A stretch of DNA of 64,000 bases from Phorcus lineatus (taxonomy: Eukaryota > Mollusca > Gastropoda > Trochida > Trochidae), in assembly GCA_921293015.1 (NCBI GenBank), contig OV121086.1, forward strand, positions 33,851,194 to 33,915,193. Reading direction: 5' to 3'. Both the position numbers and the translations under genes were made by a program. A model generated the notes under the pieces. It saw nothing but the letters and a program-made list of their open reading frames with translations. It was not told the DNA's origin and did no database searches. Below, piece after piece: positions 1 through 64,000 of this stretch (positions within the stretch are counted from its first letter, which is position 1; every line of letters begins with the position of its first letter).

Positions 1-1300
1 TTAAAACATTTTTGTTAAAGAGAAAAATGTACATTTGAATGAAAGTAGATATACTACACTGTTGTTCATGGATTTTGAATACGCGAGTTAACTACCTTGG
101 GCTTCATTTTTAAAAAAATTATATAAGACGTAAATAAAGAATTCTGTTAAGATATTTTGTATTTGGTGAAGGCTACAAGCTTCACTTGAATGAATTACAG
201 TGCTATTTTACATTACCAAAATAAAACATCCAACTTAAAGGGCAGTAAGTTACGACGGGGAGCAAGACAAGACAGTTCCCATTCTTTTCGCACGGAAGAT
301 AAGTGAGGAAACAAAAACCGTTGACAATGTTGTAAGGTCTTTAATGAAAAGCCTGGAGACGGTTTCGGATTTTCAGCTGTTTATCTGGGAGAGGATGTTA
401 GTTTTACAACCGGGACCACAACAAAGTAGAAGGGGGATAGAGCCGAAGAAGCCAATGATTCGTAGCCAGGGCGCCTTCGTGTGCTTGATGATTACTAACG
501 ACGCTCGATTAAGCACTGTATAAAGCACACGGAATCATTTAGTCGCATTTCTTGGGCGAGATTACAAGCAAATGAGCATTCCTGCGCTCTCAACAAAGTC
601 GGGATTCCAAAATGGGCGAAACTGATCCAAACCTGGCTGAGTTTATTTGCAAGCGGCTGTGGCAGTTACAGGTGTGAAAGTCAGCTAGTTTCCCACCAAC
701 TGCAATAACAGACCGTCCCTCAGTCGACAAACCCTCTAAACTCGTCAGGAGTGACGTCATACGGTGATGTCGGATGCTCCTGGCAACATCTGAGACGGTG
801 CTGCCCTCTACTGAGAGTGGTTTTCTCTTCTCTCTGCGCTGCGACGCCAGTCCCGGAGTGAAGCGCCAGACAGAGAGAGAAGAAGGAGCGATATGGTGGA
901 ACCCTTGAATGTTTCTCCGTGTGCCTAGCCCAGAATTGGAAAAGAGAAGAAGTGGAATTTCACGGCCAGTGCACATGAAGCTGTAACATCGATTCATTTA
1001 GCTGATCAAATGCACATATCAGAGAGGCAACGCTCTAACCAAACAAATGCTTCCAGCTCACACCTGCGAAACGTACAGCGCCCCCTAGCGACGTAGAGCT
1101 CCCTCTTGCGAAGCCGCGAGAAGTCAGTGAGAAGTCAGCGAGAAGTCGGCAGTGCGGGACGATTTGATGATGAAAACATTCACAGGCAGACACTAATGAG
1201 CAGAAACGCAAGGAGCAGACGATACCTTGTATATCTCACACCAGACGGTTATACCATCATTCAAGGGATACGAGAATATCTTCATAACAACTAGATATCA
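1..1300. promoter_or_regulatory. Less AT-rich island with CRE and paired CTCF-like motifs
   Basis: From about 240 to 1250 the DNA is visibly richer in G+C and CpG than the next 3 kb. It holds a perfect palindromic CRE, TGACGTCA (752-759), a CTCF-like site on the minus strand at 801-814 (TCAGTAGAGGGCAG, 12 of 13 consensus positions) and a second on the minus strand at 1076-1092 (CTAGGGGGCGCTG core). A short imperfect direct repeat, GAGAAGTCAG, is iterated at about 1117-1150. The longest open frame (590-997, minus) shows no domain. It could be an insulator or an upstream promoter. The function is inference from motifs only. Confidence 0.4.
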
Positions 1301-4019
1301 AACAATCGTACAAACAAAACCACAAACCAGGGTAGCATTTTACACCATAAAAGTTTTTTTGGATGGAGACAATGAAATCGTTAACGATCTGTAGCAATGT
1401 CATGCGAACAAATGCTTTTCTTCACAAATATGGTTTTTAGTCTATTGGACTGAATGATGTTTAAATGCTTCTGGTATTGTCGTTTCCAAAAAAGATCTTT
1501 TAAAACGACAAGTCTCTTGTCATTTGTAAACGTCTCCATAGACAGAAAAGAAAAGAATTCTTCAAAACAAATACGCATCATCGAGATATAATGATTTGCT
1601 TGAAACAACTTTGCTTCTCTCTCACGCTATTCATCGCCAACAATGATCGTCAAAATTAAATTAGAATTAATAAAAAATGCAAATTCATAATTTTAAAAAT
1701 CCCTTTTGAAACGAGTGTCTTGCAGTTATGCCAATGACCATTCCATATTTACAACATTTAAAGGTACACTATCCAAGTCCATGTAACTTTAATCATTTTC
1801 AGAAGGACATATGGAATGCAAAGTACTCGAATGTGTGTACTCGAGCACTTCCAGCAGGAAAGGATACTGCAAATGAATAGATGATAAGTATTATATATAG
1901 GTGTTCATGACATACAATGCACAACACGAGGGCATAGATAATAGTATTTCCCGCGCGAGAGCGAGTGAGATACTTTTATTGAGGCACGAGTTTCGTAAAC
2001 ATAGTTTGTCTTGAGCACGGATATAATATTCTGTATTATTATTATTCTATAATATATAATAACTAAAGTTGCGAAATCAAAGAAAATATAATAAGAATCA
2101 ACATCCAAGTATTGCCGCTTTTTTAACCCAACGCAAGCTGTGACGTCAAAGCATTGTTATGGACGTGATGTCACAATGAAAAAGTAATATTTTCACCTAG
2201 GGCATCGTATTAAAAATATGAACACCAATTAGAATGCCCTCGTAGGTAATACAAGTATATGGCACACCACATGACAATAACATTGTTTCCTTAGATTGAC
2301 CACTGGCAAAGTTTCGTAATGTCTCCCTTCAAATATGCACAAATTATGCATTTGACGTACACTTAAGGATCGTACATGTAAAACACTTTCGTTTCATTAC
2401 TTAATGTGTGAGATAATTCATTTTTCCTTTTGATCAAACAACTTTCCCAGCTCAATATCTGCTATTTCTTTGCAAATATTAGAGTTCTTGATAAATTTAC
2501 CCTTGATTGCTCGCACCATGCGATTTTCACATTATTGGCTCCTACGTTGAAGGAAATTAGGTCTAGAAAATAAAATGTAATTTGAAGATCGCCGACAACC
2601 AAGAACAACATTTGTGTTCTTTAACTTTAATACGAAGAACCGTTTCCTTTGCAATTTGGCACATCCCGATTGTTCTCTTTTGTTACGGCCTTTACGGTGA
2701 ATCAAAATATATTTGTTTAGATATATTAAATTGAAAAGGTTATTAATCTAATTTATATTGAACTGGCAGTAAATTATCAATTTATTCATATTTAAGTCAA
2801 AATATATTTACTTGAAAATTAAGTAAAGGTTTCCTATATGGAAGACATTTTACTTGCGAATAAACAAAACATCATTGTAATTGCCATCATAATATCAACT
2901 ATATCAAAAACTGATGCCTATATTGCACCCTTCATCTTTTGTAAATGGTATATTGGATCTGTGAGTGGTTAGTAAGTAGGGTATTTTTTTCGTCTTTTGC
3001 ACAAATCAAATTTAAAGAGCTTTTTATAAAAAAAAACGATGGACCAACACATTACACGAAAATTATGCATGTATACTACATGCTTTTTATGATAGATACT
3101 TACGATGTCATTCACAGTCTGATTTAAAGTACAACAAAAAATCAGTTTTGAAAAATTGTATGTGAATCATTTCTACAAATTGAATTTTAATATATCTAAA
3201 TCAACTTATTTTTTTCTAATCCATCTATTGCCACGTTAAATCCGTCCCGTAATGTCTTCTGACGCGTCTGATAGATTATGGAAATGAAAAGCAAGATTAG
3301 ATCGGAATAGCCCCTAATCTTCAGCTTAACATGGCTCGTTTGAGGAAATATTGTATTTCGTAACTGAATAACATAAATCAGACCTACTTTTTGATTAAAC
3401 CGGTGTATCAATTGATTGGCTGACTATATAAAAGAGTATCAAACAGGTACATGCAAAATCTGCTGGTGGTCTTTTATGGAGAATCTGACTCAGAATCAAG
3501 AGCTTAGTGTAAAATGTCGACCAGCCCAAAGATTCGCATATATTACATACGTAATATGTGCAATTATAGAGTTAAATTGCAAAACGATCACAAATATTAT
3601 AGACCTTTTATGGCCGGGTAATTGTATAGCTTGAATGCCGCTTGAAGGCGAAGCGGTTACCGGGAAGATCGAATTTCACATGGCTCGTACACCGGTAATC
3701 CTGCCTCACACGGTAGTTACACATTACATGGGGATCAAATTACGCCAACACCGGTGATTGCTAACGATAATTATCATATCCAATAGCATACAGAGTGAAA
3801 ACAAATTATTCGCTTGACTTGATGCTGTTTTGACAAGTCGTCAGGCAGAAATTACCTAACTCCTGTCAAATTAACAGATTTAAGACGTTTTTCGTCATAC
3901 ATTATCCTTAAATATTGATATTTTCTTGCCTGGAAGTTACTATCAATTAAGATCGCAATTTCCATGTTCATACATTATCCCTTATTTTTGTATATTTATA
4001 ATATATTGACCAGCAGCAA
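1301..4019. other. AT-rich unique DNA, no gene seen
   Basis: All frames are broken by frequent stops; the small open frames show no family signature. A perfect CRE, TGACGTCA, lies at about 2141-2148. No tandem or inverted repeats of note. Confidence 0.6.
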
Positions 4020-4340
4020 CAAACCTTACCCATAGCAAGTTCGTGATGCAGAGTGGGAGATAACTCTTAACCGTCCACAGCTACATCTCTCATCCCCGAG
4101 ACTCAATGAATCAACTGATCGCCTTCACCGGATTTCCCTCGTATCGCAACCGGCTGGTTACTCAAACATATTTATACCGTGGAGACGCTAGGCTCATCTG
4201 GGTATTGCTAAATGTTGTGTCGCTAGCTAGTTGCTGAAAATAATCGAGGTAAATCATGGGAAGGCAATTATGGGGTTTAAAGAGGTGTCGAGGAGTAATG
4301 AACGCGCCTCATCAAGAACATTTACTGACATCTTTAAAGA
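4020..4340. promoter_or_regulatory. Possible conserved non-coding element
   Basis: A compositionally balanced, non-repetitive block inside AT-rich DNA, with densely packed potential factor sites (GGATTT, CAACCGG, TTTATACCG, GGTAAATC). It has no open frame. The call rests on appearance only and needs cross-species alignment. Confidence 0.2.
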
Positions 4341-5039
4341 ACACCAATATCAAATGAGAGAGTGTGCTGAACGTTAAATAGGAAACTATAGAAGATTCAT
4401 CTGAATACCAGAGGTGCTAGATTGCTGTCAGCGCAGTAACCAGCAAACAGACTTGGTCTTATTGATGCTTTAGATTAGTTTTCAGTTTCAACTTCGAAAT
4501 ATTGACTTGCAGTTCTATATACATGAACACATAAAATAGAATCGATAAATTTGCTGTCTGATTTGTATACACGTCTTCTGAATGTGACAAGCCTGAGAAT
4601 GATAACTTGGTAAAATTTGAATGGAACCCTACCTTATTGTATTACTTACGGTATTTTCGTTACTGTGAAATCCACTTGATATCGTTATACACAATCACAG
4701 CTTTATTAAACAGCTTTAATTAATTTGTTTAGGTTTATAGGTTCTACTTCATATGACAATGTCACGCTATTAAGGGAACACTGTCGCTTTGCTTGTAAGA
4801 AAAGGGAATCAAGCATAGACAGAAAGAGAGAGGCTTTATTCACTCATGAACTATAGAACTTTAATTGATTTCATTGAAATTGTACAATCATGTGGAATTC
4901 ATAACGTGAATTTTTACGTAGTATTTTGAGAAGCAGATGAGATCTTTTTGCTGTCATTTCTAAACCTCATTTGCAGAGAAAAGTTAAAATCTTTATATTT
5001 GAGTCCATTTTATTTCTGATATATAAAGAGACTTACATT
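4341..5039. other. AT-rich unique DNA, nothing recognised
   Basis: No open frame, repeat or structured RNA was recognised here. Confidence 0.5.
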
Positions 5040-5240
5040 TAGTCCCTGAAAAAAAGATTTCCCCAAAAAATTTGTTTTCAAAACATTTGGTATGAAAAAA
5101 TATTTTAAAAAAGGAGTCCTGTACAATACTTAATTTCAGGCTATGGCGGAGGCAACTAAACGTGTTAAAATTTTCTAGGCTTAAGAAGGCTCCTTTAATA
5201 TTTTGCCATAGCGTCTGGATGACAGACTAAAAGAGTTCTT
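5040..5240 (+). repeat. Dispersed repeat, copy 1 (partner at 53082-53260)
   Basis: This segment aligns by eye, in the same orientation, with 53082-53260 along most of its length. Both share AAGATTTC, GGTATGAAA, the block AAAGGAGTCCTGTACAATA, TTAATTTCAGGCT, then AGGCTCCTTTAATATTTTG and GATGACAGACTAA. The AAAGGAG and CTCCTTT blocks are inverted relative to each other and could form a stem. The second copy lies inside a decayed tandem array (52000-53370), so this copy is probably a member that moved or was left behind. Confidence 0.75.
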
Positions 5241-7490
5241 ACCATTTGAAATAAGAATGGTATTTCAAGGACATGCTCAGTGAAGTGCTGAACCTTCATC
5301 TTCCGATTAAAATAAGATATCCATGTTCACATGGCGATTACAAGATTAACATTCCACGAATAGATGAGTACAAGTTTCACTAGCATTGTCAGTGATAACA
5401 TTAAAGCGTCATTGTGAGAGCAGTGACACGACTGGTGCTGGTGAAGCGTCCGAAGAATGCTGACAATTTCAGTTGAGATGTCATCGTTTCGCTTCGTCAA
5501 AATATGTTATTTTGGCTTAACGTGGTGCTTAATTGGCAGGTGTTATGTTGTTGTAGTCAAATAAGCCAAACTTTTAATGACTGTTATTCCATCAATGAAG
5601 TAGTATTGATTCTGTCTCAAATTTACCACCTTAATGCTTATCAGTTTACTGACAATATAGAGGTTAGTTAACGTCGTGATTTGTGATCGAAAACCGGACA
5701 ATGGCGCACGCCAAAGAATCAAACGTAATTTTAGAAATTTATTTACAGCAGACACAAAGAAAGCTATGGATTGGTAATGTTAAGTATCTAACTTATATTT
5801 ATGTAAACGGAATGCACAACTTTGAATTCATAATTTATATGGCTGTTTCCGATTATCATTGAAAATGTCATAATCTCCATTTTATGAAAGCGACATAATC
5901 TGTGTTAGTTTACAATTTTTAGATAAGAGTCCAATAACGGAGGAAGTATTCTCAATTGACACCATAGCAAGTTTTTAAAATTTCAACGAGAGCAGAAAAC
6001 TCTGTATACATCTGAAAATTGAAGTATTCTCAAAGGTATTCTTACATTTATACACGTTTTTCGAATTTGTTTTAAGATAAAATGTATCCTATTTTGTACT
6101 TGACCTGTGTTAACATTTTGATAAGACGTCTTCATAAACTGCCCGAATAAGACCATTTTATTTTACGTTTTGTATAACTTTTTATTGATCCGATGCAGAT
6201 GAAACGGGTAACGTTAACTCGGATTTTACGCTTCTTTACATTAATAAATCATTAGGGAACCAAACATTCCTAGCTAAGAAATGTACGACAGTTCTTTAAA
6301 AAAGGTTATTTCTTAAGTCGTGGGAAGTGCCAGAATTCAGTTTGTTGTGTGGATTGAAATCTAGTTATGAAATATTTACTTTATTTCATGGAAGAGACGA
6401 TAATCTGCTGTCATCATTTTACATCAAAATTCTTTGGTTCATTTCAGGGTATACGGTATCAACGTATGACAATCCGATGCCACCCAGCCTGAACTGTATC
6501 TCACGTACAGTGTGTGTTTCTCTCCATAGTAACTCTAATTTCGAGAACAGAGTGAGGTACCTCTAACTGATGTCAATGAACTTTATCTAATTACATGAAT
6601 AAGTATTTTTTTCTCTCAGTCGTCGTGGATAAGTTAATAAGTAGGCTTCAATGTCATGATATTTTGCAAATAATTCCAGTGAATCGAACAGGTTTTAGTT
6701 TTTTTTATAAAAAAATAGTGCTTTTTATTTGTTCGTATGCAAGAAGTTCTTTATGTTTTGAATAAAAAAATTCATTTGAAGAAAAATGCAATATTTGATG
6801 CAAATGTATTTCTATAAGAAGTATCGCTACTTTATGTAAAGCCAATCCTCCAATCTTGTAAAGTATTACAAACTAGGCCTAATGATAGAATCTGCAACAA
6901 CTAACTGTCACATTACTGCACAAATCCTTTAAATTCCCTGCTCCATCCATCTTGTAATCGGGTGACCACTACAAACGTACGCCTTCAAAGTTCAAAGGTC
7001 ATCATATTTGCCTAAAAACTTTCATCCGGGTCTTTTCAACGGATATGACACAATCTCAGGTAACCCTGCTCCACAACTGGCTATTAGAAGGGCAGGGACT
7101 GTGACCCCCCGTGAAAGACCTCCTACCTTATCGGACGCTCAAAAGAAGGGGGATAAAAGGAGAGGTTGCTCTCCAGTATTTACAATAAAGATGCCTATAA
7201 GAAAGACTGTGTATTCAGTTGCCTGAAATGATTAAAATTTCCAAGGGATTGACCCACCTTTACTAGAAGCAAACACGGTTATACGTAACCCAGAGGTTGT
7301 ATCGAAAATCGGCGTTACAACCGTTGTGTTACAAACGTGTATCACGAAGAGATTCTATAAATACCTCTCGTAAGATCAAATTGACCACTTTTGGGTTGCT
7401 GGCCTTGAAAAAACACACTTTTTCCAGTAATGTAATTGAAGTCTACTGTCGCCGAAATATTCATCATAGGTTTTTTTATCATTTAAAAAA
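5241..7490. other. AT-rich DNA with one decayed repeat copy
   Basis: No gene seen. At 5669-5750 there is a segment that matches the interior of the TTAA-flanked element at 45697-45779 (shared blocks GATCGAAAACCGGACA and AAACGTAATTTT), so an old copy of that element is embedded here with unclear ends. Small open frames at 6327-6566 and 7008-7226 show no signature. Confidence 0.5.
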
Positions 7491-7790
7491 CGCAATTCGC
7501 TGATCATCAAACGACATCAATGATGACGACAATTCATGGTAATTATGACAAGTATAATGATGATGATTTTGTACACACTTGTCTACCAACTTACTGAGAG
7601 GAAGCCAAATGCCTTGATAAGGAGATACAAATAATCATTATTTCGTCATCTTCCTCAACATCAGTATCATCATCATCATCATCGTGATAAACAGAATACA
7701 ATGACAAGGTAGTAAATTGTGATAGTTGTGCTATTGTTACGACAAAGAGGAATGACGAGAATTATGATGACGATGACAATCAACAACAAG
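7491..7790. repeat. ATC/GAT trinucleotide-rich low-complexity tract
   Basis: Interrupted GAT/ATC repeats on both strands, including a clean ATC run at about 7667-7682. Typical decayed microsatellite. Confidence 0.7.
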
Positions 7791-7879
7791 AGCACTTGTA
7801 TACATGCATCACAATCAATAAGTATACTGAAAAAAACGTATATCAACATCTACCATAAGTTTACATAACCAGTATTTAA

Positions 7880-8140
7880 GAGCTCCTGGCTACTGTCAAA
7901 GTGTTTGTCACTTCGCTAGGAACACAATCGGACAACGCCCCTCTTTTATTCTCCAGCCCTTATTTCCCCGCATGATCTGTCGGTTTCAGACTGAATACCA
8001 CGACCCGCATCAGGAAACAATTATCCATCTCAGGTTCAGTTTATTTACCTAACTTCATTTTCCGACATTTGATGAATTTGTCTCCCTCCTTTGTGACGCA
8101 TTCAACAACGTTGCGCATGCGCAGACGTATTGTTTAGTAG
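7880..8140. promoter_or_regulatory. Promoter-like island with a perfect NRF1 site
   Basis: A less AT-rich patch ending in TGCGCATGCGCA (8112-8123), a perfect palindromic match to the NRF1 consensus, which in animals is found mostly in TATA-less promoters. No open frame or splice donor could be tied to it. Confidence 0.3.
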
Positions 8141-8744
8141 AGTTAAAAGATATGTATTCGCGTTATCGTGATAATTGATGACCTTGATCCAAATCTCTTA
8201 TAATTTAATTATATACTTATTTTTAAAGAAATTATGAGGAAATATATTTCTGCTGATAAGACATTTCTTCCTCTCTTGAATAACTTAACAGCACTTTGGT
8301 TGTTAGTTGGCATTCAGGAATATGATTTCTAGATGTCTCATTGTTTCATAATCTGATATTCTACATAATAATTTTGATAGTTAAGGACATCATTGAAACT
8401 ATAATCTCAGAACGCGGCATGGGACACCATATTTCGAAAACGTTTCCATATCTAAACGTTTCAGATCATACCACTTTCCAAAATTTATATACAAATCTAA
8501 GCTACAAGAGCCAATTCTTTGTTGTGCACATAAATCCCTTTCCTTAAACATAAGAATAAAGATCGATAAGCATTGGCAGATACATATCATTTTCCAAATT
8601 GAAATATCTGTAAAACGATAATGACAGAAAATATGATGCATCAGTCATTATGACAATGATTAGGAAATGGTTAGCATGGCCTGACTTTCCGGTAGTACGC
8701 GTTTCTGAAAAAATCATTAAGCGTACAAACCCTCTTTAGTAGAC
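8141..8744. other. AT-rich unique DNA, nothing recognised
   Basis: Open frames occur on both strands at 8341-8641 in the same place, a sign of composition and not of a gene. No repeat found. Confidence 0.5.
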
Positions 8745-8748
8745 CATG

Positions 8749-8863
8749 GCCTCCTTTCATAAAGCCTTAAGGTGATCGTAAGTCCTTAAGGTAACCTTAG
8801 TGTAATGTTAAAGCAGGGGAGTTTAGGTTAACCTTAGTTAAGGTTACGTTGTGAAAGGAGACC
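8749..8863. mobile_element. Short MITE with TIRs GCCTCCTTTCAT / GGTCTCCTTTCAC
   Basis: The ends are inverted repeats: GCCTCCTTTCATAA on the left and, read on the minus strand, GGTCTCCTTTCACAA on the right. The interior is itself rich in inverted CTTAAGG/CCTTAAGG and GGTTAACC blocks. A CATG occurs directly outside each end (8745-8748 and 8864-8867) and may be the target duplication, though four bases is weak evidence. About 115 bp, no coding capacity, so non-autonomous. Confidence 0.7.
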
Positions 8864-8870
8864 CATGTCA

Positions 8871-9050
8871 TTTTACTAAGATAAACTTAGGACCATGATA
8901 AAATAGGGTTCCTACGACCACCATAACAATAAGAGAGCATCGAGAAACGAGATCTTTGGAACATGAAACACTAAGGCAACCTTGATTCACTTAAATTGCC
9001 TTAGTACAATGTTAAGAGATAGTAAGATTAACCTAAGATTAATTGATAAT
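8871..9050. repeat. Decayed relative of the adjacent MITE
   Basis: Blocks such as CCTTAGTACAATGTTAA and AGATTAACCTAAG at 8998-9040 echo CCTTAGTGTAATGTTAA and AGGTTAACCTTAG inside 8749-8863. This suggests a second, older copy or a tandem insertion. Confidence 0.45.
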
Positions 9051-11340
9051 GTTGTTCTGGTTGGTACTGGCAAAAGGGAATATACGCTACTGTTCTTTCA
9101 AATGAAACAAACAAATACGCTTAACAATGCTTTCAGAAATAAAACACCCATAATCATTTCGACATGATATAGGATTTCTTGGTTTTGTTAACTTCATATA
9201 TGTCCTTTCCCACCGTGAGCGGCTATTTTCCTGTTTCAAACGCTGTTTCGCTTTTTGGACATGTTTTTAAGGATAACATGGTCCTGATTTTTGAATATAT
9301 AACATATGAAAGGATATTTCTATTATTATATCTGCGTTATAACCCAATAATAAGATATCGCCCATTCGAAAAAACAAAAAAAACTGGATACGTTAATTAC
9401 GATGATCATGTAAATTGAATTAAAAAAACGGGGGTATTAGATGAATTTGGTTTAAGCACAGTGTTCGTTCTTACCGTTTAAAGGACCAAGGCGAACCAAC
9501 AACTCTTTGAAGTATATTTTTTTGAATGGTTGTACAGTATTACGAAAGACCATCTGTCATGAAGTTAGCAACACACTTTGAACTAGTATGCATCGGTTTA
9601 AACTAATATCTTGTATTTTTCATCAATGTTTTAACAGCCGTTGTTGACGATGAAGCAAAACATAGAGACTTTCCCTGGTTTCTTGTAAACTGGTTAGCTG
9701 TTTATGCGCGCAATCAGGTCAGCTATATCTCGATTGAGCGCAAATCTTTGCTGGGGTGTTTGTATTTCTGTGAAGAGGATTGTAGATGTCCGCTACTCCT
9801 ATTAACGCCGTATTTTGCTAAGACCCTGTTTTACATAAATAAATTTGAAGAAAGGCGTCTTTCTCTCAGTTCTATGAAGAATCGACGTTGAGAAGGAGAT
9901 ATATCGAAACTTGTTTTGTGAGCTTTGCTCTTAAGATGTAGAACCCTACAGAAATCCTTTCACGACTGTGGGAGTGTTTTGTGGTTTCCGTTTGAATTGT
10001 AACTCTCTCAATAGTCAGCCATCGCGTCTACAAACATCAAACTAGAAGATTCTGTATTTTCTAAACCCTTTTACCACTATACCTGGTTTGTATTCATGAC
10101 TATTCAATAAACACCTAACCCAAAAACTTCAAACTCTTTGCTAATACTGAGTCAGGTGAAAATGTAAAGGCTTAGATCTCGAAATTTCTATCAATATTAA
10201 TTTTTTTAATATAGAGGAAACTTGAACACCTCTTTATTCTTATCGGACTCTTGATGTCTGCACCTGCTTAAATAACGAAATGAATTGATATGAATTACTC
10301 GCTCTCTGTTGATAGTGTATACATGTAAATATATCTCAGGGTACGAGATAGGGATTTAAATAGTTTACAAACAGTGGTGATTGTTGAGAGGTGCTGCCGG
10401 ATGGAAATATTAAATGTTTTTGGTCCTAACATGCTATCACTTTAATACCAACTCTCCTTATCTTCCATTGACCCCTGACCTTTTTGGCGCCATCTTGGTT
10501 TAATCAACCTATTCAACGATACTTCACTTTTCATTTCGAACATGCCAGCTGCTCCTTGATATAAAAGTAAATATGTGTTTAAATTTCCACTTCAAATTTA
10601 TAAAAAAAAGTGTCAACCTGTGTGAGTCATACTGAGACAAATACGGATTTGAATTTATTAGAGTTACAGTAGTATTCAGAAGATTTTCAAAAATGCGTGT
10701 AAAAGACACATTGAAGGAAGTGTTTTCATGAATCAAAGATGTCGAAGTTTGAACTTTCCGTATATCAGTTGTACGAAACAACTAACAATAAGAATCATAC
10801 CTCACTTTCCAAATGCCCTTCAAACACTTCAAAACCATACCGTTTATTCTATGCAAATGCACAGTGCGCAAAACCAACTTAATTTTTGAAATTTGTCACA
10901 TTTGTCAATATTTGAATCATGTTTTCTAAATACAACCAATAAGCATACATTGTTATTCAAATGTAATGGGGAAAGACAACGACACTGTTTCAGTCATACT
11001 TCCTCCTTTTAAAACAAAACATATGTCAAGACAAATTGATAAAGTTATTATCTAAAAAACTCAGAAATTGGATTTATGATGTCATGCCACGTTAATGAAA
11101 GAAATAATGAATACGTAGGAAGCTAAGGTTTAACGCTACTGTTTTCCTGTCTACGAACATATGTCGATTGCTGCGCTCTGCGGCTCTCCTATGTTTTCAT
11201 GTCGAGAAATAAATTCAAACACCACATCAGCATTGACTATGAAATAAACAAAAGCTTTGCTACTTGTGTCAAGTGACGATTTTGACGGATGTGAATCGTT
11301 AGTGCAACTGCGCATCTGTCAATAACATGACGAACGGAAC
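9051..11340. other. AT-rich DNA, no gene seen
   Basis: No coding signature. A YY1-type motif, CCAAGATGGCGCC, lies on the minus strand at 10486-10498. Small open frames at 9179-9418 and 10524-10781 are unremarkable. Confidence 0.55.
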
Positions 11341-11346
11341 TTATTT

Positions 11347-11375
11347 TTGCACGTGCAATACGCCACCTAGCGGCG
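11347..11375. promoter_or_regulatory. Palindromic E-box next to a CTCF-like site
   Basis: TTGCACGTGCAA (11347-11358) is a perfect 12-bp palindrome with a central CACGTG. Two bases further on, the minus strand reads CGCCGCTAGGTGGCG, which fits the CTCF core with one mismatch. Factor identity is inferred from the vertebrate and fly consensus. Confidence 0.35.
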
Positions 11376-12609
11376 ATGGAAGATGTCTGGCAGTCAGGGG
11401 CGTATCGAATCACGTGGCCCTTGTCATAAATCTGAAAAACCTGAACAACATTTTTTAGTTCTTCAGAAGGATTTATGCATGTGGTTTTGACAAGGCGATG
11501 ATGTAAATGCAATTCCTAGCTTATGCAATGTATTATTTCAAATCGGGGTATATTTTGCAAGGAGTTTTTTTCGTCTCGGTTAAATCTTTCTGGTTGGAGA
11601 TTATCTGGCAATGAAACGTATGATGGTAAAGCGTCATATCATCTGTCTATGGTGTTTATTTTCTTTATACAGCGTGGAGGCAAGAGTGCTAAATAAACAC
11701 TCATTATTGGAAAACTCTAGCTGCACGTTTACAATCATAAACAGAACACGTGCAGGATTTCCAAAATGGCGGCTTTTATCAGTTCAGCGTGCGCACCCAT
11801 ATGTTAATTGGCTGGCGGTAATTTATCTCTAGGGCTGTTTATCTAATAGCGTTTGTTATAATCAATCACGGAATGTGGCGGATTAAAATCGAATATGTCA
11901 CCCCTATGGACTCCGAGATATAGCTGAGATAATAAACAAAACGTCAAAAGCTGACTTACATTGGCAACCATGGTGATCGTGTTGAAGTCGAACCTTAAAG
12001 TAACCTCGTTCAGGTGACGATAGAGGCCGCAGGTGCCAAATTAGAAACAAACTCCATGGAATAATACACAAAATCTCTTTTCAAATACCAAAACTTTTCA
12101 AATACACCTGTTAAAGGCCAATTTATTTTTCTCGTTGTACACTCACAACAGATAGGATCGACCTGTTCTGTTTAAATGCCTTGAAGAAGGCACGAAATGT
12201 TGATATAAAAATCAACAAATCTTAGGCAATCAAAACATCACCCGAAGTGACATGTTTTAAAATAATTGGATGTGTTATTATCAATTATCAATAAGTATAG
12301 GAGAAAAGGTAAGAATCCACAGGAATTGTTCCTTGTATGCATTTCGTTTCCATAAAATACATGGATTGAACTGTTCCTTTAAGCACTAATTCATGGTCTT
12401 TAATATCACGTTCTTCATTGTTAATGCGTGTCATACTAGTACTGGTATAACAAAAAAACGATCAATTTTTAACTAATTGTTTCTATTTATGCAGTCTAAA
12501 GTGCATATCTAACATTTACATTTACTACAAATAGTGCAACATAAGTCAAACTGTAATAAATTGCTTTAGGTTTTCTAAAGCTCATTTCTTATTCCCCTCA
12601 TGTGCCGCT
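11376..12609. other. AT-rich DNA with one YY1-type motif
   Basis: CCAAAATGGCGGC at 11761-11773 matches the YY1 consensus. A 73-codon open frame spans it (11611-11832) but shows no domain. No repeat recognised. Confidence 0.45.
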
Positions 12610-12845
12610 TATTTGCAATACTTCCGGTTCTGCGCACCACACCGCCGCATATAAGCCTCTACAGTGAACGCCACGCGACGTTACGAAAATCAAATATTTG
12701 AATTGCGTCTTCTGCCGCCTTGATTTCCGAAAAGAATTAATGAGACTCAGCAATGGCGCACATTACGACTTAGTATGCAACGTATCGCGCGAGAATTCGC
12801 GAGAACAAGTGTCAGACGCGTCAATGAGACAAAATGGCGGCACTT
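12610..12845 (+). promoter_or_regulatory. Promoter-like island: ETS, TATA-like, TCGCGAGA-like and YY1 motifs
   Basis: CpG-containing island within AT-rich DNA. In order: ACTTCCGGT (12620-12628, ETS), TATAAG (12650-12655), two TCGCGAGA-like sites within 12784-12804, and AAAATGGCGGC (12831-12841, perfect YY1 core). This combination is what animal promoters look like. Two small open frames start just downstream (12698-12886 and 12775-13008, 62 and 77 codons) without recognisable family; a non-coding or short 5' exon is possible. No transcript evidence is available. Confidence 0.4.
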
Positions 12846-15486
12846 CATTGCTAAAAAGAGAGACTCAACTCATTACGTATGTATGAAATGCACACTGAAC
12901 AAATTAACAAAACTATCAGCAAATTGTTTCAGCATTAGTATTTCGATACTATATGTGCAAGGAAATGAATGTGTACCTTTATTGAATCGAAAACTGGAGA
13001 AAGTGTAGGTGTTGTTTATCGCTTTTTCTTATGGGAGCATCTTGTAACTGATTTTATTTAGAGCTTGGATATTTGATAGACAATGCATGCACATGTCAAA
13101 GCTATTGATTTAATAGTTTCACATTCTTGCTGAAACAATAATGTACTATGTCATATAATTAATAAATTCCACATCTTTTGGAAACTACTTCTTGTTTTGT
13201 AACATACATTTCTTGATTTACCTAAAGTTAATTCATTTTGCTATCAAACCTAGTACCAGATGTCGCGATTTATTCACAAGAAAAATTCAATAACAGTAAA
13301 GAATCTTTTACTTATTCAAATATACTTATGTGATGATGGAAATACGGCGTGTTTACGGGTTTACAGTTCTTCCATTTGTTGTTTTCCAGATGCCCTTCTG
13401 TTTCAATAGAATTCAACTTTCGTCAGCGAAGTTAGTCCTGCTTCATGCTTTATATTAAACAATATTATGGGTTAGACCTAGTATGTATAAATTTGTGTCA
13501 CTATTTAAAGATTCAAATAAATCAACAATCTTAAAAGTAGCTAAATAGATGTATATTAAATTGTCTAATGAGGTAAGAATCAAATCACAATACAATGTCC
13601 AGTCTCTATAATTCGAATATTGAAAGTGTTGTTATGTTCATGACTGTACACCATTGAAATGTGGACGAGGAACAAATCTGTTCAAGTCCAAATAAATTTT
13701 CTTCTTCTTCTTTCTTCTTCTTCGTGACTGTGTATATAAAAGAAGCTTTAATACAGTCTAGGTCCACATTCAGCAAGTCTAGATTGACTGAATACATATG
13801 AAATTAGGATCCCAAAGAAAACAATATTATAGATGAAGGAACAGTAAATTATTAAAATGTTTCATAGACTAAATTTTAATCTAAAGCTAAGTATGCACAT
13901 ACAGTTATCGTTAGCGATCATAAAAGTTAAATTTGTTAAGTAGAATGTAGATTACTCATACGTGCGCACAGAACACTTCAAACTGTATTCAATTCTAAAA
14001 TACCTATCGAAAAATGTACTAATTCCATAAAGAAAAATATAAAAAAACTGCTTGAGGTTAAAGGATCCTTTAAGTATTTTTAAAGGTTCGTGTTAAAGCT
14101 TTTGATTTAAAGCCGGACCGTTTGATCAACGAGCTATAACCCATTAGTGACATTCTCTTCTTTGATCCACCGTATATGACGTCATTCAACTTAAAATACT
14201 ACTTACCAAACGACCAGTCGCAAAAGTGCATTCATACCACAAGCGCTTAATCGGTTAGACGTTTGGACTGTCTTTCAATGCAAACAATACTGTATTTTGT
14301 AGTTGAGGGAACATTAACCGTAATTGTTTCATTGGTCAGGGCGACGAGTTCAATATTTTTGCTTCCCAAAGAAAAGACGTTTTTCTATTTGATGGGACAT
14401 TTATTTTAATTGTTGTATTGGTGGTCAAATCATACGGTGACTGGACTTTACGAGTGGTCAGTAGTGGCCATCAATGACCATACTGTCTGTTATAACCCGT
14501 TTGATTTGAACAAATGATCGCTGCCTCATTAAATGGGTCAAGGTCAATGAGGCGGAAAGACGCCATTTTGGAATTAACTCGTCATACGTTGAACGTTCAA
14601 AAAGTACCGACGTGGTTAAACGAGTAATAAAACAATGATGTGCAGTAAAACTGTCTTCTTTGTTTTAATATTTTCTCTTTAACATCGTTTTATTTGAAGT
14701 TTACGCAATGTTTCCGTTAAACTTCATTGCCTTCGTTAGTCATCTAAAAATTAATTGAACTAAGGTTTCTAAAACGATCCTTGGTTGCTTTAATATATTG
14801 TGATGTTACATCAGATCAACGGTATGTTCCTGTAACTCTTGCACTTAAATTTACCACACGGATCATTGACTTTATATGATGTTGCTTTTAATTCTGGCGA
14901 CAGTATACATTATATTAGAAATCATTCGAAAAGAATTCGACAATCACCCAAGACGAGTCTTGTCAGAAATGAGGGAAAGTATGCACAACTTTACAACACA
15001 AAGAATAAAATTCCATACATAAGTTCTAAATATGTAGATGCACTTTACACTTATTGCTATGTTAGATCATTTATCTTATACTTCCCTGTGGTCCGGGCTC
15101 AAACACTGCAGACAATAGCTTCAAACAGATTCCTATATTGACGAGAAATGCTATACGTAAAGATCAGATCAAATGTGGTTTCACCTTATATCAGTATAGT
15201 TACGCTAAATGCACCAGTGTCAAAGTATTTTAACACGTGCAGGTAATTAACCGTTTTCAATTCTTTCTCATGATTTCACTATATTTTTCTCAGTCAAGCG
15301 AGAAGATCTTGAAGCCTAACCATATAGAGCAACAGCAATTTTTTGTATTGATTTTATTCTTATGCATCAGACAACAATTTTGACATTCAACAATTCACTT
15401 TCACCATATAAGATTCTTTGAACTAACCTCTCATTCATACACACACACACATTTAAGGTGAAAGTTCAATCAAGTGTACAGTCTTC
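12846..15486. other. AT-rich DNA, no gene seen
   Basis: Contains a CTT/TTC microsatellite (about 13700-13722), a perfect CRE TGACGTCA near 14176, a YY1-type motif on the minus strand (14559-14571) and a short dispersed repeat at 13724-13775. A CA run sits at about 15439-15450. The 100-codon open frame at 14839-15141 has no signature. Confidence 0.5.
13724..13775 (+). repeat. Dispersed repeat module, three copies in the window
   Basis: The core CAGTCTAGGTCCACATTCAG and the preceding TCGTGACTGTGTATA match 52741-52790 on the plus strand and 46070-46115 on the minus strand. It belongs to the same decayed family as the array at 52000-53370. Confidence 0.7.
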
Positions 15487-15580
15487 ATAGTTTAAAGCGT
15501 TGATAAAAAAACAACAGCACACAACATTTTCGCAACATTGGAGAAAATGTTGTGTGCTGTTGTTTTTTTATCAACGCTTT

Positions 15581-15587
<7 letters not shown>
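15487..15587. repeat. Near-perfect hairpin, 45-bp arms, 11-bp loop
   Basis: Arms 15487-15531 and 15543-15587 are reverse complements with a single mismatch; the inner 38 bp (15494-15531 and 15543-15580) are perfect. The loop is 11 bases. Such arms indicate either a very young foldback insertion or a recent inverted duplication. It lies directly against a TA microsatellite, the kind of site where TA-targeting transposons and cruciform-forming DNA are found. It has no coding capacity. Confidence 0.9.

Positions 15588-15665
<78 letters not shown>
15585..15665. repeat. TA microsatellite, about 40 units
   Basis: An uninterrupted TA run of 81 bases. With the hairpin on its left it could extrude as one large cruciform. 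Confidence 0.95.
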
Positions 15666-15670
<5 letters not shown>

Positions 15671-16289
15671 CCCATTTATCATTGTTATTATGATTTTATT
15701 TTAATATCATTAAAAGTGAATTTTCGATTTTAGTGAATATTTTAGTGAATATTCTATTGGCACTGTTAGGGCGTTTTTCATCTTTCTAGGTCAAAAAGCA
15801 TTGTGATACCTTAATTTTGCATGTGAATCTTTAGTCTTACTTGAAGTAAATGTGTTATCATGGATCATAACTTTTATTTATATTGCATTTGACATTCTTT
15901 TTTAATTGAGAATACATGTTATCATTTGACAAAAATATTCCTCACGGTTTCGCTAATTTTACCACTTTCTAACTCATGTCTCATTGTTGCGTCTTAAGAC
16001 AATGGACGTGGTCGTTATTTGTCTGAAAATATTTTGAAGTTTTACCCAATTTTTCAATAGCTCCTATAATCTTTTTGTGTTTCCGCCGTTGTGTTTAAAA
16101 GCAATTATCGCTGTCGTTGTCCAACAGAGACATTCCGATATTAAGTCCCTATTTTTTGTCACAGATTTTTATATTTTAAAATGTTCCCGATTGTACATCA
16201 AGACAATGATACCGGTCTTGTTTAACAGAGACATTTCACAAGTTCTCTTTATGGGTACAACATGAGGAAAGAGTTGCCAACCCCGTCTG
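15666..16289. other. AT-rich unique DNA, nothing recognised
   Basis: A small direct repeat, TTTTAGTGAATATT, occurs twice near 15730-15755. No gene seen. Confidence 0.5.
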
Positions 16290-16900
16290 GCCCGTCCCCT
16301 CAACATTCTATACCCAGGGTAGACGTACGTGGTGTTTGCTCTCCCGTCTTGAGCCCCGTGTTATGTAACCTCAATGAAAGCTATGAGCAAATGCAGCTAG
16401 AATATCGAAATGGCATTCGGAACAAGCCTGCATGATCTAACCACCTCGACCGTCACGACACAGCTGCAACTACAGACCGGAAGCCGAGATCGTGCCGTTT
16501 CTGTATGTAGCGCACACGCGAGAAGGACGCCATCTTGCGACGTAAACCGCGTGTCAATAGTAGGAATGGCGTTGTAATTCAGCTTTTAAACGACCCCTAC
16601 TCGTAGAATTTCATTTGCATGATTTAATTTCTCGCTGAACTGTTTATGGGCGCTCGGTTTAAGAAAGCAGGGGAGAAAGGTCTTCAAGATAGAGGATTAG
16701 TTGAACGCTGTTTTCGACTCTGACCTTTGCCTATTAAATCACGCCGTTGATTTACAATTCGCCCCTCTATGACACACAGTCTGTGCAGCATGTTTCGTTG
16801 GTCTTTGATCCATAGTAGGGATCAGGCGGCGTCAACCTGGGAACACTTTCTTGAAACAACTCGTGACGGCCAATGAGAGCTTTCTTTGACAAGGGTATTA
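16290..16900. promoter_or_regulatory. Promoter- or enhancer-like island with ETS, YY1 and octamer motifs
   Basis: About 600 bp of more balanced, CpG-containing DNA. It includes ACCGGAAG (16476-16483, ETS), CGCAAGATGGCGTC on the minus strand (16526-16539, YY1 type) and ATTTGCAT (about 16613-16620, POU octamer). The ETS-YY1 pair within 65 bp is typical of TATA-less promoters. No open frame can be linked to it. Confidence 0.35.
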
Positions 16901-17051
16901 GACAAGGGATGAATAAAGTTTATTACTCCACGGGTATTTCTTGTGTGGTGCATTCCTTTACATACCATGGGTATACAAACAAATGAATGTTAGCTTCGCA
17001 GTATTTCTTGCTTGTGAAATTCCTTAACATAGTCTTATAAATTCACTGCAT

Positions 17052-17053
<2 letters not shown>

Positions 17054-17086
<33 letters not shown>
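17054..17086. repeat. AT microsatellite
   Basis: A 33-base uninterrupted AT run followed by GATAGATA. Confidence 0.9.
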
Positions 17087-17088
<2 letters not shown>

Positions 17089-17284
17089 TAGATATGTCAT
17101 ATATGTATATAAAGTTTGCACGTAGTATTTTTGTCAGTTGATGGTAATATACGTCAATCAGCGACTATTCCTAGTCAACAATGCTGCAGAACGACTGAGG
17201 GTTTAGAGATTGTGAATGAATGAGTAAATGGATATAAACCTTAACATGACAAAACGTACCATTACATTTTCACGTCTAATTTGT

Positions 17285-17665
17285 TTGCTATAACATGATT
17301 GGTTCACTTTATGTCTTACCCGATATCTATGAAAATTCTACTTCATCTCACGATTCAAATCATTGAATTCATATATTAAGTCCGGCCCTTGTTCTAAGTT
17401 GATTTGCTTTATATCTTACAGCTGAAACATTCATAGTTAACTTCCCATATACGAATTTTACTTAACCTGACTATTCAAATTATTTAATTCAAATATTCAG
17501 TTCTGAAATTGCTCTTTGCTCTTAGCTGAATCGTTTTAAATCTTTCAGGTGACACATTTATAGTAAACTTAACATATAAGATTATTACTTAACCTCACTA
17601 TTCAAATTATTTAACTCATATATTCAGTTCTGAAAATGTTCCTTGCTTTCAGCTGAGTCACATCA
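17285..17665. repeat. Decayed three-copy tandem repeat, period 120-127 bp
   Basis: Three successive copies share CTTAACCTxACTATTCAAAT, then ATTCAGTTCTGAAA and a TTGCT...AGCTGA block; equivalent points are at 17341, 17461 and 17588. Copies 2 and 3 are closest to each other. Confidence 0.8.
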
Positions 17666-20600
17666 AAACATTTCACATTCCAAACCTTTTTTAGAGAAAA
17701 ACATACAATGAAACATAGTGACGCATCCTAATTAGATTTAATTTCTTGAAAAAAACATCTACATGAATTTCTTTTATCCTAAATGAAGAAATATTTGAAT
17801 TCGAACCTAAAATTTAACTCCTGTAGATTTTCAAAGGCAGTAGCACGTATTTAAACAAATTGATCTTGAGAAAACAAAAATAAATGTTATCAATTGCAAG
17901 GCAATCTTTTTTTAATTAAAAGTAGTACTTCTCTAAAGAACGTCACATGTTCAGTTGAGGTACACGAATCCATTTCCTTATCTTAAATGATTTAAAGGTG
18001 TTCACACTAAAATGGCCGCATCGTGTTCGCTTGAAACCTGAAACTTGTTCTACGTCAACGGATTATCAGGTTGAATAGTTAGGTGTTTCGCCCTGTGATG
18101 ATAGTACATTTGGTATAAAAATAAATTAACTGAGGGGATCTTGAAGAACAACTATCTCCTCAGGTCTTAAACAATGTAACACGATATTAAGTTGTCACAT
18201 ATATTGCTGATATACCTCAAGTATGATTTTAAACCTTTAATAGAAACGAGTTCAAAACATGAAATATTTTTACGAATATATTTTTCAAAAACCTTTATAA
18301 ATACAATGTTCCATATGACTTCCCTACTTTATCCGGATTACTTGAAAACTGAATTGCACTTATAAACGGACGTCACATGTGGCTGGCTGTATACTACACA
18401 GAGCCCGGTAAGCAAAGCACTTTGTTACGCTCTATGCTTACAGTATTTTATCGACCGGTATTCTCTTCAGAAAAGTTATCTAAGGGTGACCATATGCTCG
18501 GATTTGAGCCTCCTTAATAAGAAAATAATCTTTATTTAACACAAGGCAACTTTTCTGTCACCAATACAAGGTACAAGAGACCAAGTCACATTTGTTAAAT
18601 TAACTGAACCACAAGAACTCGAACTCTTGTTATTTGTGAACTAGCATATTGCTTTTGAATTATGCTATGATATCTTATGGTAGTTATCTTAAGTTTTCAA
18701 AATTCTAACATATTTCATACTTCGAAACTACATACAAAAATTCGTATAGGATTTTAAATTTTGAATGATAAAGCTTTTATAATGTTTGTGTTAGGTTGTT
18801 AAATTTAATCTTATAAAACTATCATAATGCTTGGAAATGATGGCGTAAACACACCTGGAGCATATATTCGGTTTTGTTTTGACATCATATAAACTAAATA
18901 CTGTTTTAGAATTTCAAGCATACGAGGGATCGAATTATTATTTTTTGCGATATTGATCAACTCATATAAATATCGTGTTGCTTTTAGATGATGCTATAAT
19001 CTATGACAGCTCCTTTGCCTCAACTTTCTAAATATATAATTAATAATAAATCGGAACATTATAATCCATTTTTTTAAGTTTATAATCAATGCTAAAAACC
19101 ATTTTCTGACATCGGAAGTTCTATATTCACAACAGAAGATATCTGGGCAATGACTGTTGACATCGGTATGGCATCACCTGCTAGCCATTTTCAACTTTCT
19201 TTACCAACACGGGGAACAAAAAAGACAAAAATTCACTTTAAAAACTTTTAGAACTTTCAGGTTTAATAAACAAGCATTTTTCTGGTACTTAATACCATTT
19301 AGAAAAATGTAGGTCGATGTTGATCTTTTTACGTTTATACACTTTAAAGGGGGATTAGTTTTTTAAAAAATATTTATGTCTTAAAATTCTCCCCAATAAA
19401 CATTAGTTTGTGTTATCTTCAGAGGGTCAAAACATCTTAATACTTAATCCGATCATACGTAGTCATTAAGGAAATAATTAACTATGAAAGAAAAACAACT
19501 TGTGGCCATTTTTGTGTGAACACTTTTCAATCATTTGAGGTAGGGAAAGAGATCCACATAGCCAAACAGATCATGTACGTTTGTTTTAAGAGTGCTTCTT
19601 TTGATTAAAAAACATTGGCTTGCAATAGGAAACATTTATTTTCGTTTTCGTGAAATCACTTAATTTATTGTTAAAAAACTACTACCGCCCCTTTAAAGAA
19701 TTACAAATACTCCTGCCTAAATAGATCTAATGATTTAAATGATGCTATAACATTCAATAAACATGTCGACTTTTATCACGTTTTTGCTACATTTATGAAT
19801 TTGAAGTAAAACACGGTAACTTGTATTTTGTCCTGTGGACGTTGCCTAGCAAAATTTACTTTTGATGTTGCCTTGAAAAATTTAAGGATGTATGCCATTT
19901 TAAAATTATCATTATACGTTTTAAGGTGTAAACTGTCTGAAACATTTGACTTAGTAATGAATATGAGCAGTACTTTTTAATAAGTTCATATTCTTTCAAA
20001 CTTTCTTCTCCTTTCTCCTTTTTACATCAGAAAGAAACATTATACAGACAAACCTTCTTATGTCACAATTAAAAAGAGCAATATAGCTATACGTAAAAAA
20101 ATATGTAAACTTTTTTTTTAATCATTGGGGTATTTTATAAGAGTCTTCATACGTGGCTAGTAAAATGTTCCTTCCTACAAAACAGTTCGTCTGGACTTTT
20201 TTTTTTTAATTAAGAAAAATGAACTCCACTAAAGAACAATCCAACAATGTTGATCAGACATCCGACAAAAAACTTCCATCAAAGTTTTTCGATACAAGGA
20301 TACAAACTTGCATGTACATTCAAAACGTAGACGTCTCCAATGTCATAATACTCAATGAAAAGATTTTTCATTCAAGTACTTAAATAAAAGGATACAATTT
20401 GCATGTACATTTCAAACGTGGGCTGGTGGTGTGTTGAATTACGTCGAGTGCAGCGTATTGTTAGAAGCACGGGTCTGCGTAATGATACGTTATATTTACA
20501 TTTCAGTAAACACGACAAGTGGATAATTATCGAATTATAATCGTCAAGGGAAACTTTGTGCGTGGTACTACCTGGTTTTGCTTACACTGGAATGTTTTGG

Positions 20601-21101
20601 TTCTCGAGGATGTCCAAATCAAAAAAGTTTGACATTTTGTGCCTTAATTAATGAGATGAATGAAGACATAATATTGTTTAAGCTGAAAGTTATCTTATTT
20701 GTAAAGTATTAGAGAGGAACTTGAAATAGACATAAAAGTCGATAAAAAATGAATTCTGATCATAAAAAGGACTCAAATCTGTGAAATATGAAATCCGAAA
20801 TCCGATAGTTGCAAAATGCTCAACTTACATTTTGGCTCTTGATTGTAACATCAAACATATTGAAATGGTAACACGAATAAGAGACTCAAGAAAGAAATAA
20901 GATATGATCATCTATAAAACTCATCATATCTTTACTGATCTAATAAAATTGTTGATAAAGTAGATAAGGTTTGGCACTGATAGTAGATATGTAGCAATCT
21001 AATCCCCTTAAAATCAAAATCTAGCATCAATTAGAATGTATTTCCCTTATCGTCATTATGCATTATCCGATTCGTTCATAGTGTCAGAAGTCCTAATCGA
21101 A
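17666..21101. other. AT-rich unique DNA, no gene seen
   Basis: About 3.4 kb with frequent stops, homopolymer T and A runs, and no coding signature, inverted element or tandem repeat that I could recognise. Confidence 0.6.
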
Positions 21102-24100
21102 TTTTCACCATGTTCTACTCAGCATTCATCGGTGATTCATTTTTCACCATGCACTACTCAGCATTCATCGGTGATTCATTTTTCACCATGCACTACTCAG
21201 CATTCATCAGTGATTCATTTTTCACCATGCACTACTCGGTATTCATCAGTGATTCATTTTTCTCAATGCACTACTCAGCATTCATCGGTGATTCATTTTT
21301 CACCATGCACTACTCAGCATTCATCGGTGATTCATTTTTCACCATGCACTACTCAGCATTCATCGATCGGTGATTCATTTTTCTCAATGCACTACTCGGT
21401 ATTCATCAGTGATTCATTTTTCTCAATGCACTACTCAGCATTCATCGGTGATTCATTTTTCACCATGCACTACTCAGCATTCATCGGTGATTCATTTTTC
21501 ACCATGCACTACTCGGTATTCATCAGTGATTCATTTTTCACCATGCACTACTCAGCATTCATCGGTGATTCATTTTTCACCATGCACTACTCGGTATTCA
21601 TCAGTGATTCATTTTTCACCATGCACTACTCAGCATTCATCAGTGATTCATTTTTCACCATGCACTACTCAGCATTCATCGGTGATTCATTTTTCACCAT
21701 GCACTACTCAGCATTCATCAGTGATTCATTTTTCACCATGCACTACTCAGCATTCATCGGTGATTCATTTTTCACCATGCACTACTCGGCATTCATCAGT
21801 GATTCATTTTTCACCATGCACTACTCAGCATTCATCGGTGATTCATTTTTCACCATGCACTACTCAGCATTCATCAGTGATTCATTTTTCACCATGCACT
21901 ACTCAGCATTCATCGGTGATTCATTTTTCACCATGCACTACTCAGCATTCATCAGTGATTCATTTTTCACCATGCACTACTCAGCATTCATCAGTGATTC
22001 ATTTTTCACCATGCACTACTCAGCATTCATCGGTGATTCATTTTTCACCATGCACTACTCAGCATTCATCGGTGATTCATTTTTCACCATGCACTACTCA
22101 GCATTCATCGATCGGTGATTCATTTTTCTCAATGCACTACTCGGTATTCATCAGTGATTCATTTTTCTCAATGCACTACTCAGCATTCATCGGTGATTCA
22201 TTTTTCACCATGCACTACTCGGTATTCATCAGTGATTCATTTTTCTCAATGCACTACTCAGCATTCATCGGTGATTCATTTTTCACCATGCACTACTCGG
22301 TATTCATCAGTGATTCATTTTTCTCAATGCACTACTCAGCATTCATCGGTGATTCATTTTTCACCATGCACTACTCAGCATTCATCAGTGATTCATTTTT
22401 CACCATGCACTACTCAGCATTCATCAGTGATTCATTTTTCACCATGCAGTTCTCAGCATTCATCAGTGATTCATTTTTCACCATGCACTACTCAGCATTC
22501 ATCGATCGGTGATTCATTTTTCTCAATGCACTACTCGGTATTCATCAGTGATTCATTTTTCTCAATGCACTACTCAGCATTCATCGGTGATTCATTTTTC
22601 ACCATGCACTACTCGGTATTCATCAGTGATTCATTTTTCTCAATGCACTACTCAGCATTCATCGGTGATTCATTTTTCACCATGCACTACTCAGCATTCA
22701 TCGATCGGTGATTCATTTTTCTCAATGCACTACTCGGTATTCATCAGTGATTCATTTTTCACCATGCACTACTCAGCATTCATCAGTGATTCATTTTTCA
22801 CCATGCACTACTCAGCATTCATCGGTGATTCATTTTTCACCATGCACTACTCAGCATTCATCAGTGATTCATTTTTCACCATGCACTACTCAGCATTCAT
22901 CAGTGATTCATTTTTCACCATGCACTACTCAGCATTCATCGGTGATTCATTTTTCACCATGCACTACTCAGCATTCATCGGTGATTCATTTTTCACCATG
23001 CACTACTCAGCATTCATCGGTGATTCATTTTTCACCATGCACTACTCGGTATTCATCAGTGATTCATTTTTCTCAATGCACTACTCAGCATTCATCGGTG
23101 ATTCATTTTTCACCATGCACTACTCGGTATTCATCAGTGATTCATTTTTCTCCATGCACTACTCAGCATTCATCGGTGATTCATTTTTCACCATGCACTA
23201 CTCAGCATTCATCGGTGATTCATTTTTCACCATGCACTACTCAGCATTCATCGGTGATTCATTTTTCACCATGCACTACTCGGTATTCATCAGTGATTCA
23301 TTTTTCACCATGCACTACTCAGCATTCATCGGTGATTCATTTTTCACCATGCACTACTCAGCATTCATCAGTGATTCATTTTTCACCATGCACTACTCAG
23401 CATTCATCAGTGATTCATTTTTCACCATGCAGTACTCAGCATTCATCAGTGATTCATTTTTCACCATGCACTACTCAGCATTCATCAGTGATTCATTTTT
23501 CACCATGCACTACTCAGCATTCATCGGTGATTCATTTTTCACCATGCACTACTCAGCATTCATCGGTGATTCATTTTTCACCATGCACTACTCAGCATTC
23601 ATCGATCGGTGATTCATTTTTCTCAATGCACTACTCGGTATTCATCAGTGATTCATTTTTCTCAATGCACTACTCAGCATTCATCGGTGATTCATTTTTC
23701 ACCATGCACTACTCAGCATTCATCAGTGATTCATTTTTCACCATGCACTACTCAGCATTCATCGGTGATTCATTTTTCACCATGCACTACTCAGCATTCA
23801 TCGGTGATTCATTTTTCACCATGCACTACTCAGCATTCATCAGTGATTCATTTTTCACCATGCACTACTCAGCATTCATCAGTGATTCATTTTTCACCAT
23901 GCAGTACTCAGCATTCATCGGTGATTCATATTTCACCATGCACTACTCAGCATTCATCAGTGATTCATTTTTCACCATGCACTACTCAGCATTCATCAGT
24001 GATTCATTTTTCACCATGCACTACTCAGCATTCATCAGTGATTCATTTTTCACCATGCACTACTCAGCATTCATCAGTGATTCATTTTTCACCATGCAGT

Positions 24101-24198
24101 ACTCAGCATTCATCGGTGATTCATTTTTCACCATGCACTACTCGGTATTCATCAGTGATTCATTTTTCTCAATGCACTACTCAGCATTCATCAGTGAT
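21102..24198. repeat. 39-bp satellite, about 79 units, with five 4-bp phase shifts
   Basis: The unit is 39 bp and, read in one frame, encodes the 13 residues DSFFTMHYSAFIG. Units differ at a few diagnostic positions (GGTGATT/CAGTGATT, CACCATG/CTCAATG, CAGCATTC/CGGTATTC). Five units carry an extra ATCG, giving CATCGATCGG at 21361, 22106, 22500, 22699 and 23600. The distances are 745, 394, 199 and 901, which equal 19, 10, 5 and 23 whole units plus 4 each. Thus spacing is perfect except for the insertions. All five marked units are followed by the same variant unit, showing that blocks were amplified together. Since 39 is divisible by 3, two plus-strand frames stay open for up to 520 codons, but the insertions shift frame and there is no conserved start, so I do not call it a gene. 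Confidence 0.97.
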
Positions 24199-24572
24199 CA
24201 ACAGATGATTATGACACATGGAAGAAATCGTATTTTAAAATCTCAATGCACAATGTTCAAAAAGCAGTAACTCTTCATATGTCCATCAATTAGTATTCCA
24301 TCGTCCTTCAAGACTACACGTGATTTGTCAGAAGTGTTGTATCGTGTTCCAAAAGAGTTTTCTGGCGGAGTTAGTATAACCATTTGGCTTGATTGATGAT
24401 CAAGATGTCTGTTTTTAGAAAATAAATATATCGTTTAAATCAAAGGATTTTGTAAAATCTCAAAAGAGAAGTAGAAGAAACCAAGAAACCAGGATCAATT
24501 AGTTATTCACCCCTCGTAACTGACAGTGATGTGATGGTAGGGGTAAGAAAACTCTTGAAGTGTTCTCGCTAG
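24199..24572. other. Unique flank of the satellite
   Basis: Sequence diverges from the repeat after TCAGTGAT at 24198. Nothing recognised. Confidence 0.5.
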
Positions 24573-24682
24573 CAGGTGAAGTGTGTGGGGAAGAGGGTGG
24601 AGAAAGTTTCCTGAACAGGTGATCAGTTTACACCTGTATGGAAGTAGACGTTACCTGAATATACCTGCTTCATACTCAGGTG
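24573..24682. promoter_or_regulatory. Cluster of six CAGGTG/CAGGTA E-box-type sites
   Basis: CAGGTG or CACCTG at 24573, 24616, 24631 and 24677, and TACCTG at 24652 and 24662, all within 110 bp. CAGGTG is bound by Snail, Zeb and bHLH factors in animals. The same motif is clustered at 30145-30535, 42020-42086 and 47939-48150. It could be an enhancer or a shared repeat. Confidence 0.4.
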
Positions 24683-24998
24683 AGAAGGGGGGAGCACTTT
24701 CCTCCCCCCTCCTGCTCATTCTATGTAAAGATCATCTCGGATTAAGAGAGCTAGGTAAATGCCAGCCCCACTCTGTCGCTTAAAAGTGTGACTCCAAATA
24801 AAGAATTCTCTGACACCTAATTAGTGTTTGATCAACCAGGCGACCTTTAGTAAGAGAGGGGGGATCGTTGACAGTCTCTTGATTTTTTTAGATCCGGATT
24901 GGAAGCTCTGTAACTATCCTGCCAAATATTTGCATCGTCTGGTGGGAGGGAGGGGAGAACAAGGTTGTGGGGATTCATTTTGGACCAAGGCTGGAGGG

Positions 24999-25013
24999 TG
25001 ACGTCACTTCCGG
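24999..25013. promoter_or_regulatory. Fused CRE/ETS site
   Basis: TGACGTCACTTCCGG combines a perfect CRE with an ETS site sharing its edge, a composite known from animal promoters. It sits at the end of a G-rich, less AT-rich stretch (24570-25030). Confidence 0.5.
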
Positions 25014-26867
25014 TTTATCAGGACGTGACAGAGGACGGGTAGTCTTGCTTCATGACTGTCTCTGGAATATGAACTTTTGCTAAAGTCTTCCTTCGGCAAG
25101 TCAAGACTTTACAAATTAGCAATAAAAAATAAGCATTTGAAAATATCGCCTTATTTTTCAGACAAGTATCAGAATAATTAAAGTCCAAAAATATGTAAAC
25201 TTTTAACATCACTGCACGAATTTATAGATTTAACAGGCAGATTTGCAAAATCAAGCATGTAATATTTAATGAATAATCCGTTGTATGTAAAATATTTAAT
25301 ATACTACCAAGTATACACATATCGATAAGAAGCACATAAAATATGAAAAGTGAGCCACCGGTCGTGCAAGTCATGTCTTTCAATATCAAATCTATCAGTT
25401 GTTTCTGTACAAGTACGAAAAGGGCAGAATGATTCAACGGTAATCTACACATTTGAAATCAAATGCAAGGTCCTGAATAACGAATATACAAAATTTATAA
25501 TAAAACATATGTAATGCAATTGACATTTTATATGACAGCAGTGTGAATAAGCTTTCTTTTACTTATATCTAATAATCTATAAAATTCAACTTATACCTCC
25601 TTTCGTTTACGATAAGATACGAGTCAGGATAAAGGATACTAGTTGTGATACAACAAATGGTTAGCTGCATAAAAGCTAAAAATGTTACAGGGAGTATTTA
25701 CTCCGAATTTATTTCATTTTGTCTGTTTTCAGGTTGTTAAATCTGAAAAAAATGTAATCGTAGGCCTTTTATGTACAAACTCATTAGATATTATACACGA
25801 ATGTATATACGAACTTTGCAACTTGCTTACCATTTTATATGCACGGAATTTATATGTACATATTCTCCTGATAATTAACATGGAATAACCACTATCTTTA
25901 TTATTATTAAGGTCAATAGTTAGAAAAAATGTGTGTGATAAATAGTTTCAAAATTTTCCTTTTTTTCATTACAACTCATTTCATCTGTCGCAAATATAGA
26001 CATAATGGATATATCCTAAACCCAAAAAAAACTCGCGCGTCGGACTCCACATTGCTAAGTGAGACATATTCTTTACAATTCGCTACGATCTTTCTCGGGT
26101 AGGTATGCGCGATCACGATCGCAGTAAATAGCGGTTAATATGGCCTCCTCACGGAGCCCTCATACCTGGTCGAAAGGTGAGAATAGGTGTTGCAAACCGA
26201 GACTTGTATCAAAGGTAGTGTCTGGGCTCTCTAGACTTGATATGTTTTTTATAAATTAAAAAAGACATTAAGTATGTTTCAGAGTTTCGCATGGTCTTAG
26301 ATATATACCTAGCCAAAATAAAATTTGTCCTCCGTAATGTTCAAATGATATCGGTGAACTATCATTTTTATCCATTAAATGCCAATATGACTTGTTTAAA
26401 TTGATAACCCATAAACGGCTAAATAAATCTTAAGACGTCGAAATTCTACGTCCCGTTTACACTTGAAGACTAGTTATGCGATTTACCAAACACTATCAAC
26501 CCTTAGTGTTTATGTGTAAACTTTAAATAAGTTTCCAAAATTACGTTTTAGTCATTAGAGCGTGCCATTTTCCCGTTTTCGATCACAATTCACTATTAAT
26601 TTACACTGTACTGAACTGGTAGGCATTAACATGATAATGTTTGCAATGCATTTTATTATCAATATGACAAGGTTCTAAAATACTGCTTTTAAAATTCAAA
26701 GTATAAAAGCATTTAATTCGTCTATAAGATACATTGTGTAGGCACGTATTCACTAATACAATAAATAAAAGCGTTCACATGTTACGTTTTTAATCCATTA
26801 TAAAAGATCTCTGATTGTATTTACTAACGTTACAAATTTTCAAAAGATTGATTAAAATTTAATTAAA
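25014..26867. other. AT-rich DNA, no gene seen
   Basis: A small GC-richer patch with CpGs lies at about 26030-26240. No open frame with signature and no repeat recognised. Confidence 0.55.
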
Positions 26868-27060
26868 GGTAAGGTGAATTTGGGTTTAACGCCGTTTTCA
26901 AAAGTATTTCACTTGTATAACGGCTTATAGTATTAAAGCAGGGAGAAAGCCCGAAACACCACTGTGGCTTATGCAATGCGGTGAAAACTGCGGGCATCGA
27001 CTGGAACTAGCGAACCACAGGTGGTACTGCGCTGAAATTCAGTGTAGCAATGCATTCCCT
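26868..27060 (-). mobile_element. Truncated SINE copy lacking the tRNA-like head
   Basis: Closely follows the left two-thirds of the SINE at 27535-27861: GTTTAACGCCGTTTTCAA, CAGGGAGAAAGCCC, GTGGTACTGCGCTGAA and CAGTGTAGCA occur in the same order. It stops before the tRNA-related part, as expected of a 5'-truncated retroposed copy in minus orientation. No target duplication found. Confidence 0.85.
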
Positions 27061-27523
27061 TTATGAAACTGTGAATCAATAAAACAAAAATCTTCAAATG
27101 TCTGTGAAATATTCACATATTGGAATATAAATACATGCAGTTCCGCCATTGAAAACTGCATGCATTTCATTTCTATGCTTAGTAAATGGTAATATAAAGA
27201 TTACATATATATATGTTAAAATTACATCAATATCAGATTGCTATGTAGACATAAGAATGAAACCTAAATTTGTTTTAAGTACACACGTCATCTATGTGAC
27301 TTAACAGTCCTACAGATGTATTTCAACATTCTCTCTGAAAGAACAAAGGATTAAGTATTTACATAAAACAACTACATAGACCATGATTATTTCTTCAAAT
27401 ATAGGTTAATCAACAAAGCTCCACAATAATACCATTGGAACAGAACAAACATCTTTATCGAAGCACTTAAAACACACACAAAATAAGATTTTAATGTAAC
27501 GCAACATTCTGTATAAATGAAAA
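27061..27523. other. AT-rich spacer between SINE copies
   Basis: Nothing recognised. Confidence 0.5.
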
Positions 27524-27534
27524 CCTACATTAAG
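27524..27534. repeat. SINE target-site duplication, left copy
   Basis: CCTACATTAAG, identical to 27862-27872. Confidence 0.9.
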
Positions 27535-27861
27535 GTGAGGTGAGGTGAGTTGGTGTTTAACGCCGCTTTCAAGATTACTTCACTTATATCACGGCTGCTA
27601 GTATTATTGCAGGGAGAAAGCCCCCAACACAATTGTGGCTATGCATTGCGGTGAAACCTGCGAGCATCGGCTGGAACTAGCAAACCATGGGTGGTACTGC
27701 GCTGAATTTCAGTGTAGCATTGCACCCAAACCTGACTGCGTGTAGAACAGTTCTCTACTGCAGACAAAGTTGCCGAGCCCCTGGCGGGATTCGAACCACG
27801 GACCTTCTGATCCGAAGCCGAACGCGCTAACCACTGCGCTATCCAGCCCTATCCCCCCCCC
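27535..27861 (-). mobile_element. Complete tRNA-derived SINE with 11-bp target duplication
   Basis: Read on the minus strand, the right end has a tRNA-like head: box A in TAGCGCAGTGGTTAGCGC, an anticodon-arm-like CTTCGGATCAGAAG and box B GGTTCGAATCC; the arm resembles tRNA-Arg with anticodon TCG. A body of about 200 bp follows, then a tail of CTCACC repeats. The flanks are identical, CCTACATTAAG at 27524-27534 and 27862-27872, so this is a target-site duplication and the insertion is intact. A run of C (G on the element strand) lies between the head and the duplication. Mobilised by a partner LINE; transcription by Pol III from the internal boxes is known for the class. Confidence 0.93.
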
Positions 27862-27872
27862 CCTACATTAAG

Positions 27873-28614
27873 AAAACAACAATAAAATTGTATAAACATA
27901 CATCAAGTATGTTTTAGGATATATTTAAGACAACAAGATGTTTTTCTTCAAAAATGAAAGACAACAAACAAGATAATAACATCATAATTGAATCACCTAC
28001 ATTTTCAGTAAATAGACTATAGGAGGCACAACCGGAGAAACTTCACGTTCATGTATTTCCGATATCACAATTCAAATTGCGTTTGGCAATTGCGTTTTTG
28101 CAAACATAGCTGTATTTGCACATTTTCACTAATTTACCAGATTACATATAAATGAGTCTTCGGCAAATCACGGAGTCTACGCTAGATAACTGGAGGTTAA
28201 AGCAAATAAATAGGCTCTCCCGGTTTACGGTAACTTTTCCTCATCTTCTATTCACGGCCGATCGCTCCAAAGCTAACAATTGGTGGTGTACGCCATAAAA
28301 TGCAAAACAGGCAGGCCCTAATGCATCGATATTGTTTTAGGACTCTGATTTATTTAGTGTTCGCGGGTGGCATATCCGAACCAGATATGTAGCAAGTTTT
28401 TTGGGAAGGAAATTAGCAGACGACAGCTGGAAAGAAGCAACATCAACCAATGATTATTTTCATTTAAGATTTGCTCTTCAAATGTGCAGAAAATATGTTC
28501 TCATGTTTCATTTTGATGTGAGCAAAACAGACACGTATCGAAAGGTTGTTTTTAAAAAATCATCCGACGTGTCTCTGTTTTTGTTTTGGAAAGCCAGACT
28601 TCACTCTCTTCGAA
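27873..28614. other. AT-rich DNA leading to a promoter-like site
   Basis: Less AT-rich after about 28150. An 81-codon open frame (28401-28646) shows no family signature and is left uncalled. Confidence 0.4.
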
Positions 28615-28618
28615 TGAC

Positions 28619-28658
28619 ACAATATGGCGGATCTCGTTCTCTCTGAAGTCTCGCGGGA
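28619..28658. promoter_or_regulatory. YY1-type site and TCTCGCGGGA motif
   Basis: CAATATGGCGGA (28620-28631) and TCTCGCGGGA (28649-28658, one mismatch from the TCTCGCGAGA promoter element) are 17 bp apart. Both are typical of TATA-less promoters, and their close pairing makes a promoter plausible. Confidence 0.4.
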
Positions 28659-29543
28659 TCTCATATGGATGTAAACATAAACACAGCTATACAGCTTCAT
28701 AGACTACATACTGGTATGTGAGTTAGTATGGTGTTAAAAACATCAAATTAGTCGTCTGGAATCAGTTTTGTGAGACAGACACTTCTTGTTTTTTGCTACC
28801 AACGGAAAAGTGTAAAATACCAAATTTGTCATTAGGGAAAACAGTGGTTCTTATTTCCAGATTTAAACGGCGCCTACATGCAGGGAATCCATGTTTTGGC
28901 GCCAATTTGCAGTGAAAGTCTAAATCACGTCGCCACCAGACTTAATTCCGATAATGCAAGAGTACCTACAAATCGAGAATTTTTGATAAAATTTATCAAA
29001 CCTTAACAATAGTAATCGAAAATCATTGTTTCGAATATCACAATTCGATACAACAGCAAAATAGAAAGAATATATCAGTCAAAGTTTATACTAATGAAGA
29101 CAAACACCCCAGTATGTACAACAGAGAGGAAGTGATTTCCATCTGTACTGCAAAAGTTGATGTGTAAACAATGATCAATAAACTCGTTCGCATTCTTGCA
29201 ACATGTAAATTCAATAATTGCGGTTACTTTAATTTCTTGGGAGGTTTGCTTAGAACACTTTCTTCAGATTTTGAAAGATATTCAGCGTTAACATCATCAT
29301 ATATCATATTCATATAGAGTTACTTATGGTCCGTTTTTCTTTATAGAATTGAGAGCGTAAAATTAGAGTAACCAATATCCATTAATGGATTTAATGGATT
29401 TTTAAAGTTCGGACATTATAATTTTACCTTAATCATATCAAACACATATTAAAAAGCGGAATACAATGTGATATAATTACTTTTTTAAATGTGGCAATGC
29501 GGGACACCTATGTCAGAAACAGTTGGTGATAACGATTCCTATA

Positions 29544-29606
29544 CGACGCTACACGTGTTTAATAAGTGAAATAGTGTTGAAAGCACGTTAAACCCCAACT
29601 CACACT
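29544..29606 (+). mobile_element. Short SINE tail fragment, plus orientation
   Basis: The minus strand reads GTGAGTTGGGGTTTAACG and then CTTTCAACACTATTTCACTT, matching the tail end of the SINE at 27535-27861 but in the opposite direction. Only about 60 bp remain. Confidence 0.65.
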
Positions 29607-30144
29607 AACAACGTTGACGTAATTTTACATAACTATGTACATAAAACTGTACAGTGAAACATTGATAAAATATAACTGACAGTATTTTCAGAACTGTTCT
29701 CGAAACAATCTACTACACTTAAGACTGATACACTGACGCAGATAAATTATCAGTTTCGAAAATAAGTTTAATCAAACAAGTTTTGCACATTCACCTAAGA
29801 AACGATGTTTATCATATCAATGATAAAAATTGAATATGAAAAAATACCTCAATGCTTTTTTTTGAAAAGTTATCAACATGTAGCCTTTTGGACTGTCAAT
29901 TTATTGAAAACTAAAACAAAGTCACGTATTACCACATGGATATAAGAATGGATATTTAGCACCTTAATTCTATTGAATTGCAAAAAAAACTAAAACAAAA
30001 ATCTTACATAACCTTTGCACTACACACAGAAAGCAAAATATATGCAGCTATGATATAACAAACATTTTCATTTCGTATCAACGTTTAACAATAGCAAAGA
30101 TGTAGCAGGTTAAGTATTCTTTGTCTAGGTACAATCTGAACGCG

Positions 30145-30535
30145 CAGGTAGGTAATCAGCAGGTAACATGCTAGGTATACAAAACATAGCCAGATAGCAT
30201 TTGAAAAGTACACATGTGACGAAAGGAAAATACTGGAGAGGTCGGCCATTGTTAGAATTTCCCCTCTGGCGAGAAAGGTCCGGGCTTTCAGCGTTCTCTC
30301 ACCTTTACCTCCAATTAAAGCAGCTCCAGCGTCACATTTCACACCTGGAGTCGACAAAGACTTACCTGGAAAATGTTTGCATTAAGATATACAGGTACAA
30401 TACGTTTCAAATCTATCTACTTTCCGTTGTTGACAAATGCTTGAAGGAGAGCGGAATGTGTGCGTATGTCATGGAGAAATAAATTATCATATGTTACCTG
30501 TGATAAATAATGTAATTGAACAGGTACATAACCTG
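30145..30535. promoter_or_regulatory. Cluster of CAGGTA/CAGGTG motifs
   Basis: CAGGTA on either strand at 30145, 30160, 30363, 30392, 30495 and 30521, CACCTG at 30342 and AACCTG at 30530: eight related sites in 390 bp, several with the extended ACAGGTAC or CAGGTAAC form. Random expectation for CAGGTR in this length is below one. May be an enhancer. Confidence 0.35.
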
Positions 30536-31329
30536 TTTGTTTCACTTTGAAGACATGCATTGTAATACCTTTATACATAAATCAGGGAATATCTAACTCA
30601 GCCTGATTAAACACTTATATCATGCTACCATGTGGTACACTATTTAAGGTGTACGTGGACCCATTTCACAAAGAAATCTGTAAATATCAACTTTGATTCC
30701 CTTTTAAAAATACATCGTTGCCACCTTAGTGATTTACGATCAAGAAGTCTTGGGCTAACAAATACTTTCATTTTCAATATATCCTCAAAGTTTACATTTT
30801 TAAAATTTAGTTCTTGTTTATTTTGCTTTAAGAATTAAATATGTAATATCAAATTCATGTTTCTATGAAGTATATAGAACCTTGTAGGAATTTATCTCAA
30901 GTCACGGGAAATGTAGACAGGCTCTCTTTTTATGTGTTTATCTATTCCTCGAACAGTCGTTAAAGGTTAAACGTCGTTATCAATTTTACAGATGAGAAAT
31001 TTTAATGGTTTGAAATACAGTAAATTATTTTCTCTTCATTGATCGAACATTTTCGAAAGATTGGAAAGATTTTTTTTTCTCATGTCCAAAAACAAATTAA
31101 CAGGATTTACAGTCCAATAAGAAATAAAAATCATATAAAGTATTCAAAATTTAATTTACTGTAAAAAAAACAACAACAAACAAATCACTAATCTGTTGAA
31201 AACTCTCTGTATATGTAATTATAGCAGCTTTGGTGAGGAATGTACAAATCTATTATTTGTTAGCCAATTAGGAAGAAAAGTAGAAATCAAAGTAAAATTT
31301 AATCAACGTTGAAAAAGTAACACCTTGGC

Positions 31330-31560
31330 CGAGTCCCGTCTAATTACGTCTATAATTACCAGAAATACTTAGTGGTCTAAGTGGATTTATGGCAGCAATC
31401 GGGTCTTATCTGCCATTTATCGTGTTTGTAGATTCTTATTAAACACGCTCTCAACACGTGCAAGATTAGGTGCGCAACAATACCGAGAGACGGTTTATCT
31501 GGCGAACGTATATTACCCGATTACAAGGGTTTAAGACGCCTGCAAGGTGTGAAGTAGCTT
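31330..31560. promoter_or_regulatory. Possible conserved non-coding element with homeodomain-type sites
   Basis: Non-repetitive, balanced composition, with TCTAATTACG, TATAATTACC, TTTATGGC, CCATTTATCG and CCGATTACAAGG packed in about 200 bp. These resemble homeodomain, Cdx/Hox and Otx sites. No open frame. Judgement by appearance. Confidence 0.25.
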
Positions 31561-33179
31561 TTCCTTTGCCCTCAAATCAAAAAAGCCTTTCATCTGGCGT
31601 ACTGGGCTCTTGACTATGTGTTACCAAAGCGGTAAAGACGCTTAACATGTTGCGCTACCCAAAAGTGAAACCAGTCACTTCAACTGGGGTGGCGGAGTAA
31701 TCTGTGACGTCACTAAGAAGGTGATACGGCTCATAACCGTGTTTTCACGAGCTGGCACAGGTGTAGGTTTGAACCGACTTTCTGGATCGGGAATAACATA
31801 GATCTCGGTATTGTTGTATTTACATAGAAGCAAATGGCAATTAGAGTTTGGGAGCTTGAAGAGAAAATAGTGCACCTGTTGCTTCGAAGCGTACACAACG
31901 TTGGAACGAAAAGCCCACTACTTACGCTGAAAAGTGCAGATTTTTACATCATAACAGACCGAAATATGCCAAGACTTCAGATATGTATAAACACGAGAAG
32001 ATGTTCACATGAATCATACGAAGATCTTAAGTCTCAGCTGCGCGCCAACTGCAGTTGAAAGCGAGGCTACCTGATACGAAACACGGGTTCAATAAAGTGT
32101 ATTGGCTGCAGATGACCGTGCTTTCTTCGTTCTGAGAAGGTTTTTGTCAGAGCGGTTTATCATATGCCACTGTCTAATATTCACTAGTGATGTAAAAAAT
32201 ATGCCCGAAAAGCACAAAAACGCAGGGCTAAACATGTCCTCTTCAAGAGATCACAGAATCCTTGTTTTTCAGCTCCCTTTAATCATTACGATATGTTCCC
32301 ACCTAGTTTTGTTCCAGAGTCGTAAGCTGTTTGTATGCAGATGCGCCTGGCATTATCGGTACCCTTCAAGAGGGTAGTTACGAATTAACAGAAAATGCTA
32401 AGAAAATAACGATATTATTCCACCTAATTTGAATCGAGAGTCATAAAATTGTTTGTATACAAACTCTTCTGACATCCGTACTTCTGCCAGAAGGTTTTCC
32501 CGTTTTAATACCCCAGTCGGCAATTAACAGTTCTAGAAAAGGTTAGGATGGACAGGTCAAGTTAAAATCAAAGCAGTTCTAACCCCTCAAGTTACCAAGT
32601 TACAGTTCTTTTAGTGAAATTAACCATTTCAACATGCAGTGATAATATCCCATAATTACCATTTACAGTGAAAATGTCAGATATCACATTTCTGAATGTG
32701 AACTATTGGAGTCTACTCAATTTCTTCAAATGTTTAACAATTATGACTTTGACACAATGGAAATATCAACATTGACATAAACGTCTCATGATCAAATAAA
32801 CTGGGGTTGTTTAAAGTTTCGTCTGTATATTAAGCTAACATTAAGTGTCATCTCCGGTTACTGCTATTCAGGCCATTTTTTCAGATACCGAATTCTCAAG
32901 ATATATAGAATTAGAATTTTTAAGATGCTAAATCATATGTACGCGTAAACATAACTTCTGTAGCAAATGCGACATTTTGGTAAGGCAATTACGACGGTTT
33001 AAAGCCACAAAAGATACTATGATTAATAACCTATTCAAACCAAGCCTTCAAACGAGACGGAGTCCCATACCCTAACATGCATTGAATGCATGCATTTTAG
33101 CAACATAGTTGTAAGTGAAAACATTCACGTTTTTATATACATTGGGCAGTATATTAAATGTAGAGTCCAGTATCTCTAG
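31561..33179. other. Mixed unique DNA with one degenerate duplication
   Basis: Contains a degenerate tRNA-like stretch near 31640-31665 that is too weak to call, a perfect CRE TGACGTCA (31705-31712) and a two-copy repeat at 32285-32540. No gene seen. Confidence 0.45.
32285..32540. repeat. Degenerate two-copy tandem duplication, period about 120 bp
   Basis: CGATAT at 32289 and 32409 begins two similar runs: TCCCACCTA/TTCCACCTA, GAGTCGTAA/GAGTCATAA, TGTTTGTATGCA/TGTTTGTATACA, and AATTAACAG near each end. Confidence 0.6.
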
Positions 33180-33440
33180 GTAGAGGGCCAACATTGACTG
33201 CAGGTGTTCAAATACACGGGGCCGCTTTGGCGTTTAATTGCCAGGATTAGAAGATTAATACCATCTATTTGGCTGATAATCCGCGCAGGAGAGACGACGC
33301 GTTGTTGACTAGGTGCGCAAAGGTGGTGAAAGATTCGCACTACTCTTATGTTGACATGTCATCGCATTGAGACGGCAGTCTATCACGTTTTGCCAGCTCA
33401 TAGCTAATATTCGTCGTCTTGTCAACGCCTCGGGTACAAA
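33180..33440. promoter_or_regulatory. Possible conserved non-coding element
   Basis: Balanced unique DNA with TTTAATTGCC, GGATTAG, GATTAATACC and GATAATCCGC, that is, several Otx/Pitx-type TAATCC and homeodomain ATTA sites in about 50 bp. No open frame. Confidence 0.25.
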
Positions 33441-33720
33441 ATTAAACCATACTGTCGTTCGAATACGGCCTAAAGCACGTCGGGCTTTAATAAATGATAC
33501 AATATTTAATACTTGAGGGTGCTAGGCGAGAGAAAGGTTAGAGAATTAGGGTTTAGGATGGTTGGAGAGATTGCGCGCTTTGCTATAACCCTTTTCGTGG
33601 AGATAAGGCATGTATTACAGTTGTATATCTCGCAAACGCTAAGGGGGAAAAGGAGGGAGGGGGACGGATGTGATTTACTACAGTACGCGGGTCAAGGAGG
33701 AATCCACCCCGGGTAGGGTC
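33441..33720. other. Purine-rich G-rich tract
   Basis: The plus strand carries many GAGAG, GGGTTTAGG and GGGGGAAAAGGAGG runs. A G-quadruplex is conceivable, but spacing is irregular. The 67-codon open frame here is not convincing. Confidence 0.35.
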
Positions 33721-35449
33721 GAAGCTTCAAGATCACACTTACCCCGGCCCAGCGGCGCCATGTTTCAAGCGCGTTTCATCTACCCTTTATAACGCCTTTG
33801 TTCAGAAGTTGGTCCAACCATATGTTTCATTTCAAGATATGGCTCGGCCCAGCTGCAAGGGAATAAAATAGGGACGCTGAAAACGAAACTGTGTCGTGAA
33901 ACAAAAGTTGAATTGTTTTTGAATGATCGTTTATGCCATAATTTCTGTTTTTATAATCTGACATCACGTTTTGCAGGCTTTTGGTATGATAGTGCAAATG
34001 AACAAAAGGTGACAGGTTTGGCACTTAAAGCACTGATAACAAAGAATATTAAGTCTAAATCATTATATCTTCTATTTAATCAACATAGGAATATGCCTGG
34101 TGTCAAAATTAAAACAAAGTTTTAGCTGATAACCACTGGATGAACAAAAGAAACTTCGTCGTTTTTTGTACAAAAAAATAATTGTGAATTTATCAAAATA
34201 AATGATAATTGAAATCACGAGCTTAACTCAGTTATCAATTTACAAGCATCTATTACCCCTTCTGCTAATGCACTTCAATGTTAGCTAGATATTGGTAATT
34301 AGTAAAAATCGAAAAATGCATCAAATTCACTTGTTGATTAGGTACACCATTTGACCTAAAAAATGAGAATCGTGATGGTCAATAAAGAGCCAATTATATT
34401 TTTTGGCATAATTAATGAAAGTTTCTAATAAGCAACGTAAGAAATAATGAAAATACGATAATGTTGGAAATAAACCTTAACAAAACCACACAAATGTGGT
34501 TAGGAAATTTATTAACTTCAGTATTGATAGTGGTAGTGTAATTTGTAAACTCTAACATCCGAAAGACGCTGAATGGCTACATCGTTGTTCGATGTTAATG
34601 GCGATCGTATGTACTCTTATCAACATCCAAATGGATAAAAACGGCATTGCTTAACATACTAAATAACACTCCTTCATAAAACAACCGCACAACATAGAAG
34701 TGATATAACATACGAAATTACGAAGTTTAGCAGATCTGGTCCTAGCATGTGAATAGGAAATAAAACACAACACAACCAATGGATAAAACATATTTTTTTA
34801 AATAGGAAAAACATATAATAACAGATGAACAGAAAGAAAGACCGAAAGTGGAAACCTAGGTTATACTTTCCCGAATTGGGATTGGCAACTCCAAGCATGC
34901 CAAAGTAAAGGGTTTTGTCTAACTTATATACCGTGTATAAGATCATCAAAATGATGATATTTTACAATTTTATATCTGTAATGCTTTGACAAAGGTTATC
35001 TAGTTCACAATGAAAGCAAGGGCAGATTCGTCAAATGTTTACAAATGACAATGGACTAGATGCGATTGACATACTGAAACCGGTGACAGTTAGCACATTA
35101 ATAAATGTTTTATAGATATATCAAAAATGTTGCAAAATGTAATGTGGTGTCACTCATGCAGACGTATTATCATAAATTCACGCGAGGCAGCAGAATGCAC
35201 CTTAATGAAAACTGAACATGATCAAATCAATTATTGTAAAATATACATAACACAATATCTAGTACTAGGAAGTGTGCTGATTTAGAGGCGAGAGAGTTGT
35301 TGTTTTTTTATTCCATTCATAGTTAGAGCATTACAATGGATTAGATATATATAAAAAAATTGGGTGCATCGTCACAAACTTGTTTAGAACTTATTTTTTC
35401 TGAAAGAGAAACTGTTAGGTTAAATTCTAAGATTTGATAAGAAAACCTC
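33721..35449. other. AT-rich DNA, no gene seen
   Basis: Nothing recognised apart from low-complexity A/T runs. Confidence 0.55.
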
Positions 35450-35905
35450 AAACTTTCATATAAAACTTAGGCTACATATAAAATAAAACCTTCGAGGAGG
35501 TTATCATGGGGAAAAGCTATCAAACAGAACTTTCATATAAGACTTAGGCTACATATAAAATAAAACCTTCGAGGAAGTTATCATGGGGAAAAGCTATCAA
35601 ACAGAACTTTCATTTAGACTTAGGCTACATATAGAATAAAACCTTCGAGGAGGTTCTCATGGGGAAGAGCTATCAAACAGAACTTTCATTTAGACTTAGG
35701 CTACATATAAAATAAAACCTTCGAGGAGGTTATCATGGGGAAAAGCTATCAAACAGAACTTTCATTTAGACTTAGGCTACATATAGAATAAAACCTTCGA
35801 GGAGGTTATCATGGGGAAGAGCTATCAAACAGAACTTTCATTTAGACTTAGGCTACATATAAAATAAAACCTTCGAGGAGGTTGTCATGGGGAAGAGCTA
35901 TCAAA
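35450..35905. repeat. 76-bp tandem repeat, six copies
   Basis: The marker AGGCTACATATA occurs at 35469, 35546, 35622, 35698, 35774 and 35850, giving periods of 77, 76, 76, 76 and 76. Copies are nearly identical; the first two carry CATATAA(A/G)ACT where the later four have CATTTAGACT. Each unit contains AACCTTCGAGGAGGTT, which can form a short hairpin. Confidence 0.95.
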
Positions 35906-35970
35906 TAGGACAAGTCATCTCTAGGTATTAAATTATCCATTACTTACTGAGATTTTCCTTAATGACTATG

Positions 35971-35994
35971 ATAATAATAATAATAATAATAATA
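35971..35994. repeat. ATA microsatellite
   Basis: Eight uninterrupted ATA units directly before a SINE-like repeat. Confidence 0.9.
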
Positions 35995-36235
35995 GCATTC
36001 TTATACCGCGCATATATCCATGACAAAGCATGCTCAAAGCGCCATGAGTATTATTACCCTGGAGGGATAGTACTTTCGGTGCTGCCGATTAACAAGCGCT
36101 CCACGCGACCATATAGGTCCGTACCTCCCCCTTGTTCAGGTACCCATTTGTACAGCTGGGTGAACTGAGTGCAAAGTGGGTGAAGTGTCTTGCCCAGGGA
36201 CATAACACAGGATGAGACCCAAGTCACAAATTGGT
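35995..36235. mobile_element. SINE- or MITE-like interspersed repeat
   Basis: Contains GCTCAAAGCGCC, GGTCCGTACCTCCCCCTTG, ACAGCTGGGTGAACTGAG and GTGTCTTGCCCAGGGACA. This series resembles non-autonomous repeats known from many marine animals, which also often begin after an ATA tract. I saw neither a clear tRNA head nor target duplications, so the class is uncertain. Confidence 0.55.
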
Positions 36236-38869
36236 AATGATGTCGAAACAAGTTTAATGTACCAGAAAAAAACATATTGACCGAGGAGGAAGTCAATATC
36301 TTTCAAAATAATTATTTATATATTTTTTAAATTCATGAACAAATAATCAGCCAACAAATACGGGCGTGGGAATAATGGCATATACCAAAGGTCAAAAGTA
36401 CAAAAATTAAGACATTTTGGCGTCGAGTTATCCAGTTAAACACCCATATTATTTTTACGTTTGTTTATCCAGTATAACAATGCTGCGCCTGTATTGGAAA
36501 TGGTTTCATAAAATGTAGATATTATACAATATGTCTGTGGTGACAATGGCTGTAATTGCCTTAAACTGTTTAGGCAAATATAGGAACTAGCTCATATGGT
36601 AGCAAGTCACACGTCCCTTGAAGGAAGCACTCGACTGAACTTTGCCTATTGAAACATACAATCCTACTCACATTTCGGCTAATGTGACAAAGTACAAAGG
36701 CAACCGCTTAATAGTTTACCGCTTCTTCGAGGATAAAACTTTCCCACATGATATGTTAAGTACTTTGATTTATCGCGGGAAATATTTTAAGGTATAATTT
36801 AGCATCACGTCACAAGTTTATTATATCAAGTGAACGTGAAGCATTATTATTACTGTTATGGATATTCATTATCTATGTATTTTAGTTTTTTATGTTAAGG
36901 ATTAATCCTTTTACATTACACACATATGTATATAACTTTTTCAAAATATTGCTGAGATTACGATTTGAATACACAAGTCTAATTTCTTCAAAATTGTCCG
37001 AAACAAAAACAAGACACCCAACCAAAAAAGTGAAAGTTTTAAAATAATTTATTGGGTCAATCAAGATGTCTTATTATACTGTATTCAAGTCACAAAAAGA
37101 CAACAAAAATTTAATACACAGTAAATATACGATCTTTAATAACACGTTCATTTGGAAGATTATATCTTGATTTGAACCCTTTTTCATTTAAATATTCCGG
37201 CGCAAAATATGAAAACCTGACATGTTTGCCAGGTTATATTCTATATGAAAATATGCTTCTCTGACCCAAAACCATATATCATGGCATATGTATTGAACCA
37301 AACATCTTAAAACACTTCTTTATAAAGCTATGAAACAAATGATATAGGAATAATAATAATAATCAAAGCGATAAGAACATGGCTAGGCATTATTCGGCTC
37401 CTCTTGAACTAAATTTTACCATTGTGTTATCTGTTTCTAACTTTGATGAACAACATCATGAACTTGGCAACCATTTAGGTTTACAATTCTAAATATTTAC
37501 TGATCAATTGACCTTTTTTGTAATATGAAAAAAAAATATTATCCCGCATATTGAACTTTTATTCTATCCTTAATTGTAAATAATGATTTATTTTCAGTTA
37601 TCTATGATATTCGGAGAATATCCCAACCATATCTGGATTTGGAAATGCTTCTATGACAAAACCAGAGGAGTGATTGAATTGGTTATATTTTGTTCGTCTT
37701 TCGGCAGTAGAACGTTTTTTAGATAAATAAAGTGAACTCATGGAAACGAATATAAATTTTACAATTTGCAACCGTTTTTAGGTTACATGAGGTAGTTTTA
37801 AAAGGAACGTGCCGTGATCGAATCCAATTCCCAAGTGATTAAAAGGTGTTCACCAAAAAATGGTAGGCAGTGGCTTTTGTTTGACCTTCAATGGAAAATA
37901 CATTTGTCATAAACTAATGTTTATCGGGTATAATTTGAAATTATTTTTTTTTAAAAACAACTTGCTACTACCCCTACTACTAAAGTATAAGAAACAAGTT
38001 TGAGAGAAACCATATTTTATAGTTATCAGGCCTAATATATTTTGATTTCACAAACTGGCGATTTTGTTACATTCATTGCAAGCATCACAAATGATATATA
38101 TCCGTTTCTTTTACTTATGGAAAAACAGCCGAATGATTAACAGAATTCTATCTACAAACTGACACAATGTTATGTTTCTAATTTCGCGTGTCCTTTCCTC
38201 AAATTGTTGTCGTAAATCGTATGATTACTCTTATCGTGCATGTTTCTCATAAGACGATATGTTGAATAATGTATATTTGTATGCATGAATATTGTATGTG
38301 TTGTATGTTAGTAGCTTAAGCATGGACAGCTGACATGACAGCACGATTTGAATTAGTTATTGTGATGGATGAGCTAAGTTGAATAAAAATTACAGCGAAA
38401 TGCTTTAAATCGAGAATTTTGATATAAAAATACATATCATTAACTTAACACCTTAATGTTTCGCAAAAGTTTAAACAAAAAATTACGTACATGTATCATG
38501 ATAGTTCTGAATTTTAAAGAAATTATTGGTTTTTGTCGAGGTATTGGTGGCTGAATGGATACAATTTTGGAACATTCAGTGCTTGTGATTAGCATCCGGG
38601 CCTACTTTATCTCTAAGGTGAACCTTATAAAGATTTCAACCTGAGACCTTTACTTAAATTACTTACTTCTTGTCTTCTCCTTAATAATCCACCTTATGTT
38701 TTTTAAAAATAAACCATGGTGGCAATGTTCTAACTTCGTCAAATGGGTGCACTTGACACATTCTAAATTATATAGGCCTCGGACAAGAGAATGACACAAT
38801 CCTCATAAGTTTCGGGTAATTTAGAAAGTTTCAGCAGAAAGTTAAGGATTCTTTAGGTTGTTTATGTTA
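36236..38869. other. AT-rich DNA, no gene seen
   Basis: Frequent stops in all frames and no repeat recognised over 2.6 kb. Confidence 0.55.
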
Positions 38870-38879
38870 CAGATATACT

Positions 38880-39327
38880 CAGTCTGATTAAAATCGACCG
38901 TGTTTCGAGGAATAAAAGTTTTGAAATATTAACTCTAGCGGGATTCGAACGTACGCTATCAAGGGGCTGTCCTCTCCACAACGGTCTGAAAGCACCCGCC
39001 TTTCTCGCACGTTCTGACGCAATCTCATCTAGCCAATCATAATGACACCGGCAAAAGCTTTCGGTATCAATATGTAGGGGCAAGTAACCCCCTTTACCAT
39101 TCGTTGACCTTTATCGCCGCTATCGTTATTTTAAACGGGATGACGTGATTGGTCCGCTAATGACTAGGTTTTGTCTGCGCTAAACTGGTGTAAGAACGTG
39201 CGAGCATGGAGGGTGCTCTCAGACCGTTGTGGAGAGGAAAGCACCTGGTAGAGGACGTTCGAAATCCGCTATTGTCAATATTCAAAAACTTGTATTCCTC
39301 GGAAAACGGTCGATTTTAATCAGACTG
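38880..39327. mobile_element. Foldback element with ~190-bp inverted arms
   Basis: The left arm from CAGTCTGATTAAAATCGACC (38880) and the right arm ending GGTCGATTTTAATCAGACTG (39327) are reverse complements. Similarity continues inward through GAGGAAT, TTCGAACGT, CCTCTCCACAACGGTCTGA, CTCGCACGTTCT and CCAATCA to a short centre near 39075-39115. Directly outside lie CAGATATACT (38870-38879) and CAGATACACT (39328-39337), a ten-base direct repeat with one mismatch. Arms of this length and a 9-10 bp duplication fit Foldback or MULE-type non-autonomous elements. No coding capacity. Confidence 0.9.
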
Positions 39328-39337
39328 CAGATACACT

Positions 39338-40824
39338 TTTTGCAATTAATTTTAAATTTCGGATTTTTTAAATAATAATGTATGTTAGTCTACTTGATAT
39401 TTCGATGCTTTAGCCTCAAATGGCTAATAAAATAGATGAGTAAACAGTATAAGAACATTTTATTTTAAGAGCACTAAAGATTCAAGATTCAATCTTTGAC
39501 ACTTATGAAAATTACACTTTTCACTTAAGATTCCAACTTTTAAGGTTAAGTCTTTTCAAATCGGCAATCAAGTTCGAGTGTGATTTTATTAATTTCATGT
39601 CTAATATACAATTTTCGTTGAAACATTCTAAGCTTGTTATAATTTCAGTGGAGAGCATTAAACTATATCTTATCCGTAAACGATAGCTAACTTTGGAAGT
39701 TGTTAGTTCAAAGTCCAAATAAATGGACCTGATTTGAATACTTTCCTTGAATTTTAACGTTCTTTGATAGACGTTATTTCAAGAAAAACAACAAAATCGC
39801 CAAGTATGTATGCCATGAGAATGTACAATATGTTTACTGTTATATGATGTGACTTCTTTGTTGGTAAGTGAAATAGAGAACAATTTCTATGGATTTACAA
39901 CTTCTTAATTGCAAACCTACAATGAAGAAGTTAGAAATCCACAGAACTTTTTCCCTGTTATGTTTTATAATAATGTGAATCTAATCTTTAGAAATAGAGA
40001 AATACCAGGAAAAATAGTTTTTAAAAAAGATGAAAAATATGTTGAAAAGGAGAATAGGGACAAAACCAAAAGTCACATTCAACTTGATCCGTGTTGATTT
40101 TATGCCAATAATGAATAAACATGCGTTGTGTAATTCTTAACCCGTGAAACACACACCTGTTACCTGCATGCATAATTCATAATTGTCATCCCATAAGCAC
40201 GTTGTGATGCATGCAAAAATGTCATATCGTAATGAACAAATGCATTGTTGTAAGTATTTCATCGTTTATCATTTGTCATTATTGCAAAATTTATATCAAT
40301 ATTTTAAATCAGTTTTTCAATCGAAAAAAAAGCCAAAGTAACAAAATTAATCAAAATTAAGTAGTTTCAGATACATTAATTAGAAATGCCTTAAAACTCG
40401 AAAATATCATTCAATATTCTAATTCGATCATTGTCTAACATGATGGTTTGCTAACGAAATATAGAATTAAATTCTCAATGCAAAATCACAATGTACAAAA
40501 ACACTTTAGTTTTGAATTTTTTTTATTGTTTATCAGTTTTTATTAACATGAAATGACAAATATTTATGAAGTTATTTCATACCATTTTGGTGTTTTCGAA
40601 TTCGAATATTTAATTGCTTGGTTGTTGTTTTTTGCCATGGTATTAAAATCATCATTTAGAGTTATGACATAACGCAATGTAAACACGCTTTTGAATAAGA
40701 AACATTTTATTTTTAACTGTAGTCGTTTGTTTATCGACAAAATGGTACATCTAAACAGGACCTGGTCCTAAATGAAAGTACATTTGTATAAAACCAATTC
40801 TGTTGAAGTTGAAACAGCAACCAC
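39338..40824. other. AT-rich DNA, no gene seen
   Basis: Nothing recognised. Confidence 0.55.
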
Positions 40825-41320
40825 AGAGAAGTTCTATCCCATAGTGTCCAACACCAAGCAGGAAAGCAACAACTCCCAAATTTAACGTCTGTATGATAAT
40901 TAGCCGCGCTGGGCTTTACCCCGTTGTTTATTAGATAAACGTAATAAATATCAAATTTACCACCACTTTGTTTCAATCTTATTAAGAACACTTCGACCTT
41001 TCATTCCGTGTTTTAGAATTATCTTTGAAATAACTTATCAGACTGTTGCGAAAATCCTTTTCCTTTTCAAGATTCAACATTTTCAAATGTTAAGAAATTG
41101 AATTAGATTTTCATTCATTTTTCCTGTTTAATTTTACTCAAAGATATTCTATCCCCTTAGTCTGTAACGCCAAGCAGGAAAACATCAACTCTAAACTTTT
41201 ACCGTCTTACTGCCAATGAGCGGCGGTGAGGTTCTTTCCATACACGTTGTTAATTAAATGAACTTTATAAATATCAATTTTCTACGAACATCGCCCTAAT
41301 TATATTTAAACAGAACTCTT
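40825..41320. repeat. Degenerate direct duplication, period about 320 bp
   Basis: 40832-40985 and 41147-41300 share TCTATCCC, CCAAGCAGGAAA, CAACTC, ACGTTGTT/CCGTTGTT, TTTATAAATATCAA/TAATAAATATCAA and TTCT/TTTACCACCA-like blocks in order. Probably two copies of one old repeat. Confidence 0.6.
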
Positions 41321-42379
41321 TACATCATTGATTCAGATTTTTAAATTTATGTTTGAAAATAACGGAAAATATACAAAATGATGAAGCAACTATTCAGAAG
41401 ACACTTTGTAACGATTCAATATCCCACTGTACGAAAGGTTATGCTTTTATTCACCCTGAATGTTATGTACCCCTTATATTTTCGAAAATAATACTTTACT
41501 CAAAAGTACCATCCAGAACCAAGACTGTGTCTTATTTCATGTACATGTACCACAAAAATAAATAAATAAAAAAAATTTAAAAATATTTTACTCTCAATCC
41601 TACTTTGACACCTTTATCTTTACTATTACAAAGTGTCAAACTCGAAGGCATTACCTACTTCTACAATACATAAACAATAAATTCTTTTAAATGTTATATT
41701 CGTTGTTTACTTGTTATAAGAAAACAACTCGAACACCTGCGAGTTCATTATTCACCGCCAAGACACTTAAACGGAATATGCAAACACCCGATATATACAT
41801 TCACACATCGACTGCACGTGTTCAACATTGAAATCTCTCCATCTTAAATGAGCAGGATACGTTTAAGTGCCATTCCCTTTTTGCATTCAACTCGATTCAA
41901 AATTACAATTGGAAAGTGTAAACATGGCCATGGCCCTTGAGAGGCTTATAGAGATATTCTCCAATATTTGCCGATTTATGATTGTCCCCGAATTAGAGTG
42001 AGCCCAAGAACGTATTGTTCACCTGTTGCCTGTCAGGTGTTGACTGTTCATTTACATTGCAATCCAGCGACACCTGAGAATACCTGTATAGTAAGTGAAC
42101 GCCGCTATACGTATTAAACTACTGCATTGAAACGCCAACAAAAAACGATATATGCATAGTGGACATATGATACTGTTCTAGTTTGGAGGCCAACGTCGAC
42201 TTTACGACCTACGGGTTCTCATCTGAATATCCACAGAGTCGTGTGTCACTTGCAAAAATTTGAAACCATGTCACTGGGCAATAAAGACAATTTGAACATT
42301 GGGTCTAAACTTTTAAAGAATGCTGATCCAAATTTGAAGGAATTTAGGACTGGTGTTTTGGTGTGTAAGAAGGAGCGAG
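41321..42379. other. AT-rich DNA with an E-box cluster
   Basis: A possible extremely short LINE tail (ATGTACCACAAAAATAAATA near 41540-41570) resembles the 3' end of the LINE at 48871-49419. CACCTG/CAGGTG/TACCTG sites lie at 42020, 42034, 42071 and 42081. No gene seen. Confidence 0.4.
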
Positions 42380-43320
<941 letters not shown>

Positions 43321-43394
43321 CGGGCAAACATGAGGGGACACAGAATAAGGCAGAGAGACAGAGAGGGTCATAAAGGGTGTGCAGATTTAGAACG

Positions 43395-43417
43395 ATATAT
43401 ATATATATATATATATA
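43395..43417. repeat. AT microsatellite
   Basis: An uninterrupted AT run. Confidence 0.9.
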
Positions 43418-45557
43418 GGAAGAGAGAAGGGCGATCCACAATTTCAGAGAACACTGTATACGTAATGAAGAGAGACTGGGGAATAAATCGAGGAAGGGTA
43501 TAATTATTTAGACAACATGAGACAAACTGAAACCTTTGATTAAAATCAGTCAGTGAGAAAACCCTTGAGTATCATTCCGTCAATAAGGAAATCCTGTTCA
43601 AAATGTTCTCCACTGTAGTATTCAGATATCGTTTCCTCGTTAAGCACAGCATACAGCAAGTGTAGCAACGACCCCTGTAACACTTTATAAGAGAAAGAAT
43701 TCATACTTGGTGACAATAACATCCGGAAAGGAGTATAAATCATTGAATAACTTCTTTAATAGAACCCCGTTTTAAAATTCAGTTCATGCAAAAGATACAA
43801 CTGATTATAAAGAGATGAACCTTTGATGCAGTGAAGTTTAACACGTTCTATTGTATAGCGGATTCACCTTATGGGGAAAGCGCTCCGACGGTAGATCGTA
43901 AATTTACAAAAATTGACAGTATTTTCATAAATTCGTCTCTTAGGCCGTTGCTCAATTCTGTTAATGCGAAAAATGAGGTCCATTTGGCTTAACACAGGCA
44001 AATGTCATGCAAATACAGCTCCAAGTTTTTGTGCTCTCGAGGGTATGATCAGAAAAAAATGGAAAGGATCACTGAGACTGCGCAGAACAGCACATCAAAA
44101 CGTCTGAAATGTGCAGGATATGAAAATTAGGATTAGGGGTGATCGGAAGCGAACATAAATCGTCGACCTCCTTGCTGGTTGACACCTTGCCTGAGTTCTT
44201 TTCTCGTTTAAACGTTAACCACTAGAGCACCGTTGCCACAATCGCTCTTTAAGGATTGGGTAATGAGACGGGTTCCTAATATATGAACTGAAACACCATT
44301 AGGTGGTGAAATTGGGCACAGTAATAACGTTATATAAAGTTTTCATAACAAAGGTTAAATGTTGAAAAAATGACGTAGCATTTACAAATGACATTTAAAC
44401 GATATTCGCACCCAAGTTCCGTTAGTAAAGCACCAAGTCTTCCCACATACCAAATAACCTGTGTTTAGAAGACTTTTCAACCATCGAGACCTTCTAGTTA
44501 ATACGATCAGCCTACCTTACACTAGAATATGTTGTAAAATGCACGTCTTTTCTGCCGTAATCCCTTGATCTAAGACTATATTTCGGGATGCAATTTAATT
44601 CCATTCAATATTATTTAACCATTCATTTAAAGGCACTGGCCGCTTTATTATCTAATCAAATCGAGAAGGCGTTTGTGTGACGGTCAAATTGAAAACAAAT
44701 GCCATTGGTACAATTTAAATTGCTTCAGTGGCGTTTTGAAAGTTGTAATAAGATTTTAAGTTCAATTTTTTAGCGAATTCGAAGAATTACTAAACTTTTA
44801 CCTTCCATGATAGGAAACGTTTCAAATTAAAAACGTATACTTATTAATATATACATCATGATAAGTCACAAGGTTATGCTTACCAATGTTGAAACTTTCT
44901 TCGTTTATATTCATATATCTTTAGGCCACTTCCTTGTGACTTCGAGGTAACTTGTTATGTCATATTCATTTGTTACGAAGAGTTCATTCTAACGAAGTCA
45001 AGGAATAATGCTAAACAATGCTGAATACAACGACTTGTATAATTATTTCTGCCATTGCCTTGTGTCTTCGATTTACATTAAATAATGACAAAATTGCACA
45101 GTCATGTCACAGATATATTCTTAACAACAATTCATGCAAAGACTCTTTGCCATACTAGAATTAGCTTCACTGCTGTTTTCCTTCAAAGTCGCATCACATT
45201 AGAACATTACATTAACATTACCTATTAGTCACCATGTAATACCATCCAGCGTTTTATAACCATCATTTATTTTGAAGCAATTAATCTTCCTGATATATTA
45301 TACAAATTACATGATATAATAAGCACAACCTTTAGAATCGATAACTTCAATCAAACGACCTGTTCCAAATATCTACTGCTTTTGAACAACCAAGTAAAAC
45401 TGGACAAATTATATGGAACGATTGAGAAAACCTGTACAAATGTACAATTGTAAGCCACGGTTACCATAAATGTTTTTCTACCAAGTAAATAAACTAAAAT
45501 TTAGTCACTGAAATTTTATATCAATTACTGTACCATTATCCATGTCATTTCACTTCT
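43418..45557. other. AT-rich DNA, possible old SINE head
   Basis: At 44140-44245 the minus strand has a box-A-like GGTGCTCTAGTGGTTAACG and, further on, a box-B-like TGTTCGCTTCC, spaced somewhat wider than usual. This may be a decayed tRNA-derived SINE. No gene seen. Confidence 0.4.
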
Positions 45558-45561
45558 TTAA

Positions 45562-46020
45562 AGAGCCAATCCGTGAGTTGTTGGAGTCATATATTCCAAA
45601 CTTAAATCAATGATGTCATTTGATCGCGAAGTATCGACTGTTACCAAAAAGACACATTTTAAAGCTTATTGGTTTTACAGTGACAGTATGAAGGTAGAAC
45701 GTCGCAATTATGATCGAAAACCGGACAGTGGCTCGCGTCAAATAGTCAAACGTAATTTTGGAGACTTATCTAAAACAGCCAGGAGGGCAGTTAGGAGTTG
45801 ATAGTGTTTGTTAGGTTATATAACTATTATCCATGTATATTTGACGTGATATCTACACCTCTGTGCATTTACAAGGCTGTTTTTAGATTTTTAGTATTTG
45901 TCATATATAATGTCTTTTGGACATGAAAAGTTAAGATGTTTTGATTTTATATCACCACATATGACATTTAGGTTCGTATCAAAGGTAAATAATATGTTAT
46001 GAACATCACGGAGTGGCTCT
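45562..46020. mobile_element. TTAA-flanked MITE with imperfect TIRs
   Basis: Begins AGAGCCAATCCGTGA and ends, on the minus strand, AGAGCCACTCCGTGA (14 of 15 identical). TTAA lies directly outside both ends (45558-45561 and 46021-46024). TTAA target duplication is the hallmark of piggyBac-type transposition. The 459-bp interior has a 63-codon open frame (45610-45801) rich in Arg/Lys without transposase motifs. A decayed relative of the interior lies at 5669-5750. Confidence 0.85.
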
Positions 46021-46024
46021 TTAA

Positions 46025-48074
46025 GCTTTTAACGTGTATACAGTCTAACATAGATTTCCTGAATGAGGACCTAGACTGTATTAAAGGTTCCAAATGGTCA
46101 TGGTCATGAAGCAACCTTGACAAGTCACATTGGATAACTAAAGGACAGCCATCTGTTCTCTCTCCAACAGAGATGTGTCGCTCTGTAAGAGTCTGATGTT
46201 ATCTTATTGTGTGGACGTCTCCTTGGCGACCCTTGATGTTACGACATGACACAATCACCTGGTATCTGTCATTGCCAAGCGATGTAATAAGTTTGATATG
46301 TATCAGCCCCGAGAATATCTGCATATCGGAATACCTCGTCCCTCATTTACATGAATTTAAAGGAATTGAATTACTGAAGATATACGCATTGAAAGACACA
46401 CTTATGACTTAAATGTAAGAAGTTGGCTTTCTGTGTCGTAGAGTGGTGTCATGTTTCGTATCACCTGGACGTATGACGCAGGATGTATACATATTAAGGG
46501 CTGTATTATTTAAGTTATTTGCCCTGATTAAGCTTTATGACTTTATTCGCGGTTACTTCAACATTTCAGTTTGAATTTCTTGCATTTTGAAAATAAAAAT
46601 TATTTGATGATAATGCGCTATTCATATATTATAGAAATATTTATTTCGAAGTTGAGATGTATGATCTGCATAAATCAATCTCACTGTCGAATCATTTTCA
46701 TATTTCATAATGTATCACCATCATCAAATACATGCTAATGCATTTTGCTGATAGAGTTTAGTCTCATATGGCGTTGTTGTAACACTGAGATGAAATCATT
46801 TCATAAGTCAGCGGACATTTCAAAAGTGAGTTTAAGAGTGAGATGCAGTATTGAAAGAACGTATATCCTTTGATGAAAGCTGCAACACCGAATATTTTCC
46901 TAATGACTTATTTACCATACCGTATTCAAAGATGGATGAATCATTATGTTTGTAAATTCATAAATAGACATATTTTATGAGATACTTATTTTCCATTTAT
47001 ATCTTTAAACTTCCTTTCCTGCTTCTAACATTCTAAAAGCATTAATATTAACAAAATATGAAAAATTGTCTTTTTCTCCCTTTTTAAAACTACTTACTGA
47101 TAGAACTTTGGCAGCGACCTTAGAGGGATATTAAACTACTCAGTTCTTCTTTATCAAATTATTTTAATGAGATGGTAAGTACGTCATTATTTTAAATATC
47201 GATTATGTAGAGCATGATTGGAAATATCATGATATCATGATTTGGTAGGGATATATCTGAGGTAAAGTTTAAATGGTTTGTTTATTGACACTACGAGATA
47301 GGAAATTATCCAAACTATCAGATTACGGAGAGTTAGAAACAATTTTAAATGTTAAAATATGAGGTTTATTTTTATTGCACTTTCAGAACTATATGTTACG
47401 CCATTATCGGAGGTCCCTTGCCATCTTATTTGATGTGACACATGGTTAAGTATATACAATATACAAGAAGTTTTCATATTGTATAGGTTTTGTATATTTT
47501 CCCTTAACAAGCAATAACAGTTAACATTTCAATAAAATGGGTCAATTTAATTCGGAAAGGGGGGGATTTATAACTCATTTGTGATATATTCTATTATTCA
47601 CATATTCATCGGTGAAAAATTGTTAAGTATGACAGAAAATTTTAACTAAACGTAAATATGTAGATTCTGAATGACTCTAACTTTTTCTAAAGGAAAATGA
47701 GGATAAGAGCTCAGGTTATTTATGCCAATAGGTGTACGAATATACAAATATGCTAAATATGTGAATGTAATCATTCTAATCATTTAAAATACAAACTATG
47801 CTAAATATTTATAATAGAAACAAGAAAAGAGAGACGTTTACCCCAACAAAACAATTGCAAACCAACCCACTGTCTAGCGTGAACTGAAGTGTAATCGATC
47901 ATAAAGACCTCTTAACAAGATGCTAGTCTGGTAGCCCTTACCTGTTCATTGTAATTATTACCTGGGAATCTACCTGATCATCTTTACCTTACTTGCTAGT
48001 TGATCTGCTAATCTAATACTCTTCAGTCATGTCATATATATCATATGAAAAATTTCATTAAGGTAGACGACAGT
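46025..48074. other. AT-rich DNA with a dispersed repeat fragment
   Basis: At 46070-46115 the minus strand carries the CAGTCTAGGTCCTCATTCAG module shared with 13724-13775 and 52741-52790. TACCTG sites cluster at 47939, 47960 and 47971. No gene seen. Confidence 0.5.
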
Positions 48075-48857
48075 CCTTAATGAATATCACAATAGTATAC
48101 CTGTGGTTTGAAATGCAATTTGATCTTGAATTACGGTAATCTCCCACCTGACAGACAGGCAGCTGACAGACGCACTAAAACAACAACATTTACGATTTGG
48201 TGCACAGCTTGGTTACTACTTGTTACCGATTCATAATAATGGACTAGTCCAAATAAAAGACAAAACATCGTTTTTGAAAGAGTAAGAAGAAGAGAAAGAG
48301 TATTTATTCAAATATCATTATAAAGCACCTTTCAATGCAGCAGCACATTTGACACATTTCACATACATATTTATTTAATGTACATATATTAACATTTCAG
48401 TTCCTTTTAGTGCATTTCACAATATTTATGCACTTCTCACATTTAATCAGGTGCATGGTTGTGCTCTGTCCTTGTTCTTAAAAAAATCACCGAGGGTGGA
48501 ACATCACCTCAAGTGAGTGCAGCTCTGTCGAATCTTGTTTCTTGTGTAGATATTTCCATCCGGAAGAATTTGAGGTGCCCCTCTCACCGACAGCAGATAC
48601 TCCACTTTGCGCAATCCAGCCATTTTGGTAGTGAGATGCAGTCCATGTTCCCTTGTATAGAAGTTTATTAAAACATATAATTAAATAGTACCAAGATGAA
48701 TACATCACTAGTTAACATTCAAATCAAAGTGAGAAGACGCCATTTAACAGCAACAACATTTTATAAAAACACAGTATAAATTCAATTTGAAAATTAAATA
48801 GCCTGTAAAAACAATTGTGAGATTAGACGACAGATTATTATTTGATCCTCTGATCAC

Positions 48858-48870
48858 AAGAAAAACCTAT
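48858..48870. repeat. LINE target-site duplication, left copy
   Basis: AAGAAAAACCTAT, identical to 49420-49432. Confidence 0.85.
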
Positions 48871-49419
48871 AATCAAATAAATAAAGTGTCTTTTATAATT
48901 TCTACTCTAAATTCAAAATCAATATGGTTTCAATACTCGACTCCACATAGAATTCTCCCAACAAATGACCTTTTACTTTAGATGATAATTAAAGATGAAA
49001 ATAAATGCAGCTTTTGAGAGGAAGATAAAGAGACCATAAGTCACCTCTTCTTCGATTGTCATATTATAAAAAAAAGAAAAGATGACTTATGGTTTCTTTA
49101 TCATCTACTTGAAGAAAACATACATTATTGACAAATTCAATGACTTTTTGGTCAACCCGCCACTTACTTTTAAAAGACTAACCAAGATTAATTTCGTAGT
49201 ACTATAGCTTTGTACAAGTGTATTTGGAAAATTCTTAAATTCAAACTAAAATTGATGCCTTTAATTGGATGAATTATAAATATGTTATACATCTTGTATT
49301 GCACGATGTTATCAATTTCTGCCAAATGTGCATAGTGTTCTTCTTGTTTACGATGTATTGTTTATATATGTAATTGTAATGTCCATGTACCACAAAAAAC
49401 TAATAAATAATAAAAAAGA
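48871..49419 (+). mobile_element. 5'-truncated LINE 3' end (reverse transcriptase ORF C-terminus, L1/Tx1-like)
   Basis: One plus-strand frame reads WFQYSTPHRILPTNDLLL, stop, MIIKDENKCSF, stop, then EEDKETISHLFFDCH. This is the usual C-terminal region of L1/Tx1-type reverse transcriptase ORFs, with the CxxC...HLFxxC zinc-binding pattern; the second stop replaces the second cysteine. The insertion ends in an A-rich tail (CTAATAAATAATAAAAAAG) and is bounded by identical 13-bp duplications (48858-48870 and 49420-49432). So it is a truncated, dead retrotransposed copy. Confidence 0.88.
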
Positions 49420-49780
49420 AAGAAAAACCTATGTTGTTTTCACTGTTCGTTAACGAAGCTTGCTCTAATTTGCCTTAATCTGATGAGACGTCGCCCTCTG
49501 CTATGTATGTGGACTGTCCCATTACCTCTGTAGGGGATTACCTAATTAATCTTCAACTGAGTGTCTGCGAGATGGGCTGTCTGTCAGCTGCCTGTCTGTC
49601 AGGTGGAAGATAACCTGAATTACATAAGGCAGACCCTCCATCACCAAGTATGCCATGTCCATGTATGAAATTCATTAATACCAAAAACCATATACCATTA
49701 TAATACCTTTTGATAGACAAAAACTTCGTCAACAACCAACTATCCACGTCTATATATGTTTTGACACAGTATAGTGAATA

Positions 49781-50563
49781 GCATTGATCTCAACACCATC
49801 AAAATTGTTAACATATGATGCATTGATCTTAACACCATCCAAAATGTTAACATATGATGTATTGGTCGAAACACCACACAAATTGTTAATATATGATGCA
49901 TTGGTCTAAACACCACCCAAAATGTTAACATATGATGTATTGGTCTAAACACCATCCAAAATATTAACATATGTTGTATTGGTCTAAACATCACCCAAAT
50001 CGTTAATATATGATGCATTGGTCTCACCACCATCCAAATTGTTAACATATGATGCAGTGGTCTAAACATCACCCTTAATTGTTAACATATGTTGCATTGG
50101 TCTAAACACCACCCAAATTGTTAACATATGATGCATTGGTCTAAACACCACCTAACTTGTTAACATATGATGCAATGGTCTCAACACCACCCAAATTGTA
50201 AATATATATTGCATTGGTCTAAACACATTCCAAATTGTTAACATATGATGCATTGGTCTAAACATCACCCTTAATTGTTAACATATGATGCATTGGTCTA
50301 AACACTACCCAAACTGTTAACATATGTTGTATGCATTGGTCTAAACACCATCCAAATTGTTAACATATGATGCATTGGTCTAAACACCATCCAAATTGTT
50401 AACATATGATGCATTGGTGTAAACACCACCCAAATTGTTAACATATGTTGAATGCATTGGTATAAACACCATCCAAATTGTTAACATATGATACAATGGT
50501 TTAAACACCACCTTAATTGTTAACATATGATGCATTTTTATAAGCACCATCCAAATTGTTAAC
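49781..50563. repeat. Second 39-bp satellite, about 20 units
   Basis: The unit, seen as TTAACATATGATGCATTGG then TCTAAACACCACCCAAATTG, repeats every 39 bp (for example 49811, 49850, 49889). Small insertions occur, such as TTGTATGCATTGG and TTGAATGCATTGG. Copies are more diverged than in the 21102-24198 array, and I see no sequence similarity between the two units. A 110-codon minus-strand frame (49740-50072) encodes PMHHILTIWVVFR-type repeats; it is a by-product of the 13-codon period. Confidence 0.95.
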
Positions 50564-51495
50564 TCTTTGACTAGACATCGTCACTTGGATGCATCCATTA
50601 GAGTTTCGCCTGTTTAGGAAGAAGCATCTTTCAAAAGAATTCATAAAAATCATACATGTAAAGAATTATGTATTAATCTGTGCCTGTGGTTTCATTTACT
50701 ATATTATTATGGAGACAGAATATCTGAGTCACCTTCTACAATGGTAAATAGGTAGATTCGAACCAAGGAACCTTTTATGCATTCAAGTTTCTAATGTCTA
50801 GGTTGTTGCACCAGAACCTTGGGCGTTTGTTACATGGACAGGTTGATTGGATTTCCACCTGTCTGGACGGGACACAGGTCAACTATGTGGTCAAGTGGTC
50901 ACTTTTCACTGTCACGTCAGTTCCGATTGTAATTACTGCAGTCTCAGACCCGTCCAGTAGTCTGCGTGTTTGTGCTTGATGCTTTGCTGTCAAATCGGTC
51001 TGCTTTCCGGGATTTATGTCTCTTCATACATGTGCACTGACCAATCTAATCAGCCTACGAAATATTTTGATCCACTTACTGTAACATTTTGACTTAATCA
51101 AAAATTTTGAAAATTGTTTTAATACATGTGATGGAACAGAGACAAATGGTTAGTATAGAAATGTTGAATCTTAGATATTGTCATTTGCCTTCGTTGGACC
51201 TTTAATTTTTCAAGGATGTTGAAACTACATTCTAAGTATTTTCAAGATATACGTTAACGCAAATACAGTTTTATAGAGAAGGAAAGAGGAAACGTCTTCT
51301 CTATCATTACCAACCAAGAATATCATTTTACCCAGTATGTACGTAAATATTATGTCGTCTACACCATAAAAATCTAAAATATTGTAAAATATACACGATT
51401 TACCAATAGTTGATCTGCATAACTGTACATAAGCGGGAATATCGGAGGTATTACGTAGGCCTACAGGAAGGTAATCAGAAAACGGTATCAATAAA
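50564..51495. other. Unique DNA, a box-B-like motif only
   Basis: On the minus strand, 50752-50770 reads TTGGTTCGAATCTACC, a good Pol III box B, but no convincing box A was found. Otherwise no gene or repeat. Confidence 0.4.
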
Positions 51496-51506
51496 AAGTT
51501 TACATT
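51496..51506. repeat. LINE target-site duplication, left copy
   Basis: AAGTTTACATT, identical to 51895-51905. Confidence 0.9.
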
Positions 51507-51894
51507 ACACTCTATGACGAAACGAATAAGAAACCACTAGCAGAACGTAGATATATATCTAAATTGACTACTTTTTATAAAATGAAAAAGAATCTAGCAC
51601 CTCAATATCTTAATGACCTCCTACCAAAAACACCCATTACGAATGACTATAATCTCAGAGAAAATTCATCCGTGCGAACAATAAAGTGTAGAACGGCGAC
51701 TTATGCCAGGTTTTTTTTACCTGACACAATACAACTAATGAAGCTAAGTTGTGAATTGGACATGTGTCACTAATATGAGTTTGTATTTATTTACATGTAA
51801 CTGTATCGGAGCGGCCTTGATATAAGCTCTTCGGAGCTTGTTGGCCAATCCATTCATGTATATATATAAAAACATGAATAAATATGTTTAAATC
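51507..51894 (+). mobile_element. 5'-truncated LINE 3' end (CR1/L2-like) with 11-bp target duplication
   Basis: The insertion opens in an uninterrupted frame of 88 codons ending at TAA 51771-51773. It contains ERRYISKLTTFYKMKKNLAP, QYLNDLLP, NYDLRE-like NDYNLRE, and TIKCRTATYARFFLP. This is the familiar C-terminus of CR1/Jockey-type reverse transcriptase ORFs (RR..L..FYKi..gl.P.YL..L.P...Y.LR). The 3' UTR has a small hairpin, AGCTCTTCGGAGCTT, and ends in ATGAATAAATATG. It is bounded by identical AAGTTTACATT at 51496-51506 and 51895-51905. The open frame and exact duplication indicate a fairly recent, dead-on-arrival copy. Confidence 0.92.
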
Positions 51895-51999
51895 AAGTTT
51901 ACATTGATTCACTTTTTCTTCGTTTTTGATTCTATAGGAACATGCTGCACACACAAAGAAACACAAACATTATTTTACTTTAATTCGTACATTAAGTTT

Positions 52000-53370
52000 T
52001 CAAAAATAGATTTTCACATTTTGGTGTATAGGTAGACACATACTCATGAACTTGATATACAGCGTCTTCAAAGAAGATAACAAGAACAAATTTTAGACTT
52101 CCAATCAAAGACGTTCAAAGAAGTAATTGTACATCAAGGAAATAGCCATAGTATGTCATAAATGTTCTTATGAGTGTACGCCTCTCGTGATTGGTGTACA
52201 GTCTAGAGATGGTTGTCATTAAAGATAGCTGGCGTCAAAACAAAGGGTCCGTGCTTATTATCAAATCGTTCTCGAGGACAATCTAAAGGTCAACATTGCA
52301 CCAAAACCCGTGATTCTGTGTAGATTCTAGGCTTTTTGTAAACAAAATTGTTCTTGAACCAGTCGTAAAGCCAAAATTGTGCCCAATTTAAGACTCTGGT
52401 GTCACTGGTACACACTCCAGCAGCCACGTGTCTAAATGAGGTCAATATTTCAGCGGATTTTGATTGAGTTAGACGGTGCAACGTCTCTTATTTGACGAAA
52501 AAAGTGTAGACACTATAAGAAATTGTCAAACGTTCTTGAAGATATTCTAGTGCCCAACATTACGTTCAACGTGACCATCTTGTAAGAGTTGAATAGAATC
52601 CAGAAAGCAAATGCCTTTCTATTAGTAAGATGTCACTGAGATACAGTTGGGTGTCATTTGTGAAAAGTGAAAATTACAAATATTTCTTGAAGACAGTCTT
52701 ATGGACAAAACTGGCCAAGGGCCTACATGTCAGTGTTGTTTCATGACTATGTGTAAAATAGGAGCCCTTGTTGCAGTCTAGGTCCTCATTCAGCAATCAA
52801 AATTAGAAAAAACGTTAAACTACGTGTTTTAATATCCCATAGACTAAATTTGTTTCACCTTGAAGTCCAAAACATTTTAAAGCTAAATGTGACTGGTATA
52901 GATTATAGAAGATGCGGGTGTCATTTATCCTAACAAAATACAAAACGTTCGTATTTGCAGTCAGGCTACGGGCCTACATGAAATCTAAAATAACAACAGA
53001 TCTTCATCGTAAATCCTTGTTGAAGACAGTTAAGAGTCAAACATTGGGCCATACACAAGAGGCTAGACTAACGTGTCGTCGCTGAAAAAAGATTTCACTA
53101 AAAATGTATTGTTCAATATTTGGTATGAAATAATACAAAAAAAGGAGTCCTGTACAATATTTAATTTCAGGCTGAGGCAACTAGACTTGCCAACATTTTC
53201 TAGACTTAAGAAGGCTCCTTTAATATTTTGCTATAGGGTCTAGATGACAGACTAACAAGAGGCCTGCATACATAAGGGCCTACATGATATCTAAATACCA
53301 AAAGATTTTCTCTAAGCTCAGAGTGACTGGTAGAGAGTCTAGAGGCCGGGTGTCATTAACTAATGTAGGG
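52000..53370. repeat. Decayed tandem array, unit roughly 200-250 bp
   Basis: A recurrent block like GACTGGTA...TCTAGAG..GGGTGTCATT occurs near 52190, 52393, 52640, 52890 and 53319, that is, at steps of about 203, 247, 250 and 429 (twice 215). Further recurring words are GAAGACAGT, GGGCCTACATGA, GGTCAACATTG and AGGCTAGACTAA. Members of the family also occur singly at 5040-5240, 13724-13775 and 46070-46115. No coding frame. Confidence 0.7.
53082..53260 (+). repeat. Dispersed repeat, copy 2 (partner at 5040-5240)
   Basis: See the shared blocks described for 5040-5240; this copy forms part of the decayed array. Confidence 0.75.
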
Positions 53371-55272
53371 GGAGGAGCAAGCTAGCCTGGGTCTCATCAT
53401 GTCAATGTGGGACCCATCAACCCCCGGGCTGGAGGGGACGGGCCGTGTCCAGCACGGTATAGCGAGGGTGGGTTAGGTCCTACCTAAAAAAAAACATTAG
53501 CATTCTCGAATTTTCGATATTCATGGATGTATTTATATGCTTATACAAACCTATCACGTAGAAAACTATTTTGTCCGATTGCTTGAGGTTGAATAAAGAT
53601 TCTGGTTATCCTTAAAAAATGTAGGATATTGCAGGAATCACAGTAAAATTTGGTAAAAAATTATTATTCCTCTTACATTTTCGACCATTTGTTATGAAAG
53701 TGTATTCTGATAGAAAGAAGTGGTATCTTCATGATTTTAATATGAAAAGGAAAACACTGTGATAGCTTGAAATCATATTAGGCTTTTGGTTATCCATAAA
53801 CATTACACGATAGGTGAGACAAATGTAAATCAATCATTGTGTCCTTTAAGGGTAAACAAACATTAGCATTTTTCTTCATATTTATATATGTTTGTGATAA
53901 AATTTTGTTCTGAAAGAGGCTCATCAGTATAAAGATTGAAAACCTAAAACAGAAACATGTCTCGTATGTTAGATTGAGAACTTGAGACTTGAGGAATCCG
54001 GTTGTCATAATGCCATGTAATATGATAATCAAGGAGAATGTTAATCAATAACTACGTAGGCTGTTTCTATTCGATTAGTGATTATATTGTCAAATCATAA
54101 ATGCACTGATTGATAGTATTCAACTGCTGTGCCATTATTTACGTTAATGTACATGAAAATGTGGTTTGGATTTGTAACAAAGGTTGTTCATATACTTTAT
54201 CATTCTATATTCTATATTACTCATTAATCGACCTCTAAAGAAAAGGAACCGAAGTTGTTAGGTTGCCCTCAACCCATTATGCTGGGATTGTATTCCTGTA
54301 AATTGTTATGCTTTCCAGCAATTGATATTCTTTTTAATGATTAGAATTATTATATCAGATATGCTTAAACAAAAGCATTCTTTTCCAAATCATTGTTGAC
54401 GATGAATAATTGAAAAAGTTTTTTTTTAATAAAATCTTCTCGCATTAAAACAAAATTTACCATTCTTTCTTCCTTATACATATTTTATGGATTAAAACTT
54501 TTCACCCGAGGTTAGAACTATTCCAAAATAAGACAGACCCCTACTGTTAAAAACAAGCCGTTTTTCGAGTCCTTGCAAATTCTATAAAAATCCAAAAATC
54601 TTTTGACATGAAATTAAAAGATTAATACCAACTTTCTAACAAAGCGTTAACACGTAAAACAAAAGATGAAACACCAACGTTAAAATAATACAGGATAGTA
54701 TCGTGTAATGAAAATTGCACCCTGGTGAGAAAAGCTATCAAAACTAACGTTTCTTTGATGAAAACTCGGATTAAAGATCTAAAACACGTGGATTAGTTCG
54801 CATTTAGAAGAATGCTGATGAGAAAACAATCCTTATGGAATGAAAGGTGGGACCCCCTAGCGTTTACGGGTGGGATACTCCTTAGGGGTCTTCATTCATT
54901 AGCCCACGGGCAAATCAGGTTGAATACAGTTATGTTAACAAACATACGCGGTAGCAACGTTTATTGCAATTAGGTTTTTGATTTACAGCCATTGATACGG
55001 TGGCAGTATTTGATCTTGTCAAATTAGTTTTCATCTTTCACTTAGATGCTGGCAATTAACTTCTCGTTAGTTTCGTTTTCTGGCAGTGTCATGGGTGAGA
55101 GAGGGTTTAATTGTTGTTTTCTTCAAAGTGCCATCCTATCCTTGAATGTAACTGTAGCTGAGATTATCAGTTTTGACGTTGAATATGATTTATATCGTCG
55201 TCAAATATTATCAGACTTATGATCTAACTTCCCTTCCAATCACGAATGTCACGTGCTCTCAAATACAGTTTA
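53371..55272. other. AT-rich DNA after a small GC-rich patch
   Basis: A GC-rich stretch at 53370-53480 (GGGACCCATCAACCCCCGGG) is followed by AT-rich DNA. AAACATTAGCATT occurs at about 53497 and 53858, hinting at a further weak repeat. No gene seen. Confidence 0.45.
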
Positions 55273-55280
55273 ATTGAAAG

Positions 55281-55373
55281 TCAATCTAGTTAAAACTAGA
55301 TGTAATGATTCGTCAATAATAACAATAACTGACTTCGGGACGAATTATATTACAGCTAGTTTTAACTAGATTG
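55281..55373. mobile_element. Tiny MITE with 8-bp target duplication (hAT-like)
   Basis: Arms TCAATCTAGTTAAAACTAG...GATTCGTC and, inverted, GACGAATT...CTAGTTTTAACTAGATTG pair almost completely around a loop of about 24 bp. ATTGAAAG lies directly outside both ends (55273-55280 and 55374-55381). An 8-bp duplication is characteristic of hAT transposition. Only 93 bp, so fully dependent on a transposase made elsewhere. Confidence 0.85.
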
Positions 55374-55381
55374 ATTGAAAG

Positions 55382-56029
55382 TAGGATATGCGTAAAGTGT
55401 CCGTGTGTCTTATCCGAATATCACCTGAATGTCATAAATTGTCTTTCATTATGTGTTTTCAACATGTGCTTAAAGACTCATGAAGTTAAAATATTCACCT
55501 AGTGTTCAAATAATAATGCCATCATTATAGTACCTTCGATAAGCGCTATTTACTTGATTTGTAGTTTCTATGAAATATGGATGCCAATCTTTAATGCAAA
55601 CATATGTAAAGCATGGTTGGAGTGTTGTATCGTAATCGTGTATTGATCCTACCTGTTCTTAAATAATGATGACATGAACTTTTTCGTCATTGATTCGGGT
55701 TTTTTTTCAATTCTCAAAATGTTTTGCACTAAATTGATTCAGTAAAATGGAATCGAAGGCGACGAAAATTGTCTGCAAGAAAGCTTTCCATCATCATATG
55801 ACATTTACTTAATAGATAAATAAAGTACGTGTGCACGCGTCCTTGGCTAAACACATAACATTTGCAAATTTTATTACAAATCCTTTATTTCAATGTTTCA
55901 GTGATAACAGAAACGTTGAATCTCTCAAATTTCACTTCATCAGATGCAGGCATGCTTTCTATCACACAGCCTTGTTCGAAATGTGTTATCTACAACTAAA
56001 CTACATTTTGAAATCTTCACGAAAACCGC
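55382..56029. other. AT-rich DNA, nothing recognised
   Basis: No repeat or gene found. Confidence 0.5.
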
Positions 56030-56320
56030 AATCGTGACAACGTCTGGCACAACTTGGCAAGATTTACGCATGCGCGGAGAAGCCATCTTTTTCCACCTTC
56101 TGTCCTCTCACTTTGGGTCGTTATCTTCGAGCTACGAATTAATTAGCCGCCATTTGTGCAACACGTGCACGAACTAACTACCCTACTCCGATGCATATGC
56201 AGTTTTCCCCCTCCTCAAGTAGAAAACTGGGTTCCCGCTCTCTTCAATGTGTTTGCGATCTGGTTCTAAACAGAGCCTGCGCTAATCAAGCCAGCACGTG
56301 CGCACGTGCAAGCGCCACTA
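56030..56320. promoter_or_regulatory. Promoter-like island: NRF1-like, YY1-like and doubled CACGTG
   Basis: ACGCATGCGCG (about 56067-56077, one mismatch from NRF1) is followed by GCCATCTTTTTCC, then GCCGCCATTTGTG near 56150, CACGTGCACG at about 56162, and the 16-bp perfect palindrome GCACGTGCGCACGTGC (56294-56309) with two CACGTG boxes. A 119-codon open frame runs from 56191 to 56550, the longest non-repetitive one in the window; it has no recognisable domain and its Ser/Arg-rich start lies in the motif island, so I leave it uncalled. Confidence 0.4.
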
Positions 56321-59034
56321 ATGATTTCAGTACTGGGCTTTCCCGTTTGTCAAATAAACTTTTGGGTAGAAAAAACATCCCCAAGTCGTATATCCGCTTT
56401 GAATTCAATCGTGGTAAATTACTCCAGCTATTGCCCGTTAAAACGATACCAAAAGTACTAAAACGATCCCTTTTTCTTGCAAACGCAGATAACAACAGAA
56501 CTCTTTTAACTCCATGTGAAACCCTTGCTGAAAATACGCCTGATTTGTAGACTTTCCACAACTCTTATTAGGACACATTTCAGCATGAACCACATTTTTT
56601 CATACATCTTTAGAGAAACTTCGTTACAAATAGGTCTGTGTTCAGCTGAAAGTTGGACAGGAAGTTATGATCTCTGAAAATAAAAATATGATTAAATCAT
56701 TTGAATCTGTCAAGCGTCAAAAGAAGATATTTAACAATTTATGGATTCAAAAGGTGCTGCTTTGAAAATGAGATCATAACGTCAACAGTTGGGGTATTTA
56801 GATTAATATGTCCGCACTTTTTTCTCCCCAACTCACGCCAGAAGGCAATCGTATTATAAGCCGAATGTAGGAGTGTTTAAAATGATGTTTTATTCAGGCT
56901 AGCCGATGAATAGTTTCTTTTCAATGTTTTCTATCAGTGGTGCGAGGCTTTCAGGTGAGGACACAGGAGATTTCCATTAATTTGATTGATGAATGTATTT
57001 GTTTGAAGCCGACCAGTGGAAAATTCAAATAGATAATATTTACCCATAATAACAGCCCGTCGTTCAATGGAGCGCTTCCTTCGCAAATAATCGTACATTA
57101 AAAATACCTCTTCAGCCAGCGACAATAAAACGACTCGTCTTTGTACAGCTTACAAAGGTTCCATTCGTCAGGCTGTTTTTCTAAGCCTGAATGCTCTAAG
57201 AGAATGAAGTAAATAGAAACATTTTTCTCCTGCCTCTCATAGTAACCCCGCAACAGGTACCACAAACACATTCGGGCGCTCATACAGGATGGCCTCTGTA
57301 TTCAATCAAAAGGGTGAAATGATGAATAACGCTGATCCCCCGTTAAAGTTGAAATTCAAAAACACATTCGACTTAAATTTTCAGATACTCGGATAACCCA
57401 CATAGATGATAAGTAGAATTTTGTGAAAATACAGAAATATTTCGATGTCTACGTTACATATAAACTTGCTTGAAAACGACATTGGTACATATTTTTGTTG
57501 AAACGTCGGCTACTTTGAATAAAGAAGTTCAAAATCTGAAATATTGCCTTCACCATCCATTATTGTCTACATGTTTTCTTTGCTGTAGAATATATATGCA
57601 TGTATCCATTTTCTTATTTCCCATATCCCTTGTGATGAAAGCGCAAGAATATACCCCGAAACGTAGCGATTTTCTGATAGAGAAGTTGATGTCCAGAAAA
57701 CTTTGCTGTTCAGCCCCTTTAACTGAATAAGGAACGAAATGCTTTAAGCTCCCAACAAATCAAAACGTAACTAAATTTTTTCTCACGGCGGATGTTGCCT
57801 ACAGTTGACAAGGACGCGCAGTTAGTGAGTAACTAAACGTTAGTTTGCTACAAAAACGAACGAGCTTTACTAACCGTATGCATGGGCTACGGTTATCAAA
57901 TCTTTGAACAGTTGACTAAGATGAAACGGTTAAATGGTTGACAAGAAGCTAGATTTATGTGGCTGAATATAACAAGCCATTGAAAGTCTAGATGGAAAAG
58001 TTAACGTTAATATATGTTAATTATAACTAGGAAACGTTGGTGTGAAAAAAAAACAAAAAAAAAACAAAACAACGAAATGTTTGAATTGATAAAACGAAAC
58101 GTTTGTGTGGTGACACCATCACAACGGTTGGTTACAAGAACAAAACGTTTGCACTTTTTGCTTCACTAATAAGTGATACAATGAAGAAACAAATTGATGA
58201 CAAGATTTTTTTTTATATGACTGGAACAAGGCGTTAGTCACAAGAAATATAAACTTGTTTTTGGTTGAATGCATAGAGTGGTCAAGTAATCGGAACAGAA
58301 TAAGGAAAGTTGACATGGATAACTTTGGCACGAAGTGCGATATAATTGACAGACATAAATATTGTTCATTTACTTTAAACATGATGATTCATTGAGTCAT
58401 ATATACTCACATTCGGAAAATGAAGAACAAAGAAAGAATACTTCAAAGCAATGTTGTGAAATCATGTTGTTCAATTTACTTTTTGACTTGACACTTTTGT
58501 CCGGAAAACCATCAGCTGACAGAATATCGAAACTAAACTAGGCATCTGTCATCTCCAAATCAAAGAGATCGAATATAAAGAGGACAGCATTTTCGACTAC
58601 TCTCTGTCATCACATTGTGAAACAGGCATGTAAAATACTATTTGATGTGAGGAAAGGGACGGAAACATACAAGTATATTACATCCTATATCATAAGTGGC
58701 CAATTGATGCAATCGTCAACTGCCACTTGAGTGTCGGAAACAACGCTTGTGCTTCAAAGTGCTCCCTGTAGAAAGGGGAAACAACACACTGGATTGAATG
58801 ATTGAGGTTTTGACAAATTCTGTATCAACTGCACTTGAAAAGCATGTAATTGAAGACATAGAAAAGAAATAAAAATTACATTTAGAAACATTGTTAGGCT
58901 TTTTTTTATTCTTATGTTACGTATTCCTTTAATTCCTTGATTCTGAATAAAAATGTTTGAACGGGACAGTCAAAATAATAGAAAGTAAATGGTCTGTTTC
59001 GATGGCAACTAAACATTAGATGTCAAAATGATAA
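56321..59034. other. AT-rich DNA, no gene called
   Basis: Between 57835 and 58150 the words AACGTT, AACGGTT and AAACGTTTG recur about ten times, possibly a decayed short-period repeat. Otherwise nothing recognised. Confidence 0.45.
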
Positions 59035-59110
59035 TAAAGAATGAGTGAGATATTGTTTAACGCCGCTTTGGTAATATTTCAGCCATTAATTAATTAGTCG
59101 CGTTAGAGAG
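59035..59110 (-). mobile_element. SINE tail fragment
   Basis: GAGTGAGATATTGTTTAACG and CCGCTTTGGTAATATTTCAG follow the tail of the SINE at 27535-27861 in the same orientation. With the tRNA-like segment at 59401-59491 it may be the remains of one longer element. Confidence 0.6.
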
Positions 59111-59400
59111 CCTTAGAAGTTGACGCTTAACGTTATTAGGATACCGAAACGCTGCCATTAACAAGAAGTTGATAATTCATAAATTTCTCGTCTTCTTAAT
59201 ATTTGACGAATCGTCTCCATCATATCCTATTAGTTTGGTTTTTCAACTTGAGACAATAATAACAGTCATAAGAATCAAACTGTTCTTATTCTTAATCATC
59301 TATTCTTCTTGAATTGCAAAGTTATAAAAGATGAGAATATAAAATAGCGGTATAATTGGGATCACACTATCTGCAATAGTACAAATTCTTGTACTTTTTT

Positions 59401-59491
59401 CGGATCGAGAGCGTCGAACCCACACCCTTAAAGTCAGGCAACACCGCCAGCATTGACCATACCAATTGCTAACCAACTCGCCTACAGTGTG
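59401..59491 (-). mobile_element. tRNA-like SINE head
   Basis: On the minus strand, GTAGGCGAGTTGGTTAGCAA (box A) is followed 44 bases later by GGGTTCGACGC (box B). It resembles a tRNA with a long variable arm (Leu/Ser type) but cannot fold into an intact acceptor stem that I can see, so it is a SINE head and not a tRNA gene. Confidence 0.65.
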
Positions 59492-61399
59492 TTTCACCTT
59501 GACAATATCTTAGTTCTTTTTTAAAGGAAAAACTACATCTACCAATAGCGAAGCTCAGTTAATCATCAAGTTATTATTCGCACTGATGTTCGACAGGATT
59601 GAAACGAAGATTTCTATTCATTTCATTAATATTTCGCACATTAAAAGACATTATGAAATGGTAAACGCATTTACGGTAATAAAACAGCTTAAACGTCAAA
59701 AATACCAATTTTCAAAATCATCGTTATTTATAGTTGTTTAGAATTGCCGCAATTACAAATTCAATATTTCAGTTGATAGATTTCTAATTACTCTCCTTTT
59801 GTTCAAGTTAAAAATTAAAACTTTAAATTAAGTTTTAGAGCCTCGATTGATAGAGACCCTGCGTTATTCGACGGGATGAGTAACAGAGGGCTGAATGTAG
59901 CAGCAACGCATTGACTCTCCCATACATTCAGTATTGAACATGATTACTACGTCTTTTTATCTAACGCGAGTCATGCAGGAAATCCACTGGCTAGATTTGC
60001 AACATAATAGGTCGGCGAAATGGTTAGACAAAAAAGTCCGAGAGAAATTATCTCCCAAAAACTCGCTCAAGGAACAGAAAAAGGAAAATCTTTAATGAAA
60101 AAATCAATATTTGTTAATTTGGTTGGTAGCGAACTCGAATTAACGAAATCAGCTCGGTTCTTATGTATAGGGCTCGACGCGTGCATTTTAAATCGATAAA
60201 ATCATGAAAGAAAAAAATCATTTAAAAAGAATGTCTTTCATGCCCAATAGCGTTGCAAACACTTTTATTCCTAACTTCCCGTGTGCCCAGTGTGTGATTA
60301 CCATGGTCTAACGGTTCTTTTACGTATAGCGGCTCTCGCTAGGAGTAAATTCAGAAATCAGAAATCCAATGTGTAGTTTATCGACAAATTCAGCAGTGCA
60401 AGTGTTGCGGAAACAATCTTACTGTAGCCCGCTTTCCATTGTGAGCTGGCAGAACATACATATATTCAATGCCGCTACGACAATCGATTGCACTGCGCTT
60501 TGACAACATTGTTGCACAAATGTGTCATTGTAAGTCCCCATATACAACAGGCATTGATTATAGGAGCTGAACCTGTCATATTTCACAAACATTTATTCCA
60601 TTTCCAGGTTCAAATCTGACGTTCCGTTAATGTGGATATGCTTTCTAAGCCATCAATATTACCTCGTCAGTTGCGCGTGATTGTGATATTCAAGATCTGA
60701 AACATGACACAATCGACGGCGGTAGATTAGTGTACAGCTCATCAAGTGCAATCTATTGACATGTTTATTTTTGTTGATTTGAAATTGATATGTTAAAAAA
60801 TGATATTGACAAGAACCTTACTCGGGAATTGACTTTTAATAAAGGATTTTTAAAGACCTATAGGTCTATATATATCCCGGATTTAATCAAAAATTAAAAA
60901 AAATAACTCTACTTAAAAATAGCTTGTTTTTTTTATTTTGCTATGAAATCGTGTTTCATGAAATGAAATGTAAATGAAAATAATTCTAATTTTATATTAA
61001 CAGTAATTAGGTTAATTCTACTTTTCAGATCATGTTCACTGTCTCATTTCATCAATGAATCTTATCTTTATTCTATTTAAAAGTATACAACCAAATTAAA
61101 AAGTAGACAGAAAGGTTTAAATTAAAAGATCGGAGCTGTCGGCGTCAAACAGGTATAATCACTTCACAAGAGTGACTGAATGATATGCTATTTCAAGAGA
61201 TCATACGCCGTCCCGTAAGAAAAGTTGGGGGCCTAACTAAGATTTGAGAGACATCTTAAGTTACGCCTTCTTCCGTCAAATCATCCCCGAAGAGAAAAGG
61301 TTGGTAGTTTAGATTAAACAAATGATTTCAACTCCACTGTACCGGTGTTTAGCAGGAGGGAATTCCATGTGATCATAGTGTTTTGCATTTCAAACCTCG
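59492..61399. other. AT-rich DNA upstream of the LRIG-like promoter
   Basis: No gene or clear repeat. Somewhat less AT-rich patches at 59850-60020 and 60240-60560 could hold distal regulatory elements. Confidence 0.45.
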
Positions 61400-61711
61400 G
61401 GTGTTAATATATGCCGCACGTGACCTCGGCGGACCAATCAGCGCGCAGTTGATTTCTTTGCGGAATGTACCGAAGAAACGTGGGAGACTGTGTTCATTAC
61501 TAGATGAGCATTCACGAGATCCGTGCGTCAGATACTGCAAGAAGTGATCACGATATACACCGGCGTTACAGAGCGTTATGTTGGATATATATGTGTAAGC
61601 ATGGGTCCCGGGGGACGGGACAAGCTGAATGACCGGTGATAGGGGGTCGGTCGTAGGCCATACCCCGTTGAAGGCTGCCAACCTACTACATTATAGGCAG
61701 GCCGAGCCAAT
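61400..61711 (+). promoter_or_regulatory. Promoter and 5' UTR region of the LRIG-like gene
   Basis: The stretch just upstream of the exon is richer in G+C and CpG than its surroundings. It contains a USF/TFE3-type E-box CACGTGAC (61417-61424), a CCAAT box in a CCAATCAG context (61434-61438), and a YY1-type motif CCAATATGGCGGCC (61708-61721) that overlaps the start codon, a placement known for many TATA-less housekeeping promoters. No TATA box at a convincing distance was seen, so the transcription start is not fixed. A 102-codon open frame on the opposite strand (61373-61681) has no recognisable domain and is probably a by-product of the base composition. Confidence 0.6.
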
Positions 61712-61902
61712 ATGGCGGCCATGCCTCGACAGTTTGCGAGTGTTGCTTTTGTTGTTTTGGGGATCTACATCTTAGAATATGGAGTTGTTGGAGACAATAT
61801 ACACTGTCCGACGGCATGTTCGTGTCTTGGCAACATGGTTGATTGTAGCAAGCGAGGCCTGATCGAAGTGCCAAAGGATTTACCACGCTGGGTCACGATA
61901 TT
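61712..61902 (+). CDS. First coding exon of a leucine-rich-repeat protein, LRIG-like (partial)
   Basis: The exon encodes 63 full codons plus two bases. Residues 8-27 are a hydrophobic stretch typical of a signal peptide, so the product is secreted or membrane-anchored. Residues 32-45 read CPTACSCLGNMVDC, the C-x3-C-x-C-x6-C cap (LRRNT) that precedes extracellular leucine-rich repeats, followed by RGLIEVPKDLP and the start of the first repeat. The LPRWVTIL ending resembles the LPxWVT motif of LRIG proteins, which restrain receptor tyrosine kinase signalling at the cell surface; in Slit the position of the tryptophan is usually not aromatic. The exon ends at a GTGAGT donor at 61903, leaving a phase-2 junction. 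The start is supported by A at -3, G at +4 and an in-frame TAG at 61694-61696; a second in-frame ATG lies at codon 4. The remaining repeats and any Ig domains or transmembrane segment must lie beyond the window. LRR secreted or membrane protein: nearly certain. LRIG: probable. Confidence 0.85.
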
Positions 61903-64000
61903 GTGAGTATATTCTTCTCCTTTTCTTTCTGCTCGCTTGAACCCATTTAATTGAGAAAACCATCGCCAATGCCTCCTCTTAGCACCTCCATAATGCACAC
62001 ATATCGTTGTTGGTAAATAACAGCACCTATACACAGTTTTATGATATGCAGTTAGCACTCGGAAACTATGTTTTCATAGCAATTTCGTTCTGAAGCGTAG
62101 GGCGCGCTATAACGAAACTTGACCGTAGAATTAAGATTGTGTGAAGGTATTTGTTGTGTATCTCAGTGTTATCTTATCGCTCCAATCTGACAGTTATACC
62201 ATGATCGGTATTGCATTTGTATTGTTATACGACAGTAGGATTGACCATATTTCCCTGACCTATAGGAAATTATAAAAGTTATCAAATGTTTGTTGCTAGC
62301 AGAAATATACGTTGTGTTACAATGTAAACATAAGTGTTACAGTGAATACGCTAGCTCAACTCGATTAGTTTCCATTTACTCTTTGTTACACAAATTATCA
62401 TCGATGTTTTTATCATAATTATTCAAAAGATATTAACCAATGATTTTAAAAGAAGAAAATAATACTTATTTTAACAAAATAATGATCCACGATCAGAAAC
62501 AAGTCCTAATATTTTTACCTAAGATTTAAACTCAGAACTACAAGACAAGGAATTGCAAAACGGTAGCAGCTTATTTTTGATGTATTAATGAGTTTTCCTG
62601 CTAGTCCATCTAAAGTTTAGTTCGACACATGTGGTAGAGTTGTATAGACTGAAGGAAATCACTGAAGGGAAGCGCAAGACTCTCATTTCTTATGGATGGA
62701 TGAGCAGAATGTTTTCTACAGCTGTGAGCATGGTGTATCGCTTGTATTGAGACCCCTTGCGGCTTGCTAGCGAAAAACAGCAATCACTTTGGTGTTTGCC
62801 AGACTTTCTCGATCAAACCTGAATAAGATTGAACACAAATGTGAACATGAGAGTGTAAAATTCTGAACAATAATGTGTAATAAGTTTATCGGGATATGTG
62901 AGTTTGTTCTTGCTTTTTTTAAAAGTTCTGAATCTTGAACGTAATGGGAAAGTTGTTGTGAAAAAAAAATGACTCAATAGTATATGTTTTATAGTTTTCA
63001 TGTATCAAATATAAATATTTAAAGTTTGAAATTGTGTAGAATTATGTTATTGAACATTCTAATGACACATTATAACCAATATGTGACTTCAAGATTAAAT
63101 TGTGCTGTTAAACATTATGAACATGTTTTTATTTAATGAAGATTTCTTGTTATCTCATAAATATACAAGCATGTCTGTAATATACTTTTTAATAGATAAT
63201 TGTCTAATCTGTTAACATGTTTACATGAAAAAGTATCTTTGGAAAGTTTTAAAGTTTAAGAAAAAATAATATCAGAAACATCTGTCTGAGTAGAATAGCA
63301 GAAAGGTATTTTTGTTTTTGTTCTCTTTGGACAACATGCAGTGATACCAAATCTCTTAAGGTGAACCACAATGCTTTTTTAAAACATCACAGGGAAATAA
63401 TTTGAATAAAGGAAAATTGCAGCATTAGAAAATATTAAGGACAGATTTATCTGCTTATAATGGAGATAGGTAGAGTACTCTGTTAAAGTTAAGTTTAATT
63501 TTTAATATATTGTTATCTTGAAGGGGTCGCTTCAGATTATTTTAGATCTACCAGGTATTACCATGATCACCAATGATGTAGAATTATTTTTTAACTTTTC
63601 AAATTACGAGAATATGCTAAGAATGAGAAAGACACTAAATGTTTCAGACTATAGATTTTTATTAAAATCTAATTTCAGCTTGTTACCTAGACTTTAAAAA
63701 TAGGTGATAATGACACACTGTTTTGAATATAAAGAAGAAAAACATGGCTTTATCGAGGACAGATTTTCTGACCGAGTGGAAGGCTGTTTAAGCAAACATT
63801 GGCGTTCACACTCTACGAGCTAGGGTTGGGGATTAACTATGTGTCTTTTGAAGTGGCCTTGTATCAACAAGCTATGTCTATTTCAAATAAAAAGAGAATG
63901 TGGCCCATTTGCAGGAGACTGTATGTTTTGGAGGTTGGAAACGGTTCTCGGTTCTCATTATATTCACACACACACACTTCTCCAGAGCCTTATCAACTTC
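61903..64000 (+). other. First intron of the LRIG-like gene (partial)
   Basis: It starts with GTGAGT and is AT-rich, with stops in all frames and no recognisable exon before the right edge, where a short CA microsatellite (about 63966-63977) sits. No acceptor followed by a leucine-rich-repeat reading frame was found, so the intron is longer than 2.1 kb. This is typical of first introns in animal receptor genes. Confidence 0.75.

What the first reader, a model, noticed from the sequence alone, without database searches (positions are those of the whole stretch)
21102..24198. 39-bp satellite whose phase is shifted by five identical 4-bp insertions
Marker positions 21361, 22106, 22500, 22699 and 23600 give spacings of 19, 10, 5 and 23 units plus exactly 4 bases each, so unit length is invariant over 3.1 kb apart from one repeated ATCG duplication. 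Every marked unit is followed by the same variant unit (CTCAATG with CGGTATTC), and four of five by the same second unit. This is a higher-order structure: a marked block was copied to several places in the array, most simply by unequal exchange or replication slippage over long tracts.
Basis: seen in the sequence. Interest (0 to 1): 0.72.

Follow-up and report, generated by a model that had tools for sequence, protein, structure and literature searches.

The report
Single-locus 39-bp minisatellite with marked units
A 3.1-kb run of 79 copies of a 39-base sequence, found at one place in its genome, holds five copies of one small mutation that evidently arose once and was then copied about within the run, which is ordinary behaviour for repeats of this kind.

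Summary
Window 21102-24198 is a 39-bp tandem array of 79 units. Of 78 unit spacings, 73 are 39 bp and 5 are 43 bp; the five long units carry one ATCG duplication (ATCGATCGG at 21362, 22107, 22501, 22700, 23601). Each is followed by unit type F, which occurs nowhere else (5 of 5); 4 of 5 F units are followed by D. None of 34 unmarked units with the same site is followed by F. So the duplication most likely arose once and was copied.

It is not a satellite: a 21-base core with up to 2 mismatches occurs 79 times in the 958-Mb assembly, all here; the left 1102 bp and the right 986 bp of flank match only themselves. No regular higher-order period was seen. Allele association is lost beyond two units, and toy simulations favour copying a few units per event (medians 3.8 and 3.6), so "long tracts" is not supported. 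Conversion and unequal exchange cannot be told apart from one allele. No frame is open through the array. Best reading: an ordinary non-coding single-locus minisatellite with interspersed variant repeats.

The parts
21102..24198 (+). 39-bp minisatellite array, 79 units
   Evidence: TRF, unit map; only locus in the assembly
21338..21458 (+). marked block 1: units E-F-D (units 7-9), ATCG duplication at 21362
22083..22203 (+). marked block 2: units E-F-D (26-28), duplication at 22107
22477..22597 (+). marked block 3: units E-F-D (36-38), duplication at 22501
22676..22757 (+). marked block 4: units E-F (41-42), duplication at 22700; followed by B, not D
23577..23697 (+). marked block 5: units E-F-D (64-66), duplication at 23601
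20000..21101 (.). left flank, unique in the assembly
   Evidence: one match, itself; abrupt edge
24199..25184 (.). right flank, unique in the assembly; a dispersed 67-bp piece follows at 25185-25251
   Evidence: abrupt edge

Best explanation
A non-coding single-locus minisatellite (79 x 39 bp, about 39% G+C) in otherwise unique DNA. Shown: an identical 4-bp duplication of ATCG sits in five units, each followed by the otherwise absent type F, so the pair most simply arose once and was copied. Shown: unit variants are interspersed, and alleles are associated over at most about two units. Inferred: the array turns over by repeated copying, gain and loss of small groups of units (a few units, of the order of 150 bp per event) after out-of-register pairing of sister chromatids or alleles, through conversion-like repair (synthesis-dependent strand annealing) and/or small unequal exchanges. 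No host function is needed to explain it.
For: Unit map with one length variant; E-F linkage 5 of 5 against 0 of 34; longer shared tracts around markers than around unmarked sites; association at lags 1 and 2 only; simulated mean copy size 3.8 units (5-95% 1.7-12.3) and 3.6 units (1.3-12.9); 79 of 79 genome matches in this array, 0 in the reversed-pattern control; flanks unique; no open frame through the array.
Against: One allele from one assembly; no reads and no other individual. The toy models assume a steady state and 4 or 6 variable sites a unit. The mechanism is not resolved: leans to dispersed copying (137 of 300 accepted; tandem 61; mixed 102), one search does not (88; 104; 108). Repeats of 4 or more units are not in excess over doublet shuffles.
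Confidence: 0.82

Rival explanations
1. The array grew mainly by unequal exchange or slippage over multi-unit blocks.
For: Pure tandem models with about 5 units a step reach the observed statistics (accepted 61 of 300, 104 of 300; median step 5.7 and 5.3 units). Markers 3 and 4 are 5 units apart with EFDCD between them and EF after.
Against: In the grid pure tandem models with means of 8 to 20 units leave more long sharing than seen (0.00 of runs at or below the observed four-unit ratio) and those with means of 1 to 2 units too many identical neighbours.
Confidence: 0.3
2. The ATCG duplication arose several times at a slippage-prone spot.
For: It is a simple tandem duplication of four bases, and unit A can fold into a hairpin next to it.
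Against: 5 of 5 marked units are followed by F, 0 of 34 unmarked units with the same site are; shared tracts on both sides are long.
Confidence: 0.03
3. Assembly artefact: array length or unit order is wrong.
For: Tandem arrays are prone to mis-assembly (general knowledge); no reads are held here.
Against: The array lies inside a 58.7-Mb contig of a 74-contig, 957.8-Mb assembly, so probably made from long reads that span 3.1 kb (inference). No second copy or leftover monomer turned up.
Confidence: 0.07
4. The array encodes a repetitive protein.
For: 39 is a multiple of 3 and two plus-strand frames of the bare unit lack stops; stop-to-stop frames reach 533 aa; one frame passes the Pfam cut-off of PCF11_RFEG_rpt (45.7 against 43 bits).
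Against: Each ATCG duplication shifts the frame; the real array has 26, 11 and 42 stops in the plus frames and 163, 126 and 124 in the minus frames. The other Pfam matches of that frame are below their cut-offs and name unrelated families (Lysostaphin_N, MAX_effector), as repetitive sequence does.
Confidence: 0.02

Closest known systems
Human Y-chromosomal minisatellite MSY1 (DYF155S1)
   Same: A+T-rich single locus of similar copy number (48-118 units), hairpin-capable unit, turnover in small steps of 1-3 units with synthesis-dependent strand annealing proposed (PMC2599865: introduction read, other passages seen).
   Different: MSY1 is 25 bp, 75% A+T, with variants in blocks and no units of other length; here 39 bp, about 61% A+T, interspersed variants and a 43-bp variant.
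Autosomal human minisatellites such as MS32 and CEB1
   Same: Highly interspersed variant repeats; strand asymmetry here (GC skew about -0.37 on the + strand). Interspersion at autosomal loci is stated in PMC2599865.
   Different: Those are G+C-rich with measured germline instability; here 39% G+C and instability not measured. Strand asymmetry as a minisatellite trait is recalled.
Sugar-beet minisatellite families (BvMSat)
   Same: Low G+C, short units (PMC2820488, passages).
   Different: Mostly seen on all 18 chromosomes by FISH; here one locus.

Membership tests
Minisatellite | Tandem units of about 10-100 bp | tested here: met
   39 bp, 79 units; definition as in PMC2897807 and PMC2599865 passages
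Minisatellite | Array of about 0.5 kb to several kb | tested here: met
   3.1 kb; range as in PMC2820488 passage
Hypervariable minisatellite | Length and structure differ between individuals | not testable with these tools
   one assembly only
Satellite DNA | Abundant, long arrays at several or many loci | tested here: not met
   79 of 79 core matches lie in this 3.1-kb array
Higher-order repeat array | Regular multimeric period with copies more alike than neighbouring monomers | tested here: not met
   irregular marker spacings; no association at lags 3-11, p 0.023 at lag 12 among 12 lags
Array carried by a dispersed mobile element | Flanks next to the array repeated in the genome | tested here: not met
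   left 1102 bp and right 986 bp match only themselves; the tool skips very common words, so a caveat remains
Protein-coding repeat | One frame open through the array | tested here: not met
   11 to 163 stops in the six frames

The most novel reading that the evidence does not exclude
The locus is a hypervariable minisatellite whose germline turnover runs through short conversion tracts, helped by the hairpin that unit A can form, and whose 4-bp length variant works as a natural tag that records each copying event.
Probability: 0.2. Interest if true: 0.35.

Novelty: new member of a known kind. Interest (0 to 1): 0.15.

Why it matters
As a sequence it is an ordinary minisatellite. Its modest value is practical: five copies of one linked indel tag copying events inside an array at a single locus with unique flanks, so repeat turnover could be followed allele by allele. 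The duplication makes ATCGAT sites that occur inside the array only at the five markers, which gives an easy typing handle.

Tried and rejected
Hairpin kept by selection: unit A folds better than its shuffles (-4.8 kcal/mol, z -3.25, 3 of 200 as good; 0 of 300 over all rotations) and E fairly so (z -2.01, 8 of 200), but B, C, D and F do not stand out (39, 109, 37 and 80 of 300 as good). Over 12 of the 14 unit types (E and N left out) no pair of 9 has a change on both sides, and 7 of the 12 break one pair. The fold is thus not kept by the variants; a role in mutation is speculation.

Kinship with the second 39-bp array (49781-50563): at best 17 of 39 identical, shuffles average 17.06, 1258 of 2000 as good. 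Rejected.

Relatives elsewhere: no match in plasmids or phages. Four viral contigs hold an 18-base piece once each; TRF on all four shows no 39-bp array; taken as chance. A full-text search for the same 18 bases gave 0 papers; this covers only the open-licence library, and sequences in supplements or databases are not covered. Other paper searches were for context; papers not named in Closest known systems or the full report were seen in listings only.

Blocks longer than neighbour preference: not shown. Pfam: 10 of the 40 long frames were scanned; 8 had no match, the array frame is discussed under rivals, and one (28341-28643) has a match below cut-off to Cytochrom_C1 (E 0.026). The organism was not identified. 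A first simulation script failed and was corrected.

Full report
OBSERVATION. The array at 21102-24198 is real: TRF reports period 39, 78.9 copies, 93% matches. Cut at a fixed anchor it has 79 units. Of the 78 spacings, 73 are 39 bp and 5 are 43 bp. The five long units (type E) are identical and contain ATCGATCGG, a tandem duplication of ATCG, at 21362, 22107, 22501, 22700 and 23601. The last unit (N) runs into the flank, so its length was not measured.

UNIT MAP. The order is GABCDAEFDACACBABAHABABBAAEFDCDCDBBIEFDCDEFBABBAAACDCJAACABBKBAAEFDBAABBLBBBBMCN. A and B occur 21 times each, C 10, D 9, E 5, F 5, and eight types once. The common differences are ACC/TCA (columns 4 and 6), AGC/GGT (columns 18 and 20) and G/A (column 28), plus the duplication and a rarer G at column 12. 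F follows E in 5 of 5 cases and occurs nowhere else; D follows F in 4 of 5.

IDENTITY BY DESCENT. Of 39 units with the CGG site the five marked ones are followed by F and none of the 34 others is. Pairs of marked units share on average 67.1 bp exactly to the left of the marker start and 101.6 bp to the right (marker included); random sets of five unmarked sites reach the left value in a fraction 0.0066 and the right value in 0 of 5000. Total shared tracts for the 10 pairs are 96 to 282 bp. One origin followed by copying is well supported; five independent duplications are not.

HOW FAR COPYING REACHES. Mutual information between variable sites is above permuted order at lag 1 (z 12.7) and lag 2 (z 3.2), not at lags 3 to 11; lag 12 gives p 0.023, not notable among 12 lags. 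Five repeated strings of four or more unit types exist, the longest of six. A plain shuffle gives fewer (mean 1.9; 96 of 2000 reach five), but a shuffle that keeps neighbours gives at least as many in 1894 of 2000. The evidence for shared blocks is therefore local. In a grid of toy simulations (7680 runs, 1253 in the diversity range) tandem slippage of one or two units makes too many identical neighbours, and mean copy sizes of 12 to 20 units leave too much long sharing in both modes. Approximate Bayesian fits (150,000 runs each; the 300 nearest of 44,770 and of 55,659 in the diversity range) give a mean copy size of 3.8 units (5-95% 1.7-12.3, new allele at each mutation) and 3.6 units (1.3-12.9, two-allele sites). 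They disagree on mode: accepted tandem, mixed, dispersed 61, 102, 137, 88. The mechanism is not settled by one allele.

All 16 units with T at column 4 directly follow a C, F or E unit; none of 34 unmarked CGG units is followed by D, F or N. Of 15 GGT units 10 are followed by D, F or N. The linked stretch straddles the unit boundary (about 28 bp). Likewise the four units with G at column 12 (units 35, 60, 72, 77) each follow two B units.

GENOME CONTEXT. The window lies in an assembly of 957.8 Mb in 74 contigs, on C11 (58.7 Mb) at about 33.87 Mb. A 78-base query matched only here (34 of 34 matches). The 21-base core with up to two mismatches occurs 79 times, all 79 here, 0 on the other strand, 0 in the reversed-pattern control. 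The left flank (1102 bp) matches only itself. The right flank matches only itself for its first 986 bp; then a 67-bp piece (25185-25251) is dispersed (39 further places listed; 40 of 176 candidates were scored). The edges are abrupt: the 39-mers next to the array match the unit at 12 (left) and 12 (right) of 39 positions. The tool warns that it skips very common words.

CODING AND RNA. No frame is open through the array (plus frames 26, 11, 42 stops; minus 163, 126, 124). Long partial frames (up to 533 aa) follow from 39 being a multiple of 3 with two stop-free plus frames in the bare unit. One partial frame passes the Pfam cut-off of PCF11_RFEG_rpt (45.7 against 43) and is below that of Lysostaphin_N (54.1 against 60) and MAX_effector (20.3 against 27); I read these as matches of repetitive sequence. 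Rfam at gathering thresholds gave no match in the window, ARAGORN no tRNA.

STRUCTURE. Unit A can form a hairpin beyond chance; B, C, D and F do not, and 12 of 14 unit types show no compensatory change. The plus strand of the array is poor in G against C (GC skew -0.36 to -0.38 in the three full kilobases; -0.11 to +0.06 in the seven others of 18-28 kb). G+C is 39-40% there.

KNOWN KINDS. The closest described locus I saw is MSY1 (PMC2599865; introduction read, other passages seen): A+T-rich, hairpin-capable units, 48-118 copies, steps of 1-3 units, strand annealing proposed. It differs in having variants in blocks and no length variants; the same introduction calls autosomal loci highly interspersed. 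PMC2897807 (passages) lists slippage, unequal exchange and conversion as potential routes. A+T-rich minisatellites are known in sugar beet (PMC2820488, passages). Abrupt edges are described for mollusc satellite arrays (PMC5139131, outline and abstract). Nothing here requires a new mechanism.

VERDICT. Observation confirmed; interpretation partly supported; an ordinary single-locus minisatellite, a new member of a known kind.

Noticed in passing
49781-50563: A second 39-bp tandem array (19.8 copies, 84% matches), unrelated in sequence; a two-unit query matches only here in the assembly (10 of 10 matches).
   Followed up: partly
35451-35905: 76-bp tandem array, 6.0 copies, 96% matches.
   Followed up: no
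42390-43315: Long AGAGAC-type simple-repeat stretch with a 114-bp longer period.
   Followed up: no
22438-22476, 23421-23459, 23893-23931, 24088-24126: Four units of the main array share G at column 12 and each follows two B units: a second, weaker marked set.
   Followed up: partly
25185-25251: 67-bp piece of a dispersed repeat; 39 further places listed at 91-96% identity, 40 of 176 candidates scored.
   Followed up: no
5029-5235 and 53065-53261; 26867-27054 and 27538-27724: Pairs of similar stretches in the window, 82% and 85% identical.
   Followed up: no
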